NCBI GenBank assembly: GCA_000511875.1
Contig: AZIN01000001.1
Location: 186,001-250,000, forward strand
DNA length: 64,000 nt
Source: Gammaproteobacteria bacterium MOLA455
Lineage (GTDB): Bacteria > Pseudomonadota > Gammaproteobacteria > Pseudomonadales > Porticoccaceae
Direction: 5' to 3'
In this document: positions 1 through 64,000 of the stretch, piece after piece
Layout: each line of letters begins with the position of its first letter
Position numbering within the stretch: the first letter of the stretch is position 1
Made by a program: the position numbers and the translations under genes
The notes under the pieces: model-generated
The model's database searches: none
Told to the model about the DNA's origin: nothing
What the model saw: the letters and a program-made list of their open reading frames with translations, nothing else

Positions 1-1448
1 GCATGATTCGCACTCTTTTGGGGCCCGAGACTTTTCGCAAAGGCAGTGATCTCTATTTCGATCGTCACGATGGTCAAGCAGTGACTATCGAGGAATTTGT
101 TAAAGCCATGGAAGACATCAGTGGTCGCGACTTAACGCAATTCCGTCGCTGGTACAAGCAGTCTGGTACCCCTCTGTTAGCAGTTAGTTCCAGATATGAT
201 GCCGCCGATCGCACAGTGACACTGGAGTTTGCCCAAAGCTGCCCAGCAACCCCGGGACAGCCTCAGAAACAGCCCTTTGTGATACCGGTAAAACTTGGCT
301 TGGTTGGCGCATCTGGTGATCTAATACTCAACAGTGATGGCGACACCGAAATCGTTTACGAAGTCAGTCAAACCCAGCAGCAGCTGGTCATCGAGAATAT
401 TGACGAAGCCCCAGTACTCTCGTTATTGCGTGAATTCTCCGCCCCAGTAAAACTTGATTACGCCTACAGCAAAGACCAGTTGATCCACTTGATGGCTAAC
501 GACAGCGACGGCTTCAACCGCTGGGATGCAGGGCAAAAGCTTGGCTTTGAATTGTTGGAAAAGCTCACTGCCGACAGCCATCAGCAGCGCCCACTGCAAA
601 TGGACAGTCAGCTGATTGAGGCCTATAAGTCGCTGTTAACCGATGCCAGCTTAGATCCCGCCATGGTTGCGCTAATGTTGCAGCTTCCCAGCGAAGCCCA
701 GCTGCATGAGGAGGCAACACTGATCCATGCCGAGGCAATCCACAGCGCCCGACTATTTGTTCGCCAAGCCTTAGCCGACGCTCTCAGGGAACAGTTTCTC
801 GCCGTCTATCAGCGCCACAACATTGAGCAAGATTATGTGCCGGATGCATCTCAGATCGGCCGCCGCTCTCTGAAAAATACTGCTCTGAGTTACCTAATGT
901 TGGTTGATCAGATGGGCGTTGAGTTAGCCTCGAAGCAGTTTGCCAGTGCCGACAATATGACTGACAAAGCCGCCGCACTCTCTTGCCTAGTCAACTGCCC
1001 AGCCGCAGCGCAACAGGCTAAGACGGCACTGCAGCAGTTTGAGCAGCAGTATCGTGACGAAGCGCTAGTAATGAACCTATGGCTGCAAATACAGGCCAGC
1101 AATAGCCAGTCTGGTGGTCTGGAGCGGGTCGAGGCACTGGAGAATCATCCCGCCTTTTCCCTGAGCAACCCGAATAAAATTCGCAGCCTTATCGGCGGCT
1201 TTTGCAATGGCAATCTGGTGAACTTCCATAATCCTGATGGTTCTGGCTATGAATTCCTCAAACAGCGCATTCTGACACTCCACAGCCGCAACCCTCAGGT
1301 GGCCGCACGTCTAATGACACCGCTGACAGGCTGGAAGAAATTCCCCGAGCCCAATAGCTCACATATGCGCCAAGCGCTGCAAGCAATTGCCGATGAGCAG
1401 GGATTGGTCAAGGATATCTACGAAATAGCCATTAAATCACTGCAGTAA
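1..1448 (+). CDS. pepN: Aminopeptidase N (M1 family), C-terminal part only
   Basis: This is the C-terminal half (about 480 residues) of a PepN-type alanyl aminopeptidase, a cytosolic zinc enzyme that removes N-terminal residues from peptides. The match to E. coli PepN runs to the end: the R-W-Y-x-Q-S-G-T-P segment near residue 50, EFSAPVKL, FSRWDA-like, NNMTD and SNPNRIRSLIG-like stretches, with the usual C-terminal helical domain. The zinc-binding HExxH domain lies upstream of the window, so the frame is open at the left edge and the Met at position 3 is internal, not the start. It is followed by a strong terminator at 1641. Confidence 0.95.
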   Translation, partial: MIRTLLGPETFRKGSDLYFDRHDGQAVTIEEFVKAMEDISGRDLTQFRRWYKQSGTPLLAVSSRYDAADRTVTLEFAQSCPATPGQPQKQPFVIPVKLGLVGASGDLILNSDGDTEIVYEVSQTQQQLVIENIDEAPVLSLLREFSAPVKLDYAYSKDQLIHLMANDSDGFNRWDAGQKLGFELLEKLTADSHQQRPLQMDSQLIEAYKSLLTDASLDPAMVALMLQLPSEAQLHEEATLIHAEAIHSARLFVRQALADALREQFLAVYQRHNIEQDYVPDASQIGRRSLKNTALSYLMLVDQMGVELASKQFASADNMTDKAAALSCLVNCPAAAQQAKTALQQFEQQYRDEALVMNLWLQIQASNSQSGGLERVEALENHPAFSLSNPNKIRSLIGGFCNGNLVNFHNPDGSGYEFLKQRILTLHSRNPQVAARLMTPLTGWKKFPEPNSSHMRQALQAIADEQGLVKDIYEIAIKSLQ

Positions 1449-1640
1449 TTGTCGTGGCTGGACAAGCCGAAATTGTTGGCTATGCTTTAGATGTCGAGTT
1501 TGTTTTGTCCTTTTTACGGGCTCGGCATTCACGACCACAGCTAGCGTTTTAGCTTGGTTATAACCGACTAAGTTGGTCTGGTTAGCAGAGAATGCCTAAT
1601 CCTCATTCTAGGTCGCTGAAGACAGATGTAACTCCATTTA
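1449..1640. other. Stretch between pepN and its terminator, no gene seen
   Basis: About 190 bases separate the pepN stop codon from the terminator hairpin. No open reading frame here has convincing coding character, and no tRNA can be folded. It may be a long 3' untranslated region or hold a small RNA that ends at the terminator. I see no decisive promoter for the second option. Confidence 0.3.
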
Positions 1641-1667
1641 AGAGGGCCGCTATGGCCCTCTTTTTTT
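1641..1667 (+). terminator. Rho-independent terminator after pepN
   Basis: A perfect 8-bp stem (AGAGGGCC / GGCCCTCT) with a 5-base loop is followed directly by a run of T. It ends the rightward pepN transcript. The A/T content on the left side is too low for it to be clearly bidirectional. Confidence 0.88.
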
Positions 1668-1866
1668 CCTCTTTTTTGCCCAGTTTCTTTTGCCACACAG
1701 CTGAACCGTTGACCCGGCAGAGCAGCGCGATGAGGAATCTACTCGCCGAATCGCAGTACCTACAACCAACAAGCCCGTTCTATAACGCTAACCACAATGG
1801 CCAGATCGTCCGAAGAAAAGGTGTTTTAAGGCTGTTAAATTTGCCGTTTTGCGCAGCGCGGACATT
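1668..1866. other. Intergenic stretch between the pepN terminator and the LysR gene end
   Basis: About 200 bases lie between the terminator and the convergent LysR stop codon. A short open frame crosses it but overlaps the terminator and has no recognisable product. I see nothing else here. Confidence 0.4.
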
Positions 1867-2733
1867 TCATTGTAGTTGATCCATTAACCCCAAAAACGCC
1901 ACCGCCGCATTGCATAGACTGCGTTTTGTATGATGTATATACCCCAATTCCCGCTCAATCTTAATACTCTCAAATGGCATCACATGTAAGTCTCTAACCA
2001 ATGTTTCCGGCAACACACTCCAGCCCAGCCCAATCTCAACCATGGTGCTAATGGTCTCTAAATAGTTCGTCGACATAGGTGCCTTTAGCGGTATTCCTTC
2101 CCGCTGAAATAAATTCTGAATTATCCGCCCGGTATAAGTGTTAAGCCCCGGCAAAATTATCGGATACTCAGCCAGGTCTTTAAGATGCGGTTTTTTTAGC
2201 TCAGCCAACTGGTGATCCTGGGCGCAGATAAAGCGCAGTGGATCATCCCATATCTTCTTGCTGTGAATGTTGTGATGACTCTCTAGGGCTAGGGTAATCA
2301 CAGCTACTTCGGTGTGGCCATGGAGCACCTGTTCATAGGCTTTTTCGGAATCCATAAATTCAATGTCCAGAGTGACATTGGGGTATTGCTGTGCAAACTG
2401 TTTCAGAATAGGGGGCAGACGATGAAGTCCCAGATGGTGACTGATGGCTAATCTCAATGTGCCGCTAGCGTCCCCGGATAAATCATTGATCGCTTGCAGG
2501 GCATCTTCATATTCTTGCAGTATGCGTCTGGCTCTTGGCAGCAGTTCATTGCCGGCTTCAGTGAGCGATACCTGTCGCGCGATACGATCAAATAGACGCT
2601 TGCCTATCTGCTGTTCAAGCAAGGCGATACGCTTGCTGATGGCGGATTGGGTTAGGTAGAGGCGGTCGGCGGCATCTGAAAATGAACCTAGCTCTGCCAC
2701 GGTAATAAAGGCTTTTAGATTTTGATTGTCCAT
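1867..2733 (-). CDS. LysR-family transcriptional regulator divergent from leuC
   Basis: A 288-residue LysR-type regulator. The N-terminal winged helix-turn-helix (about residues 5-64, with the SFSDAADRLYLTQSAISKRI helix pair) precedes a periplasmic-binding-like effector domain. I chose the Met at 2733 because it gives the standard start (MDNQNLKAF) and has AAGGAAAGG upstream; the frame is open 14 codons further but without support. It is transcribed away from leuCDB across a 126-bp gap that holds a T-N11-A palindrome. The arrangement suggests control of leucine biosynthesis, as for the equivalent LysR gene next to leuC in pseudomonads, but the effector is unknown. Confidence 0.9.
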   Translation of the reverse strand: MDNQNLKAFITVAELGSFSDAADRLYLTQSAISKRIALLEQQIGKRLFDRIARQVSLTEAGNELLPRARRILQEYEDALQAINDLSGDASGTLRLAISHHLGLHRLPPILKQFAQQYPNVTLDIEFMDSEKAYEQVLHGHTEVAVITLALESHHNIHSKKIWDDPLRFICAQDHQLAELKKPHLKDLAEYPIILPGLNTYTGRIIQNLFQREGIPLKAPMSTNYLETISTMVEIGLGWSVLPETLVRDLHVMPFESIKIERELGYIHHTKRSLCNAAVAFLGLMDQLQ

Positions 2734-2788
2734 GACTTTGCGCTGCCTTTCCTTATTATTCCCAAGAAGAATCAAACTTATGCTAAAT

Positions 2789-2803
2789 ATGAATTTATTT
2801 CAT
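2789..2803. promoter_or_regulatory. LysR-type operator candidate (T-N11-A)
   Basis: The 15-bp sequence ATGAATTTATTTCAT is an inverted repeat with 5-bp arms and fits the T-N11-A pattern of LysR binding boxes. It sits between the divergent LysR gene and leuC, about 56 bp upstream of leuC. Its role as the LysR site is inferred from position and pattern. Confidence 0.45.
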
Positions 2804-2859
2804 CATAGGGCAGGTCTACAATGTCTGCAACTTGAAATACACATGTCTGGGAGACTGTG

Positions 2860-4293
2860 ATGACTGGAAGAACACTTTACGACAAGCTTTGGGATAGCCA
2901 CCTTGTTAAGCAAAACAGCGATGGTTCATCGTTAATTTACATAGATCGCCATGTGATTCATGAGGTGACTTCACCTCAGGCTTTTGAGGGGCTGCGTTTA
3001 GCCAACCGCAAACCGTGGCGTTTGGATACTAATATTGCTACCCCTGATCACAATATCTCGACTGACAAGACTGAGCGTGATGCTGGTGTAGCCGGCATGA
3101 CCGATGAAGTGTCCCGGATTCAGGTGCAGACTCTGGATGATAACTGTGATCTCTATGGTATCAAGGAATTTAAGATCAATGAGATGGGACAGGGCATTGT
3201 CCATGTGATGGGCCCTGAGCTTGGCGCTACTATGCCGGGCATGACTGTGGTCTGTGGTGATTCCCATACAGCTACTCATGGTGCATTGGCTTGTTTGGCT
3301 CATGGTATTGGTACTTCTGAAGTAGAGCATGTGTTGGCGACTCAGTGTTTGGTGGCTAAGAAAATGAAGAATATGCGTGTGACTGTGAATGGCACGGTTG
3401 GCGTTGGCGTGACCCCTAAAGATGTGGTGTTGGCGATTATTGGCAAAATTGGTACTGCGGGCGGCAATGAGCATGCCATTGAGTTTGCTGGTTCGGTGTT
3501 CCGTGATATGTCCATTGAAGGGCGTATGACGGTCTGCAATATGGCCATTGAAGCCGGTGCTCGTGTGGGTATGGTGGCTGTCGATCAGAAGACTATCGAT
3601 TACTGTGAAGGGCGTCAGTTTGTGCCTAAGGGCGAGATGTTTGATCAGGCTTTGGCTTGTTGGAAGACACTAACCACGGATGCGGACGCGCAGTTTGATA
3701 CTGAGGTTGAGTTGGCTGCTGAGGATATTGCACCACAGGTGACCTGGGGTACTTCGCCTGAGATGGTAGCGGCGGTAACTGCTTCTGTTCCCACTTTGGA
3801 TGAGCAGCCTAACGAAGAGAAACGTAAAGGTCTCCAGCGTGCGCTGGAATATATGGGTCTTGAGGGCGGTCAGTCGATTGATTCAATTTATGTTGATCGT
3901 GTGTTTATTGGTTCTTGCACTAATTCTCGTATTGAAGATATGCGTGCAGCAGCAGCTGTGGCCAAGGGTCGTCACGTAGCCAGTTCGGTTAAGCAGGTTT
4001 TAATTGTGCCGGGTTCGCAGATGGTGAAGGCGCAGGCGGAAGCCGAAGGGCTGGATAAAATTTTTATTGCGGCGGGTATGGATTGGCGTGAGCCGGGCTG
4101 TTCAATGTGTCTGGCGATGAATGCGGATAAATTGGGGGCCGGTGAGCACTGTGCCTCTACGTCGAACCGTAACTTTGAAGGGCGTCAGGGCAATGGCGGT
4201 CGCACCCATTTGATGAGTCCGGCGATGGCTGCGGCTGCGGCGGTGGCCGGTCATATTGTCGATGTACGGTCATTTGTAGGAGGTGATCGATAA
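2860..4293 (+). CDS. leuC: 3-isopropylmalate dehydratase, large subunit
   Basis: This is the large subunit of isopropylmalate isomerase, which converts 2-isopropylmalate to 3-isopropylmalate in leucine synthesis, together with LeuD. It belongs to the aconitase family and has about 477 residues. The cluster cysteines are visible at about residue 353 (IGSCTNSR) and residues 414 and 417 (PGCSMC), and bind a [4Fe-4S] cluster. A GTG lies one codon upstream of the ATG used; a GGGAG element suits either. The stop codon overlaps the leuD start by one base (TAATG), so leuCDB are translationally coupled. Confidence 0.96.
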
Positions 4294-4940
4294 TGAAAGC
4301 ATTTACTACACATCGTGGTTTGGTGGGTCCTATGGATCGCGCAAATGTAGACACGGATATGATTATTCCCAAGCAGTTTTTAAAGTCGATTAAGCGCAGT
4401 GGCTTTGGGCCGAACCTGTTTGATGAGTTGCGTTATCAGGATGAGGGACAGCCCGGGGCCGATTGCAGTAACCGCCCCCTCAAGACGGAATTTCCGTTGA
4501 ACTTCCCTCGTTACAAAGGCGCATCTGTGCTCTTGGCACGGAAGAACTTTGGTTGTGGCTCGAGCCGTGAGCATGCGCCTTGGGCGTTAGAGGATTACGG
4601 TTTTAATGCGGTAATTGCGCCAAGTTACGCGGATATCTTTTATAACAACTGTTTTAAGAATGGTTTGTTGCCGGTAGTGTTGACCGAAGAGCAGGTGGAT
4701 ATTCTGTTTAAGGAGATGGAGGCTGAGGAGGGTTATCAACTGACGATTGATTTGCCATCCCAGACTGTGACTACAGATTCTGGGCATCTGTTCCGCTTCG
4801 AATTGGATGAGTTTCGTAAGGAGTGTCTGTTGAATGGTTTGGACGAGATTGGTCTGACTCTAAAAGAAGCAGATGTGATTAAACAGTATGAGGCTGAGCG
4901 CGCGGCTCAGCATCCTTGGGTATTTGGGGCGATTAAATAA
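4293..4940 (+). CDS. leuD: 3-isopropylmalate dehydratase, small subunit
   Basis: This is the 215-residue swivelling-domain partner of LeuC. The family hallmarks [16 protein letters not shown] and [14 protein letters not shown] are present. An AGGAGGT element overlaps the end of leuC, 7 bases before the start. Its own stop overlaps the leuB start (TAATG). Length and sequence match typical gammaproteobacterial LeuD. Confidence 0.96.
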
Positions 4941-6022
4941 TGGTTAATGGTACAAAGAAAGTATTGGTACTACCCGGGGACAATATTGGCCCAGAGATTA
5001 TTACTGAAGCGGTAAAAGTGCTTGAGACGGTCAATCAGAAATTTGGCCTAGGTATTGAGTTAGATTATGCCCATTTGGGTGGTGCGGCTCTAGATGCTGT
5101 TGGTGAGCCTTGCCCGAAGGAAACGTTGGACAAGGCCCGAACCGCTGATGCGATATTGCTCGGTGCTGTGGGTGGTCCGCAGTGGGATGATGTTGAGCGT
5201 CATCTGCGCCCTGAGAAGGGCTTGTTAACTATTCGTTCTGAGTTAGAGCTGTTTGGTAATTTGCGCCCGGCGATTATGTATCCGCAGTTGGCTCATGCCT
5301 CCTCTTTGAAGCCGGAGTTTGTCTCGGGTTTGGATATTTTGATTGTCCGTGAGTTGGTGGGCGGCATCTACTTTGGTGAGCCTCGTGGAATTCGCGTTTT
5401 GGATAATGGTGAGCGCGAGGGTTACAACACTTACAAATACAATGAGTCTGAGATTCGTCGTATTGGCCGTATGGCATTTGAAGCGGCGATGGTGCGCGGT
5501 AAGCGTTTGTGTTCCGTGGATAAGTCGAATGTGTTGGAAGCGACTATTCTGTGGCGTGAGGTGATTACCGCTATGGCGGCGGACTACCCTGAGGTAGAGC
5601 TGAGCCATATGTATGTTGATAATGCGGCGATGCAGTTGGTGAAGGAGCCGAAGCAGTTTGATGTGGTGGTGACTGGTAATATGTTTGGCGATATTTTGTC
5701 GGATACGGCGGCTATGCTGACTGGGTCTATTGGTATGTTGCCTTCGGCTTCACTGGATAAAAATGGCGGCGGTATGTATGAGCCCTGTCATGGTTCAGCG
5801 CCGGATATTGCAGGGCAGGGTGTGGCTAATCCGCTGGCGACGATTTTGTCTGTGGCGATGATGTTGCGTTATTCGTTGAATGCGGTTGCAGCGGCGGATG
5901 CGATTGAGAAGGCGGTGAGTGATGTGCTGGATCAGGGGTTGCGGACTGGAGATATTTATACGGATGGCATGACGCGGGTTGGTACGGTTGAGATGGGTGA
6001 TGCGGTGGTTGCGGCGCTTTAG
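4940..6022 (+). CDS. leuB: 3-isopropylmalate dehydrogenase
   Basis: LeuB (360 residues) oxidises and decarboxylates 3-isopropylmalate with NAD to give 2-ketoisocaproate, the last dedicated step before transamination to leucine. The [11 protein letters not shown] start, the [13 protein letters not shown] loop and the NMFGDILSD Asp/metal site are typical. It is the last gene of the leuCDB operon; the downstream gap holds repeats rather than a clear terminator. Confidence 0.96.
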
Positions 6023-6050
6023 GGTTTGGTGTGGGCGAAGCCACGGCGAT

Positions 6051-6225
6051 CCTTTACGATTGGGGTCGCTCCCGGTGTCCCGCCTCACGCGACACTCGCA
6101 CATCTATGTGCATCGCCCATGGTTTGTTTATTTTCAGCGTTCGCGCAACTCGTTTCACTCAGACAGGGCGCTCTCTCAATCTGAAAATAACCAAACCATA
6201 AGCGGGCCCTGATTGATCGTAAAGG
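6051..6225 (+). repeat. Dispersed hairpin repeat, copy 1
   Basis: The element is bounded by an inverted CCTTTACGAT ... ATCGTAAAGG. Inside is a second stem, GGTTTGTTTATTTTCAG (6121-6137) against CTGAAAATAACCAAACC (6181-6197), 16 of 17 paired. The core between the arms and the right flank up to 6225 is nearly identical to the reverse complement of 56994-57118. This copy has about 50 extra bases on its left side compared with copy 2. It resembles non-autonomous palindromic repeats such as ERIC in layout, though I do not recognise the family. Confidence 0.75.
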
Positions 6226-6266
6226 GTTCCCATGACTGCGCTGAGATATCGAGTGACTGCTCAAGC

Positions 6267-6303
6267 TGTCATCTCGACAGAGCTTAGCGACGAGAGATCT
6301 CCT
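6267..6303 (-). repeat. Short GAGATCTC-type intergenic repeat
   Basis: The sequence beginning TGTCATCTCGACAGAG and ending GAGAGATCT is the reverse complement of repeats at 56864 and 57148, with a few changes in the middle. Similar short imperfect palindromes are scattered between genes in many bacterial genomes. Confidence 0.65.
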
Positions 6304-6357
6304 GCAGTTGGCAGAGACATGATTAAGAATTAATTAAATTTAAGAGAGTTTAGAAAA

Positions 6358-7470
6358 ATGAAAAAAACAGGATTTGTAGGTTGGCGTGGCATGGTTGGAT
6401 CTGTGCTGATGGAGCGAATGCGCGAAGAGAATGACTTCGCCCAGATTGAGCCAATCTTCTTCACTACGTCTCAGGCGGGCCAAGCAGGTCCCGACGTGGG
6501 TGTTGAAATACCTTTGCTGCAAAGCGCCTTCGATATTGATGCCCTGCAACAGATGGATATTATTGTTACCTGTCAGGGGGGAGACTACACCAAAGAAGTC
6601 TACCCACAGCTGCGTAAAGCAGGCTGGGATGGCTACTGGATTGATGCAGCGTCTGCCCTGCGTATGGATGACAGCTCCATTATTGTGTTGGACCCGGTCA
6701 ATATGTCTGTGGTGAAAGATGGCTTGGCCAATGGCGTTAAAGATTATATCGGCGGTAACTGCACTGTGAGCCTGATGCTTATGAGTCTCGGTGGCCTGTT
6801 TAATGCCAATCTGGTGGAGTGGGCGAGTTCCATGACTTATCAGGCGGCTTCTGGTGCTGGTGCGCAGAATATGCGTGAGCTGATCAATCAGATGGGAGCG
6901 ATTAAGAGTTCTGTGTCTGATGCACTGGCTAACCCTGGTTCAGCTATTTTAGAAATCGACCGTCAGGTGACTGATACATTGCGATCCGAGAGTTTCCCAG
7001 TAGATAACTGGGGCTATCCATTGGCCGGTAGTCTATTGCCCTATATTGATTCCCAGCTTGAAAATGGCCAGAGTCGTGAAGAGTGGAAAAACCAGGCCGA
7101 GACCAATAAGATTTTGAACCGCGAAGGCAATCCGATTGCCTTGGACGGTCTCTGTGTTCGCATTGGATCTATGCGCTGTCACAGCCAGGCTCTGACGATT
7201 AAGTTGACTCAGGATGTGCCAATGGATGAAATCGAGGCCATGTTAGCTGAAGCTAACCAGTGGGCAAAGGTTGTTGCCAACGATAAAGAATCTTCGGTGA
7301 AGCATTTGACGCCAGCAGCAGTCACCGGTGGTTTGAATGTTCCGGTAGGGCGTTTGCGTAAAATGAATATGGGTGAGCAGTATCTCTCAGCCTTTACTGT
7401 GGGTGATCAGCTGCTATGGGGAGCGGCTGAGCCGTTGCGCCGGATGTTAAGAATTCTGATTGAGGACTGA
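6358..7470 (+). CDS. asd: Aspartate-semialdehyde dehydrogenase
   Basis: Asd (370 residues) reduces aspartyl phosphate to aspartate semialdehyde with NADPH, the branch-point substrate for lysine/diaminopimelate, threonine and methionine. The N-terminal [10 protein letters not shown] is the NADP-binding turn. The catalytic Cys is at residue 135 in [10 protein letters not shown], and [11 protein letters not shown] follows. Length fits the gammaproteobacterial (E. coli-like) branch. It follows leuB after a repeat-filled gap and precedes fimV, the same order as in Pseudomonas. Confidence 0.96.
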
Positions 7471-7610
7471 GCAAAGTGGAAACTGCCAGATGAAATAGCC
7501 AATAATGTGCTAAGACTTGAGGATGGTTATCATCCTGAGATATTGCAGGATAGCCGCGAAACAATTACTGTAAGAGCCAGTTTTAAGAGGCCTTTAATAG
7601 GATATTTTTT

Positions 7611-10241
7611 ATGACAACCCGGAAGTGGTCGGCGCTTTTTATGCAAAACTATATTCATAAGTCTATACACGATTTGATTCAAACACCTAAATCACAGCTT
7701 ATCGCTAATCTGCTCGGTCAGTTTAAACTAGTCATTACAGCTACAGCGATAACTCTCTCTGCACTGATGGCAACACCCTCCGCCCATGCCGTGGGGTTGG
7801 GTGAGATCACTGTTAACTCATCGCTGAATGAGCCTCTCGCAGCCACTATTCAAATTATAAACGCTGACGGCCTTCAGGATAACCAGGTTCTGGTATCGCT
7901 GGCATCGGCTGAGGCTTTTGAACGAGCGGGGTTGAGTCGAGACTTCTTTCTAAGCCGTCTGCAGTTTTCTCTCGACCGGGACAGCACCAATCAGCGCATT
8001 ATCAAAATCATTACCGACCAACCTGTTGTAGAGCCCTATTTAGATTTCCTGGTACAGTTACAGTGGCCTGAAGGCCGAGTGATGCGGTCATACACTCTGT
8101 TGTTAGACCTACCTATCTATCGTGATGAGCAGCCGGCTGCTGTGACTATTGCGCCGCCAGTGACGTCTAATCCTGCGACTCAACCGATTATCCAATCGAC
8201 TAATGCGGAGAACACAAGCACTGGCAGCGCTGCGCTTGATCGTGCAGCGCTATCTGGTGATCAGCATCAGGTCATTTTGGGAGACACATTGTGGAATGTT
8301 GCCGAACGTTTGCGTCCCAGAGGCGCCACGGTGCTGCAGACCATGGACTCCCTCTATCAGCAGAATACTAATGCGTTTTCCGATGGCGATGCTAACCGTT
8401 TGATGAGAGGCGCGGTATTACGGCTGCCGTCCCTTGATCAAATTCGTGAGCAAGCTGGAGATATGGTGGCGTCACAAATTGGTCTTGTAGCGCCTGCTGG
8501 GCCAGATGATGCAGTGACTTCTAATGATGATATCGAGATTATTTACAGCGATGAGTATGGCTCAGACTCTGACTTAGAGCCGTCTTTTAGTGAACAAACT
8601 GACGCGCGACTACAATTGGTCTCTGCTTCAGGGGACTCTCCAGAGGCCGGTGCAAGCCTTGACAGTAAAGCCGGCTCAGATACTGGCTCAGACACTGGCT
8701 CAGGCTTAGCTGGTGAGACTGTTCAGCAGCTGTCATCTGAGCTTGCGGTTGCCAATGATGAGGTCAATAAATTCCAGCTCGAGAACAGCGAGCTGCGTCA
8801 GCGCCTAGCGTTACTCGAGGCCCAGGTCGCCACTATGGCAGAGCTGGTCGAGCAAGCGCAAAAGCAGGCTGATCTCGACCGTGCTGCGACAGTGCCGGTT
8901 GAAGCTGAAAGCAATCTTAGCGCCGCACTGCTGGCCGTCCCCGCATATTTTTGGGGCCTAATCAGCGCAATTATTTTACTGCTGCTGGTAATTATCATGC
9001 GCAGATCGTCCTCGCCTCGCGATAACGACGCGCTGGGTGATCTGCCCATGGCCAGTTACGAAAACTACGATAGTGGGACGCCGAACAAGGCCACTGCTGC
9101 TGCGACTCTGCACGAGCTTGACGATCTGGAGCTTGATCCAGAGGATGATCTATTCGACGAGAGTGATACTGAGATATTTGACGGTATCGAAGAGGCCGTT
9201 GGCGAAGACGTTTTTGACATGATGGTCGAGGCAGTGGCTGAGGCTGAGGTCTATCTCTCCCTTGGCAATACGCCACAGGCTATTCAAGTGCTCGAAGACG
9301 CTCGCGGCAAGGACCCAGCTGATGCCGGGTCGCGGTTGAAGTTGATGGAGATTCTATTCCGAGAGGGCCGCAATGATGAGCTGAGAGCTCTCTATGACGA
9401 AATTCTTCTAACAGAAGATAGCTCGGCCATCGAAATGGCAGCCATTATTGCTGGCCCTCAGGGCGGAGCCCAAACAGGTCTGGAAGATGATAATGGTGAT
9501 CTCGTCACTGGCTCTGAGCTCAGCGGTCTTGAGCACGCAGATGTCGAAGGTCTTGAACTTGGCGCTATAAATAGCTCAAAGACACCAGGCAGCCTTGATC
9601 AGGTCGACGTCGCTGATGTCAATAACAACGCTGAGCCTGCAGAGAGCCTTCAGCCTATAGAGAGCCTTCAGCCTGCAGAGAGCCCTCAGCCCATAGAGAG
9701 CCCTCAGCCCATAGAGAGCTCTCAGCCCATAGAGAGCACCGAATCAGTAGAAACTGACTTACATGAACCCGGTTCAACCCACACTGATACTCAGCCTCCC
9801 GAGCTCAAAGATCTCGGTTTCTCCGATCTTGATTTGGAGACATTTGAACTAGACGATCTAGATGTAGATTCACTGGATATTCAGGACTTTGATATTGCGT
9901 TAGAAGATCTTCCTGAGGCGCTGAAAAACGATCCAGACAGTGTAAATTCTGCTACAGAGGATTCTGCAGGACTGCAGTTGCCTGGTGGCGACGACCTAGA
10001 TGACATACTCGCCGACTTTGCCGCAGAGTCCGCAGTCGAAGATGAGAGCGAAGATGATGCCTTTAGCGCATTAGATGATATCAATAGCCTCGACTCAGCA
10101 GAGATTAAGCTAGACCTTGCCAAAACCTATGTCGAAATGGGTGATCCGGAAGGTGCAAGAGAGATTCTCGAGGAGTTACTTGGCGAGGCCGACGAAGAGG
10201 GCAAAAGCAAAGCTCAGGCGCTCCTCGATAGCCTGAAATAA
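7611..10241 (+). CDS. fimV: FimV-like LysM/TPR inner-membrane protein
   Basis: FimV is a large inner-membrane protein that organises type IV pili and polar structures and binds peptidoglycan. Here it has 876 residues. A signal-like segment ends near residue 62 (SAHA), followed by the conserved GLGEITVNSSLNEPL domain. A LysM-type segment lies at about 219-273, a coiled coil at about 375-425 and one membrane helix at about 440-463. A very acidic cytoplasmic part and the C-terminal TPR motif (LAKTYVEMGDPEGAREIL) complete it. A Gln-Pro-Ile-Glu-Ser repeat lies at about residues 676-712. The Met 10 codons downstream is an alternative start. A PilZ gene in this window agrees with type IV pili. Confidence 0.88.
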   Translation: MTTRKWSALFMQNYIHKSIHDLIQTPKSQLIANLLGQFKLVITATAITLSALMATPSAHAVGLGEITVNSSLNEPLAATIQIINADGLQDNQVLVSLASAEAFERAGLSRDFFLSRLQFSLDRDSTNQRIIKIITDQPVVEPYLDFLVQLQWPEGRVMRSYTLLLDLPIYRDEQPAAVTIAPPVTSNPATQPIIQSTNAENTSTGSAALDRAALSGDQHQVILGDTLWNVAERLRPRGATVLQTMDSLYQQNTNAFSDGDANRLMRGAVLRLPSLDQIREQAGDMVASQIGLVAPAGPDDAVTSNDDIEIIYSDEYGSDSDLEPSFSEQTDARLQLVSASGDSPEAGASLDSKAGSDTGSDTGSGLAGETVQQLSSELAVANDEVNKFQLENSELRQRLALLEAQVATMAELVEQAQKQADLDRAATVPVEAESNLSAALLAVPAYFWGLISAIILLLLVIIMRRSSSPRDNDALGDLPMASYENYDSGTPNKATAAATLHELDDLELDPEDDLFDESDTEIFDGIEEAVGEDVFDMMVEAVAEAEVYLSLGNTPQAIQVLEDARGKDPADAGSRLKLMEILFREGRNDELRALYDEILLTEDSSAIEMAAIIAGPQGGAQTGLEDDNGDLVTGSELSGLEHADVEGLELGAINSSKTPGSLDQVDVADVNNNAEPAESLQPIESLQPAESPQPIESPQPIESSQPIESTESVETDLHEPGSTHTDTQPPELKDLGFSDLDLETFELDDLDVDSLDIQDFDIALEDLPEALKNDPDSVNSATEDSAGLQLPGGDDLDDILADFAAESAVEDESEDDAFSALDDINSLDSAEIKLDLAKTYVEMGDPEGAREILEELLGEADEEGKSKAQALLDSLK
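9640..9745 (+). repeat. In-frame 18-bp tandem repeat within fimV
   Basis: About five to six imperfect copies of an 18-bp unit encode the hexapeptide S-P/L/S-Q-P-I/A-E. Copies differ mostly by single bases, so the array is recent and could change length in steps of six residues without breaking the frame. Confidence 0.85.
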
Positions 10242-10288
10242 AAGGCCGCGAGGTAGTGCTTAACTGGGCTAATAAAGTCCTCAGTGTG

Positions 10289-10294
10289 TATAAT
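10289..10294 (+). promoter_or_regulatory. Possible -10 box just upstream of truA
   Basis: A perfect TATAAT ends 7 bases before the truA ATG. A transcript from it would start at or next to the ATG, giving a leaderless mRNA, which would explain the missing ribosome binding site. No good -35 hexamer is seen at the right spacing, so this is tentative. Confidence 0.3.
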
Positions 10295-10301
10295 TTCGCC
10301 C

Positions 10302-11159
10302 ATGACTGAATTAGATTGGGTATACAGCCTCAACAGCAAAATTCCCCAGGGAAGAAATCTTCCCGCAGGCGTTAAACGCTATGCTGCCGTCGTTTCCTAC
10401 GACGGTAGTGCTTTTTGTGGCTTCCAAAAACAAAAGCACAGTCCTTCGGTTCAGGAGGAACTCGAGCGGGCCCTGAGTTCGGTGGCTAACTCCAATATTG
10501 TGGTCAGCTGTGCAGGGCGCACTGATACCGCGGTGCATGCCAGTTATCAGGTGGTGCACTTCGATACTCCCGCTCTGCGCACCGGGCGCAACTGGGTTAA
10601 AGGCTCCAACAGTCAGTTACCAGACAGTATTGCGCTACTCTGGGCAGATGAGGTCACTGAGAGCTTTCATGCACGTTTTAGCGCTAGTTCGCGGACCTAT
10701 CGCTATGTTATTTATGCTGCTCCCGCGCGGCCGGCAATACTCTCTCAGGGCGTTACCTGGGTACGCAATCCTTTAAATACTGCGGCTATGCAGGAGGCCT
10801 GCCAGTATTTGCTCGGAGAGCAGGACTTTTCAGCGTTCCGTGGAGCAGGGTGCCAATCACTGTCGCCCAACCGCAATATCAGCAGTGCGAAGATTATTCA
10901 GGCCGGTGAGCTGATTGTCTTTGAAGTCACTGCCAATGCCTTTGTTCTGCATATGGTGCGTAATATTATTGGCTCGCTAATGGAAGTGGGCTTTGGTCGG
11001 CGCGATCCAGGTTGGATAGGGCAGTTGATAAAAGGCCGTGACCGCACCAAAAGTGCTGCGACAGCGCCGCCAAATGGCCTCTATCTGGTTAATGTGGGCT
11101 ATTCCAATGCCCCGACCATTCCTCATATGCCTAAGGGTCCGCTGTTTTTAAACATTTAA
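10302..11159 (+). CDS. truA: tRNA pseudouridine(38-40) synthase
   Basis: TruA isomerises uridines 38-40 in the anticodon stem of tRNAs. The protein has about 285 residues. The catalytic Asp lies in the CAGRTDTAVHA motif, with the VSYDGSAFCGFQ start and the C-terminal VRNIIGSLMEVG. I chose the ATG at 10302 over a GTG six codons upstream because that GTG overlaps a TATAAT hexamer. No Shine-Dalgarno sequence precedes either. The N-terminus is about 23 residues longer than in E. coli TruA. Confidence 0.93.
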   Translation: MTELDWVYSLNSKIPQGRNLPAGVKRYAAVVSYDGSAFCGFQKQKHSPSVQEELERALSSVANSNIVVSCAGRTDTAVHASYQVVHFDTPALRTGRNWVKGSNSQLPDSIALLWADEVTESFHARFSASSRTYRYVIYAAPARPAILSQGVTWVRNPLNTAAMQEACQYLLGEQDFSAFRGAGCQSLSPNRNISSAKIIQAGELIVFEVTANAFVLHMVRNIIGSLMEVGFGRRDPGWIGQLIKGRDRTKSAATAPPNGLYLVNVGYSNAPTIPHMPKGPLFLNI

Positions 11160-11241
11160 ATTAATTATTGTTTAGTGCATTAAAAACAAGTGGTTGAAGG
11201 TTTTAATTAAAGTATTTTATGTGAAATTCGCAGGTGCAAAT

Positions 11242-11862
11242 ATGTCGGTCCAGGTAAAAATTTGTGGTATCACCACGCCAGATCAGGCGCTTATGGTGCA
11301 ACAGGCGGGTGCCGATGCGCTGGGTTTAGTGATTTATCGCAAGAGTTCCCGCTATGTGGATTTGCGCCAGGCCGTCGCAATTCGCGCGGTGATCGCCTCT
11401 GATGTTCTCTGTGTTGTGCTTCTAGTCAATGCGGATAAAGAGTTTGTAAAGCAAGTGATCACTGAAGTAAAACCGGATCTGCTGCAGTTCCACGGCGATG
11501 AGAGCGCTGAGTTCTGTCAGCAGTTTGGTTTCCCCTATATCCGGGCGCTGCGAATGCATGATGATCTCAATATTGCCGCAGAGGCAAAAGCTCACAAGCC
11601 AGCCCACAGCCTGCTGTTTGATGCCTGGCATCCAGGTCAGTACGGCGGTACTGGTGAAAGCTTTGACTGGGCCAGACTGCCGCTTGAGCGTAACTTCAAT
11701 CTGATTCTGGCAGGCGGTTTAACCCCGGATAATGTCGCTCAGTCTGTGGTGGCTGTGGCACCAGACATGGTCGATGTCAGTGGTGGAGTGGAGTCGTCAC
11801 CGGGGATAAAAGACCCGGTTAAGGTGCGTGATTTTGTTCTGCGAGCAAAAGCTGCCGGTTGA
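11242..11862 (+). CDS. trpF: Phosphoribosylanthranilate isomerase
   Basis: TrpF (206 residues) converts N-(5-phosphoribosyl)anthranilate to the carboxyphenylamino ribulose phosphate in tryptophan synthesis. It is a TIM barrel, with the catalytic Cys in VKICGIT at residue 7, the LQFHGDE strand, LLFDA, LAGGLTP and the phosphate-binding DVSGGVESSPG. The ATG at 11242 is preceded by AGGTG; an open frame upstream lacks homology. No trpB or trpA follows, as in Pseudomonas, where trpF sits alone between truA and accD. Confidence 0.95.
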   Translation: MSVQVKICGITTPDQALMVQQAGADALGLVIYRKSSRYVDLRQAVAIRAVIASDVLCVVLLVNADKEFVKQVITEVKPDLLQFHGDESAEFCQQFGFPYIRALRMHDDLNIAAEAKAHKPAHSLLFDAWHPGQYGGTGESFDWARLPLERNFNLILAGGLTPDNVAQSVVAVAPDMVDVSGGVESSPGIKDPVKVRDFVLRAKAAG

Positions 11863-12021
11863 GTAAAAATAACCGAATGCACTGTTTAGCTCGGCCATTC
11901 TGTCGTGCTAAACTTCCGGGCTAGTTGGGCGCTGCAGCATTAGCCGAGCGGAGAGGTTGCTCTAGCAAGGTTGCAAGTCTGGTAATGTTAAAATTTATCG
12001 ATTTTAGGGAAAGGGACAAAG

Positions 12022-12894
12022 ATGAACTGGCTGAAGCGAATTCGACCCAAGGGACCAGCGGGCACAGCGAGTGATCGCTCAAATTCAGTTCCCGAGGGGC
12101 TGTGGAAGAAATGTCCTAAATGTGCCTCACCGCTCTACCGTCCCGAGCTAGAACGCAATCTCGATATCTGCCCCAAATGTGAACACCACATGCGTATTGG
12201 CGCTCGCCGACGCCTGGATATCTTTCTCGACACCAATGCTCGCACCGAGGTCGCTCCAGAGGTTGAACCTGTAGATCGCCTCAAGTTTCGCGATGTTAAA
12301 AAATACAAAGATCGCCTCACTGATGCACAGAAAAAGACCGGCGAAAAAGATGCACTGGTTGCTATGAGTGGCAGTGTTAAAGGCATCCCAGTAGTGGCCG
12401 TTGCCTTTGAATTCGCCTTCCACGGTGGCTCCATGGGTTACGCAGTAGGGGAGAAATTTACCCGCGCGGCGAAACTGGCCCTCGCAGAAAACAAGCCGCT
12501 CATCTGTTTCTCAGCTACTGGTGGCGCACGTATGCAGGAGGCTTTGATCTCACTCATGCAGATGGCCAAAACCAGCGCCATTCTTGAGCGAATGCGAATT
12601 GCCGGCGTTCCCTATATTTCAGTTATGACCGATCCAGTATACGGTGGCGTCTCTGCCAGTCTGGCCATGTTGGGCGATATTAATATTGCTGAGCCCGGTG
12701 CCCGAGCGGGTTTTGCTGGCCCCAACATTATTGAACAGACCATTCGACAAAAACTGCCCAAGGGCTTCCAGCGCAGTGAGTTCCTTCTGGAAAAGGGTCA
12801 GATCGATATGATTGTTGCCCGCCACCAGATGCGCGATCGTCTCTCGAGCATCCTCTCTAAGTTTATGCACCTGCCCGAACCAGTCGATGCCTGA
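12022..12894 (+). CDS. accD: Acetyl-CoA carboxylase carboxyltransferase, beta subunit
   Basis: AccD, with AccA, transfers the carboxyl group from biotin-BCCP to acetyl-CoA to make malonyl-CoA, the first step of fatty acid synthesis. The zinc-ribbon cysteines are at residues 31, 34, 50 and 53 (CPKC ... CPKC). The crotonase-like carboxyltransferase core includes [12 protein letters not shown]-like and [10 protein letters not shown] segments. It has 290 residues, the usual length. The 3' end overlaps the folC start by 8 bases, so the two are coupled. Confidence 0.96.
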
Positions 12895-14194
12895 TCGCAG
12901 TCTAGCGGAGTGGTTGACTCTGCTAGAAGCGCGGCACCTGGTCGAAATTGATTTAGGACTAGAGCGCGTTGCCGCGGTCTGGTCGGCTATCCAGCATCAG
13001 CGTCGCGAGCAGGGCAGCGCAATCTCACTACCCACAGCGATTACTGTCGCCGGCACCAATGGCAAAGGCTCTTGCCTCGCCAGTATGCAGGCAGTTGCTC
13101 TGGCCCACGGGCACCGTGTCGGTCTTTTTACCTCGCCACATTTTCTGCTTTACAACGAACGTATTGCTGTTCAGGGACAGCCAGTTTGTGACAAGACGAT
13201 TGTCCGTGCCTTTGAGGAGATCGAAGCGGCCCGAGGTGATATCTCTTTAACCTATTTCGAATTTGGCACCCTCGCTGCATTGCTCGTTTTTGTCGATGCG
13301 GATCTGGATCTGATGTTATTGGAAGTGGGCCTGGGCGGGCGTTTGGATGCGATTAATATTATTGACGCCGATGTTGCCGTGGTCACGAGCATTGCGTTAG
13401 ATCACCAGGCTTGGTTAGGTGACACCAGAGAATTGATCGCCGTGGAAAAGCTCGGTATAGCTCGGCCCTCCAGACCCCTAGTGATTGCCGAAGCGGATGG
13501 CCCTGAGGGTTTTGACAACATGATCGGTGCCACCGGCGCGCAGTCTTTTGTTATCAACAGAGATTTCAGGTTACGCCTAGATGCCGATCGTTTCAGTCTC
13601 GACCTTGCTATGTCTGATGCCGGGTCTCAGAGCTTTCAAGGGCTCCCTGCATCGGGGTTAATGCCAAGCAATAAGGCCGCAGCATTGCAGGCCCTGAGCT
13701 GCGCCGGTTTTAAACTGGATTCAGGTAAGGTTGTTGCTGCACTGGACGACTTGATGTTAACGGGCCGTCAACAGCAGCTGACGATCAATGATTGTCCGGT
13801 GATTCTCGATGTCGCCCACAATCCTGCCGCAGCCACAGCACTGGCTGACGCGCTACCTCCGATTAGCGGGCGTTACCTGGCCGTTGCCTCGGTGCTCAAT
13901 GACAAGGATTGGCCGGGTATTGTCGGGCCTCTCAGGGATGTTTTCAGCGAATGGCGCGTGGCTGAAATAAGCGCCAGTGACAGGGCCACTAAAGCTCAAA
14001 CCCTGCATGAAGTGTTATACAATGCAGGCCTTTCAAGTAGTTTATTTGAGTCGGTTGAAGAGGCTTTTAATAGCGCCCTTGCAGAGGTCGCAAAAGAGGC
14101 CAATAGAGACGACGTGATTGTAGTGTTCGGATCTTTTTATACCGTCTCAGCGGTACTTAATATGCAGCGTGAGTCTGATAGGTGTATTCAATGA
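12887..14194 (+). CDS. folC: Dihydrofolate synthase / folylpolyglutamate synthase
   Basis: FolC (435 residues) adds glutamate to dihydropteroate and then extends the polyglutamate tail of folates. The ATP-binding P-loop GTNGKGS is at residues 56-62, followed by the Mur-ligase-type [13 protein letters not shown] and [11 protein letters not shown] segments and a C-terminal LDVAHNPAA motif. I chose the start at 12887, overlapping the end of accD, because [10 protein letters not shown] matches the family N-terminus. The stop overlaps the next gene (ATGA). Confidence 0.95.
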
Positions 14195-14712
14195 GTAATG
14201 GGTTACAGCAGCGAATAATTGGCGCCCTGGTTCTTGGCGCGCTGGGTTTGATCGTTTTGCCAATCGTCTTTGATTTCGCTGATCCACTAAAAATCGACCG
14301 TCAGAGTCGTTTGCCTGCAGCACCAGAAATCCAGCCTATTGACGTTGCCCGCGCTGAGAGCCCAGAGGGCGATGTCACCTTAGGCGCTATAGACAGTCTG
14401 TTTAATGTTGCCGAGTCAAAGCCCAGCGTCGATGTCAGTGAGGGCTTTTATGGTCTTAACGCCAATGACCTGCCTCGGGCCTGGGTACTGCAGGCTGGCA
14501 GTTTTGAAGCTCAAGAAAAAGCGCAAGGGCTGATGCAGCGTCTGCGCGAGAATGGCTTCAAAGCCTTTGTCAAAACTGCCGTTATTGAGAGCACCACCTT
14601 CTATCGCGTCTATGTCGGCCCGAAAGCGGACAAACGTCGAGCCATAGCCGAGAAGGCCGAAATTGACAGCAACTTCGCCACTGATGCGATTGTGCTGCAA
14701 TACGTTCCCTGA
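14191..14712 (+). CDS. dedD: SPOR-domain membrane protein, DedD-like
   Basis: The protein has 173 residues. A short cytoplasmic head ([11 protein letters not shown]) and one membrane helix at about residues 9-30 are followed by a linker. A SPOR domain lies at about 92-173 (AWVLQAGSFEAQEKAQGLMQ) and binds denuded septal peptidoglycan. DedD proteins join the division septum in E. coli. Position between folC and cvpA matches dedD in E. coli and the homologue in Pseudomonas. The start overlaps the folC stop in an ATGA. Confidence 0.85.
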   Translation: MSNGLQQRIIGALVLGALGLIVLPIVFDFADPLKIDRQSRLPAAPEIQPIDVARAESPEGDVTLGAIDSLFNVAESKPSVDVSEGFYGLNANDLPRAWVLQAGSFEAQEKAQGLMQRLRENGFKAFVKTAVIESTTFYRVYVGPKADKRRAIAEKAEIDSNFATDAIVLQYVP

Positions 14713-14726
14713 TGCGAGGTTAGCCC

Positions 14727-15227
14727 GTGGAAGTCGCTACTGTAGATTGGGTCATTATTGGGCTGGTGAGTCTCTCTGCCCTGATTAGTCTGATACGCGG
14801 TTTTGTTAAAGAGGCCATGTCTCTGGTTATCTGGCTAGTCGCCTTTGCTGTTGCGGTAAATTTTAAACAGCCAGCTGCCGCGCTGTTAGTAAATATGATT
14901 GATCAGCCATCGATCAGGCAGTTGGTTGCCTTCGGTGGCCTGTTTGTAGGAACCTTACTGCTGGGCAGTATGGTCAATTTTTTATTGGGTAAATTAGTCA
15001 GCTCGACGGGATTGAGCGGAACCGACAGGATGCTCGGACTGGTTTTTGGTGTGTTTCGGGGGTTGTTAATGGTTCTTGCGCTGGTAGTAATACTGCCCAG
15101 TGCATTGCCGGTTGATCAGGACCCCTGGTGGCAAGCGTCGGCGTTGATACCTGTGTTCCAGAGCTTTGAAGTCTGGGGTAGAGAAACAGCGACGGCGATT
15201 AAAGATCTACTACTAGGTTGGGTATAG
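14727..15227 (+). CDS. cvpA: CvpA family membrane protein
   Basis: CvpA (166 residues) is an inner-membrane protein with about four hydrophobic helices. It was first linked to colicin V production and is found next to purF in many bacteria. The WVIIGLVSLSALISLIRGFVKE start and GTDRMLGLVFGVFRGLL signature are present. It starts with GTG at 14727, 14 bases after the dedD stop. It is followed within 3 bases by purF. Its molecular role is not well defined. Confidence 0.9.
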   Translation: MEVATVDWVIIGLVSLSALISLIRGFVKEAMSLVIWLVAFAVAVNFKQPAAALLVNMIDQPSIRQLVAFGGLFVGTLLLGSMVNFLLGKLVSSTGLSGTDRMLGLVFGVFRGLLMVLALVVILPSALPVDQDPWWQASALIPVFQSFEVWGRETATAIKDLLLGWV

Positions 15228-15230
15228 CGA

Positions 15231-16772
15231 ATGTGCGGTGTTGTTGGAATTTTTGGTACTTCAGACGTTAATGTACGGCTCTATGATGCCTTGACTGTGT
15301 TGCAGCATCGCGGTCAGGATGCAGCTGGTATTGTGACTGACCATGAAGGTGAGATTCATGTCTGCAAAGGCGTTGGTCTGGCGCGAGATGTGTTTGTCAC
15401 TGAGCATATGGCTCGCTTAGTGGGCAATGTTGGCATAGGTCATGTGCGTTATCCTACGGCGGGTAGTTCCGGTCCAGCCTTAGCTCAACCATTCTATGTT
15501 AACTCACCCTACGGCATCTGCATTGCCCACAATGGTAATCTGACCAACGCAGATGAGCTGCGTAAACATATCTTCCGTTCTGATCTGCGGCATCTCAATA
15601 CGGATTCTGATTCTGAAGTTTTACTCAATGTCTTTGCCCACGAGTTGCAGCTGCGCCGCAAGCTCGAACCCTCCAGTGAAGATATTTTCGATGCGGTCAG
15701 GAATGTTCATCTGCGCGTTCGCGGTGCATATGGCGTTGTCGGGCTAGTCGCTAATCACGGTATGTTTGCCTTTCGCGATGCCTACGGCATTCGCCCGCTC
15801 TGTTACGGCCAGCGTGAGACTGAAGCCGGAACTGAATATGCAGTTGCCTCGGAGAGTGTGGTGCTCGATAGCATGGGTTTTGGCCAGATTAAAGACCTAC
15901 AGCCTGGCGAAGCACTGTTTGTCGACAATAAAGGTGAGATCCACTTGCAGCAATGCGCAGCCAAGCCTGAGTTGGTGCCCTGTATTTTTGAGCATGTTTA
16001 CTTCGCCCGTCCGGACTCGATGATGGACAATATTTCGGTGTATAAATGCCGCCTGCGTATGGGTGAAAAACTCGCGGAGAAAGTACTGCGTCTGATGCCA
16101 GATCACGATATTGACGTGGTTATCCCGATTCCCGACACCAGTCGCGTGTCCGCTCAGGCCATGGCTGAAACCATGGGCGTAAAGCTCCGTGAAGGGTTTA
16201 TGAAGAATCGCTATATTGGCCGCACCTTTATTATGCCGGGCCAGACCCAGCGCAAGAAGTCTGTGCGTCAAAAGCTCAATGCGGTAAAACTCGAGTTTGC
16301 CGGTAAGAATGTAATGCTGGTCGATGACTCGATCGTCCGCGGCACTACCTCTAAAGAAATTATTCAGATGGCCAGAGATGCTGGAGCCAATAAAGTCTAT
16401 ATGGCGTCAGCCGCACCGGGTGTGCGCTATCCCAATGTCTATGGCATCGATATGCCATCGGCCTCAGAACTCATTGCTCACGGTCGCAGCGACGAGGAAG
16501 TGGGCGAAAGTATTGGGGCTGACTGGATGGTCTATCAGGATCTTGAAGATCTTGTGGCCTCTGCTGCCGAGGGCAATTCGTCGATCAAACGCTTTGAGTG
16601 TTCAGTGTTTAATGGTGACTATGTTACAGGCGATGTGGATGAGGCCTATCTGGCCCATATTGACCAGCAGCGCAATGACAATGCCAAGAGCGAAGGTGGC
16701 GCGCCCAGCGGCGGACAAAAGAATCAGGTTATTGGTATTCACAACAACAACAGCGCGGCGAATATTAATTAA
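15231..16772 (+). CDS. purF: Amidophosphoribosyltransferase
   Basis: PurF (513 residues) makes 5-phosphoribosylamine from PRPP and glutamine, the committed step of purine synthesis. Cys2 (MCGVVGIFG) is the glutaminase nucleophile exposed after Met removal. The glutaminase half carries LQHRGQDAAG and the phosphoribosyltransferase half carries the PRPP loop VMLVDDSIVRGTTS. No operator for a purine repressor is evident because the gene sits at the end of the dedD-cvpA run. Confidence 0.96.
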   Translation: MCGVVGIFGTSDVNVRLYDALTVLQHRGQDAAGIVTDHEGEIHVCKGVGLARDVFVTEHMARLVGNVGIGHVRYPTAGSSGPALAQPFYVNSPYGICIAHNGNLTNADELRKHIFRSDLRHLNTDSDSEVLLNVFAHELQLRRKLEPSSEDIFDAVRNVHLRVRGAYGVVGLVANHGMFAFRDAYGIRPLCYGQRETEAGTEYAVASESVVLDSMGFGQIKDLQPGEALFVDNKGEIHLQQCAAKPELVPCIFEHVYFARPDSMMDNISVYKCRLRMGEKLAEKVLRLMPDHDIDVVIPIPDTSRVSAQAMAETMGVKLREGFMKNRYIGRTFIMPGQTQRKKSVRQKLNAVKLEFAGKNVMLVDDSIVRGTTSKEIIQMARDAGANKVYMASAAPGVRYPNVYGIDMPSASELIAHGRSDEEVGESIGADWMVYQDLEDLVASAAEGNSSIKRFECSVFNGDYVTGDVDEAYLAHIDQQRNDNAKSEGGAPSGGQKNQVIGIHNNNSAANIN

Positions 16773-16804
16773 GCTGCGCTGCTATTTTGGAGTGTTAATT
16801 GAAT

Positions 16805-18025
16805 ATGTCTGACTCAGACAGCAAAGACAACAATCAACCGGCCGCGATATCGGTCGCGGCCTATCAGCAGGCAACTCTGGCAATCCGTGGCGGCTATCAG
16901 CGCAGCCACGAGGCCGAGCACTCAGAGGCGATGTTCCTCACCTCCAGCTATGTGTTTGATAATGCAGAGATGGCGGCCAGGCACTTTAGTAATGAGCTGA
17001 AGGGCAATGTTTACTCCAGATACACCAATCCTACTGTGGGCGCGTTTGAAAAGCGTCTCGCGGCAATGGAGGGCGGCGAGCAGGCTGTAGCCACCTCATC
17101 TGGCATGGCAGCGACTCTCAGTATCGTCATGGCACTGCTCCAGTCTGGGGATCATATTCTTTGCTCCAAAGATGTATTTGGCAGCACCAGAGTCATGCTC
17201 AATAACTATATTGTTAAATTTGGCATTCAGGTCAGCTATGTGTCATTGACCGATCTCGATGCCTGGCAGCAGGCGATCCAGCCCAACACCAAAATGCTTT
17301 TCTGCGAGAGCCCGTCCAATCCCATGTCGGAAATAGCCGATTTAGAGGTGCTGGCAGCTCTGTCGAAACAGGCTGGTGCGCTCTTTGTTGTGGATAATTG
17401 CTTCTGTACACCGGTGCTGCAAAAACCTCTCCAATGGGGCGCGGATATAGTCGTCCATTCGGCGACCAAATATCTCGATGGTCAGGGCCGCTGTCTTGGC
17501 GGTGCTGTGGTTGGCAACAGCGAACTGATGGAAAAAGTCGTCGGTTTTTTGCGCGCAGCTGGGCCCACCATGAGTCCTTTCAACGCCTGGGTATTTCTTA
17601 AAGGTTTGGAAACCCTGCGTATCCGCATGCAAGCGCATTCGTCCAACGCCGCAGAGCTGGCGACTTGGTTAAAAGATCATCCCAAGGTCACTAAGGTGTT
17701 TTACGCCGGCTTAGAAGATCACCCCGGTCACAGCTTGGCCAAAAAGCAGCAATCTGATTTTGGCGGCGTGCTCTCTTTCTCGGTTGCCGGTGGTCGAGAG
17801 CAGGCTTGGAAGGTGATTGATAACACGCGTATGCTTTCCTTGACCGCAAACTTGGGTGATACCAAAACCACCATAGTGCATCCGGCGACAACCACCCATG
17901 GTCGCCTTTCAGACGAGGAACGCCAGCAGGCTGGGATTGGTGAAAATCTGATTCGTATTGCTGTGGGTCTGGAAGATATTGTCGATATTAAAAATGATCT
18001 ACAGTTGGGTTTAGATTTGATATAG
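16805..18025 (+). CDS. metZ: O-succinylhomoserine sulfhydrylase
   Basis: MetZ (about 406 residues) makes homocysteine directly from O-succinylhomoserine and sulfide, the one-step route to methionine used by pseudomonads and relatives. It is a PLP enzyme of the Cys/Met-metabolism family: the PLP lysine is in VHSATKYLDGQGR, with SSGMAAT upstream. It follows purF, as in Pseudomonas. A TTG two codons upstream, with better spacing from GGAG, could be the real start. It links the sulfur-assimilation genes elsewhere in the window to methionine. Confidence 0.93.
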   Translation: MSDSDSKDNNQPAAISVAAYQQATLAIRGGYQRSHEAEHSEAMFLTSSYVFDNAEMAARHFSNELKGNVYSRYTNPTVGAFEKRLAAMEGGEQAVATSSGMAATLSIVMALLQSGDHILCSKDVFGSTRVMLNNYIVKFGIQVSYVSLTDLDAWQQAIQPNTKMLFCESPSNPMSEIADLEVLAALSKQAGALFVVDNCFCTPVLQKPLQWGADIVVHSATKYLDGQGRCLGGAVVGNSELMEKVVGFLRAAGPTMSPFNAWVFLKGLETLRIRMQAHSSNAAELATWLKDHPKVTKVFYAGLEDHPGHSLAKKQQSDFGGVLSFSVAGGREQAWKVIDNTRMLSLTANLGDTKTTIVHPATTTHGRLSDEERQQAGIGENLIRIAVGLEDIVDIKNDLQLGLDLI

Positions 18026-18091
18026 GTCTTTTATTTAGGCACTCACGTACCCCCTATTATTAATTGGCGATAAAGCGCCGGGATTCAAACC

Positions 18092-18715
18092 ATGTTCACG
18101 TTAAATCTTCCCACCGCGGATCAGGCATTACCCGGTCGCGACACTGCTATGCCAGTCAGCAACCGCAATTTTATCAATGGTCAGCCACTGCAGCCGCCAT
18201 TCGCTGATGGGCTCTGCTCAGTGGTGGTGGGTATGGGGTGTTTTTGGGGCGCTGAGCGACGTTATTGGCAGCAAGAAGGCGTGATTACCACCGCGGTGGG
18301 ATATGCCGGTGGAGCCACTCCCAACCCGACTTATGAAGAGGCATGCTCTGGAATGACGGGGCACGCAGAAGTGGTACTTGTAGTTTTTGATCCCACAATA
18401 ATAAGCTTTGCAAAGTTGTTGGCTGTGTTTTGGGAGTCCCATGATCCCACTCAGGGTATGCGCCAGGGCAACGATCAGGGCAGTCAATATCGTTCGGTGA
18501 TTTACTGTGATACCGAAATCCAGCTCGAGCAGGCACTGGCTTCTGCTGAAACAGTTCAGGAGCAGTTGTCTACTTTAGGTTTCGGTGAGATTACCACTGA
18601 GATTCGTATGGCGCCGACGTTCTTTTATGCTGAGGATTATCACCAGCAGTATTTGGCGAAGAATCCCGGGGGTTACTGTGGCTTGCGTGGTACGGGGATT
18701 AGCTGCGCTATTTAG
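18092..18715 (+). CDS. msrA: Peptide methionine-(S)-S-oxide reductase
   Basis: MsrA (207 residues) repairs the S form of methionine sulfoxide in proteins. The catalytic Cys50 is in the GCFWG motif, followed by VGYAGG and the EVVLVVFDP strand, with YHQQYL near the C-terminus. The roughly 40-residue N-terminal extension is like E. coli MsrA. It converges on the hydratase gene at 18794. Confidence 0.95.
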
Positions 18716-18750
18716 TCAATGGTGGCTGGAGAGCCTCGGCTATTTTGATT

Positions 18751-18780
18751 GAGATCCGCAGGCTTCGCGTAGGATGACAA
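18751..18780 (+). repeat. Degenerate GAGATC ... GGATGACAA repeat
   Basis: This 30-bp stretch between two convergent genes reads GAGATCCGCAGG then CTTCGCG then AGGATGACAA. It resembles the repeats at 56864 and 57148 in layout and ends but differs inside. It is probably a diverged member of the same loose family. Confidence 0.35.
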
Positions 18781-18793
18781 GTACGCCTGTAAT

Positions 18794-19552
18794 CTATGGT
18801 TTCAAAATCGCGGATATCGCTGCCTTAGCTTCAGGCGACGCAACACGCTTGGCAAACGCGTCAGATTCAACACTAATACGCTCTGCCAGAGGTTCCATAT
18901 CTCTGCGCATCAAGGCTTTACTCTGCACCAGCGCACCCCGAGATTTGCCCGCCAGTTTGGCTGCCGTAGTCATGGCGCAGGCCATGAGGTTATCACTGCT
19001 ACATATCTGATTGATCAGGTTGTATTGCAATGCTGTCGCGGAATCAAAGCGATCTCCCAAGAGCAGCATCTCAGCGGCTTTAACGTAGCCACAGCGCATA
19101 GGCATCAGCAGCGATGAACCAAACTCTGGGACCGCCGCCAAATTGATAAACGGCAGCATAAACACGGTACTAGGCGTCGAATAGACAAACTCACAGTGCA
19201 GTAATAGGGTCGTACCTATGCCCACGGCGTAGCCATCAACTGCTGCAATAACCGGCACTGGACAGGTGGAAAGGGCGCGCATAAATTCCCATACAGGGGC
19301 CGTCGTATCACTACCCGTGGTGGGAGGGCGAGCGAGAAAATCCTCCAGATCGTTGCCTGCTGAGAAGTCCCTACCCCCGGTTAAGACCACCACATTGACG
19401 TCTTCCTGAGTGGCGCGATGATCAAATATATCTGCCAGCTGGGCGTACATATCTGAGGTCAGGGCGTTCTTCTTCTCTGCACGATTGAAACTCACAGAGA
19501 GGATGCCGTCGGCGTAACGGGATTGAATTTGATCGGACATATTACTGCTCAT
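18794..19552 (-). CDS. Enoyl-CoA hydratase/isomerase family protein
   Basis: The protein has 252 residues with a crotonase fold acting on enoyl-CoA thioesters. The first oxyanion-hole segment is FSAGNDLEDF and the second is VDGYAVGIGTTLLLHC. The active-site region reads VPEFGSS, with one acidic residue as in peroxisomal-type delta3,delta2-enoyl-CoA isomerases, rather than the two Glu of classical hydratases. An isomerase role in unsaturated fatty-acid oxidation is therefore somewhat more likely. The first Met or the Met at residue 5 may be the start. It lies 21 bp downstream of the oligopeptide transporter operon. Confidence 0.82.
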   Translation of the reverse strand: MSSNMSDQIQSRYADGILSVSFNRAEKKNALTSDMYAQLADIFDHRATQEDVNVVVLTGGRDFSAGNDLEDFLARPPTTGSDTTAPVWEFMRALSTCPVPVIAAVDGYAVGIGTTLLLHCEFVYSTPSTVFMLPFINLAAVPEFGSSLLMPMRCGYVKAAEMLLLGDRFDSATALQYNLINQICSSDNLMACAMTTAAKLAGKSRGALVQSKALMRRDMEPLAERISVESDAFAKRVASPEAKAAISAILKP

Positions 19553-19573
19553 TTTTATAAGTATTGTTTAGTG

Positions 19574-21211
19574 CTAGGCGGTTGAGGCGCGCAGGCGTTC
19601 AGACCTAGGGTCTGCCAATGGAATCGCTGCCAGTAGATCTTTGCTGTACTGCTGCTTTGGGTCTGCCCAGAGTACCTCAGTGTCAGCGGTCTCGATAATC
19701 ACACCCTTATTCATTACCATCACGCGGTCAGAGATATAGCGCACAACTGAGAGATCGTGGGAAATAAACATCATGGTTAAATTATGCTTTTCTACTAGAT
19801 TGAGGATCAAATCTAAAATCTGCGCCTGAATGGTGACGTCGAGAGCGGACACTGGCTCATCGGCAATAATTAATTCCGGCTTGGTGGCTATAGCACGGCC
19901 AATAGCAATGCGCTGGCGTTGGCCGCCGGAGAACTCATGGGGATATTTGCGTAGGCTGTTGCGTGCTAGACCCACATCATCCATCAGTTGTTGGACCTGT
20001 TGGTCAATGTTCTTAGGATTGGCCAGACCATGATAGAGCAGCGGCTCCGCAAGAGTCTGGTGGACGGTCATGCGTGGGTTTAGGGATGCGTAGGGATCTT
20101 GGAAGATCATCTGCATCTTGCGCCGCCAGGGCACCAACTTGGCTGGGCTCAACTTGTTCAGCTCAACCCCCTTAAAATGTATAGATCCAGCGGTAATCGG
20201 GGCCAACTGTAATATAGATCGCCCCAGAGTAGATTTCCCAGAGCCAGATTCACCGACTAGGCCGAGAATTTCACCGCGCTGGATCTCTAATGAAACACCG
20301 TCCACCGCTTTGATATGACCAGCAATGGTGGTGCTGTAATCGTGGAAGTAGGTTTTCAGATCTCGCACAGTGATTAGCGGGCTATCCGCCTGAGCGCGGT
20401 TGGGCATACTCTTGGCACCCTCGGGAATCGCGGCCAATAATTTTTTCGTGTAATCATCTTCGCTGCGATAAAAGATACTCTCGGTGTCGTTGGCTTCGCG
20501 CACTGTGCCTTCGCACATAACCATTACCTTGTCGGCAATACCGGCCACCACACCCAGGTCGTGGCTGATAAATATTACCGCTACATCACGCTTTTGCTGC
20601 AATGTTTTAATCAGCGCCAAGATCTGCGCTTGAATGGTCACATCCAAGGCCGTGGTGGGCTCATCACAGATCAGCAGTCGCGGCTCATTGATCAGTGCCA
20701 TGGCAATCATGACGCGCTGGCGCATACCACCGGAAAACTCATGGGGAAAGCAGTTAAAGCGCTGTTCGGCGTCAGCAATACCCACTTCATCGAGTAATTC
20801 TATAGCCCGCAGACGCGCGTCGGAACGACTCTGGCGGCGACTTTTATCCTCGTTGTAAATCAGTGGTTCAATCAGCTGTTCACCGATACTGATAAAGGGG
20901 TTGAGAGAGGTCATTGGGTCTTGGAAAATCATTGCTATATCGTTGCTGCGAAAGCGTCGCATTTGCGCGGCATCGCAACTCAGCAGATCAATCCCATCAA
21001 ATAGGGCGGTGCCTGCTTCAATTTTTGCCGGGGGCTTCGGCAGCAGGTCAAGCAGGCTGTAACAGGTGACAGATTTACCTGAACCGGACTCGCCGACAAT
21101 CGCCAGAGTTTCACCGGCGTCAACGCTGAAGCTGACATCATCCACCGCTTTGACCACACCATTTCTGCTGTGAAAATAGAGTGTTAGCCCATTTACCTCA
21201 AGTAATGCCAT
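19574..21211 (-). CDS. Fused dipeptide/oligopeptide ABC transporter ATPase (DppD-DppF / YejF type)
   Basis: Two complete ABC ATPase domains lie in one 545-residue chain, about residues 1-260 and 270-530. Each has a Walker A (GESGSGKS), a signature (FSGGMRQR, FSGGQRQR), a Walker B and a switch His. Fused pairs like this (YejF) replace separate OppD and OppF. It drives import by the permeases encoded just upstream, with a 5-bp gap to the permease gene. Confidence 0.92.
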   Translation of the reverse strand: MALLEVNGLTLYFHSRNGVVKAVDDVSFSVDAGETLAIVGESGSGKSVTCYSLLDLLPKPPAKIEAGTALFDGIDLLSCDAAQMRRFRSNDIAMIFQDPMTSLNPFISIGEQLIEPLIYNEDKSRRQSRSDARLRAIELLDEVGIADAEQRFNCFPHEFSGGMRQRVMIAMALINEPRLLICDEPTTALDVTIQAQILALIKTLQQKRDVAVIFISHDLGVVAGIADKVMVMCEGTVREANDTESIFYRSEDDYTKKLLAAIPEGAKSMPNRAQADSPLITVRDLKTYFHDYSTTIAGHIKAVDGVSLEIQRGEILGLVGESGSGKSTLGRSILQLAPITAGSIHFKGVELNKLSPAKLVPWRRKMQMIFQDPYASLNPRMTVHQTLAEPLLYHGLANPKNIDQQVQQLMDDVGLARNSLRKYPHEFSGGQRQRIAIGRAIATKPELIIADEPVSALDVTIQAQILDLILNLVEKHNLTMMFISHDLSVVRYISDRVMVMNKGVIIETADTEVLWADPKQQYSKDLLAAIPLADPRSERLRASTA

Positions 21212-21216
21212 ATCAA

Positions 21217-22095
21217 TTAATCCTTTGAGGTTCTGGGGTCGAGGGCATCGCGCAGGCCATCGCCGAGAAAGTTGAGTGCAAAGAGCGTCAGTGACAAGGT
21301 TATGCCAGGAAAAATCAGCAGCCAGGGATACTCCTCCATGGTTTCGACGCCGTAATTAATCAGCAGTCCCCAGGAGCTCTGTGGCGGCTGTATACCGAGG
21401 CCGAGAAAACTTAAAAAGGCTTCCAGTAACATCACGCTGGGAATAGTCAGAGTGGTGTAAACAATCACCGGGCCCAGGGTGTTGGGAATAATATGACGAC
21501 GGATAATAGTCCACTGAGACAGGCCCAGAGAGTGGGCGGCTTCGACAAATTCTTGCTTCCGCAGGGACATCACCTGGCTGCGAACAATCCGCGCCATGGT
21601 CAGCCATTCCACTGCGCCAATGGCCAAGAACAGCAGCAGTATATTGCGCCCAAATACCACCATCAGCAGGACGATAAAGATCATAAACGGCAGGGCGTAC
21701 ATAATGTCGACAATACGCATCATCACTGCGTCCACTCTACCGCCGACAAAACCGGCGATGGCACCCCAAAGCACGCCGATTATTAGGGCTACCGCCGTAG
21801 CTATAAAGCCAACGGTAAGGGAGACTCGGCCGCCGTACATAATGCGTGTGAGCATATCGCGACCAAAAATATCTGTGCCTAACCAGTGCTCAAGAGAAGG
21901 TGCGGTGGCGCCGAGCATTAAATTTTGCTCTTCGTAACCATAGGGCGCTATCCATGGGGTAAGGATCGAAATTACACAGAGCAGAGCCAGAATACCCAGG
22001 CCAAATAGCGCCAGATAGTTTTTACTCAGCTTGATCCAGGCATCTTTCCACAATGAGGTGCCTTGCTCTTGTTGCTGTAGGCTAATTTGATCCAT
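21217..22095 (-). CDS. Oligopeptide ABC transporter permease, OppC type
   Basis: A 292-residue inner-membrane permease with an N-terminal cytoplasmic tail, then about six membrane helices and the EAA loop (EAAHSLGLSQWTIIRRHIIPN) that contacts the ATPase. The LGTDIFGRDMLTRIMYGGR motif is typical of OppC/DppC. Its start overlaps the end of the OppB gene by one base. Confidence 0.93.
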   Translation of the reverse strand: MDQISLQQQEQGTSLWKDAWIKLSKNYLALFGLGILALLCVISILTPWIAPYGYEEQNLMLGATAPSLEHWLGTDIFGRDMLTRIMYGGRVSLTVGFIATAVALIIGVLWGAIAGFVGGRVDAVMMRIVDIMYALPFMIFIVLLMVVFGRNILLLFLAIGAVEWLTMARIVRSQVMSLRKQEFVEAAHSLGLSQWTIIRRHIIPNTLGPVIVYTTLTIPSVMLLEAFLSFLGLGIQPPQSSWGLLINYGVETMEEYPWLLIFPGITLSLTLFALNFLGDGLRDALDPRTSKD

Positions 22096-23030
22096 TAATT
22101 ATTTCCCCGTGCTTGCTGGCGCAGCTTTGGGTCGAGCCAGATGGCGAGCATATCCGAGAGCAGGTTAAACAGAATAATCAGCGCGGCAAAAAAGATGGTC
22201 ATGCCCAAGATCATAGTGTAATCGCGGTTAAAAGCGGCTTGCACATAGAAGCGCCCGAGCCCGGGAATTTGGAAGATGGTTTCCACCACAAAGGAGCCCC
22301 CTAAGAGCCCGGCAAAGGCCGGCCCTAAAAAGGCCACTACTGGTATTAGTCCGCCGCGCATGGCGTGTTTAAAGATAATCACAGGCTCTGAGAGACCCTT
22401 GGCCCTAGCGGTGCGGATATAGTCCTGAGACAACACTTCAAGCATACTGCCGCGAGAGAGTCGCGCTATGTAGGCAGCGTATCCGGTACCCAAGGTGATC
22501 GAGGGCATGATCTTATCCCCGGGCATATCTCCCCAGCCGGATACCGGTAGCCATTCTAAATAGATGCCAAATATCAACACCAACAATGGCCCCAATAGAA
22601 AAGAGGGCATGCAGATGCCGAGCATGGCTGCGGACATGGGTACATAGTCTCGCATTGTGTTGGGTCGCATGGCGGCAGCGACACCGGCGCTGACACCAAT
22701 AATAAGCGCAACCATCATGGCATAGAGAGCGAGTTCCGCGGTGGCGGGAATACCTGCAGCGATGAGCTCATTGACCGTGCGTCCTGAGTATTTAAAGGAC
22801 GGGCCAAAATCTCCCTGCACCACGTCCCCTAGATAGCTGATGTATTGCTTCCACAAGGGTTGATCTAGATTGTATTGGGCTTCCAGAGCCTTGATCACTT
22901 CTGGAGGCACAGCTTTATCCGCGGAAAAAGGCCCGCCAGGTGCCGAGTGCACCAGCATGAAGGTGGCGCTGATCACTATTATTAGAACGGGAACGGCCTG
23001 CAGCAGGCGGTTGAGAGCAAATCGCCACAT
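22095..23030 (-). CDS. Oligopeptide ABC transporter permease, OppB type
   Basis: A 311-residue partner permease with an N-terminal membrane helix (RLLQAVPVLIIVISATF), the HSAPGGPF motif and an EAA-like loop (RTARAKGLSEPVIIFKHAM). It forms the transmembrane channel with the OppC-type protein. It overlaps the stop of the binding-protein gene by one base. Confidence 0.93.
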   Translation of the reverse strand: MWRFALNRLLQAVPVLIIVISATFMLVHSAPGGPFSADKAVPPEVIKALEAQYNLDQPLWKQYISYLGDVVQGDFGPSFKYSGRTVNELIAAGIPATAELALYAMMVALIIGVSAGVAAAMRPNTMRDYVPMSAAMLGICMPSFLLGPLLVLIFGIYLEWLPVSGWGDMPGDKIMPSITLGTGYAAYIARLSRGSMLEVLSQDYIRTARAKGLSEPVIIFKHAMRGGLIPVVAFLGPAFAGLLGGSFVVETIFQIPGLGRFYVQAAFNRDYTMILGMTIFFAALIILFNLLSDMLAIWLDPKLRQQARGNN

Positions 23031-24733
23031 TAGTTTTTCGCTCCTGAATCAGCTTGGTCAGCTTTCAGATACATCTCTTTGAACGACGGTTGGTTGAGTA
23101 TGTTGTCATTAAAATTCTTTACTGAGGGATTGACCAAATTGTTCGAGGTGTAAATATAGACTGGTATAACTGGCATGTCGTCGAGCAACATGGTTTCGGC
23201 GCGGTTAAAGATTTCCAGACGCTCGGTGTGCGTTTTGGCTTCGGGGGCGGCTTTGAGAATGAGCTGATCATATTCTGGGTTGCACCAGCCGGTTCGATTA
23301 TTGCCGCCATTGCAGAGAAACATATCGAGGAAATTATTTGGGTCGACATAGTCGCCGATCCAGCCAGCGCGACCAATCTCATAGTCGAGGCCAGTAATGC
23401 TATTTAGGTAGACTTTCCATTCTTGGTTGAGCAGTTTGACGTCTATATTGAGGTGCTTCTTCCACATCTGCTGAATGGCCACAGCGATCTTGCGGTGACC
23501 TTCGCTAGTGTTGTAGAGAATTTCGGTGGCGGGAAAACCTTCGCCATTGGGATAGCCAGCCTCAGCCAACAGCCGTCGCGCGGCCTCGGGGTTAAAGGCT
23601 AAATCACTCTTCGGGTAGTAGCCCATGGTGCCCGGTGGGGTGATGGTATAGGCGGGGATCTGTCCACCTTTGAGTATGCGTTGGCTAATCTTATCACGAT
23701 CGATTGTCATACCCAGGGCCCGTCGCACGCGCTTATCTTGCAGCTGCGGCACACGAGTATTGATGCGATAAAAGTAGACACCTAGATAAGGGGCTATATG
23801 CAGCGCGGGATCTTTACGCTCCATGTAGGCGGCGATTTTGTCAGCGGGGACTGTACCGCTGTAGTGGAGCTGGCCGGCACGGAACATGCGTTCCACAGTG
23901 ACGGCGTTTTCGATGGGGTAGAAGATAATTTTATTCAGCTTGACGCTGCCGGCATCCCAGTAGTGAGGGTTGCGTTCCACCACTACGCGGCGGTTGATTT
24001 TCCATTCGGATAGTTGAAAGGCGCCATTGCCCACTAGGTTGCCTTCGTAGGTCCAGCGGGTACCGCGCTGATCGGCGTCGCCAAACTTTTCGATGGTAGC
24101 GCGATGCACTGGGAAGAGGCTGTAGTGATCCAGTAGTTGTAAAAAGTAGGGGGTTGGGTTGTTTAAGGTGACACGCAGGGTATGGTCGTCCAGAGCTTTG
24201 ACGCCCACCTCTTCGAAGTCAGTGATTTCTCCTTCGTAATATTCTTTGGCATTGGCTATGGGAAAGTACATATAGGCGTAGAGATTGCCCAGTGCCGGTT
24301 GCAGGGCGCGCCACCAGGACCAGACATAGTCATGGGCATTGTGTGGGTCGCCGTTAGACCAGCGGGCGTTTTCGCGCAGGTAAAAAGTGTAGACGCGGCC
24401 GTCTTCGCTTATATCCCATGAGGTGGCGACGCCGGGTCGCGGCTCCAGGGTTTTGCTGTCCTTGAGCACTAGACCTTCCATTAGGGCGACGATGATTTTG
24501 TGTTCGGGTACGCCTGTGGCTATATGGGGGTCGAGGCTTTGCGGTTCAGTGCCGTTGCCCCAGTGTAGGATGCCGCTGCGGTTACCTGCGCTGACATTGT
24601 TTTCGCCGCCACCACAGCTGGAGAGAACTGTTAGCAGTAATAGAGTAGCCACTGCTTTGACGGAGTTGGCTCTTAGAAATGAGTAATCTGCGGAATTGGC
24701 TTTGGTGATTTTGGGTGCCGAGGAGTAGCTCAT
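23030..24733 (-). CDS. Oligopeptide-binding lipoprotein (OppA type)
   Basis: A 567-residue solute-binding protein of the SBP_bac_5 family that delivers peptides to the permease. A hydrophobic signal ends in the lipobox L-S-S-C, so the mature protein is a lipoprotein. GTEPQSLDPHIATG and the YTFYLRENARWSNGDP segment are family signatures. The long N-terminus before the hydrophobic stretch (about 28 residues) suggests that the true start could lie further in, although no better Met is near. First gene of the four-gene transporter operon. Confidence 0.92.
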   Translation of the reverse strand: MSYSSAPKITKANSADYSFLRANSVKAVATLLLLTVLSSCGGGENNVSAGNRSGILHWGNGTEPQSLDPHIATGVPEHKIIVALMEGLVLKDSKTLEPRPGVATSWDISEDGRVYTFYLRENARWSNGDPHNAHDYVWSWWRALQPALGNLYAYMYFPIANAKEYYEGEITDFEEVGVKALDDHTLRVTLNNPTPYFLQLLDHYSLFPVHRATIEKFGDADQRGTRWTYEGNLVGNGAFQLSEWKINRRVVVERNPHYWDAGSVKLNKIIFYPIENAVTVERMFRAGQLHYSGTVPADKIAAYMERKDPALHIAPYLGVYFYRINTRVPQLQDKRVRRALGMTIDRDKISQRILKGGQIPAYTITPPGTMGYYPKSDLAFNPEAARRLLAEAGYPNGEGFPATEILYNTSEGHRKIAVAIQQMWKKHLNIDVKLLNQEWKVYLNSITGLDYEIGRAGWIGDYVDPNNFLDMFLCNGGNNRTGWCNPEYDQLILKAAPEAKTHTERLEIFNRAETMLLDDMPVIPVYIYTSNNLVNPSVKNFNDNILNQPSFKEMYLKADQADSGAKN

Positions 24734-24952
24734 TTTGGAAATCCGTTTTTATGGTTTTTGTCGCTGACGGTCTACTGTTGTTGGGTCGTTCTGTAGTGTA
24801 CCGAACCGATAAAATTTAACCACAATAAAAGTGATCTATTGCTGGGATTGCCTGATGTGGGCCCGCTTGTGTTTTCTGCGGTTAATCGGGGGTTTTTCAC
24901 GGCGGGGCTGTTGCACTTGAAGGCCAAACCCGTGATAATCCCGCGCTTTAAT
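24734..24952. other. Divergent promoter region between oppA-type gene and ffs
   Basis: This gap separates the leftward transporter operon from the rightward 4.5S RNA. The ffs promoter at 24911-24939 is clear. For the transporter side I see no convincing promoter pair. Confidence 0.5.
24911..24939 (+). promoter_or_regulatory. Sigma-70 promoter of ffs
   Basis: TTGCAC and GATAAT are separated by exactly 17 bp and end 13 bp before the mature RNA. The bases after the -10 box are GC-rich (CCCGCG), like discriminators of stable-RNA promoters under growth-rate control. The RNA would have a short 5' extension removed by processing, as for E. coli ffs. Confidence 0.75.
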
Positions 24953-25064
24953 GGTGGCCCTCACTGGTCCCCTCGCAACAGCCAGCCGCGAACCCCGCCA
25001 GGCCCGGAAGGGAGCAACGGTAGTGGTTACGCTGTGTGCCGAGGTGTGGCTGGTGAGGGTCACC
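24953..25064 (+). ncRNA. ffs: Signal recognition particle 4.5S RNA (small SRP RNA)
   Basis: The conserved apical stem-loop GGCCCGGAAGGGAGCAACGG, which binds Ffh, is present near 25000-25020. The terminal helix pairs GGTGGCCCTCAC (24953-24964) with GTGAGGGTCACC (25053-25064) with one G-U pair. Length (112 nt) fits gammaproteobacterial 4.5S RNA. It forms the SRP with Ffh for co-translational membrane targeting. Ends are placed from the terminal helix. Confidence 0.95.
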
Positions 25065-25081
25065 GCCATATTCCCTGATTG

Positions 25082-25125
25082 TCTCTCGTTTATCTCTCGT
25101 TTATCTCTCGTTTATCTCTCGTTTT
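25082..25125 (+). repeat. Four tandem 11-bp repeats downstream of ffs
   Basis: Three perfect copies of TCTCTCGTTTA and a fourth ending in TTTT follow each other without spacers, 17 bp after the 4.5S RNA. The strand is pyrimidine-rich. It lies between ffs and pilZ and is not coding in any convincing frame. Confidence 0.9.
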
Positions 25126-25253
25126 TCCTCTCGCTTGACCTCGGGTTTCACATTCTAGCGGAGCAACATATCCGCCGGCCAAAATCGTATTGTCAGTCAA
25201 CCTACGTTTTTCATGCTAAGCTCAAAACAGCTTAGGGACAGAGGGCAATAAGG

Positions 25254-25598
25254 ATGTTTAAAGGTGGCAAAGGCGGTATTTTATCCGTAGAAATAAATAG
25301 TGAAGAGATGCTTTATGAGCACTACATGGCATTTGTTCAGGGGGGCGGCGTATTTGTCCCGACAACAAAAAGTTATGAGTTAGGGGACGATATTTTCTTT
25401 CTGTTAAGTATCTATCTGCGTCCTGAGCCAATACCTATGACCGGCAAAGTGGTCTGGGTTACTCACAAAGGTTCCGCGAGTTTTAAGCAGGAGGGTGTGG
25501 GCGTTCAATTGGGCCCCGACCACGAAGAATTAAAGGTTGATATTGAACAGGCTCTTACGGGTACGGTACACTCCCACAAGCCTACACTTACTATGTAG
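25254..25598 (+). CDS. pilZ: Type IV pilus assembly protein PilZ
   Basis: The protein has 114 residues and matches the founding PilZ protein of Pseudomonas: FVQGGGVFVPTTKSYELGDDIFFLLSI, then GKVVWVTHKG and EGVGVQLG. It lacks the RxxxR/DxSxxG pair needed to bind cyclic di-GMP, as is normal for this branch. It works with PilB and FimX-like partners in pilus extension. It precedes tatD, as in many gammaproteobacteria. Confidence 0.88.
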   Translation: MFKGGKGGILSVEINSEEMLYEHYMAFVQGGGVFVPTTKSYELGDDIFFLLSIYLRPEPIPMTGKVVWVTHKGSASFKQEGVGVQLGPDHEELKVDIEQALTGTVHSHKPTLTM

Positions 25599-25628
25599 TA
25601 ATCAATCCTAACAAAGACTTCTTACGCT

Positions 25629-26405
25629 ATGCTGGTAGACTCTCACTGTCATCTGGATCATTTGGATTTAAGCGATCGAGAGGGCGGTCTCAACGGCGTA
25701 ATCGACGCAGCTCAGGCTCGCGGTATCAGTCACTTTCTCAGTGTCGCCGTGGACATGACGACCTCCCGATCACTGATTGAGCTCACCGCACAATTTGATA
25801 ACGTCTACTCCTCGGTGGGCGTTCACCCCTTGCAGAAAAAACCACAGCCAGTGCCCAGAATCGATGAGCTAGTTGAACTAGCGCAGCAGCCGCGCGTGGT
25901 GGCCATAGGCGAAACCGGCTTGGACAATTTTTACAGTAGTGAGACCATTGACTGGCAGCGTCAGAGTTTCGTCAATCACCTTTTAGCCTGTCAAGAAATC
26001 GCGAAACCAGTAATTATCCATACCCGTGATGCCCGGGAAGAAACCATCGAGCTGATGCGAAAACACCGTCCATCTGCTGGGGGCGTGATGCACTGTTTTA
26101 CTGAAACCTGGGAGATGGCTCAGCAGGCAATAGAGTTAGGGTTCTATATTTCCTTCTCGGGAATTGTCACCTTCGCCAATGCTAAAGAGCTCCGCGATGT
26201 TGCCGTAAAAGTCCCATTGGATCGTATACTAGTTGAAACTGACTCACCTTGGTTAGCGCCGGTTCCCCACCGCGGCTCACAAAATGAACCGCAGTATGTT
26301 CGTGAAGTGGCCCAATGCATGGCCGATCTCCGTGGTATTAGCCTCGAGGAACTAGCCAGTGCCACCACTGATAACTTTAACCGTCTTTTCCAAATACCTG
26401 TTTAG
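25629..26405 (+). CDS. TatD-family metal-dependent deoxyribonuclease
   Basis: A 258-residue TIM-barrel hydrolase. The metal ligands are seen in DSHCHLD at the N-terminus, GETGLDNFY, IIHTRDA, MHCFTE and VETDSPWLAP. TatD-family proteins are DNases, some acting as exonucleases in repair or D-tyrosyl turnover. It closely resembles the YcfH subgroup, which lies beside pilZ/holB in related genomes. Confidence 0.9.
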   Translation: MLVDSHCHLDHLDLSDREGGLNGVIDAAQARGISHFLSVAVDMTTSRSLIELTAQFDNVYSSVGVHPLQKKPQPVPRIDELVELAQQPRVVAIGETGLDNFYSSETIDWQRQSFVNHLLACQEIAKPVIIHTRDAREETIELMRKHRPSAGGVMHCFTETWEMAQQAIELGFYISFSGIVTFANAKELRDVAVKVPLDRILVETDSPWLAPVPHRGSQNEPQYVREVAQCMADLRGISLEELASATTDNFNRLFQIPV

Positions 26406-26416
26406 AGAAAGCCATA

Positions 26417-27094
26417 ATGACCGATCTGAAAAACACTGATGCTCAGAACACCAATACAGTTCAGTCCAATTTTATTATTCGCACCTTTCCGGTAGGTCCG
26501 CTGCAGTGCAACTGCTCAGTAATCGGCGATCGACTCAGCGGTCGAGCTCTGGTAGTTGATCCCGGTGGTGATGCGGACAAGATATTGGCGCTGTTAAAAG
26601 AGTTAGACCTCAAAGTGGTGGCGATCATTCATACCCACGCTCACCTGGATCATATTTTGGCCGCAGGTGAAATCAAAAATGCCACCGGCGCGCCGATCTA
26701 TCTGCACAAAGGCGATCAGTTCCTCTGGGATATGGTCGAGGAGCAGTGCGCTATGTTTGGTGTGCCGACGGTGTCATTGCCAGAGCCAGACCACTATATA
26801 ACCGACGATCAGTCTTTCGACTGCTGTGGTGCTGTTGCCATACACACCCCCGGGCACACACCGGGCTCAGTGAGCTTTTGGTTCGATGAATACAAAACCT
26901 TAATTGCTGGCGATACCTTGTTTCAGGGCAGCATTGGTCGCACAGACTTGCCTGGAGGAAATTTTGATGAGATCAAACAATCCATCAGCCAGCGACTCTA
27001 CACACTGCACGATGATGCGGTTGTGATTACTGGCCATGGCGCCAGCACGACCATCGGCACAGAGAAGCAGAACAATAGCTTTGTGCGCGGCTAA
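26417..27094 (+). CDS. Metallo-beta-lactamase-fold hydrolase, glyoxalase II-like
   Basis: A 225-residue protein with the THAHLDH metal motif at about residues 72-78, GHTPGSVSFW, AGDTLFQGSIGRTDLPGG and a C-terminal ITGHG. This pattern matches the YcbL type of small glyoxalase II-like proteins. The substrate cannot be fixed from sequence. It starts 11 bp after tatD and is probably co-transcribed. Confidence 0.85.
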   Translation: MTDLKNTDAQNTNTVQSNFIIRTFPVGPLQCNCSVIGDRLSGRALVVDPGGDADKILALLKELDLKVVAIIHTHAHLDHILAAGEIKNATGAPIYLHKGDQFLWDMVEEQCAMFGVPTVSLPEPDHYITDDQSFDCCGAVAIHTPGHTPGSVSFWFDEYKTLIAGDTLFQGSIGRTDLPGGNFDEIKQSISQRLYTLHDDAVVITGHGASTTIGTEKQNNSFVRG

Positions 27095-27134
27095 AAATTA
27101 ATCCACAGCAGTAACCAAGAACCGGGAATTACAG

Positions 27135-27758
27135 ATGAAACAGCAACAGCTTTTAACCATGCTTGAACTGCAGAACGACATGAACACCAAGGTCCATGCT
27201 CATTGGCAGGCGCAACATTTTGAATGGTATCGCGCCATCTGGGTCGAATGTGCCGAGCTGCTTGATCACTGGGGCTGGAAGTGGTGGAAAAAGCAGAACC
27301 CGGATATTGGCCAGATCGCCCTTGAACTGGTGGATATTTGGCACTTTGGCTTGAGTATTATGCTTTTGAAGGGCGATTCGGCGGAATCTATCGCCGAGCA
27401 GGTCACTGCTGCATTCGCCACGCCACAGAAAACTGGCGACTTCCGCGTTGATCTAGAAGACTTTACCGAATACACCCTGTCGAGCAAAAGCTTTGACGCT
27501 GTGCGCTTTGCCAAGCTGATGCAGGGCATAGATATGGACTTTGAACAGCTCTATGTCGGCTATGTCGGCAAGAACGTACTCAACTTCTTCCGTCAGGATC
27601 ACGGCTACCAGGATGGCAGCTACCAAAAGCAGTGGGGCGGTAAAGAAGATAATGAGCACCTGGTGGATATAGTGGCGCAGCTGGATACGACAGCAAGCGA
27701 TTTTAAAGATCAGCTCTATGCCCGCATGTTGGCCACTTACAGAGAGCTCTGCGCTTAG
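27135..27758 (+). CDS. Dimeric all-alpha dUTP diphosphatase
   Basis: A 207-residue all-helical dUTPase of the dimeric class (MazG-related), not the trimeric Dut type. The metal-binding acidic pairs are seen in WVECAELLDHWGWKWWK and ELVDIWHFG, with the YVGKNVLNFFRQDHGYQDG segment near residue 140. It hydrolyses dUTP to dUMP, keeping uracil out of DNA. Co-directional with the two genes before it. Confidence 0.88.
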   Translation: MKQQQLLTMLELQNDMNTKVHAHWQAQHFEWYRAIWVECAELLDHWGWKWWKKQNPDIGQIALELVDIWHFGLSIMLLKGDSAESIAEQVTAAFATPQKTGDFRVDLEDFTEYTLSSKSFDAVRFAKLMQGIDMDFEQLYVGYVGKNVLNFFRQDHGYQDGSYQKQWGGKEDNEHLVDIVAQLDTTASDFKDQLYARMLATYRELCA

Positions 27759-27936
27759 TCCCAAGGCGCACAAATGCTAGCAAACCATCGAAGAGGGCAT
27801 TATTGCTCTCGAAAATGGTCCCCATTAGTCTGCCAATGATGCATTTTAGCTGAGCATCCTTATAATAGCGGCCCGAAATGGAGCAACTAGCATGCTGCTC
27901 CACATTAGGCCTACACAACTTTCCCGGAGAACCATC

Positions 27937-28917
27937 TTGAAATCACCCGTTCGCGTTACTGTCACAGGGGCCGCAGGCCAAATTAGCTACTCTCTATTGT
28001 TCCGTATAGCCGCTGGCGAAATGCTCGGCACTGATCAGCCGGTTATTTTGCAAATGCTTGAGATTACTCCAGCATTGGAAGCACTGAAAGGTGTGGCCAT
28101 GGAACTTGAAGACTGCGCTTTCCCACTGCTCACCGGCATGGTTTGCACTGACGACGCGGCAGTTGCTTTTAAAGATACTGATTACGCACTGTTAGTGGGC
28201 GCCCGTCCTCGTGGTCCCGGTATGGAGCGTAAAGATTTGCTCGAAGCCAACGCTGCGATCTTCTCTGCTCAGGGCAAAGCGATCGACGCCAATGCGTCAA
28301 AAAATATTAAGGTTTTGGTCGTCGGTAACCCTGCTAACACTAACTCTTTGATTGCACAGCGCAACGCGCCGTCGATCAATCCACGTCAATTTACCGCTAT
28401 GACTCGTCTCGATCACAACCGCGCACTGAGTCAAATCGCAGCCAAGACTGGCACCACGGTCAACGACGTGACTCACATGACCATCTGGGGCAATCACTCA
28501 GCGACACAGTATCCCGATATTCACCAGACTAAAGTCAATGGCAGTCCTGCCATCGATATGGTTGATCAGGACTGGTATGAGAATGACTTTATCCCTGTTG
28601 TACAGCAGCGTGGCGCCGCGATTATTAAAGCCCGTGGCGCCTCAAGTGCCGCTTCAGCAGCCAATGCGGCTATTGCCCATATGCGCAGCTGGGCTCTGGG
28701 AACTGCCGAAGGCGACTGGGTTAGCATGGGCGTATACAGCGATGGCAGCTACGGCATCACTGAAGGTCTGATCTACTCTTTCCCCTGTGTCTGTAAAGAC
28801 GGCGATTGGCAAATCGTTCAGGGCGTTGAAATCAATGATTTCTCTCGCGCCAAGATGACAGCAACTCAGCAGGAACTGACAGAAGAGCGCGACGCGGTTC
28901 AGCACTTGCTGCCATAG
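27937..28917 (+). CDS. mdh: Malate dehydrogenase
   Basis: Mdh (326 residues) interconverts malate and oxaloacetate with NAD in the TCA cycle. The nucleotide-binding [12 protein letters not shown], the LEITPAL segment, TRLDHNRA and the catalytic WGNHS are all present, as in the cytosolic-type malate dehydrogenases of many proteobacteria. The start is a TTG at 27937: it gives the family N-terminus (MKSPVRV) and has GGAG 8 bases upstream. The ATG 15 codons earlier would add unrelated residues. Confidence 0.93.
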
Positions 28918-28954
28918 GTGTTTTGTTAGACCTGTTGTTCAGCAATAGAGAAGG

Positions 28955-28988
28955 GCCGTTTATTCTTCATTGAGTAAGCGGCTTTTTT
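28955..28988 (+). terminator. Rho-independent terminator after mdh
   Basis: GCCGTTTA pairs with TAAGCGGC (one G-U pair) around a 12-base loop and is followed by six T. It sits 38 bp after the mdh stop codon. Confidence 0.75.
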
Positions 28989-29112
28989 GTAACTGCAGGT
29001 TTTGTTGTTTTTCGCGCTTAATAAGCTCTCAGGGACGCTTTTACTGGTGGCTTAGACAATAAATTTGCTACAGTAAGCAACCTTAAAAACAGCCTCTTAT
29101 TGGGAGAGAAAC

Positions 29113-29586
29113 ATGGCATTTTCTGAAGTTGGAACGCCGGCGAACGATTTTTCGCTATTTAATCAGCGTGGCGAAAAAGTCAGTCTGGCGGACTTCCGTG
29201 GTATCAAGAACGTGCTGCTGTATTTTTATCCCAAGGCAATGACCCCTGGCTGCACAGTGCAGGCCTGTGGTATTCGCGATAGCAAAGATCAATTTGCTAA
29301 ACTGGATACAGTGGTCATGGCTGTCAGCCCAGACTCAGTTGATCGGCTGGTGAAGTTTGAAGACAAGCAAGAGTTAAACTTTACGCTGCTCTCCGACGAA
29401 GATCATCAGGTCACTGAAAGCTATGGCGCCTGGGACATGAAAAAGTTTATGGGCCGCGAATATATGGGCGTGCTGCGTAGCAGCTTCGTGATTGGCAAAG
29501 ATGGCCTGATTAAACATGTGATGGCGAAGGTGAAAACCAAAACCCATCACGATGACGCATTGGCCTGGATTAAAGAAAATTTATAA
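29113..29586 (+). CDS. bcp: Thioredoxin-dependent peroxiredoxin (BCP/PrxQ)
   Basis: A 157-residue atypical 2-Cys peroxiredoxin that reduces peroxides. Peroxidatic Cys47 and resolving Cys52 are in TPGCTVQACGIRD, the five-residue spacing of the BCP class. The FILYFYPK-like strand appears as LLYFYPKAM. It stands alone between mdh and yajC with GGGAGAGAA as ribosome binding site. Confidence 0.92.
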   Translation: MAFSEVGTPANDFSLFNQRGEKVSLADFRGIKNVLLYFYPKAMTPGCTVQACGIRDSKDQFAKLDTVVMAVSPDSVDRLVKFEDKQELNFTLLSDEDHQVTESYGAWDMKKFMGREYMGVLRSSFVIGKDGLIKHVMAKVKTKTHHDDALAWIKENL

Positions 29587-29688
29587 TTCTTTGGTCAGGC
29601 TAAAGGACTTTTAACCTTAACTGCCAAAGCGCAAGACTGTTGCGGCACTAATACTCCAAGCTTAATAATTTAACTCTAAGGACTCACT

Positions 29689-30018
29689 ATGTTTTTTATT
29701 TCCAGTGCACAGGCGCAGACGGCAGCCGGATCTGGCGAACCAGGTATTACCGGATCGCTGATTATGTTTGGCGGACTCTTTATCTTTATGTATCTGTTTA
29801 TTATCCGTCCCCAGCGCAAGCGTCAGAAAGAGCACACAGATCTGATTACCGGTCTGAGCAAGGGCGACGAGGTCACCATGACCAGTGGCATACTTGGCAA
29901 GATCGTTAAACTTGAAGGTGAGTATGTAGTGGTTGAAGTGAATGACAAACTTGAGCTTAAGTTTCAAAAGTCCGCGGTTCACGCGGTGCTGCCAAAAGGC
30001 ACTATCAAGGCGATCTAA
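29689..30018 (+). CDS. yajC: Sec translocon accessory protein YajC
   Basis: YajC (109 residues) is a small inner-membrane partner of SecDF. It has one membrane helix at about residues 19-38 (GSLIMFGGLFIFMYLFIIRPQRKRQKEH) and the KGDEVTMTSGILGKI domain. In most gammaproteobacteria it sits in tgt-yajC-secDF; here neither neighbour is present and a terminator follows at once, so it is a single-gene unit or a second copy. Confidence 0.92.
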   Translation: MFFISSAQAQTAAGSGEPGITGSLIMFGGLFIFMYLFIIRPQRKRQKEHTDLITGLSKGDEVTMTSGILGKIVKLEGEYVVVEVNDKLELKFQKSAVHAVLPKGTIKAI

Positions 30019-30033
30019 GCTCGCAATCAAAAA

Positions 30034-30057
30034 AAGGTCGCTTACGCGGCCTTTTTT
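30034..30057 (+). terminator. Rho-independent terminator after yajC
   Basis: GGTCGC and GCGGCC pair (one G-U) around TTAC, with A-run before and T-run after, so it could act in both directions. It lies 16 bp after the yajC stop. Confidence 0.85.
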
Positions 30058-30125
30058 GTAGCTGCCTTAACTAGCCTGTTTCAACTATTCGCTTCAAAAA
30101 GAGTCGCTTTAACGAGAGTTATAAA

Positions 30126-31118
30126 ATGATTACTTATCCAGAGAGACTCAATCTCGCCCAGACCCCGACGCCGTTCTATCCGCTAGAGCGACTGTCTGAG
30201 CAGCTTGGTGGACCGCGCATCTGGATCAAGCGGGACGACCTCACTGGTGCCGCTACCTCTGGTAACAAAGTTCGCAAGCTTGAATTTCTATTGGCTGAAG
30301 CACTGGCCAATGGCTGCGACACCTTGATCACCTCTGGTGGTGTGCAGTCCAATCACTGTCGCTCGGTGGCACTGCTCGGCGCGCAGCTGGGCCTCAAGGT
30401 TCACCTGTTATTACGTGCTGATATTGAGCCTAAGCCGATAGGTAATCTGCTTCTCGACCATTTGGCTGGGGCCAGGATTAGCCACTACAGTGTCGATGAA
30501 TATCGAAGCCTGGATAAACTCTTTGCCCAGTGGGCAGAGCACTACGCTGAAATGGGCAGGAAAGCCTATTTAATTCCTACTGGTGGCAGCAATGGCACTG
30601 GTATGTGGGGCTATATAGCCGCCGCTGAGGAGCTCTCTGAAGACTTTGCACTCAATGCCATAATGCCTCAGACGATAGTCCATGCCACCGGGTCTGCGGG
30701 CACCCAGGCGGGTTTAATGCTCGGTTGCCAGCTGCATCAGATCAACACTCGGGTAAAGGCCTATGCGGTGTGCGACAACGCGGCTTACTTTACTCGAAAA
30801 GTGCGTGACGACCTCGAGCAATGGCAGAGTCAGTACAGCCCAGAAACCGATATTTCTCGCTTAATTGCCGATACTTGCGATGACTATGTAGGTCCGGCAT
30901 ATGGCGTTGCTGATCAAGAGGTCTTTGACTGTATAAAGCAGGTTGCCGCTCTCGAGGGTATTTTGCTCGACCCGGTTTATACGGGCAAAGCATTCTTTGG
31001 CATGATGGAAGATATTAAGAAAGGTAAATTCTCTCACCAGCCGGGTGGCGATATCGTTTTTCTCCACACTGGTGGGCTATTCGGATTATTTGCTCAGCAC
31101 CACCACTTGGGCTATTAG
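30126..31118 (+). CDS. D-cysteine desulfhydrase / ACC deaminase-family PLP enzyme
   Basis: A 330-residue PLP-dependent enzyme of the tryptophan synthase beta fold. The PLP lysine is at about residue 48 in SGNKVRKLEFLL, followed by TSGGVQSNHCR. The GSAGTQAG phosphate loop and DPVYTGKAF follow. Members act as D-cysteine desulfhydrases (E. coli DcyD), ACC deaminases or L-cysteate lyases (marine sulfonate use). Sequence alone does not separate these; D-cysteine desulfhydrase is my preference. The next gene encodes an amino-acid symporter. Confidence 0.8.
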   Translation: MITYPERLNLAQTPTPFYPLERLSEQLGGPRIWIKRDDLTGAATSGNKVRKLEFLLAEALANGCDTLITSGGVQSNHCRSVALLGAQLGLKVHLLLRADIEPKPIGNLLLDHLAGARISHYSVDEYRSLDKLFAQWAEHYAEMGRKAYLIPTGGSNGTGMWGYIAAAEELSEDFALNAIMPQTIVHATGSAGTQAGLMLGCQLHQINTRVKAYAVCDNAAYFTRKVRDDLEQWQSQYSPETDISRLIADTCDDYVGPAYGVADQEVFDCIKQVAALEGILLDPVYTGKAFFGMMEDIKKGKFSHQPGGDIVFLHTGGLFGLFAQHHHLGY

Positions 31119-31162
31119 CCCGCAGTAAAAAGAATAATAAAAACACAAAAGAAGGAACTGTT

Positions 31163-32530
31163 ATGTTTGAACAAATCGTCGACACCATGAGAGAGGTCAT
31201 CTGGGGTCCGGGTATGCTGGCACTGCTATTGGGAACCGGCATCTACCTATCAGTCGGCCTAAAAGGAATCAGTATTAGCAAGATTCCCTATGCCTTTAAG
31301 CAGCTATTTAAAGGTCGAAAAGGCAGTGGCGAAGGGGAAATCAGTCCTTTTAACGCATTGATGACGGCGCTTTCATCCACCGTCGGCACCGGCAATATTG
31401 TCGGTGTTGCAACGGCCATTGCCCTTGGCGGACCCGGGGCACTTTTCTGGATGTGGTGTGCAGCCGTGATTGGCTTGGCAACTAAGTATGCAGAGGCAGT
31501 TTTAGCTGTTCACTACCGTGAGACCGATGAGCTAGGTAAAAAAGTCGGTGGACCCATGTACTACATCAAAAATGGTCTTGGGGCGAAGTGGAAGTGGCTG
31601 GGTATGTTATTTGCCTTTTTTGGCGCACTGGCGGGATTTGGCTTGGCCAACACAGTGCAGTCCAATGCCGTGTCCCAGATCCTCGAGAGTAACTTCAATG
31701 TGCCCACTCTGCTAAGCGGTATTGTTATGTCGATACTGGTTGGCGTAGTTTTACTCGGTGGCATTAAGCGTATTGCAGAAGTCGCAGGCAAGTTGGTTCC
31801 GCTAATGGCGATTATCTATCTGTTGGCGACCATGAGCATTTTGATTCTCAATGCGGCGGAAGTACCTGCTGCGGTTTTCTTGATAGTTGATAGCGCATTT
31901 AACGGTGCTGCAGCAACCGGCGGCTTCGTCGGCGCCAGCATAATGCTGGCTTTGCAAAGTGGCGTCGCTCGAGGCGTTTTCTCCAACGAATCTGGCCTTG
32001 GGTCGGCGCCTATTGCTCATGCCGCTGCTGAGACTAATAGTCCAGTGCGTCAGGGCTCAATCGCTATGCTAGGTACGTTTATAGATACGCTGGTTATCTG
32101 CACCATGACCGGTCTTGTGCTCGTGGTTACCGGTGTCTGGAACGGTGAGTTATATGGCGCGGCCATGACGTCTGCTGCGTTCAGTTCGCAGTTGCCCTTT
32201 GGCGATATTATCCTGACCCTCTGTATTATTCTGTTTGCGTTTACCACTATGCTGGGATGGAGTTATTACGGCGAGCGCTGTGCTGAATTTTTGCTCGGCC
32301 CCAAAGTGATCGTGCCATTCCGAGTACTCTGGGTAGCGGGTATTTTTCTTGGCACCCAGATGAGTTTAGGGCTGGTATGGAAAATGTCCGATGTGCTCAA
32401 CGGCATGATGGCCATTCCCAACCTAATTGCACTGGTGTTCTTGGCGCCGGTTGTGTTTCGCCTATCCAAAGAGTACTTTGCTGAAGAAGAGCAAGCTGAA
32501 CGCGACGCAGCGGCTGAAAAAGCATCTTAG
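31163..32530 (+). CDS. Alanine/glycine:cation symporter (AGCS family)
   Basis: A 455-residue sodium-coupled transporter of the inner membrane with about ten to eleven helices. Family signatures are ALSSTVGTGNIVGVATAIALGGPGA and ARGVFSNESGLGSAPIAHAAA. It imports alanine, glycine or D-alanine with sodium, fitting a marine bacterium. It begins 44 bp after the PLP enzyme, so both may serve amino-acid use. Confidence 0.93.
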   Translation: MFEQIVDTMREVIWGPGMLALLLGTGIYLSVGLKGISISKIPYAFKQLFKGRKGSGEGEISPFNALMTALSSTVGTGNIVGVATAIALGGPGALFWMWCAAVIGLATKYAEAVLAVHYRETDELGKKVGGPMYYIKNGLGAKWKWLGMLFAFFGALAGFGLANTVQSNAVSQILESNFNVPTLLSGIVMSILVGVVLLGGIKRIAEVAGKLVPLMAIIYLLATMSILILNAAEVPAAVFLIVDSAFNGAAATGGFVGASIMLALQSGVARGVFSNESGLGSAPIAHAAAETNSPVRQGSIAMLGTFIDTLVICTMTGLVLVVTGVWNGELYGAAMTSAAFSSQLPFGDIILTLCIILFAFTTMLGWSYYGERCAEFLLGPKVIVPFRVLWVAGIFLGTQMSLGLVWKMSDVLNGMMAIPNLIALVFLAPVVFRLSKEYFAEEEQAERDAAAEKAS

Positions 32531-32557
32531 AAGAGCAGGTTTTAGAAGAGATATGAT

Positions 32558-33466
32558 ATGTCTGAATTGAATGGTCCCAAGCTGGTTATTGCTATTTCCT
32601 CCACCGCACTATTCGATATGCGTGAGAGCCATGAGATCTATGAAAGCCAGGGCGTGGCCGCTTATGCCAAATATCAGCGCGAGCACGAGGATGATATTCT
32701 CGAGCCAGGAGAAGCCTTTCCCCTGGTGACCAAGCTGTTGCGAATCAACGAGAAGCTCGGTGGCGAGCCAAGGGTAGAGGTGATTTTACTCTCTCGAAAC
32801 TCCGCGGATACCGGTCTGCGAGTATTTAATTCGATTGCCCACTATGGGCTCAATATTACTCGTGCAGCTTTCTCTGGGGGCAATTCACCCTACAGATATG
32901 TCTCGGCCTTTGCCTGTCATCTGTTTTTAAGTACCAATGCCCAGGACGTTCGCAGCGCTCTGGACAGCGGAATGGCGGCGGCAACCCTATTGCCATCGCA
33001 GAAAAGCATTAGCGAATCCGATGAGCTGCGCTTTGCTTTTGATGGCGATGCTGTGCTGTTCTCAGATGCCTCGGAGCGTATCTTTAAAGAGCGTGGTCTA
33101 GACGCCTTTACCGCTAATGAAAAAGCTGAAGCCCGCATGCCGTTGGATGCAGGACCATTTAAGAAATTTTTACAGACTCTGCACTCTCTGCAGGCTGAAT
33201 TCCCTATCGATGAGTGTCCGATTCGAACTGCCCTGGTCACTGCGCGGGCCGCTCCAGCTCATGAGCGTGTTGTGCGCACATTGCGAGAATGGGGCATCCG
33301 TATCGATGAAAGCCTATTTCTCGGCGGGCTCAGTAAAGGGGATTTTCTCAAGTCCTTCGGTGCCGATGTTTTCTTTGATGATCAGCAAGTTCACTGCAGC
33401 TCTGCCAGCGAGCATGTGGCCACAGGTCACGTTCCCCACGGTGTCGCCAATGAGCTTAGAGAGTAA
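32558..33466 (+). CDS. Cytosolic 5'-nucleotidase (NT5C1-like family)
   Basis: A 302-residue protein of the 5-nucleotidase family related to animal cytosolic NT5C1. Visible signatures are VIAISSTALFDM near the N-terminus (replacing a DxDxT loop), VEVILLSRNSADTGLRVFNSI, FSGGNSPYRY, FAFDGDAVLFSD and a C-terminal FFDDQ. It probably dephosphorylates nucleoside monophosphates. It lies 27 bp after the symporter. Confidence 0.85.
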   Translation: MSELNGPKLVIAISSTALFDMRESHEIYESQGVAAYAKYQREHEDDILEPGEAFPLVTKLLRINEKLGGEPRVEVILLSRNSADTGLRVFNSIAHYGLNITRAAFSGGNSPYRYVSAFACHLFLSTNAQDVRSALDSGMAAATLLPSQKSISESDELRFAFDGDAVLFSDASERIFKERGLDAFTANEKAEARMPLDAGPFKKFLQTLHSLQAEFPIDECPIRTALVTARAAPAHERVVRTLREWGIRIDESLFLGGLSKGDFLKSFGADVFFDDQQVHCSSASEHVATGHVPHGVANELRE

Positions 33467-33743
33467 AGATTTAGGTGATAGAGCATTAAGTATGGCGGTG
33501 TTACGATCTCGAAAATATCTTCAGCTGTCCGACGCGGAGATACTTGAGCGCTATAAAAACCAGCCCACTGGTGAAGACCTGTACTTTCTTCAGGTTGAAA
33601 TAGAGCAGCGCGATCTAGCCGAAGAGGCGCTGCAAGTATTGAGTCAGGTCAATAAAAAAGCGCGCCACTCGGTACTCTACTATCTTTTCTACGCGCTGAT
33701 GTTTGGCTTTTTCATCGTTCGCTTCGGCAAAGACTTTATCTAG
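33450..33743 (+). CDS. Small membrane protein of unknown function
   Basis: A 97-residue protein with a charged helical N-terminal part (SDAEILERYKNQ ... VEIEQRDLAEEALQVL) and one membrane helix near the C-terminus (LYYLFYALMFGFFIVRFG). I do not recognise the family. It overlaps the end of the nucleotidase gene by 17 bp, so it is likely co-expressed. A second possible start at 33492 would remove 14 residues. Confidence 0.65.
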   Translation: MSLESKDLGDRALSMAVLRSRKYLQLSDAEILERYKNQPTGEDLYFLQVEIEQRDLAEEALQVLSQVNKKARHSVLYYLFYALMFGFFIVRFGKDFI

Positions 33744-33762
33744 ACTTTAACCCTTCCACCGC

Positions 33763-34551
33763 TTAGAAAAGCACAAACTTAATACCCATTCCTAACAGCA
33801 GGGTCGCTATTGCGGTCTGTAGTATATTGCCTGGAATGCTCCGCGCCAGCCGTGTGCCTAAGTGGATCGCTGGCAACGAGCCGATCAACAGACAGCCCAA
33901 TAGCATAAAATCAACATTACCCAGCCAAATCAGGTGGCCAAGGCCTGCCACTAGGGTTAGGGGGACGGCATGGGCTATATCGGTGCCAACGACCTTCAAG
34001 GCTGGCATATGCGGATAGAGCACCATCAACACGGCGGCACAAAAAGCCCCCGCACCGACTGATGATAGCGTGACAAAGATTCCTAAAAAGATGCCCACTA
34101 AGAGAATCACCGCGTCGTTATGACGGGGGAAAAAACCATTGCTAGTCTCTGCCTCTATTTTGACTGAACGCCGCAGGCGGCCATTGAATAGGATCACAGT
34201 GGCGGTTAAAACCAGCATCACGCCGAGACTGCGGGTTAAAATACTCTCGTATTCGGATGAGTCACTGAACACTTGACTGAGAAACAGGGCGGTGATCACT
34301 GAGGCTGGCACACTGCCTAAGGCGAGCATGCGCACGGTGCGCCACTGAATGGTTTTCTGCTTCTGATGACTGATAACACCGCCGGCCTTAGTAATGGCAG
34401 CATAGAGTAGATCGGTACCGATGGCGACGTTGTAGGGAAAGCCAAAAAGAATCAGCAGCGGCGTCATCAGCGAGCCTCCACCGACGCCAGTCAGGCCTAT
34501 TGCCAGACCCACAGCAGCGCCAGAGGCTATATAGAGAATAAGATCAATCAT
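33763..34551 (-). CDS. TSUP (TauE/SafE) family permease
   Basis: A 262-residue inner-membrane protein with about seven to eight helices and the family motifs GLTGVGGGSLMTPLL near the N-terminus and GTDIAHA around residue 195. TSUP proteins move sulfite, sulfoacetate, thiosulfate or other organosulfur anions. Divergent from cysB and near cysH, so a role in sulfur uptake or sulfite release is likely. Confidence 0.85.
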   Translation of the reverse strand: MIDLILYIASGAAVGLAIGLTGVGGGSLMTPLLILFGFPYNVAIGTDLLYAAITKAGGVISHQKQKTIQWRTVRMLALGSVPASVITALFLSQVFSDSSEYESILTRSLGVMLVLTATVILFNGRLRRSVKIEAETSNGFFPRHNDAVILLVGIFLGIFVTLSSVGAGAFCAAVLMVLYPHMPALKVVGTDIAHAVPLTLVAGLGHLIWLGNVDFMLLGCLLIGSLPAIHLGTRLARSIPGNILQTAIATLLLGMGIKFVLF

Positions 34552-34605
34552 TGAGGATAGCTGTCACTTGTCGGCCGAATAGTTGCGCACTTTAGCAAGC
34601 TGCGG

Positions 34606-34624
34606 CTATTCTAAGAAGGAATAG
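34606..34624. promoter_or_regulatory. Palindrome between the TSUP permease and cysB
   Basis: CTATTCTAAGAAGGAATAG is an inverted repeat with perfect 6-bp arms and fits T-N11-A for LysR-family sites. It lies 55 bp upstream of the permease start and 117 bp upstream of cysB, so it may bind CysB. This assignment is inferred from pattern and position. Confidence 0.4.
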
Positions 34625-34659
34625 TTTTGTATATTTTTATAGCTTTATCGTATAGATAG

Positions 34660-35715
<1,056 letters not shown>

Positions 35716-35804
35716 GAAAGCGGGCTATATGATTGCAGGAGCAAGCGCCGGCAGCGGCAAGAGCTAAGTGGCGCGGGCGAGGTTGCCCCTGTTAGAAAGC
35801 AGGT

Positions 35805-36137
35805 TTACAAAAAATCTAGATCCACGTCATTCATAATTTCGGCGATCTCGTCGTCTTCGCTAGTCTCCGCATTGAGCACTTCTTTGACAAACTTAAAGTA
35901 GACTGTATAAATCACTGTAGGCGCACCTTCGCGCTCAACAATAAAGAATGGGGCGCGGTCAACGCCATGCTCTGTCGCCAGCACCATTCCCTCTGATTGA
36001 TCATTTGACTCGTCTGCAACAACTGTGCGATCAATGCGTTCGAGCTGTCCTGCCGCGCGCATCTTGTCCTCAATTTCACCACACTTTTTGCACGGAGAAC
36101 CATCGGCAAAGATTTTTTTGACCATGGTGATTTTCAT
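35805..36137 (-). CDS. CxxC thioredoxin-like protein next to cysH
   Basis: A 110-residue protein with a C-K-K-C motif at residues 16-19 after a beta strand (ITMVKKIFADGSPCKKCG) and a downstream RAPFFIVE strand with a cis-Pro-like position. This looks like a glutaredoxin/thioredoxin fold. An acidic tail (about 20 residues) ends the protein. It follows cysH by 22 bp on the same strand. APS reductases need a thiol donor, so it may serve CysH; this is inference. Confidence 0.7.
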   Translation of the reverse strand: MKITMVKKIFADGSPCKKCGEIEDKMRAAGQLERIDRTVVADESNDQSEGMVLATEHGVDRAPFFIVEREGAPTVIYTVYFKFVKEVLNAETSEDDEIAEIMNDVDLDFL

Positions 36138-36159
36138 ACTTATCGCCTTTTGAGAGCTG

Positions 36160-36885
36160 TTACTTGCTGATATTTACCGCGTGCAGACCACATTCTTTCA
36201 TGGTTGCTTCCTCCCACCACCAGCGGCCTTCGCGCTCGTGCTGACCTGGGCCAGTAGGGCGAGTGCAGGGCTCACAGCCAATGCTGACAAAACCTTCGTC
36301 ATGGAGCTCATTGTAGGGTACATCATTGGCGCGGATATAGTCCCAGACCTGCTTTGAGGTCCAGTTGGCCAATGGGTTGAACTTGGTCAAGCTGTCATCT
36401 GGGCGGGCAAAGGCTTTATCGTCCTGAATAGCCGGCACGGCAGCCCGAGTGCCTGGGCTCTGATCGCGACGCTGTCCTGTAATCCAAGCATCAACGGTTA
36501 ATAGTTGTTTGCGCAGGGGGGCGATCTTACGCACGCCACAGCATTCTTTGTGGTCATCCTGGTAGAAGCTAAACAGACCTTTTTCTTTAACCAATTTTTC
36601 GACTTTTACGGCTTCTGGCATGACTAGATCGATTTTAATGTCGTAGTGGTTGCGCACAGCTTCAATAAATCTGTAAGTCTGGGCATGGAGACGACCCGTA
36701 TCCAGCGAGAAGACTTGTATGTCTTTGCGGATTTTGTATGCCATATCGATCAACACTACATCTTCAGCACCGCTAAACGAGATCGCAATATTGTCAAAGT
36801 TCTCTAGGGCATAACTGAGGATTTCTTGTGGTGACTGGGCTGCCAATTCACTGTCTATATCAACGATGTTGGTGATCGAGTTCAT
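36160..36885 (-). CDS. cysH: Assimilatory adenylylsulfate (APS) reductase, iron-sulfur type
   Basis: CysH (241 residues) reduces activated sulfate to sulfite. Cys115-Cys116 (KECCGVRK) and Cys204/Cys207 (GCEPC) are the [4Fe-4S] ligands that mark the APS-using class, and Cys232 in the C-terminal ECGLH is the catalytic cysteine. The [10 protein letters not shown] loop binds the nucleotide. I chose the ATG at 36885; the upstream frame begins with TTG and adds eight unrelated residues. No cysC or cysN lies in the window. Confidence 0.94.
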
Positions 36886-37056
36886 GTAGGGTTTTCCGAT
36901 AGGTTGCAAAGGGCGGCACTATAGCAAAAGAGACTAATTAGTAAAAATAATAAGAGGCTATAGGCTTATAACTTTTTATCCATCGCTAATGGCAATTGCG
37001 CAGGTCTGTGGAACCACGTAAAGTGCACCCAAATTACAAACTTGGGAGTAATATCT

Positions 37057-37674
37057 GTGGAAATCGCATGTCTTGATCTGGAAGGCGTTTTGGTCCCCGA
37101 AATTTGGATCGCCTTCGCTGAAAAAACTGGTATCGAAGCGTTAAAGAAGACCACTCGCGACGAGCCGGACTACGATGTGCTGATGCGTTATCGCTTGGAT
37201 ATATTGCGCGAACAGGGCTTGGGTTTAAATGAAATCCAGGAGGTGATTGCGACCTTAGAACCGCTGCCGGGAGCCATTGAGTTTGTCGACTGGCTGCGCG
37301 AGCGTTTCCAGGTAGTGATTCTTTCAGACACCTTTTATGAATTCGCCAGCCCGCTGATGAAGCAGCTCGGCTATCCGACACTGCTATGCCATAGGCTTGA
37401 GACTGCTGAAGACGGCACTGTTATAGACTATCACCTGCGTCAAGCCAACCCCAAGCGTCAGGCGGTAGTCGGGTTTAAAAGTATGTATTACAGAACCATC
37501 GCTGCCGGTGATTCGTACAATGATACAACTATGCTTGCTGAGGCCGACGCGGGTATCCTGTTCCATGCTCCGGACAATGTGATTGCTGAGTTCCCGCAGT
37601 TTCCGGCGGTACACAGCTTCACTGATTTAAAGAGAGAATTTATTCGCGCCAGTAATCGCGAGCTGAACCTTTAG
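37057..37674 (+). CDS. thrH: Phosphoserine phosphatase / homoserine phosphotransferase ThrH
   Basis: ThrH (205 residues) is a HAD-family enzyme that dephosphorylates phosphoserine and can move its phosphate to homoserine, as shown in Pseudomonas. The nucleophile Asp lies in DLEGVLVPEIW, with LSDTFYEF and AGDSYNDTTML as later HAD motifs. The start is a GTG at 37057, giving MEIACLDLEG as in the Pseudomonas protein, with GGGAG 8 bases before it. Confidence 0.93.
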   Translation: MEIACLDLEGVLVPEIWIAFAEKTGIEALKKTTRDEPDYDVLMRYRLDILREQGLGLNEIQEVIATLEPLPGAIEFVDWLRERFQVVILSDTFYEFASPLMKQLGYPTLLCHRLETAEDGTVIDYHLRQANPKRQAVVGFKSMYYRTIAAGDSYNDTTMLAEADAGILFHAPDNVIAEFPQFPAVHSFTDLKREFIRASNRELNL

Positions 37675-37742
37675 ATATTGTCTTTGATGGGCTTTAGGTT
37701 TCTAATGGTGTTCCATAGGGTCGAGAGAAGATTGTCTTTGAT

Positions 37743-38450
37743 ATGAATAGCAAATCCTCAAGTGCAGACAGAATTCGCGAAAAGAAAAAGATTTTTCTCA
37801 ATCGCGAACAAAAGATTATCGACGCTGCACTGGCGCTATTTTTATCGGACGGCATAGATCGTGTAACCGTGTCTAGCATTGCTGCCAAAGCTGGCATAGG
37901 CAAAGGCACAGTCTACAAACACTTCCTCACCAAAAACGAAATTCTTGTCCGCATCATGCTCGACTACGAAGAGAGCATTACCCAGCGCTTGGCTGAAGGT
38001 ATAGCCGACGCTGAAGCCGGCGAGTCCGGTGCCGCCGCTAAGGCTTATTTTGAATCGCGACTGGCGCGTCCGGAACTAGATCGACTGGTTCAGCACCTGG
38101 AAGTCCGTTTGATCGATGCCTCAGATGTGGCGGCTCAACTGGAACAGCTGCATGCCATGCGTCGTTCCAATGAAGACTCCCTGAATAGCATGATCACGCG
38201 CTTGATTGAGCGGGGAGTGCTCGAAGATGTTCCACCTCACTATCACTACCTGGCTTGTTGGGCCTTGGCTCAGGGTGCTGTAGAGCTGTGCTTTAGTCGC
38301 AGCTGGAACTACCGCCTCGACAGCGCCGATCTGATGAAATTTATCACTGGAGTTGGTGTCACTATTGGCAATAGTGGTCAGTACCGCGATCCCAGCACCA
38401 TTAAATCGTCCGCTAAAACGCTCAAGTCGCCAGACTCCAGCAAGCAGTAG
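37743..38450 (+). CDS. TetR-family transcriptional regulator
   Basis: A 235-residue regulator with the TetR DNA-binding domain at about residues 22-68 (TVSSIAAKAGIGKGTVYKHFLTKNEIL), preceded by a basic N-terminus. The C-terminal ligand domain is not assignable and ends in a Ser/Lys-rich tail. The DUF1285 gene starts 8 bp after it, so they may form a unit. Target genes are unknown. Confidence 0.88.
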   Translation: MNSKSSSADRIREKKKIFLNREQKIIDAALALFLSDGIDRVTVSSIAAKAGIGKGTVYKHFLTKNEILVRIMLDYEESITQRLAEGIADAEAGESGAAAKAYFESRLARPELDRLVQHLEVRLIDASDVAAQLEQLHAMRRSNEDSLNSMITRLIERGVLEDVPPHYHYLACWALAQGAVELCFSRSWNYRLDSADLMKFITGVGVTIGNSGQYRDPSTIKSSAKTLKSPDSSKQ

Positions 38451-38458
38451 CGCCGCCG

Positions 38459-39025
38459 GTGACTGATCAATTAGAAACGCTATTCGCCGATTTGCTGGCA
38501 TCTCAAGACATCGCTTCTGCTTCCCTTCCTCCTGTGCATCTGTGGAATCCGCAACTCAGCGGTTCTATGGACATGATCATCGACCGCGAGGGCCGCTGGA
38601 TACATGAGGGCGGTGAAATTAAGCGTCCGGCAATGGTCAAGTTGTTCGCCTCAATATTGGTCCTTGAAGAGGGGGATTATTTTCTGGTAACGCCAGTGGA
38701 GAAGTGGCGGATTCAGGTGGAAGTTGCACCTCTATTTGTGATTGCTGCAGAGCGGCAAACGCGAGACGGTTTTCAGGCCATCAAGCTCACTACCCACACC
38801 GGTGATGTGGTCATTGCTGACCGTGAGCACCCCATTTCTATGCAAGTCTTTCCCGGTTCTGCGGATCCGCTGCCATTGGTATTGGTACGGCGTAATCTAC
38901 AGGCACTGTTAAGCCGCAACCTGTTCTATGAGATGGTTGACTGGGCAGCAGAGGAAAGTGATAGCGACAGTCAAACCCTCAGTATTAGCAGTATGGGTGA
39001 GACTTTTATTCTCGGCAGTGTTTAG
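38459..39025 (+). CDS. DUF1285 family protein
   Basis: A 188-residue protein of the DUF1285 family, recognised from PPVHLWNPQLSG, the IDREGRWIHEGGEIKRPAMVKLF block and EEGDYFLVTPVEKWRIQVE. Proteins of this family form a small beta-rich double domain of unknown function. It starts with GTG 8 bp after the TetR gene and ends at a shared terminator. Confidence 0.85.
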   Translation: MTDQLETLFADLLASQDIASASLPPVHLWNPQLSGSMDMIIDREGRWIHEGGEIKRPAMVKLFASILVLEEGDYFLVTPVEKWRIQVEVAPLFVIAAERQTRDGFQAIKLTTHTGDVVIADREHPISMQVFPGSADPLPLVLVRRNLQALLSRNLFYEMVDWAAEESDSDSQTLSISSMGETFILGSV

Positions 39026-39048
39026 GCTGCTAAAAAGCGTCAATAAAA

Positions 39049-39086
39049 AATGCCCGCATCACTGATACGGGCATTCGGTTTTTTTT
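39049..39086. terminator. Bidirectional terminator between DUF1285 gene and ETF-QO gene
   Basis: AATGCCCG pairs with CGGGCATT around an 11-base loop. An A-run lies before it and a T-run after it, so it can end both the rightward DUF1285 transcript and the leftward ETF-QO transcript. Confidence 0.85.
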
Positions 39087-39143
39087 AAGCGATGCTCCAA
39101 GACACAGTCTCACGGAGAAATCTTCTCACACAGACTTTCGAGC

Positions 39144-40784
39144 TTACATGTTCGGGTAATTCGGCCCCCCAGCACCTTCCGGCACAACCCAATTAATGTT
39201 TTGGCTGGGCTCCTTAATATCACAAGTCTTACAGTGCACGCAGTTCTGAGCATTGATCTGAAAGCGTTGGCTACCGTCATCATTGGCCACCACCTCATAG
39301 ACGCCAGCGGGGCAGTATCGCTGCGCGGGCTCATCGTAGAGCTGAAGATTTTTGCTAATGGGCAGTTCAGGATCAGCTAACACCAAATGGCAGGGCTGAT
39401 CTTCCTCATGGTTGGTATTTGACATAAACACCGATGAAGCCTTATCAAAGCTGAGCTTGCCGTCGTACTTGGGATAGTCAATTTTAGGGCATTCGCTAGC
39501 GGGCTTTAGTGTCTCGTGATCAGCAACCTTATCCGAAAGAGTCCAGGGCAACATGCCGTTAAATATATTGATGTCGATAAAGGCATAGGCCGAACCAATG
39601 ATGTTGCCAAACTTGTGCTGAGCTGGACCAAAGTTACGCTGCATATGCAGCTCTTTATAGGCCCAGGAGTTCTTGTAGGCATCTGCGTATTCAAGCAGAT
39701 CGGTGTTTGCTTTTTCATCCGCCAGGGCTTCGGCAACGGTTTCAGCTGCAACCATGCCAGACTTCATGGCAGTGTGGCTGCCCTTAATCTTAGCGAAGTT
39801 CAGTGTGCCCGCGTCATCACCAATCAGTATTCCACCTGGGAAAGACATTTTTGGCTGAGACTGCAGACCGCCTTTTAAGAGGGCACGAGCACCGTAAGTG
39901 ATGCGCTCGCCACCCTGCAGATATTTGGCGATCTCGGGGTGGTGCTTATAGCGCTGAAACTCGTCGTAGGGGCTGACATAGGGGTTGGTATAGGAAAGGT
40001 TAGTAATCAAACCTACGGCAACCTGATTGTCTTCAAGGTGATATAAAAAGCCACCACCCAAGGATTTACTTTCATCCAAAGGCCAGCCTGCAGAGTGAAC
40101 CACCAGGCCGGGTTTGTGTTGATCAGCTGGAATGGTCCACAGCTCCTTAATGCCAAGACCGTAGTGCTGTGGATCCTTGCCGGCATCGAGCTGATATTTG
40201 GCAATTAATTGCTTGCCCAAGCTACCGCGACAGCCCTCTGAAAAGAGCGTGTATTTGCCACGCAATTCCATACCCTGCATGTAGGACCCTTTCTGCTCGC
40301 CGTTGTGGCCAATACCCATGTCACCGGTGGCGATGCCCAGCACTTCGTTATTGTCGCCGTAGAGGATCTCTGCAGCAGCAAAACCGGGGAACACTTCAAC
40401 GCCGAGATTCTCGGCCTGTTCGGCCAACCAGCGACACAGTTTGCCGAGACTGATTACATAATTGCCGTCATTGTGCATGGTTTTTGGTGCAAAGAGCCCC
40501 GGGACCTTGATGCGTTTGGTGGCGCCGGTGAAGACAAAAATGTCGTCTTCCGTGACTGGCGTCAGCAGAGGAGCGCCCATCTCCTTCCACTCTGGAAAGA
40601 GCTCATTGAGAGGGGTGGGTTCGAAAACAGCACCGGATAGAATATGGGCGCCGACTTCGGAGCCTTTCTCTACCACACAGACTGAAATATCAGCGTTAAC
40701 CTGTTTTAGTCGGCAAGCTGCCGCCAAGCCCGAAGGGCCGGCACCAACGATAACGACATCGTAATCCATAAATTCGCGTTCCAC
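39144..40784 (-). CDS. Electron transfer flavoprotein-ubiquinone oxidoreductase
   Basis: ETF-QO (546 residues) passes electrons from ETF to ubiquinone in the inner membrane, linking acyl-CoA and amino-acid dehydrogenases to respiration. The FAD-binding VVIVGAGPSGLAAACRL opens the protein. The [4Fe-4S] ligands are in the C-terminal CPAGVYEV and NCVHCKTCDIK. It starts with GTG, with GGGAG 7 bases before; an ATG five codons later is too far from it. It is divergent from etfBA, as in Pseudomonas. Confidence 0.95.
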   Translation of the reverse strand: MEREFMDYDVVIVGAGPSGLAAACRLKQVNADISVCVVEKGSEVGAHILSGAVFEPTPLNELFPEWKEMGAPLLTPVTEDDIFVFTGATKRIKVPGLFAPKTMHNDGNYVISLGKLCRWLAEQAENLGVEVFPGFAAAEILYGDNNEVLGIATGDMGIGHNGEQKGSYMQGMELRGKYTLFSEGCRGSLGKQLIAKYQLDAGKDPQHYGLGIKELWTIPADQHKPGLVVHSAGWPLDESKSLGGGFLYHLEDNQVAVGLITNLSYTNPYVSPYDEFQRYKHHPEIAKYLQGGERITYGARALLKGGLQSQPKMSFPGGILIGDDAGTLNFAKIKGSHTAMKSGMVAAETVAEALADEKANTDLLEYADAYKNSWAYKELHMQRNFGPAQHKFGNIIGSAYAFIDINIFNGMLPWTLSDKVADHETLKPASECPKIDYPKYDGKLSFDKASSVFMSNTNHEEDQPCHLVLADPELPISKNLQLYDEPAQRYCPAGVYEVVANDDGSQRFQINAQNCVHCKTCDIKEPSQNINWVVPEGAGGPNYPNM

Positions 40785-41044
40785 ACTTTTTCTCCCAAGG
40801 CGTTAATATTGACAGCTGTCATGTTACAAGCATCATATGGGCATAGCTATAGTGATTATTGATAACCATAATTTATAACAATGACCGATCGTCCGAGCTG
40901 ACTAGCCGGTCGCGTTAGGCCGCGCGGTTGCTTGATTTATCAGGTCTAGCTAGGCACTATATTCGACTCGAAATTTGACCCCCCGCAGGCCTGCAGTGCG
41001 GCGCTTCAAATCACTTTTTTATTCAGCCACGTGGAAGGAAAACC

Positions 41045-41797
41045 ATGAAAGTATTGGTAGCTGTAAAGCGCGTTGTAGATTACAACGTCAAGGTAAGACC
41101 CAAGTCAGACGGCTCAGATGTTGATCTGGCCAATGTCAAAATGTCGATTAACCCATTCTGCGAAATCGCCGTTGAAGAAGCTGTGCGTCTCGCTGAGAAA
41201 GGCGTTGCCACTGAGGTGATTGCCGTCTCAGTTGGTCCTAAGCAGTGCCAAGAGCAATTGCGCACGGCGCTGGCTCTGGGTGCCGATCGCGCTATTCTGG
41301 TCGAAACCGAGGAGACTCTCGAGCCATTGTCAATTGCCAAGTGTCTGAAAGCCGTTTGTGATGCCGAGTCGCCAGATCTTGTTCTGATGGGCAAGCAAGC
41401 GATTGACGGTGACAACAATCAGACCGGTCAAATGCTCTCTGCGCTGTTAGGTTGCGCTCAGGCGACTTTTGCCTCTGAGCTGAGCTTGAATGATGGCAAA
41501 GCGGTGGTTATTCGTGAAGTCGATGGCGGTCTGCAGACTCTCGAGTTGAGCTTGCCAGCGGTTGTTACTTCTGACCTGCGATTGAACGAGCCGCGCTATG
41601 CCTCGCTGCCGAATATTATGAAAGCCAAGCGCAAGCCGCTAGATGTCAAGACGCCGGATGATTTGGGTGTAAGCATTGCTCCTCGGGTTACCTTGCTGGG
41701 TGTAGAAATGCCCGCCGAGCGTCAAGCCGGGATCAAAGTTGAAGATGTAGCCATGTTAGTAGACAAACTCAAAAACGAAGCAAAGGTGATCTCATGA
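41045..41797 (+). CDS. etfB: Electron transfer flavoprotein, beta subunit
   Basis: EtfB (250 residues) binds AMP and pairs with EtfA to carry electrons from flavin dehydrogenases to [22 protein letters not shown] opens the protein, [10 protein letters not shown] binds AMP and [21 protein letters not shown] is the recognition loop region for dehydrogenases. It overlaps etfA by 4 bases (ATGA). Confidence 0.96.
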
Positions 41798-42723
41798 GCA
41801 TTTTAGTTATCGCTGAACACGACAATAGCAGTCTCAAGCCTGCTACCTTGAACTCAGTTACAGCAGCCCAAGCTATAGGTGGTGATATTGATATTCTGGT
41901 TATCGGTAGCGATTGCCAAGGTGCCGCTGAGCAAGCTGCCAAGGTTGCTGGTATCAGTAAGGTTTTGGTTGCAGACAATGGGGCCTATAGCCATCAATTG
42001 GCAGAGAATGTTGCACCGTTGATCGCTGAGGTGGGTGCTGCCTACAGCCACGTGCTGGCCACCGCCACTACAACGGCTAAAAACATTGTGCCTCGTGCTG
42101 CTGCACTGATGGATGTTCAGGCTATTTCTGAAATCAGCGAGGTAGTCAGTGCCGATACCTTTAAGCGTCCGATTTATGCGGGCAACGTGATTGCCACAGT
42201 ACAGAGCAGTGATGCCATTAAGCTGCTCACCGTTCGCGGTACCGCCTTTGACGCAGCGCCTGCTGAGGGTGGCTCAGCCACTATTGAAGCGGTAGCCTCG
42301 GCCCATGATGCAGGCAAGTCTGAGTTTAAAGGTGAAGAAGTTGCCAAGTCAGATCGTCCAGAGTTGACTGCAGCAAAAGTTGTTATATCCGGTGGCCGCG
42401 GTATGGGTAACGGCGACAACTTCAGCATGATTTACAGCGTTGCCGACATGCTCGGTGCTGGTGTAGGTGCATCTCGCGCTGCTGTTGACGCAGGCTTTGT
42501 GCCCAATGATATGCAGGTTGGTCAAACCGGCAAGATTGTTGCTCCAGATCTCTATGTTGCCGTTGGTATCTCTGGTGCGATTCAGCATCTGGCGGGTATG
42601 AAAGACAGCAAGGTGATCGTTGCGATCAACAAAGACGAAGAGGCGCCGATCTTCTCGGTTGCTGACTACGGTTTGGTTGCGGATCTCTTTACTGCATTGC
42701 CTGAACTTGAGTCTGCGCTCTGA
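41794..42723 (+). CDS. etfA: Electron transfer flavoprotein, alpha subunit
   Basis: EtfA (309 residues) holds the FAD of the ETF heterodimer. The C-terminal FAD domain has [51 protein letters not shown] and [10 protein letters not shown], all family signatures. It ends 30 bp before a strong terminator. Confidence 0.96.
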
Positions 42724-42754
42724 TAAATTCCATTGTGCGCTGAGTTTAGCCGTA

Positions 42755-42783
42755 AAAAAAGACCCCATTGGGGTCTTTTTTTT
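42755..42783. terminator. Bidirectional terminator between etfA and DUF3106 gene
   Basis: AGACCCC and GGGGTCT form a short-loop hairpin (AT centre) with an A-run on the left and a T-run on the right. It serves etfBA on one side and the convergent sigma-factor operon on the other. Confidence 0.9.
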
Positions 42784-42804
42784 GTCTTGGGGTTTTTGAA
42801 TTGG

Positions 42805-43362
42805 CTATTCCGCCTCAGTAGAGTTTTTATCTTTAGGCTGTTTGTCTTTTGGCTCTTTATTCTGAGGCATTGCATTTACCAGTTTGTGCAATTCAGCGCG
42901 GCGCTCTTCCTGGGGAAGGTTGCGTAGCTCCCTGAGAAGGCGGTGGCGCTGCTCCGGCGGAATATCACCCAGCGCCTGGCGTGCATGAATCGCTTCTTTA
43001 CGTTCACTCTCAGACATATTCTCCCATTGCTGGCGCAATGCTTTGCGCTTTTCTGGTGGCAGTTGCTTAAACCGTCCGCGAGATTGTTTAAGTCGTTCGC
43101 GCTCCTCTGGCGAGAGTCGCTTCCAGCGATCGGCACCCTGTTTAAATTTTTGGTTACCGACTTTGCGCATTAGACGATGTTGCTGCTTGGGCTTTAGCTG
43201 GTCCCAGTGATCTGCCATGGGCGCCAGTAAACTGCGCGCGTCAGCCGGCAGATCCTGCCAGGGTATGGGTTCTTCAGCCTGCTGATCGGCCTGCAGGGGC
43301 AGGGCGAAGCAAGCCAGTAAAGACAGCAATGCTAATAGTGTTAGTCGCTTATTTTTCATCAT
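42805..43362 (-). CDS. DUF3106 family exported protein
   Basis: A 185-residue protein with a signal peptide (LTLLALLSLLACFALPLQA) and a highly charged helical body with repeated L-x-P-E-x-R motifs (LSPEERERL, LPPEKRKAL, IPPEQRHRL, LPQEERRAEL). This is the DUF3106 pattern, thought to be periplasmic. The body resembles periplasmic stress proteins such as Spy/CpxP or CnrX in general style only. It is the last gene of the sigma-factor operon; GAAGAG precedes the ATG at 43362. Confidence 0.82.
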   Translation of the reverse strand: MMKNKRLTLLALLSLLACFALPLQADQQAEEPIPWQDLPADARSLLAPMADHWDQLKPKQQHRLMRKVGNQKFKQGADRWKRLSPEERERLKQSRGRFKQLPPEKRKALRQQWENMSESERKEAIHARQALGDIPPEQRHRLLRELRNLPQEERRAELHKLVNAMPQNKEPKDKQPKDKNSTEAE

Positions 43363-43385
43363 TTGTCTCTTCAGTGAATCTTGGA

Positions 43386-43715
43386 TTAGCTCTGCATATC
43401 GGCTAACCAATCATAAAATTCCAAGTCATCGTAAAGATCTATGCTTTCCTCCGCCAGTTCTGAGTAGTAATCATCTTCAATAATGTCTCTTTCTGGAGAT
43501 ACTACCAGGCCTGTGGGGGTATAGAGCAGGGCGATCAGTAGGGCTGAGCCCAAAGTCGTGGCCAGTGCCGGCCAGATTATCCAGCGAGTCGTTCGGCGCT
43601 TTTGCTGCAGGGCGTTTTTACGGCCTTGGGCCAGGCGAAAAAGGTCTTCGTTGGCCGTGTCTTGTTCCAGCGCTACTAGCTGCTTCTGCAAGTTACGCTC
43701 TGTATTACTATTCAT
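43386..43715 (-). CDS. Small single-pass membrane protein in the sigma operon
   Basis: A 109-residue protein with a charged cytoplasmic N-terminus, a DUF3619-like tract (LFRLAQGRKNALQQ), one membrane helix at about residues 45-67 and an acidic periplasmic tail rich in Asp, Glu and Tyr. It overlaps the sigma factor gene by 8 bp. Position and topology suggest an anti-sigma factor, but no known anti-sigma motif is visible. Confidence 0.7.
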   Translation of the reverse strand: MNSNTERNLQKQLVALEQDTANEDLFRLAQGRKNALQQKRRTTRWIIWPALATTLGSALLIALLYTPTGLVVSPERDIIEDDYYSELAEESIDLYDDLEFYDWLADMQS

Positions 43716-44478
43716 GTCCGTACTCCTTCAATGAGGCTCTCAGGGAATGTATGGCTCGGGAGTAGTGGGTCTTGACGCTACCCTGACTACAGCCCATAGT
43801 TTCAGCAGTTATAGCAGTACTCATTCCGTCCCAGCAACGCAGTGTAAAAGCTTGGCGCTGACGACCGGGTAGCCTGGCTATAGCGTTAGAGAGCACTTCC
43901 ATCTGCAGCGCTCGAGCAACCCGTTGATCCGGGGCATCGCTGTTACGACCCTCAGCGCGGTCGATTAGATCGGCACCTTTATCGCCAACTTTCAGACCTA
44001 AACTGGCGAGACTAAAAAGCTTTTTTTTCACCGCGTTGCGACGATAGTGGTCGGTAATCTTGCGGTTTAAGATTCGGTAAAACAGTGGGCGCCACTGATC
44101 GACGCTTTTGGCAGAGTATTTCTCCACCAACTTGAACATAGCGTCTTGAACTATATCCAGAGCATCATCGCGACTCCCGGTGGCCATTCTTGCCATATGA
44201 AAGGCGCGGCGCTCAACGCTCTGAAGAAACTCGTCCATCGACAGTTCATCTAAAGGCATGGCCAATGACCCAGGTGTTTTTTTATTGGCATTAGTTTTGT
44301 CAGTATCAGTTTGCTCAACTCTAATGTCCTCAGCCATGGTGCTATTGTTTTTGTCGCGGCGTTTGTCGATAAAATCGGCCTTGAGACAGCCTTTTTCAAG
44401 GTTTGCCCTGCATGTTTGCGTTTCCTGCGCTAAACCCTCGATTTGCGCAGCTGTCAACTCGGGGTTAAGGGTAGTCAT
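43708..44478 (-). CDS. ECF-type RNA polymerase sigma factor
   Basis: A 256-residue sigma-70 family protein. Region 2 is at about residues 85-150 (RRAFHMARMATGSRDDALDIVQDAMFKLVEKY and WRPLFYRILNRKITDHYRR) and region 4 at about 195-250 (LPGRQRQAFTLRCWDGMSTAITAETMGCSQGSVKTHYSRAIHSLR). About 75 residues of non-conserved N-terminus precede region 2, so the true start may be inside (candidates near residue 48 or 74). It overlaps genes on both sides, showing a tight operon. Confidence 0.85.
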   Translation of the reverse strand: MTTLNPELTAAQIEGLAQETQTCRANLEKGCLKADFIDKRRDKNNSTMAEDIRVEQTDTDKTNANKKTPGSLAMPLDELSMDEFLQSVERRAFHMARMATGSRDDALDIVQDAMFKLVEKYSAKSVDQWRPLFYRILNRKITDHYRRNAVKKKLFSLASLGLKVGDKGADLIDRAEGRNSDAPDQRVARALQMEVLSNAIARLPGRQRQAFTLRCWDGMSTAITAETMGCSQGSVKTHYSRAIHSLRASLKEYGHE

Positions 44479-45004
44479 GATCTAAAAGTTCATTCAGCAA
44501 GAGCATGGTGGTTACCCATTCTAGGTAATTATCGTCGTGCTGGTGATGGCTGTGTTTATGACCTCGGTGATAGCGTTGATAATGAGCCCTGTAGCGAGCG
44601 TGATTAGGAGCGTAATAATGTCTGCGCAGCGCTCGGTAGCTGGGGTGCTTTTGATCGATGTGAGGTCCACGCCAGTGCTGATAATTGTTGCCGTTAAAGT
44701 ACCTGTGAGCGGCGATTCTCTGCCGATGTTTTGTGGCCAGCCTGTGCTGCCTAATGGTCTCGGCGCGAGATTTTTTATAGTGCTGTTGTTTATGTATGTA
44801 TTTTTTATGTTGATGCTGTTCATGTCGATAGTTTTTGTCAGCAAGTTTTTTACCAGGATGGTTCCTGGCGCTATCTTTCCTGTGCTGGTACTTATAAAAG
44901 CTGCGATCGCTCGAGGCCCTGTCTTTATCCCGCTCAGCCAGCGCCGTTGCCGGGAACGCCAGCAGGCTAACACTCAGTGTCAATACCGTTAAAATTTTAT
45001 TCAC
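44465..45004 (-). CDS. Histidine-rich exported protein
   Basis: A 179-residue protein with a clear signal peptide (residues 1-23, cleavage near TALA). The mature part holds about 23 His plus many Lys, Arg and Tyr, so it is strongly basic and probably able to bind metal ions. No family was recognised. It overlaps the sigma factor start by 14 bp and is the first gene of the operon. Confidence 0.72.
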   Translation of the reverse strand: MNKILTVLTLSVSLLAFPATALAERDKDRASSDRSFYKYQHRKDSARNHPGKKLADKNYRHEQHQHKKYIHKQQHYKKSRAETIRQHRLATKHRQRIAAHRYFNGNNYQHWRGPHIDQKHPSYRALRRHYYAPNHARYRAHYQRYHRGHKHSHHQHDDNYLEWVTTMLLLNELLDHDYP

Positions 45005-45116
45005 GCCTATCTCCTTATTTGCCTGTCGCTCTATTGAACGGTGACGGGAGAGATTGGTTGACTGGCGACGGCATTACGCTAGCAGTGCTATTAACACTAC
45101 TGCTACTAACACATAC

Positions 45117-45932
45117 TTAAAGGCTCAGGTCAGCCCAGATAGGGCAGTGGTCAGAGGGTTTTTCAAAACCTCTGGCTGCGGTGTCTATACCAGTGTCTGC
45201 GACTAGCTTCATCAGTGAAGGCGAAGCCAGAATAAGGTCAATACGCAGGCCGCGCTTTGGCTCTAGATCAAACCCTTTGCTGCGATAGTCAAACCAACTG
45301 TAGCTGCTGCTGTCGGCATTCTGCTCTCTGAAGCTATCGCACAAGCCCCAGTTGAGCAAGTTCTGCAGCCATTGTCGCTCTTCGGGTAGAAAGGCGCACT
45401 TGCCGGTCTTAATCCAGCGCTTGGCATTTTCTGGCTTAATGCCCACATCTATATCCTCGGCTGCGACATTCATATCGCCCATCACAGCCACTAGATCATC
45501 GGAAGTAAAGTTACTCTCCAAATAGGCTAGTAAGTCAGCGTAAAATTTTTCTTTGGCGGGAAATTTGGTTGGATGAGCGCGACTCTCGCCCTGAGGGAAG
45601 TAACCATTAATCATGTGGACTGTTTGACCATTGATCGAGTACTCACCGTGAATCATGCGTCGTTGGGCATCGTTGTCATCGGAGGGGTAGCCGCGGGTAA
45701 TGGCGACGGCGGGGGCCTTGCTTAGCAGAGCGACGCCATAATGGCCTTTTTGACCATGAAAGTTGACCTCATAGCCGAGATCTGCAATCGCCTTGTGGGG
45801 AAACTCCTCATCGCTGACTTTGGTTTCCTGAAGGCCGATAATATCCGGCGAATGCTGCAAAATCATAGTTTCCAGCTGATCCAAGCGTGAGCGCAGCCCA
45901 TTGACGTTAAATGAAACGATTCGTGCTGCCAT
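45117..45932 (-). CDS. xthA: Exodeoxyribonuclease III
   Basis: XthA (271 residues) is the AP endonuclease and 3'-5' exonuclease of base excision repair. Visible motifs are RIVSFNVNGLRSR, the metal Glu in IGLQETKV, the MGDMNVA strand and the C-terminal KPSDHCPIWADL. Two bases separate it from the protease gene upstream, so the two may be co-transcribed. Confidence 0.94.
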   Translation of the reverse strand: MAARIVSFNVNGLRSRLDQLETMILQHSPDIIGLQETKVSDEEFPHKAIADLGYEVNFHGQKGHYGVALLSKAPAVAITRGYPSDDNDAQRRMIHGEYSINGQTVHMINGYFPQGESRAHPTKFPAKEKFYADLLAYLESNFTSDDLVAVMGDMNVAAEDIDVGIKPENAKRWIKTGKCAFLPEERQWLQNLLNWGLCDSFREQNADSSSYSWFDYRSKGFDLEPKRGLRIDLILASPSLMKLVADTGIDTAARGFEKPSDHCPIWADLSL

Positions 45933-45934
45933 AA

Positions 45935-48172
45935 CTATTTCTCGACTTTCTCAGCGTTTACCAACATGTGCTTGCCGGCAGGCTCTGTCTGCAGGCGAAT
46001 TTGATCCGCTAGAATATGGCCAGCTTCTTGAAGTATAGGATCAGTTTCCGCTATATCTTCCTCTTCTTTATCATCCTCAGCCGTGGCTGTCTCCCCATCA
46101 GCTAGGGAGTCATTCTCGGAGTCGATGAGAGATTCAGTGGTTGGCGGCTTATCGATAATGCTTTCAATCTTGTCCTCCGCGTTGGTTTTGTCATCGCCTT
46201 CAGACAAACTCTCGTCATCCTCCTCCTCGGTTACTTTGTTGTCACTTTTCCACGCTTTTTGATCAGCATAGAGCTCAAGACCTTTTGACTTGCGGCGTTT
46301 ATTCTCAAGCAAAAATCGCTGCTTATCCCAGTCGCGGCTGCGCGCTCGGCGCTGTTCAATATTTAGGGAAACGGCCTTTTCAGCGTCCCAGCTATTGCTC
46401 AGCTCTAATGTGCTAACCAGGTGCACAAAATCAGGGTCACTGGTGATACGTCGCTCATGCTCTGCTGTAAGAGCAGCAAGGTATTGCTTTACACCGGGCA
46501 TGGGCTTAAACGGTACGCTGTGGATATTGTCCCAGGGTAGGGCATTGTCTTGCTGGCTTTCACCTACTTCAGCTTTGTCATAAAGAGAGGGGAGTTTAAT
46601 ATCCGGTACCACGCCTCGATGTTGAGTACTGTCACCGGAGACACGATAAAATTTTGATACGGTGAGCTTCAACTGACCGCTGCTGAGACCGGTCACATCT
46701 TGCACTGTGCCTTTGCCAAAGCTCTGACTGCCAACCACTACAGCGCGCCCATAGTCCTGCAGCGCACCGGCAAAAATCTCTGAGGCCGAAGCGCTGAGAC
46801 GGTTGATCAAAACCAGTAGCGGGCCAGTGTAAGCGGCACGCATCATTGCGCGCTGATCTCTAGACACCTGTTGGTAGGCATTGCGGATCTGCACCACAGG
46901 GCCCGTATTTATAAACAAATCGGTGAGCATAGTGGCTTCGTGGAGGGAGCCGCCGCCGTTATTGCGCAGGTCTAAAACAATACCGTCAACGTTTTCTTCA
47001 CGGAGTTCGCCAAGTAATTTATACACATCTCTTGTCGTGCTTTTATACTCCGGATCGCGTTTGCGATAGGCATCAAAGTCCATATAAAAGGCGGGGATAT
47101 CGATTACCCCGAGCTTTAAGTCGACACCGTTTTGATTGATATTGATAATTTTGCTCTGGGCGGACTTTTCTTCCAGCTTGACCTTGTCCCGAACAATGGC
47201 AATGATCTTAGTGCTGTCGGCAGAGTCGCTGCCGCCTTCGATCAATTCTAGTCTGACGACTGTGTCCTTGGCACCGCGAATGAGACGCACCACATCGTCA
47301 ATACGCCAGCCAATGACGTCCACAAGTTCTTCGTCGCCCTGGGCCACGGCAATGATTTTGTCAGAGGCTTTTAAAATGCCCTGCATATCAGCTGGTCCAC
47401 CGGGAATAACCCGCGCAACCTTGGTGTACTCATCTACAGTGCGCAGCTCGGCGCCAATACCTTCCAGAGACAGCGACATATTGATCTGAAAGTTTTCCGT
47501 GGTGCGAGGGGAAAAATAAGATGTGTGCGGGTCATAGAGGGAGGCCAGGGCGTTAACATAGAGCTGAAAGACATCTTGGCTATCGCGCTGTTCCATCTGA
47601 GTTATCTGATTGGTGAAGCGCTTTATCAGTAGCTCGCGGGCTTTAACGGGTTCCTTGTCATTGAGTAGCAGGCGGATCATTGAATCTTTGATTCGCTTGC
47701 GCCAGTAATCACGTTGCTCTGAGGCGCTCGGAAGCCATTGGCGCTCTTCACCGTCGAGAACGATGGTCTCGTCAATGCTGTAGTCAAACTCATAGTCACT
47801 CTCTAACAGCTCGATATTGGCCTTTAGCTGCTCAAGTAGACGATCGCGGAGACGATTGAACATGATAAAGCCCGGCGTAACATCTCCACGGCGGGCCAAA
47901 TCGTCTAGCTTGGTAGACCACTGACTGAATTCTTCAATATCAGACTGCAGAAAGTAGCTCTTCATGGGGTCTAGCATCTCTAAATAGGTAGAGAGGTAGC
48001 GCTGGGAGAGTTCGTCGTTAATGTCCTGGCCACGGTAATGACGCGTGGCGAGGCGATCGAGAATTTCACGATAGAGTGCGGTCTGATCTGACTGCTTTTC
48101 GATTGGAGCAATAGCTGCAGCAGTCAGCGAAAATGAAACAGTGAGTACGAAGGCGAGAATAGCGCGCAACAT
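45935..48172 (-). CDS. prc: Tail-specific (C-terminal processing) protease
   Basis: Prc (745 residues) is a periplasmic serine protease that trims cell-wall enzymes and degrades tagged proteins. It has a signal peptide (LAFVLTVSFSLTAAA) and a PDZ domain at about residues 235-330. The S41 core follows, with VDGIVLDLRNNGGGSL, the catalytic Ser in NRLSASASEIFAGAL and the catalytic Lys in GSQSFGKGTVQ. An acidic stretch near residues 660-710 (EEDDESLSEGDDKT) is unusual. Length exceeds 650-680 residues of common Prc mainly through it. Confidence 0.94.
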   Translation of the reverse strand: MLRAILAFVLTVSFSLTAAAIAPIEKQSDQTALYREILDRLATRHYRGQDINDELSQRYLSTYLEMLDPMKSYFLQSDIEEFSQWSTKLDDLARRGDVTPGFIMFNRLRDRLLEQLKANIELLESDYEFDYSIDETIVLDGEERQWLPSASEQRDYWRKRIKDSMIRLLLNDKEPVKARELLIKRFTNQITQMEQRDSQDVFQLYVNALASLYDPHTSYFSPRTTENFQINMSLSLEGIGAELRTVDEYTKVARVIPGGPADMQGILKASDKIIAVAQGDEELVDVIGWRIDDVVRLIRGAKDTVVRLELIEGGSDSADSTKIIAIVRDKVKLEEKSAQSKIININQNGVDLKLGVIDIPAFYMDFDAYRKRDPEYKSTTRDVYKLLGELREENVDGIVLDLRNNGGGSLHEATMLTDLFINTGPVVQIRNAYQQVSRDQRAMMRAAYTGPLLVLINRLSASASEIFAGALQDYGRAVVVGSQSFGKGTVQDVTGLSSGQLKLTVSKFYRVSGDSTQHRGVVPDIKLPSLYDKAEVGESQQDNALPWDNIHSVPFKPMPGVKQYLAALTAEHERRITSDPDFVHLVSTLELSNSWDAEKAVSLNIEQRRARSRDWDKQRFLLENKRRKSKGLELYADQKAWKSDNKVTEEEDDESLSEGDDKTNAEDKIESIIDKPPTTESLIDSENDSLADGETATAEDDKEEEDIAETDPILQEAGHILADQIRLQTEPAGKHMLVNAEKVEK

Positions 48173-48400
48173 AGTGGTTGTCCTTATCAGTGTGAAGCTA
48201 GTTTAGCAGAAGTCGATTTAACTACTATAGACATCTTGTTTGTTAATTCGGTCATTAAGGTTGGTATTATCTGTAGCTGCAGGGAGGGTTCCACCTTCCT
48301 TTCCGTTATGTCCTCTAATCTCAATTAGTGGACTTTAGTGGACAGGGCCAAGAGAGGCTGATAAAGTCTGACGCAAGCTTAAACCTGAGAAACCACATCA

Positions 48401-49678
48401 ATGTCCAAAGCCTTTAATGCCTGCCCACTGTTCGATGCGCACAAGTCTTTTGTACGTTTACCGATGGCCATTAGGATGCTCGATAGTTACCCAGACTCAA
48501 AATCGTTTCTCGATGAGATATGTAAATCAATTCCCGACGCTCGCGAAGACTTTCTTTACACACAATCCTTTTTGAAAAGTTACAGCCGTAAAAGCGAAGC
48601 AACGTTTCGCGGTTACCGCAATGAGGTTGAACGATTATTGCTCTGGGCCTGGACCATAGCAGGCAAAAGCGTTATCCAGCTCAAACGTCCAGATTTAGAG
48701 ACCTATTTCGATTTTGTTCACAATCCACCAGCAGCTTGGGTTGGGGATTCTGTGCAGGATCGCTTCAAAATAATCGGTGGAGAGTGCCGTCAAAATAAAA
48801 ACTGGCGGCCATTTGCCGGGAAATTGGCCAAAGAAGACCGCAAGCAGGCAATGGTGGAGGGTGCTGATATCAAGGTGTCAAAAGATGGGCATACCCTGAG
48901 TCATGAGGCGATGAAAATCTGCTACTCAGCGGTATCCGCCTATTACGACTATCTCACCGATGAGGGCTATGCCTTTGGCAATCCTATTCCAGCGATTCGC
49001 AAACAGTCGCCCTACCTTATTAAAGGTGCCACCCAGAAAAGTATTAAACGGCTGTCGGACCTGCAGTGGGACTTCGTGCTGGAATGTGCTGAGACCGTGG
49101 CTGACAAAGATCCGCTGCACGAGCGCACATTGTTCGTTATAGCTACCCTTAAAACCTTGTATCTAAGGGTCTCTGAGCTATCTGATCGAGCTAATTGGCA
49201 GCCGCTGTGGAAGCATTATTGGCAGGACAGTGACGGCAATAACTGGCTCAAAGTGCTGGGTAAAGGCAACAAGCTGCGAGATGTTTCAGTGCCGAGTGCC
49301 CTTTTTCCTTATATTGAGCGCTATCAGCGTTATCGATCATCACTGAATTCATCCTTTGGCGTAAACTCCGCTTTGGTGGCAAAAAACCGTGGTTCAGGCG
49401 GCATGACGTCGAGGCAGCTGCGGCGTATTGTTCAGGACGGTTTCGATCTGGCTTACGACAAAATGATCGCTGAGGGCTTTGGCGGTGAAGCCAAGGCGCT
49501 GCGAGAAGCCACAACTCACTGGCTGCGACATACGGGCGCGTCCCAAGATATCGCCACTAGGCCTTTGAAACATATGTCGGACGATCTTGGTCACGCCAGT
49601 ATGGGGACCACTGATCAGATCTATATCCAGTCGGACATGAAAGAGCGCGCGAAATCGGGCAAAGGGCGTGACGTTTAA
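48401..49678 (+). CDS. Solitary tyrosine recombinase
   Basis: A 425-residue phage-integrase-family recombinase. The SAM-like core-binding domain is at about residues 55-195. The catalytic set is complete: Arg256, Lys288, His373, Arg376 (HWLRHTG), His398 (LGHASMGTT) and Tyr408. No phage, cassette or plasmid gene lies next to it. It stands between prc and a polyamine-type cluster. It resembles chromosomal recombinases with long N-termini found in marine gammaproteobacteria; its substrate is unknown. Confidence 0.85.
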   Translation: MSKAFNACPLFDAHKSFVRLPMAIRMLDSYPDSKSFLDEICKSIPDAREDFLYTQSFLKSYSRKSEATFRGYRNEVERLLLWAWTIAGKSVIQLKRPDLETYFDFVHNPPAAWVGDSVQDRFKIIGGECRQNKNWRPFAGKLAKEDRKQAMVEGADIKVSKDGHTLSHEAMKICYSAVSAYYDYLTDEGYAFGNPIPAIRKQSPYLIKGATQKSIKRLSDLQWDFVLECAETVADKDPLHERTLFVIATLKTLYLRVSELSDRANWQPLWKHYWQDSDGNNWLKVLGKGNKLRDVSVPSALFPYIERYQRYRSSLNSSFGVNSALVAKNRGSGGMTSRQLRRIVQDGFDLAYDKMIAEGFGGEAKALREATTHWLRHTGASQDIATRPLKHMSDDLGHASMGTTDQIYIQSDMKERAKSGKGRDV

Positions 49679-49791
49679 CAAGCAACTATAAAAGCAATAA
49701 ATATCAATACTCTACGCGTATATTTAAACCTTAATTGTCAGCATGGAACATCCGCTATTAGGCTGGGTGCGCCCTACCGGAGAACCTATCA

Positions 49792-50532
49792 GTGATACTC
49801 AAAATTGGCATTCTACAAGCGGATGACGTCGCTCTTGAGCTGGCCGCAGAGTTTGGTCAGTACCCGCAGATGGTCGAAGACCTTGTGGTTGCCGCGAATC
49901 TTGCCCGTGGTGTTAACGCAAAATCCCTGGAATTCATCAGCTACGCCGTAAATCGACAACAATATCCCAGACATATAGATGATGTTGACGCCTACATCAT
50001 CACCGGCAGTAAAAGCAGCGTCTATGATCAGGAGCCTTGGATTAGGCAGCTTCACCGTTTTATTGAGACCCTGCATGATAAAAGAAAGAAGACCATAGGC
50101 ATCTGTTTTGGCCATCAAATCATTGCTTCTGCGCTTGGCGGCAAGGTGCAAAAAGCCACTGTAGGCTGGGGTCTAGGGGTCAAGCCGACCGCTCTTACTC
50201 AAGCAGCTGCTGATGCCGGTCTAAAAGTGAGCGGGGGCGCTTCGAGTATCAACCTACTTTATAGTCATCAAGATCAAATAACCGTGCCGGCACCCGGCAG
50301 TACCCTGCTCGCCTCAACCGATATCTGCCCGGTGGCGATGGTCGCAATTGGTCGGCATATGCTCAGCTTTCAGGGCCACCCTGAGTTCTCTCATGCCTAC
50401 GCTCAGGCACTTTATAATTTGCGCGAAAAGAACTATGCCCCGGCTACATACCAAAACGCCATGATCTCGCTGCAAGAGCAAGAGCATGGCGCGTTAGTGG
50501 CAAGCTGGATTATTGACTTTTTATCTAGCTAG
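49792..50532 (+). CDS. Class I glutamine amidotransferase
   Basis: A 246-residue glutaminase-like protein. The triad Cys105 (GICFGHQ), His196 and Glu198 (GHPEFS) is complete. It resembles the GMP-synthase-like free-standing amidotransferases more than PuuD-type gamma-glutamyl-GABA hydrolases. Its place beside the glutamine synthetase-like and amine oxidase genes suggests a role in gamma-glutamyl metabolism. The start is a GTG with GGAG 9 bases before it. It converges on the next gene with about 35 bp between. Confidence 0.85.
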   Translation: MILKIGILQADDVALELAAEFGQYPQMVEDLVVAANLARGVNAKSLEFISYAVNRQQYPRHIDDVDAYIITGSKSSVYDQEPWIRQLHRFIETLHDKRKKTIGICFGHQIIASALGGKVQKATVGWGLGVKPTALTQAAADAGLKVSGGASSINLLYSHQDQITVPAPGSTLLASTDICPVAMVAIGRHMLSFQGHPEFSHAYAQALYNLREKNYAPATYQNAMISLQEQEHGALVASWIIDFLSS

Positions 50533-50567
50533 CCCCGGCCTCTTAATGCCTGGCTGTTGACTGGTCA

Positions 50568-51911
50568 CTACACTGTCAGCAGCAAGAACTCTCGCTCCCA
50601 GGAAGATATTACCCGATTAAATTCCTCGAACTCAACCAGCTTAATAGAGGTATAGAGCTGGATAAACTCGCTGCCAAAGATCTCGACAATATCGCTGTCT
50701 TCCTTGAGTCCGCGCAGCGCTTCTTCAAGAGTTCGCGGCATCTGCATCTCTTCGTTATAGGCATTGCCGTGAAAGGGTTCGGAAGCCTTGATGCCCTTCT
50801 TGAGACCGAGATAGCCACAGGCCAGAGACGCCGCAATAGACAGATAAGGGTTAACGTCAGCGCCTGGAAAGCGGTTCTCAATACGGTAATCCTTAGGTGC
50901 CGCGTCAGGCACGCGCAAGCCTGTTGTACGGTTATCAAAGCCCCAGTGCAGATTGATTGGCGCGGCAACCTCCCGGGTAAAGCGGCGGTAGGAATTAACG
51001 TTGGGCGCAAAAAAGCTCATTACAAAGGGTGTGTAGGTCTGCAGCCCGCCCAAATAGTGATAAAAGGCTTCGCTGTACTCGCCATCTGGCGTAGCAAAGA
51101 TATTGGAGCCATCTTTTAGTGACAGCACGCTCTGATGTATATGCTTGGCGGAACCGGGCTCCGAAGCCATTGGCTTGGCCATAAAAGTGGCGTAGATATT
51201 GTGCTTTAGCGCAGCCTCGCGAGCCAAGCGCTTAAAGGTAAACACTTGGTCTGCAAGATCCAGCGCATCGCCGTGGATAAAGTTAACCTCTAGCTGCGCA
51301 GCACCGGACTCGTGAATCAGCGTATCCAGATCAAGACCCATGGCGTCGCTATAGCTGTACATGGTCTCGACAAAATCCTCGAACTCGTTGGCCGCATCAA
51401 TGCTGTATGACTGGCGCGCCGTTTCATAGCGCCCAGAGCGTCCGATGGGCGGCTTCAGGGCGGAATCTGGGTCAACGTTTTTCTCAATCAGGTAAAACTC
51501 AACCTCTGGAGCTATAACAGGCTTCAAGCCCTCGGCTTCGTATAGCGCCAGAATACGCTTGAGAACATTGCGCGATGAGAACGGATGGGGCTTGCCGTCC
51601 TTGGTAAAGCAGTCGTGAATAATCTGCACCGTAGGCTCATTGGCCCAAGGCACGCTGCGCATTGTCGAGGGATCCGGCTCGAGTAGCATATCGCCATCAA
51701 CTGTACCCAGTAGCTCCCAGAAGTCATCCGAATACTCACCGGTGACCGTCTGCGCCAAAATCCCCTCAGGTAGGCGACTATCCTCCTTAACAAACTTGTT
51801 GGCCGGAATAAATTTACCTCGAGCGTTACCGGTAATGTCTGGTACCAAGCATTCCACTTCGGTGATCTTATTTTGTTTAAGCCACTCTTCCACTGATTGT
51901 TCCGACTGCAT
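50568..51911 (-). CDS. Glutamine synthetase-like gamma-glutamyl ligase (PuuA type)
   Basis: A 447-residue protein of the glutamine synthetase fold. The PDITGNARGKFIPANKF N-terminus, VIAPEVEFYL (metal Glu), HESGAAQLEVNF and NSYRRF segments match gamma-glutamylpolyamine synthetases such as E. coli PuuA. It would join glutamate to putrescine or a similar amine. AGGTG lies just before the ATG at 51911; a GTG five codons upstream is less likely. It shares a divergent promoter region with the oxidase. Confidence 0.88.
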   Translation of the reverse strand: MQSEQSVEEWLKQNKITEVECLVPDITGNARGKFIPANKFVKEDSRLPEGILAQTVTGEYSDDFWELLGTVDGDMLLEPDPSTMRSVPWANEPTVQIIHDCFTKDGKPHPFSSRNVLKRILALYEAEGLKPVIAPEVEFYLIEKNVDPDSALKPPIGRSGRYETARQSYSIDAANEFEDFVETMYSYSDAMGLDLDTLIHESGAAQLEVNFIHGDALDLADQVFTFKRLAREAALKHNIYATFMAKPMASEPGSAKHIHQSVLSLKDGSNIFATPDGEYSEAFYHYLGGLQTYTPFVMSFFAPNVNSYRRFTREVAAPINLHWGFDNRTTGLRVPDAAPKDYRIENRFPGADVNPYLSIAASLACGYLGLKKGIKASEPFHGNAYNEEMQMPRTLEEALRGLKEDSDIVEIFGSEFIQLYTSIKLVEFEEFNRVISSWEREFLLLTV

Positions 51912-51960
51912 AAAGCACCTATCCACAGGTTGTATATAAGTATTAGATTTAACGCTTATT

Positions 51961-51998
51961 TCGAATAATTATTCAATTAATGTTGAATTATTATTCGA
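51961..51998. promoter_or_regulatory. Long palindromic operator between puuA-like and puuB-like genes
   Basis: TCGAATAATTATTCAA (51961-51976) and TTGAATTATTATTCGA (51983-51998) are inverted with 15 of 16 bases paired around TTAATG. Length and symmetry fit a regulator dimer. It lies 50 bp from one start codon and 46 bp from the other. The TetR protein encoded at 53318 is the obvious candidate to bind it. Confidence 0.75.
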
Positions 51999-52043
51999 AA
52001 AGATGCTAATGTCAATTCTTAATCAGTCTGAGCTCTAGTCTCC

Positions 52044-53315
52044 ATGCACGAAGTAAACTCTTACTATGCCCACAGCGCCGGCCCGCAAACGGCCTTTGCG
52101 CCACTTTTAGGCGATCAGCGCGCTGATGTCTGTATCGTCGGTGCTGGCTATACAGGCCTCTCTTCGGCGTTACATCTGGCTGAGCGGGGTTATTCTGTGA
52201 TCGTTCTCGAAGCCAAAAGCGTCGGTTTTGGTGCCTCTGGACGCAATGGTGGGCACGTCGGTATTGGCCAGCGCCAAGACCAGTACTACCTTGAAAAGCA
52301 GTTTGGCAGCGAGGTGGCCCGAGGCCTCTGGGATATGGGTTTAGAGGCTGTGCATACAGTCGAGCAGCTTATTCAAAAGCATGCTATCCGCTGTGATCTA
52401 AAGCGGGGTATTTTACATTTGGCGCACCGCAGCAAGTATTGCCGAGAGCTTCAAGGCGAGGTTGATCACCTTCGTGATCATTATCAGTTTGAGCAAATGG
52501 AGTATGTAGATGCAGGTGCCCTGCCCAACTTTCTCGATAGCCAAGGCTATTATGGCGCCCAGTGGGACAAGGCATCGCTGCACCTGCATCCGCTCAAATA
52601 TGCTCAGGGCCTAGCCAAAGCTGCAGCAGAGGCAGGTGTGACCATCTGTGAGCAATCAAAGGTACTTAGTTATACCGAGGGTGACTCTATTGTTGTGCGT
52701 ACAGCCAATGGTTCAGTAACTGCTGGTGAATTAGTGCTCGCCTGCAATGGCTATATCGACAAGCTTGAGCCGCGCATCAACGGCTATATCATGCCGATCA
52801 ATAACTTTATGTTGGCTACAGAGCCCCTTTCTAATGACTTGGCTCATTCTGTTAGTGTTCAGGACACGGCCATGCAAGACACCCGTTTTGTGATTAACTA
52901 TTGGAAGCTCTCCGCCGACAATCGGCTTATATTTGGCGGTGGCGAGAACTATCGTCGTGGCTTTCCCCGCGATATAAAGGCCTTTGTGCGCAGATATATG
53001 CTGCAGATTTATCCCCAGCTAGAGAGCACCGCAATCGATTATGGCTGGGGCGGAACATTGGCGATCACTCTTAACCGAATGCCACACTTTGGCCGTATTG
53101 GCGGCAATATATGGCACCTCCAGGGCTACTCAGGCCATGGGGTACCCACAGCTACTTTTGCCGGCAAACTCATTGCAGAGGCGATTAGCGGCAAACTTGA
53201 GCGCTTTGATTTACTCTCCAGTCTACCTACCCGGAAGTTTCCCGGTGGCACCCTCCTGCGGTGGCCCGGCATGGTCGCCGGGATGCTCTACTTCGCTCTT
53301 CGCGACAGGATTTAA
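52044..53315 (+). CDS. FAD-dependent amine oxidase (PuuB type)
   Basis: A 423-residue flavoprotein of the DAO family. The dinucleotide-binding VCIVGAGYTGLSSALHLAERG is at about residues 29-50, followed by GFGASGRNGGHVGIGQ and a C-terminal LQGYSGHGVPTATFAGKL. E. coli PuuB oxidises gamma-glutamylputrescine with oxygen. The paired ligase supports the same step here, with the exact amine unproven. Two bases separate it from the TetR gene. Confidence 0.88.
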   Translation: MHEVNSYYAHSAGPQTAFAPLLGDQRADVCIVGAGYTGLSSALHLAERGYSVIVLEAKSVGFGASGRNGGHVGIGQRQDQYYLEKQFGSEVARGLWDMGLEAVHTVEQLIQKHAIRCDLKRGILHLAHRSKYCRELQGEVDHLRDHYQFEQMEYVDAGALPNFLDSQGYYGAQWDKASLHLHPLKYAQGLAKAAAEAGVTICEQSKVLSYTEGDSIVVRTANGSVTAGELVLACNGYIDKLEPRINGYIMPINNFMLATEPLSNDLAHSVSVQDTAMQDTRFVINYWKLSADNRLIFGGGENYRRGFPRDIKAFVRRYMLQIYPQLESTAIDYGWGGTLAITLNRMPHFGRIGGNIWHLQGYSGHGVPTATFAGKLIAEAISGKLERFDLLSSLPTRKFPGGTLLRWPGMVAGMLYFALRDRI

Positions 53316-53317
53316 CT

Positions 53318-53947
53318 ATGACTACTGTTCGACCACTGACGCCACGCAACGCTCCGGTCCAGAAGCGCGCCCTGGAGCGTCGCGCGAAAATACTCGAGGT
53401 TACCGCGGTACTGCTTGAGGAGGTGGGTCAGGATGATTTGACCACGATCTTGGTCGCCAAGCGCGCCGAAATGTCTGTAGGCACTCTGTATCACTACTTT
53501 CCCAACAAATACGCCATTCTCTATGCCCTGGCGGAGCAATGGCTGGGTGAGATCGATACTGTATTGCAGGAGTTAGAGGCCGAGCGCCTTGAAACCATGA
53601 GTCTGAAGAAGTTTGTCGATAAGGCCGTGGAGCGAATGTTGCAGGCTTACACCAATCAGCGTGGTTTGCTGCCCCTGGTGCAGGCAATGTTTGGTGTGCC
53701 CGAGCTAAAGGATTTGGATACAGCCCACGATGAGCTGATTATTACCGCTATGGCGCGCATGTTTGCCCGATTAGAAGTGGCTGAACGCCCCGCCGAACTA
53801 TCACGCCTCGGCCGTGGGTTTCTCGAAATTAACCACGCACTACTGCTAGTGGTGGTTAATCAGAGTAAAGCGGACAGTTTAAAAACCTTAAACGACTTAA
53901 AATATGTCAGCCTATGTTTACTTGAGCGGGCAAAAAGTCAGTTTTAA
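53318..53947 (+). CDS. TetR-family regulator of the amine cluster
   Basis: A 209-residue TetR regulator with the DNA-binding domain at about residues 22-68 (DLTTILVAKRAEMSVGTLYHYFPNKYAIL). I chose the ATG two bases after the oxidase stop; the frame opens earlier but inside the oxidase gene. It probably represses the divergent promoters that share the palindrome at 51961. E. coli uses the unrelated XRE-cupin PuuR for this job. Confidence 0.87.
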   Translation: MTTVRPLTPRNAPVQKRALERRAKILEVTAVLLEEVGQDDLTTILVAKRAEMSVGTLYHYFPNKYAILYALAEQWLGEIDTVLQELEAERLETMSLKKFVDKAVERMLQAYTNQRGLLPLVQAMFGVPELKDLDTAHDELIITAMARMFARLEVAERPAELSRLGRGFLEINHALLLVVVNQSKADSLKTLNDLKYVSLCLLERAKSQF

Positions 53948-54005
53948 TGTATGCCTAATAGCATTAACTAAACGCCCTAAAATATTGTTATTGTTGATAT
54001 TTTTC

Positions 54006-55364
54006 TTAGCGCGCCTTCTCTCTCATAGTGACAAACTCTTCAGCAGCCGAGGGGTGAATGCCCACGGTGGCGTCAAAGTGCGCCTTAGTAGCACCAGCCT
54101 TCAGGGCAATACCCATACCCTGAATAATTTCCGCCGCGTGCTCGCCCACCATATGACAGCCCACTACCCGGTCAGAGGCCCTATCTACCACCAGCTTCAT
54201 AGTAATGCGATCGCTGCCACCACCCAGCGTCTGCAGCATCGGTTTAAAGTCTGACACATAGACATCTATATCATCGTATTCAGCTCTGGCCTGCTCTTCC
54301 CCTAGCCCCACAGTGCCCAATTCAGGCTGACAGAACACCGCGGTGGGGATATCCCCGTAATCGATTCTTGCAGAGCCGTCTCCGTAGAGATGATCTACCA
54401 ATACCATGGCCTCTTGAATCGCCACTGGCGTCAGCTGAACGCGGTCAATCACATCACCTAGGGCATAAATACTCGGATCGCCAGTAGCAAAATTATCGTC
54501 TACCACGATTGAGCCATTTGGCCGCAATACAGTGTTGGTATGCTCCAGACCTAGCCCTGCAGTATTCGCCTGACGACCCGTAGCATAGAGCGCCAAGCCC
54601 GCCTCTAGGCTGCTGCCGTTATCCAGCACAACAGAGATACCAGCGTCAGTCTTAACAATTTCATTGATCTGAGTGCTTAGGTGCATATGTACACCTTTAG
54701 CCACCATACCGTCGGTCACCTTGTCACTCATTTCGCGATCAAAGGACTTCAGCAAATTGGGGCCGCGGTAAATCAGGTGGGTCTCGACACCCAGGCCATT
54801 TAAAATGCCGGCAAACTCCACGGCGATATAGCCCCCGCCTACAACCACTGCGGTTTTCGGCAGCTCATCGAGAAAGAACATCTCATTGGAGCTGATCGCC
54901 AAATCGCTGCCGGGGAATTCTGGGATATAGGGCCAGCCGCCGGTGGCGATCAGAATCACTTTAGCGCTGTAGTCTCTGCCATTTACTTCTACCTGGTGAG
55001 GCCCAGTAACTATGGCGCGACCATCAAAAAGATCGGCACCGCTGTTATTAATCATAGAGTTATAAATGCCGTTTAAGCGCTCGATCTCGGCGGTTTTATT
55101 ATCTCTCAAAACAGCCCAATCCAAGGTCGGTGGCTCGGCACTAGACCAGCCATAGCCCTTGCTGGCATGAAATGACTCGGGGAACTGTGAGGCATAGACA
55201 AACAGTTTCTTCGGTACACAGCCGACATTGACGCAGGTGCCACCCAGATAGCGCTCTTCCGCCACGGCAACTCTCTTTCCCTTAGATGCCGCCATACGGG
55301 CAGCGCGGACTCCGCCAGAGCCGGCGCCAATAACAAACAGGTCGTAATCAAATTCAGTGGTCAT
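54006..55364 (-). CDS. gor: Glutathione-disulfide reductase
   Basis: Gor (452 residues) keeps glutathione reduced with NADPH. The redox disulfide is Cys44-Cys49 in GGTCVNVGC, with FAD-binding VIGAGSGGVRAARMA at the N-terminus and NADP-binding VVGGGYIAVEFAGIL at about 175. The interface His-Pro is in VGIHPSAAEEFVTM near the C-terminus. It overlaps cysG by 4 bases (ATGA). Confidence 0.93.
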   Translation of the reverse strand: MTTEFDYDLFVIGAGSGGVRAARMAASKGKRVAVAEERYLGGTCVNVGCVPKKLFVYASQFPESFHASKGYGWSSAEPPTLDWAVLRDNKTAEIERLNGIYNSMINNSGADLFDGRAIVTGPHQVEVNGRDYSAKVILIATGGWPYIPEFPGSDLAISSNEMFFLDELPKTAVVVGGGYIAVEFAGILNGLGVETHLIYRGPNLLKSFDREMSDKVTDGMVAKGVHMHLSTQINEIVKTDAGISVVLDNGSSLEAGLALYATGRQANTAGLGLEHTNTVLRPNGSIVVDDNFATGDPSIYALGDVIDRVQLTPVAIQEAMVLVDHLYGDGSARIDYGDIPTAVFCQPELGTVGLGEEQARAEYDDIDVYVSDFKPMLQTLGGGSDRITMKLVVDRASDRVVGCHMVGEHAAEIIQGMGIALKAGATKAHFDATVGIHPSAAEEFVTMREKAR

Positions 55365-56782
55365 TGCACATTTTCCTCAACATTAAACCAAGCTAGCTTG
55401 TCGTGAAGGCTCACCACATGACCAACAATTATTAGAGTCGGCGCCTTGGCACCGGCTTTGCGTACAATTTCGGGTAGGCTATCGAGATCACCAATAAACA
55501 CCTGCTGCCGGTCAGTGGTGCCCTTCTCGATCAGCGCCGCCGGAGTCTGAGCATCCAAACCATGCTGCTTGAGCTGCTTGCAGATGGTCTCCATGCCATT
55601 CAAACCCATGTAGAACACCAGAGTTTGGTTGGGCTGCACCAGCTCTGGCCAGTTCAGATCCATCTTGCCTGAGCGCAAATGGCCAGCAATAAAGCGCACC
55701 GACTGAGCATGATCTCGATGAGTTAGCGGAATACCGGCATAGCTGGCACAGCCAGATGCTGCTGTAATGCCCGGCACCACTTGGAACGGAATACCATGTT
55801 CGGCGAGGGTTTCAATCTCTTCACCGCCGCGACCAAAGATAAACGGGTCGCCGCCTTTAAGGCGCACCACACGATTGCCCTCAAGGGCATAATCCACCAG
55901 CTTTTGATTAATGTTGTCTTGGGTAACCGGATGATCGCCAGCGGTTTTACCCACATAGATCCTAGTTGCGTCACGGCGCACAAGATTGAGCACCTCTGGC
56001 GACACCAAGCGATCATAGAGCACTATATCCGCCTGCTGCATCAGCCGCAGGGCCTTGAATGTGAGTAGGTCGGGATCGCCGGGACCACCACCCACCAGAT
56101 AGACTTCACCGGTTTTAAATTCATCTGTGGATTCAAGCTTGTGGGCCAGCATACGCTCCGCTTCATCGAGATTGTTGGCATAGGCCTGCTCGGCGATCGG
56201 CCCGTGAAACACCTCTTCCCAGAATGCCTTGCGGTCGGCACCACTGGAGAACTTGGCTTTGACCCGCTCGCGAAAGCTGCCAGCCAATGAACCCAATTTG
56301 CTCATACCTGCGGGTAATAGTGCTTCAAATTTTGTGCGTAACAGGCGCACCAATACAGGCGCATCGCCGCCACTGGAAATGGCGATCTGGATTGGCGAGC
56401 GATCGACAATCGAGGGGAAAATAACGGTGGAGAATTTGGGGTCATCCACTACATTAGACAGAATATTGGCCGCTTGGGCCTGTTCAGAAACTAGGCGGTT
56501 GAGTTCGCGGTCATTGGTTGCCGCGATTACCATAACGATATTGGGCAAATCGAGCATATGCTGGTGCTCGTAACCAGCAGTGATCAGGATCAATCCATTG
56601 CAGCCATGTTCCTTGTCCCGAGCATCCATCTCCAATAGGTCCGGGCAGAAGTCCTTGGCCACTATGGTGATAATGGCGCTGGCCTCTTGCACTAGGCGGA
56701 CCTTGCGCAGGGCGATTTCACCGCCGCCGATCACGAGGATATTGCGGCCTTTGAGGTTGTGGAAGAGCGGTAGGTAATCCAT
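55361..56782 (-). CDS. cysG: Siroheme synthase (trifunctional)
   Basis: CysG (473 residues) makes siroheme for sulfite and nitrite reductases. The N-terminal half (about 1-210) is the dehydrogenase/ferrochelatase, with [15 protein letters not shown] and [15 protein letters not shown]. The C-terminal half is the uroporphyrinogen III methyltransferase, with [19 protein letters not shown] and [17 protein letters not shown]. It is the first gene of a cysG-gor pair and complements the cysH/cysB genes. Confidence 0.95.
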
Positions 56783-56863
56783 GGGTTCTCTATTTGTGGA
56801 GTATTCTGTGTTTTGGTGGTGTTTGTTACTTTGCTACCTTAGATATTGTCTCGACTGCAGGTC

Positions 56864-56900
56864 AGAGATCTCTCGTCGCTGCGCTCTGTCGAGATGACAG
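56864..56900 (+). repeat. GAGATCTC-type intergenic repeat
   Basis: AGAGATCTCTCGTCGCTG and then CGCTCTGTCGAGATGACA form a unit that recurs almost exactly at 57148 and, inverted, at 6267. It is an imperfect palindrome. Confidence 0.75.
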
Positions 56901-56925
56901 GGTGTTTAAGTTGAGCGCTAAAACC

Positions 56926-56953
56926 TGTCATCTCGAACGCATGTGAGAGATCT
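56926..56953 (-). repeat. GAGATCTC-type repeat, divergent member
   Basis: TGTCATCTCGAACGCATG then TGAGAGATCT keeps the two ends of the unit at 56864 in inverted orientation but has a different, shorter middle. Confidence 0.6.
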
Positions 56954-56993
56954 ACCATCAGCACCCTCGATCTCCCAGCAAAACCATGCAGAG

Positions 56994-57118
56994 CCTTTGC
57001 GATCAATCAGGGCCCGCTTATGGGCTTGTCATTTTCAGACTGAGAGAGCGCCCTGTTTGAGCGATAGCGAGTTGCGCGAACGCTGAAACTGGCAAGTCCA
57101 TAGGACCGATCGCAAAGG
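56994..57118 (-). repeat. Dispersed hairpin repeat, copy 2
   Basis: The element is bounded by CCTTTGCGATC and its perfect inverse GATCGCAAAGG. Inside, TGGGCTTGTCATTTTCAG and CTGAAACTGGCAAGTCCA pair at 15 of 18 positions. The core reads as the reverse complement of the copy at 6051-6225, with only a handful of changes. The stem sequence differs from copy 1 while remaining paired. Confidence 0.78.
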
Positions 57119-57147
57119 GTCTGTATGGGTTTGCCCGCACCCAACAC

Positions 57148-57182
57148 AGAGATCTCTCGTCGCTGCGCTCTGTCGAGATGAC
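57148..57182 (+). repeat. GAGATCTC-type intergenic repeat
   Basis: A near-identical copy of the unit at 56864, here directly followed by two partial copies in tandem. Confidence 0.75.
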
Positions 57183-57232
57183 AAATTAAGCAGCTCTGTC
57201 GAGATAACAATTTAAGCAGCTCTGTCGAGACG
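57181..57232 (+). repeat. Tandem 26-bp partial repeats
   Basis: Two 26-bp units each containing AAGCAGCTCTGTCGAGA follow one another and share their 3' half with the preceding repeat. They look like slippage or duplication of that repeat's end. Confidence 0.7.
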
Positions 57233-57242
57233 ACAATACTGA

Positions 57243-58541
<1,299 letters not shown>

Positions 58542-58561
58542 TTAAAAATTAGGGTTGAAAA

Positions 58562-58933
58562 TCACAGTAAGCGCGTCAGCCAGATCGAACTGCCGATCGC
58601 CAGCAGACATAGAACCACTGTCGCTAACACATAGAGCAGCGCCATAAAAAGGTGGCCATTTTGCCACAAACTCAGTGCATCAAGCGAGAAGGTTGAGAAG
58701 GTTGTAAAGGCGCCGAGAAACCCAATCATCCACAAATCACGCATTTCTGTCGGTAAAGCACTGCGTTCAACAATCAGCACAAATAATATACCCATAACAA
58801 AACTGCCCAGCACATTGACCGTTAGCGTGGCATAGGGAAACCTATGGTTGGATAGCTGAACCACCCAAGTACTGACTCCATAGCGGGCCATAGCGCCCAG
58901 AGCGCCACCAACAGCAACAGCCATCCAACTCAT
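58562..58933 (-). CDS. crcB: Fluoride channel CrcB/Fluc
   Basis: A 123-residue inner-membrane protein with four helices. GGALGAMARYGVS, the TLTVNVLGSFVMG segment and GFLGAFTTFSTFSLD are the Fluc signatures; the Asn and Phe residues line the fluoride path. It exports fluoride. It overlaps the rarA stop by one base, as in the conserved rarA-crcB-serS order. Confidence 0.93.
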   Translation of the reverse strand: MSWMAVAVGGALGAMARYGVSTWVVQLSNHRFPYATLTVNVLGSFVMGILFVLIVERSALPTEMRDLWMIGFLGAFTTFSTFSLDALSLWQNGHLFMALLYVLATVVLCLLAIGSSIWLTRLL

Positions 58934-60264
58934 TACAGCGCTCCTTTTTGCTGGTTATCTAAGCCGCGCAGGTAGGCCAGCTTCTCCGAAATTTTCTTTT
59001 CCAGTCCGCGATCAGTGGGCTGATAGTATGTTTTAGCGCCAAGTTCCTCGGGCAGATAGCACTCGCCTGGGGCATAACCACCCTCTTCACTGTGGGCATA
59101 TCTGTAGTCTTTGCCGTATTCCAAGTCCTTCATCAGGCTGGTCGGCGCGTTGCGCAGATGCATGGGTACTTCATAGCTGGGCAGTGAGCGCACATCCGCC
59201 ATAGTCGCCTTAAAGGCGCTATAGACAGCATTACTCTTGGCTGCAACAGCGAGATAAACCACCGCCTGAGCTAGGGCCAGTTCCCCTTCAGGGCTGCCTA
59301 GGCGCGCCTGAACATCCCAGGCACTCATCGCCAGTTCCAGTGCTCGTGGATCAGCATTGCCTATATCTTCACTGGCCATGCGCACCAGGCGCCGAGCTAT
59401 GTAAATCGGATCACAGCCACCGTCTAACATGCGGCACAGCCAATAGAGGGCCGCATCTGGCGACGAGCCACGCACTGACTTGTGCATCGCCGAAATCTGA
59501 TCGTAGAAATATTCGCCGCCCTTATCAAAGCGACGGCTGTCTCCCACCAAGACCTGTTCCAGCACTCCGCGGTCTATAGCGGCAACATCGCCGGACTCGC
59601 TGGCCAGATCATTGGCAATTTCTAATAGATTCAGTGCCCGTCGCGCATCGCCATCGGCGGCACAAGCGAGCAGCTCTAAAGCCTCATCATTGAGCTGCAA
59701 CTGCCGCTCGCCCAACCCCGACTGCTGATCGGCCAAAGCCTGCTGAATCACTGTTTTGATCTGCTCCTTACCCAGACTTTTAAGCACATAGACACGACAG
59801 CGTGACAGCAGCGCATTGTTTAATTCAAATGACGGGTTTTCGGTGGTCGCGCCAATAAAGACCACAGTGCCATCTTCAACAAAGGGCAGAAAGGCATCCT
59901 GCTGAGACTTATTAAAGCGATGTACCTCATCCACAAACAGAATGGTTTTGCGACCACGCAGATCGCGCTGCTCTGTGGCCTTGGCAATGGACGCGCGAAT
60001 CTCTTTAACGCCAGAGAGCACTGCCGAAATACTTTCAAAGTGCGCATCTGCTGACGCGGCAATAATTTTCGCCAGAGTGGTCTTTCCCACTCCCGGTGGA
60101 CCCCAAAAGATCATTGAGTGCAGCGCCCCGCCCTCAATCGCCTCGCGCAGAGGTTTGCCGGGGCCAATCAAATGCTCTTGACCAAAGAATCCAGCCAGAG
60201 TTCCAGGGCGCATTCGCGCCGCTAGAGGCCGATAAACTTGCTGGCTGAACAGATCAGTTGGCAT
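58933..60264 (-). CDS. rarA: Replication-associated recombination protein A (RarA/MgsA)
   Basis: RarA (443 residues) is an AAA+ ATPase of the clamp-loader family that acts at stalled replication forks. Walker A is GPPGVGKTT (about 55-63), Walker B is [20 protein letters not shown], and the sensor 1 segment is [14 protein letters not shown]. The tetramerisation domain follows. I chose the Met at 60264 (MPTDLFSQQ), which overlaps lolA by 11 bases; the longer frame has no homology. Confidence 0.94.
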
Positions 60265-60919
60265 TATTGATGACGTCGACACCATCTGGGAGCTGAAACA
60301 CGAACTGATCGCCAGGCAGTGATGGGTTGAGTTCAAGTTGGGAGAAGCTAATGTGAGTAGTCTGGCCCAGAGTATCGGTCAGGGTAATCGACGAAGGCTT
60401 GGCCTGATCAAAGCGAATAATCATACTGTCGAACAGACTGCCGCCCCGCTCTGGCTTGAGCTCAAAGTGGCCCTCGGCGAGCTTGGTAACAAAATAGGCC
60501 TGGTCTAACTGATCCAAATCACCGGAAAACAAGATTGCTGGAGTGGCGGCAATATCTTCATTAAATGGCTGAATAATCACCTGTTCTAAATCCGGATCAT
60601 AGATCCACAGCGTCTCACCATCGGCAATAATCTGCTGGGGCATGGGCATCTCGACCACCCAGCGCACGTTATTGGGCTGAGATACCTGAAACAACCCCTC
60701 GGAATTCTGTAGCTCATAGCCATCGGCATCAGCTATTTGCTGCTGAAAGCGTGCTGAGAGACTAGTAATAGGTTGTAAGAGATCGCGCAACTGCTGAATA
60801 TCTTCGGCGGCGCCGCCCGCGTGGCTGTTGATGGCAGCTGATAGGCTGATAATTAAGGCAAGAGATAAAGTAAAGCGTCGCCCAAAGGCAGCAGTAATTA
60901 TATGTAGCGCAGAATTCAT
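60254..60919 (-). CDS. lolA: Outer-membrane lipoprotein carrier protein LolA
   Basis: LolA (221 residues) ferries lipoproteins through the periplasm from LolCDE to LolB. It has a signal peptide ([19 protein letters not shown]), then [17 protein letters not shown], the [17 protein letters not shown] strand and [19 protein letters not shown] chose the Met at 60919; upstream candidates are TTG or GTG. The usual upstream partner ftsK is absent here: the next gene is an H-NOX protein. Confidence 0.92.
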
Positions 60920-60980
60920 CTGTTTTATCACCCGGCCAGCAGCCAAAAAGGTCCGTTAAAACAGAGGAGTCTACCGTTTT

Positions 60981-61553
60981 TTAGTGCGCTGCAATAGCTC
61001 CATTTGGCGGTGTGATGAGCTTGAGTAAAAAACGCTCAGAGGACGCGCCGCGATCACCGAAGGATTCGCGCTGAACAATAATCTTTTCTTTATAAAAGGC
61101 GGCGCAACCGAGAATCAACCCCTCAGCCACATCACCCATACAGCGAGGCGACTGATAAATCACCTCCATGCGCGTGTCGCTGTAGTGGGTGCATTTAAAA
61201 GACGGCGGTGAAGCATCGGGATACAGCTTTTTCACTTCACCGTGAATAAACCCATCGACCTTGGCTAACAGGGCAAAAGAGGAGTCCAGATCGGCGATCC
61301 ATTGGGGATAGGCGGCAATCAATTCAGCAAACAAGTAAACGCCAAAGGTTTTGGTTAGATGCGCCACCGAAAGGTTAATTTTTTGACTCAATACCGCAAT
61401 CATGGCGATCAGTTCGCGGTGATCATAGTTGCCCACCGTAGTGTATATACCGCCACTTACCGGTGCTGCCTCAGCAATTAGTTCATCGACCATAGCGAGG
61501 CCATACTCTTTTTCAACCAGGTGTAAAAATGATGTAAATATCAATCCTTTCAT
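60981..61553 (-). CDS. H-NOX heme nitric-oxide sensor protein
   Basis: A stand-alone heme NO-binding domain of 190 residues. The proximal heme ligand is His104 (VDGFIHGEV). The propionate-binding YxSxR motif is Tyr133, Ser135 and Arg137 (YQSPR), followed by GDVAEGLILGCA. The start MKGLIF matches the family and AAGGAAG precedes it. Bacterial H-NOX proteins bind NO and control an adjacent histidine kinase or cyclic di-GMP enzyme. Here only broken kinase and regulator genes lie upstream, so its partner is missing or elsewhere. Confidence 0.9.
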   Translation of the reverse strand: MKGLIFTSFLHLVEKEYGLAMVDELIAEAAPVSGGIYTTVGNYDHRELIAMIAVLSQKINLSVAHLTKTFGVYLFAELIAAYPQWIADLDSSFALLAKVDGFIHGEVKKLYPDASPPSFKCTHYSDTRMEVIYQSPRCMGDVAEGLILGCAAFYKEKIIVQRESFGDRGASSERFLLKLITPPNGAIAAH

Positions 61554-61615
61554 TTACTGCTTCCTTTCAAATATCGCTTCCTCGCATTGGCCGCTCCATG
61601 CAGCCAATCGATAAC

Positions 61616-61903
61616 CTACCAACAGATGCCCTCACAATTTTTAGCATACTTAAATGAGTCTCCCAACCCCACGAGATCAATCACCGGCATAAAGCGCTTT
61701 GCTGCATGGGCCGCATCGCGACCATAATCCGTATTGTGGCCGACGATCAGCAAATCCACACTGTTCACCAGCTGGCTGAGCCTGTGGCAGCGAGATTCAC
61801 TTGCCTGCTGATCCAACCCCATACGGATAAGGTTCTCAGATTCGACATTGGGGTCGAAGTAACTCACCTCTTTGCCTAACTGACGCAACTGTCGCATCAA
61901 CTC
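61616..61903 (-). pseudogene. Tail fragment of an AlgD-type GDP-mannose/UDP-sugar dehydrogenase
   Basis: About 95 codons (ELMRQLRQLGKEVSYFDPNVE to the C-terminal CEGICW) match the C-terminal nucleotide-binding domain of GDP-mannose 6-dehydrogenases. AlgD of Pseudomonas ends in the same VDLVG ... EGICW pattern. The NAD-binding and catalytic domains are absent. The fragment is joined, in a different reading frame, to the remnant of a response regulator near 61900. The frame is open into the regulator for about 12 codons, but those codons are not homologous. It cannot make an active enzyme. Confidence 0.72.
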
Positions 61904-62168
61904 TATCGCTGTAGCCACTGAGAACAATAGTCTGAACATCAGGCCACATGCCCTTTATCTGGCTGATCATTTCACTGCCCTTCATTAGCGGCATGTGCTG
62001 GTCTGAGATCACGAGATCGGGGCGATTGTCAGTGACATACTAAGGAGCTTGTTGAGGGCAGCTAAAGTCCACCAGATTGACACCCAGCCTTACCAGGCAG
62101 CGTATCAGTGACGAGAGCACTGCCTTCTCGTCATCAACAATCAATATAGTGGGTTGACTATGGTTCAT
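61900..62168 (-). pseudogene. Response-regulator receiver domain, broken
   Basis: Starting from an ATG at 62168 the protein reads MNHSQPTILIVDDEKAVLSSL, then a TAG at 62040-62042 after 42 codons, then continues in the same frame with DLVISDQHMPLMKG and TIVLSGYSD. The acidic pocket (DD), phospho-acceptor Asp (SDQHMP) and the conserved Ser/Thr (LSGY) are visible. The conserved Lys and last strand-helix are gone because the sequence changes abruptly near 61900. The gene has both a nonsense mutation and a missing C-terminus. Confidence 0.85.
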
Positions 62169-62399
62169 GTACCGCGCCCCCTTCCCTGGGTAATTATTGG
62201 TCATTTTTTATCGGCACTAGTCAATCTGCACCTGCTATAAAGCAATACCAGCAGTAACTGGCGACCAAAAAAAATAGTTAATAACACTATAAATACAGGC
62301 TATTCATTCAGCACTGCTTTACATTTTATTGAATAATTTTAAGTAGTGTAGTTCAAAACTGCGGACCTATTCATTTATTGCGATGAACTTATCGTGGCA
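62169..62399. other. AT-rich gap with no gene
   Basis: About 230 bp lie between the receiver remnant and the kinase remnant. The sequence is AT-rich and has no clear frame or terminator. Confidence 0.4.
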
Positions 62400-62830
62400 G
62401 TTTTACCGAGACACTTTTTCTCGAGACACTTTTTGTTGAGACGCTCCGGCGATCGGCAAAACAATTTTAAACCCTGCTCCATATCCTTCTGTGCTGCTAA
62501 CGACAATTTCACCACCATGGTCTCGATTGCCATCTTGACGACATGTAGACCTAAGCCTGTACCCTTGCCAATTTCCTTAGTGGTAAAAAAAGGATCAAAT
62601 ATATTGGTCAAGTTATCCGCCGCGATACCAAAGCCATTATCGGCAATCTCAATCCAGACCCAGTCGCCTGCCTGGCTACTATTCAAATTAATGAGTCCAT
62701 GCCCTTCAATAGCATTGGCGGTATTGACCAGGAGGTTGAGAAACACCTGCCCTATTTTCCCAGCCTGGCATACTACACAAGCCTTTTCTGGCCGAGCCTT
62801 TTCTGGAAATACCCTGCCTATAAAAGGCCT
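62400..62830 (-). pseudogene. Histidine-kinase ATPase domain, frameshifted and truncated
   Basis: The remaining part reads [15 protein letters not shown] (N box), [23 protein letters not shown] (G1/F boxes) and [15 protein letters not shown] (G2 box), then jumps frame. Reading one base over from about 62518 restores [23 protein letters not shown], the normal end of the domain. A single missing base thus breaks the gene. Upstream, a stop codon lies shortly before [10 protein letters not shown], and no dimerisation/phospho-acceptor or sensor domain is present. Confidence 0.88.
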
Positions 62831-62898
62831 TTAATAAAGTATATTTGATATCGCCATTCATGGCAGTCTAGCTCCAGTTTTTTGTGCAGGTCAGTTTG

Positions 62899-63456
62899 CT
62901 ATGAAATAGCTCTAGGTGTGCGTCGAAGAATTATTTTTTCGTTGTAATCGATTTCTGGGTCTGACGCACTGCGCTCAATATGGAAGCTTTCACCATAGTG
63001 AATAAACATTGCTGAAATCAAACCCTCGACAACGTCTCCTGGCAGAAACGTAGAGCGATAGTCGAGCTCTAGAATATCGGGACTAATATTGGTACAGCTT
63101 ATCGAGGGAGCTATAAACCCTGGAAAGGCCATGCTGACAATTTTATTCAGCGCCATGTCATGAGTTCTTAATAGGTCAAAGGCATTGGTGTTTTGGCTGA
63201 TCCATTTCTCATTAATTGCGAACATCTCTGAAAATAGCAAAACACCTACTATTTTTGCCAATTTTTTTGTAGAAACACCGAGTAAAATAGCACTGTTGGA
63301 AAGCAGTATAGAAAGGGTATCATCTGGGAAATCGTCCATAGATAAATAAATGCTGCCCAGCGATCTGTCCATCGACTGTAGTAATTCGCTGGAAAACTGA
63401 TCGCCATAGTGCTTTTCTAAATGGTTAACCACCGCTGCTAGAACAAACCCTTTCAT
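62899..63456 (-). CDS. H-NOX-like protein lacking the heme ligand
   Basis: A 185-residue paralogue of the H-NOX at 60981. The start MKGFVLAAVVNHLEKHYG and GDVVEGLISAMFIHYGE are homologous. The two proteins align without gaps through residue 140, but position 104 is Asn (ALNKIV) where the other has the heme His, and YxSxR reads YRSTF, so Arg137 is Phe. Both changes would prevent normal heme binding. The frame is intact, so it is either a recent pseudogene or a heme-free protein. I chose the Met at 63456; the longer frame adds 15 unrelated residues. A run of C lies just upstream. Confidence 0.8.
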   Translation of the reverse strand: MKGFVLAAVVNHLEKHYGDQFSSELLQSMDRSLGSIYLSMDDFPDDTLSILLSNSAILLGVSTKKLAKIVGVLLFSEMFAINEKWISQNTNAFDLLRTHDMALNKIVSMAFPGFIAPSISCTNISPDILELDYRSTFLPGDVVEGLISAMFIHYGESFHIERSASDPEIDYNEKIILRRTPRAIS

Positions 63457-63594
63457 GCTGCATCCCCCCCGGGAAACGGGCCAAAACATAAAGATAATCA
63501 TTATGTTTTGGCCACTACTAAAATATGCGTACAGATAGATCGGCTAATTTAAAAATACTAGCACCAATTATGCGTGTTTGCATAGAAATATATT

Positions 63595-64000
63595 TTAAAG
63601 CTTATACAACAAAGATACGGCCATCAGCTTTCGCTGATAGCCCAACGACTTAACAGTGTTGCGCTCATATTCAGCGCGCAGAGAAAAAGAGACCTTGAGG
63701 GAGTCAGTCAGTAGCGGGCGGCTGTAGACGAATTCGGCATGCTCACCAGCTCTACTGGGGCCCGCAGCTCCGGTTTCAGACTCTTCCGGAGAGGACTGTG
63801 CCTTTAAATAGGCTCGCTGGTAAGCCTTAACATTAAGCGTAAGATCGGCACCCATGCCCAGCTGATGATTAAATGTAAATGACAATTGATGATAGTTTAG
63901 GTCGCGAATACCCTCTCCATTGTCTCGAGCAAAGTATCCCTTAAGGTAAAGGGATGCGTCACTGTTCTTGCTCAATGCTTTATTCAGAACCATGCCATAG
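63595..64000 (-). CDS. C-terminal part of an outer-membrane beta-barrel protein
   Basis: The frame stays open through the right edge, so this is the last 134 or so residues of a longer protein. It has alternating strands (LYLKGYFARDN, HQLSFTFNHQLGMGADLTLNVKAY, EFVYSRPLLTDSLKVSFSLRAEYERN, LMAVSLLYKL) typical of a porin-like barrel. It does not end in the usual Phe. The family cannot be named from this part. Confidence 0.6.
   Translation of the reverse strand, partial: YGMVLNKALSKNSDASLYLKGYFARDNGEGIRDLNYHQLSFTFNHQLGMGADLTLNVKAYQRAYLKAQSSPEESETGAAGPSRAGEHAEFVYSRPLLTDSLKVSFSLRAEYERNTVKSLGYQRKLMAVSLLYKL

Follow-up and report, generated by a model that had tools for sequence, protein, structure and literature searches.

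In the characterised bacterial pathways, NO-bound H-NOX inhibits an adjacent kinase, and activation comes about when two subdomains rotate around a pair of conserved glycines, as set out in the sections of Lee-Lopez and Yukl (2022; PMC8738867) drawn on here. The same sections describe a very large group of H-NOX proteins, group 5, in which fewer than 10% possess the proximal His and most carry Pro instead, and they leave as an open question how these proteins sense a signal. In eukaryotes, the H-NOX domain of the alpha chain of soluble guanylate cyclase (sGC) has been called a pseudo-H-NOX, an N-terminal extension being given as the decisive block to heme in the portion of PMC8196705 used here, whilst the H-NOX of Vibrio cholerae, according to the excerpt of PMC7108781, conserves its proximal His and responds to redox state in the heme-free form through a Cys-based zinc site. 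Heme-less bacterial H-NOX proteins are already in print; what is new is a clade with Asn in place of the proximal His (hereafter Asn-type) that goes with an alginate-type gene cluster. Neither an Asn-type H-NOX nor an H-NOX gene in an alginate cluster was found in the titles and abstract openings of a mostly non-subscription literature.

The gene from which this clade was recognised lies in a window of 64,000 nucleotides, by which we mean the whole stretch of DNA analysed, from Gammaproteobacteria bacterium MOLA455 (Table 1). The clade resembles the bacterial H-NOX/kinase pairs in its match to the HNOB profile, in keeping Gly71 and Gly145, which we take to be the hinge glycines, and in the position of the gene beside a kinase and a response regulator in the relatives; it differs in lacking both the proximal His and the Arg of the YxSxR motif, in having a regulator of the NtrC type and in its alginate-type cluster. 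With group 5, compared here by description only, it shares a bacterial origin, a replaced proximal His, retained hinge glycines and the lack of a conserved Cys, but the replacement is Asn rather than mostly Pro, and the clade was found in one genus and with a defined cluster (PMC8738867, in part). The likeness to sGC alpha lies in the loss of ligand and YxSxR residues from a paralogue which is retained beside a heme-binding partner, although that protein is eukaryotic and multidomain with an N-terminal extension that is absent from the clade (PMC8196705, in part). From the V. cholerae protein the clade differs in having no zinc/Cys site, the common ground being independence of heme, which in the clade would be the case from its residues (PMC7108781, in part). 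In Saccharophagus degradans, SDE_3804 and SDE_3557 are both listed with the kinase SDE_3803, that is, two H-NOX proteins and one kinase, a likeness taken from the listing alone (PMC8738867, in part).

Table 1. Features of the window, and of two loci in other genomes that are discussed in the text
Feature	Position	Strand	Remarks
AlgD-like (nucleotide-sugar dehydrogenase) C-terminal remnant	61619..61906	minus	residues 455-550 of 550
Heme-type H-NOX	60981..61553	minus	190 aa; proximal His and YQSPR intact; PF07700 123.1 bits
NtrC-type response regulator remnant	61905..62168	minus	residues 36-123 of 548; internal stop
Histidine kinase remnant	62439..62788	minus	residues 228-344 of 344-aa relative, frame break; HATPase_c match
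Asn-type H-NOX paralogue (lacks the heme ligand)	62899..63456	minus	185 aa; Asn104, Phe137, His99; Gly71 and Gly145 kept
Perfect 13-bp inverted repeat	63479..63513	.	22 bases ahead of Asn-type start codon; unique in genome
Outer-membrane barrel gene remnant	63598..64000	minus	runs past window end; stops in upstream part
Double H-NOX/hybrid-kinase loci	L158 5413-11094 (G820); L159 3010-8653 (G725)		Arg-type copy also has Cys for Tyr of YxSxR

The sequence-only reading had described the gene as an H-NOX paralogue in which the heme ligand is replaced by Asn and YxSxR is destroyed. Its protein is a member of the fold family by profile search, scoring 68 bits against PF07700 (HNOB; cut-off 25.5) with residues 2-161 matched to profile positions 1-162/163, and, as had been claimed, it aligns without a gap to the neighbouring heme-type copy, over 178 residues at 28% identity. 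At residue 104 it has Asn where the neighbour has His and at residue 137 Phe where the neighbour has Arg; Tyr133 and Ser135 remain, however, and one of the three motif residues has been lost, so that "destroyed" is too strong a word. The GDVVEGLI motif is present and the frame, which begins with ATG, runs for 185 codons without an internal stop, both as had been stated. Proteins of the clade begin (M/V/L)KGF, and upstream in-frame starts would lengthen the protein by only 15 aa in the window genome (G000) and 10 aa in its nearest relative (G001). The inverted repeat ahead of the gene has an RNA fold z of -4.3 and is represented by a 10-bp version at the corresponding place in G001; in the 120 bases upstream of the gene in the other five genomes, no inverted repeats of at least 9 bp were found.

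A search with the Asn-type protein returned matches in 22 of 56 genomes (its own included), and a five-row profile returned matches in 22 of the 50 genomes of the genus, where seven loci score at least 209 bits, well clear of the next match at 112 bits. These seven, one copy in each of 7/50 genus genomes, constitute the clade, and Asn104, Phe137 and a clade-specific His99 are present in every member at identities down to 40%. As the same residues recur in all seven members, one per genome, Asn104 and Phe137 are not a sequencing accident. No match above 112 bits was found outside the seven in samples of the genus (50 genomes), family (112), order (390), class (369) and phylum (398), which overlap and are non-exhaustive and for which residues were read in the returned loci only. 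A peptide-pattern search of named genomes gave one relative, the contig of G001 itself, and a search of plasmids one distant match at 21.7% identity.

His is by far the usual residue at the heme position. In a first set of 61 distinct rows it was found in 53 of the 54 rows outside the clade, the exception being Gln in L015 (G026), and among 112 distinct aligned H-NOX rows from the fetched loci there were 99 with His, 7 with Asn (all of them the Asn-type clade), 3 with Arg, 1 with Gln, 1 with Val and 1, a fragment, in which the residue is missing. In a tree built from 60 rows after the removal of a single short one, the seven Asn-type rows are monophyletic with a support of 100/100 and a stem of 2.66 changes per column, and they group with the heme-type copies of the alginate-type locus at a weak fork (66/99); with a fork so weak and a stem so long, the parent copy is uncertain.

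The residues sought in a heme-binding H-NOX are absent throughout the clade, the proximal His being Asn104 and the YxSxR Arg being Phe137 in 7/7 members. His104, Glu106, Leu110 and Glu47, which occur in 52/52 full-length heme-type rows, are replaced; Tyr37, Gly71, Pro117, Tyr133, Ser135 and Gly145 are kept as in the heme-type rows. Phe4, His99, Asn104, Phe114, Phe137 and Pro139 are invariant in the clade and differ from the commonest heme-type residue, and a wider set of clade-invariant positions that are variable in heme-type proteins, or at which a conserved residue has been replaced, includes Phe4, Asn82, Trp85, Gln88, His99, Phe114, Pro139, Glu161 and Asn172. As only 38 of 185 positions (about one in five) are invariant among the seven rows, it is only mildly unusual that Asn104, Phe137 and His99 should all be fixed, and because the codons for residues 99, 104 and 137 are identical in all seven members, synonymous turnover at these sites gives no extra evidence. 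Each clade protein has 0 to 3 Cys; redox sensing by zinc and Cys was rejected as a candidate since none is common to all seven.

The sequence-only reading had held that Asn104 conserved in orthologues, together with Ka/Ks well below 1, would support a functional heme-free branch, and both results favour a maintained branch: Asn104 is present in 7/7 members, the window copy among them, and under a codon model omega comes to 0.234 in the five members whose kinase and regulator are intact, rising to 0.249 when all seven are included. For the heme-type copy omega is 0.073 (four rows) or 0.090 (six rows, G017 not included), so that the Asn-type clade is about three times less constrained, a difference which also fits partial relaxation. 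Across species, then, the Asn-type branch is under purifying selection, weaker than in its heme-binding sister. Between G000 and G001 the counting ratio of the Asn-type gene is 0.40 (bootstrap 0.23-0.72, with 0.1% of 2000 replicates at 1 or above; nonsynonymous changes 39/430 vs synonymous 26/125, Fisher p 0.0008), that of the heme-type copy being 0.11. However, the remnants in the window likewise give ratios below 1, namely 0.19 for the AlgD piece, 0.30 for the regulator piece and 0.32 for the barrel piece, all from few changes, and the kinase piece has zero synonymous changes; the low ratio between these two genomes is thus no proof of function.

The Asn-type gene lies directly upstream of the kinase gene, followed by the genes for the NtrC-type regulator and the AlgD-like protein, in G017, G018, G034, G069 and G057. 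A full kinase, of 344 to 353 aa, therefore adjoins it in 5/7 genomes and a truncated one in G000 and G001. The complete order, MBOAT-ALGX-AlgF-ALGX-barrel-HNOX(Asn)-HK-RR-AlgD-AlgA, is found in G017, G018 and G057; the cluster is partial in G069, where the contig begins in the first ALGX gene, and in G034, where the contig ends in the barrel gene and AlgF is on another contig. AlgA comes next in G017, G018, G069 and G057, and tblastn gave no match for it on the G034 contig; the AlgA gene of G018 (L038 6053-7520) is split by a frame break, the cluster being otherwise whole. Functional names come from a Pfam scan of the G017 proteins, to which the other genomes were matched by tblastn: the kinase has HisKA and HATPase_c, the regulator Response_reg, Sigma54_activat and HTH_8, and the remainder of the cluster MBOAT, two ALGX, AlgF, UDPG_MGDP_dh and GMP/PMI. 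The G017 barrel protein had zero Pfam matches, "barrel" being our own reading.

An alginate-type cluster brings together homologues of Alg8, Alg44, AlgI, AlgJ/X, AlgF, AlgD and AlgA. In G018 and G057, genes for a PilZ-HlyD protein and a GT2 protein stand beside the MBOAT gene, a layout which is that of Alg44 and Alg8, and the gene set present consists of PilZ-HlyD, GT2, MBOAT, two ALGX, AlgF, a nucleotide-sugar dehydrogenase and GMP/PMI; "alginate-type" is judged from these genes. AlgF occurs in exactly 5/50 genus genomes, and these are the five with the full Asn-type cluster kinase.

Among the matches listed, full orthologues of this kinase occur in G017, G018, G034, G069 and G057, at 64-100% identity, and the next kinases, at 40-43% identity and nearly full length, occur in at least seven genus genomes, including G057. 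Six of the loci of these more distant kinases, fetched together with roughly 1.5 kb to either side, yielded no H-NOX, so that membership of this kinase family does not in itself go with an H-NOX; the loci concerned, L166 to L171 (G012, G021, G019, G013, G022 and G011), encode kinases of similar length at 41-43% identity. The cluster kinases have no 19-residue stretch above 1.4 on the Kyte-Doolittle scale and hence look soluble. A scan of nine loci for sigma-54 sites, requiring GG and GC and a match to at least 10 of the 12 consensus positions, found none and so lends no support to the idea that the NtrC-type regulator controls the cluster. The AAA+ and DNA-binding parts of the regulator are joined by a repetitive linker of varying length, with units such as EGSLLRDA in L037 (10842-12488) and L038 (9359-11008) and with other repeats in L039 (5031-6527).

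Heme-type copies are frequent near the cluster. Such a gene lies less than 100 bases past AlgA in G069 and G057, about 0.4 kb past the cluster in G034 and 0.8 kb past it in G018, and about 145 kb away in G017; it is within about 8 kb of the Asn-type gene in 6/7 genomes and in 4/5 of the species with an intact cluster. In the tree, the heme-type copies lying just past AlgA in G069 and G057 are the ones with which the heme-type copy of the window groups, again at a weak fork. The window genome has a third H-NOX, also of the heme type, directly after a nitrate reductase gamma gene (L001 576-2043; G000:C1, about 65.8-67.2 kb).

The gene order of the relatives persists in the window, where both H-NOX frames are whole and the other genes are fragments. 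The AlgD remnant abuts the regulator remnant at a junction which is identical in G001, and G001 shares the kinase truncation and has both H-NOX frames open. In G000 the only orthologue of the kinase is the remnant, with no other match above 63 bits, and the MBOAT protein had no match there; its positive control comes from a separate tblastn comparison, in which it finds its G057 relative at 76%. In a further genome, G056, a piece of AlgA stands beside a heme-type H-NOX and there is no Asn-type gene. G061 was considered as a second loss of the cluster and rejected, as its sole H-NOX groups with the other heme-type lineage and no pieces of the cluster were found beside it.

Divergence between G000 and G001 is far from even along the locus: per 100 bases it is 0-3% in the kinase and regulator remnants, 8-15% in the Asn-type gene, 4-7% in the heme-type gene and 2-23% in the flanking genes. 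When window positions 57600-64000 are set against L036, divergence reaches 23 per 100 bases in CrcB. This unevenness points to homologous recombination across the locus, and the difference of only 0-3% in the remnants indicates a collapsed allele that is young or has recently spread; it has probably moved by recombination. With divergence so patchy, the low ratio between the two genomes cannot be read as selection after the collapse, and nor can a value of 0.40 from what looks like a recombination patchwork settle the matter of decay. For the same reason, the deletion junction that the two genomes have in common was rejected as a means of dating how long the gene has been retained.

The Asn-type clade is not the only case of an H-NOX without its proximal His. 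Two genomes of the same class, G820 and G725 (family f177), carry an H-NOX in which this position is Arg, with a hybrid kinase of its own after it, and the pair adjoins an ordinary heme-type H-NOX with a similar hybrid kinase (Table 1). The Pfam scan of these paired loci covered the G820 proteins, in which HNOB matches of 57 and 141 bits are each followed by a HisKA-HATPase_c-Response_reg protein, of 577 and 579 aa. On the strength of this Arg-type case, duplicated H-NOX genes have probably lost the heme ligand from one of their copies on more than one occasion. Elsewhere, L015 (G026; L093 7937-8545), also from the genus, encodes an H-NOX whose heme position is occupied by Gln and whose motif Arg is replaced by Lys (HEGPK), on one long branch, and a 421-aa protein of G975 (L160 3813-5075) with Val at the heme position has an HNOB match of 87.5 bits, a V4R match and a PilZ domain, so that an H-NOX-like domain and a putative binding domain for c-di-GMP stand in one protein.

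The reading we prefer, and consider somewhat probable, is that a heme-less clade has been kept as a partner of the cluster kinase and that the window copy is stranded; taken by itself, that copy is most likely a still open leftover of a deleted or broken cluster. The sequence-only reading had allowed for a first stage of decay, and this may apply to the window copy: with the kinase, the regulator and the polysaccharide genes broken here, the Asn-type gene may be at the start of decay, its partners having been lost. There is about an even chance that the gene is already an early pseudogene in the window genome and its nearest relative, functionless and open by chance after a recent collapse of the operon, a possibility that is compatible with function in the five relatives. 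The fragments into which kinase, regulator, AlgD and barrel have fallen, the young or recently spread allele to which the near-identical remnants point, and G056, which kept a piece of AlgA and a heme-type H-NOX and has no Asn-type gene, all speak for it. Against it, neither G000 nor G001 has an interrupted frame, and nonsynonymous changes between them are below expectation, although much of that divergence may predate the collapse.

As to what the protein does where the cluster is whole, it is possible, if unlikely, that the emptied pocket binds some other small molecule at a site formed by residues such as His99, Phe114 and Phe137 and so brings a new signal to the cluster; the clade-invariant Phe4, His99, Asn104, Phe114, Phe137 and Pro139 suggest a constrained site over drift, but aromatic residues could merely fill the pocket. 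That the protein should instead act as a pseudo-subunit, forming a heterodimer with the heme-type H-NOX in the manner of sGC alpha, seems more doubtful still. The two genes are within about 8 kb of one another in six of the seven genomes, and sGC alpha lacks the His in human and YxSxR in a moth (PMC8196705, in part), but they are about 145 kb apart in G017. The subunits of sGC, moreover, meet mainly through their PAS, coiled-coil and cyclase parts, and these are absent here. Least probable of all is the retention of heme through another ligand such as His99, which is invariant in 7/7 members and lies five residues ahead of the lost one. The motif Arg has gone as well, column 99 is Val, Ile or Leu in 52/52 full-length heme-type rows and so offers no precedent, and a helix offset of five usually faces away.

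Returning to the preferred reading of a retained kinase partner, the clade would have arisen inside the genus, losing its heme ligands through the changes of His to Asn and of the YxSxR Arg to Phe, and would have been kept for its regulatory action on the neighbouring histidine kinase; the kinase in turn would feed the NtrC-type regulator in the alginate-type cluster. To judge from its residues, the Asn-type protein would not bind heme; with the H-NOX surface and hinge that it retains, it may bind to the neighbouring kinase and set the output of that kinase, either because it is fixed in one conformation or in response to a ligand other than a gas. Nitric oxide may act on the same kinase through the heme-type H-NOX close to the cluster, and the polysaccharide genes would be under the control of the regulator. 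Against this reading stand the weaker constraint on the clade, the distance of the heme-type gene from the cluster in G017, the related kinases that have no H-NOX beside them within the fetched flanks, and the outcome of the sigma-54 scan. A partner role for the protein had been put forward in the sequence-only reading, and it fits the gene order of the relatives, where the gene is beside a histidine kinase and mostly near a heme-type H-NOX, but in the window genome the partners are broken. More speculatively, and we think this unlikely, a heme H-NOX and a pseudo-H-NOX acting as a pair on one kinase may switch the alginate-type genes, a sensor pair evolved by a gammaproteobacterial lineage in parallel to the alpha/beta split of animal sGC; the independent Arg-type case of G820 and G725 would suggest that such pairs arise repeatedly.

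The clade is real, conserved and tied to a kinase and an alginate-type cluster, and by the pattern of its residues it is probably heme-less. One study (PMC9769550) is said to have tied dispersion, with NO among the named cues, to the alginate regulator AmrZ, and the clade places an H-NOX-like protein in an alginate-type cluster. It offers a natural system for the problem of how H-NOX proteins without the His sense, with a heme-type and a heme-less copy, one kinase and one regulator, and it comes with a comparison set in which the defined cluster is present in five species and collapsed in two.
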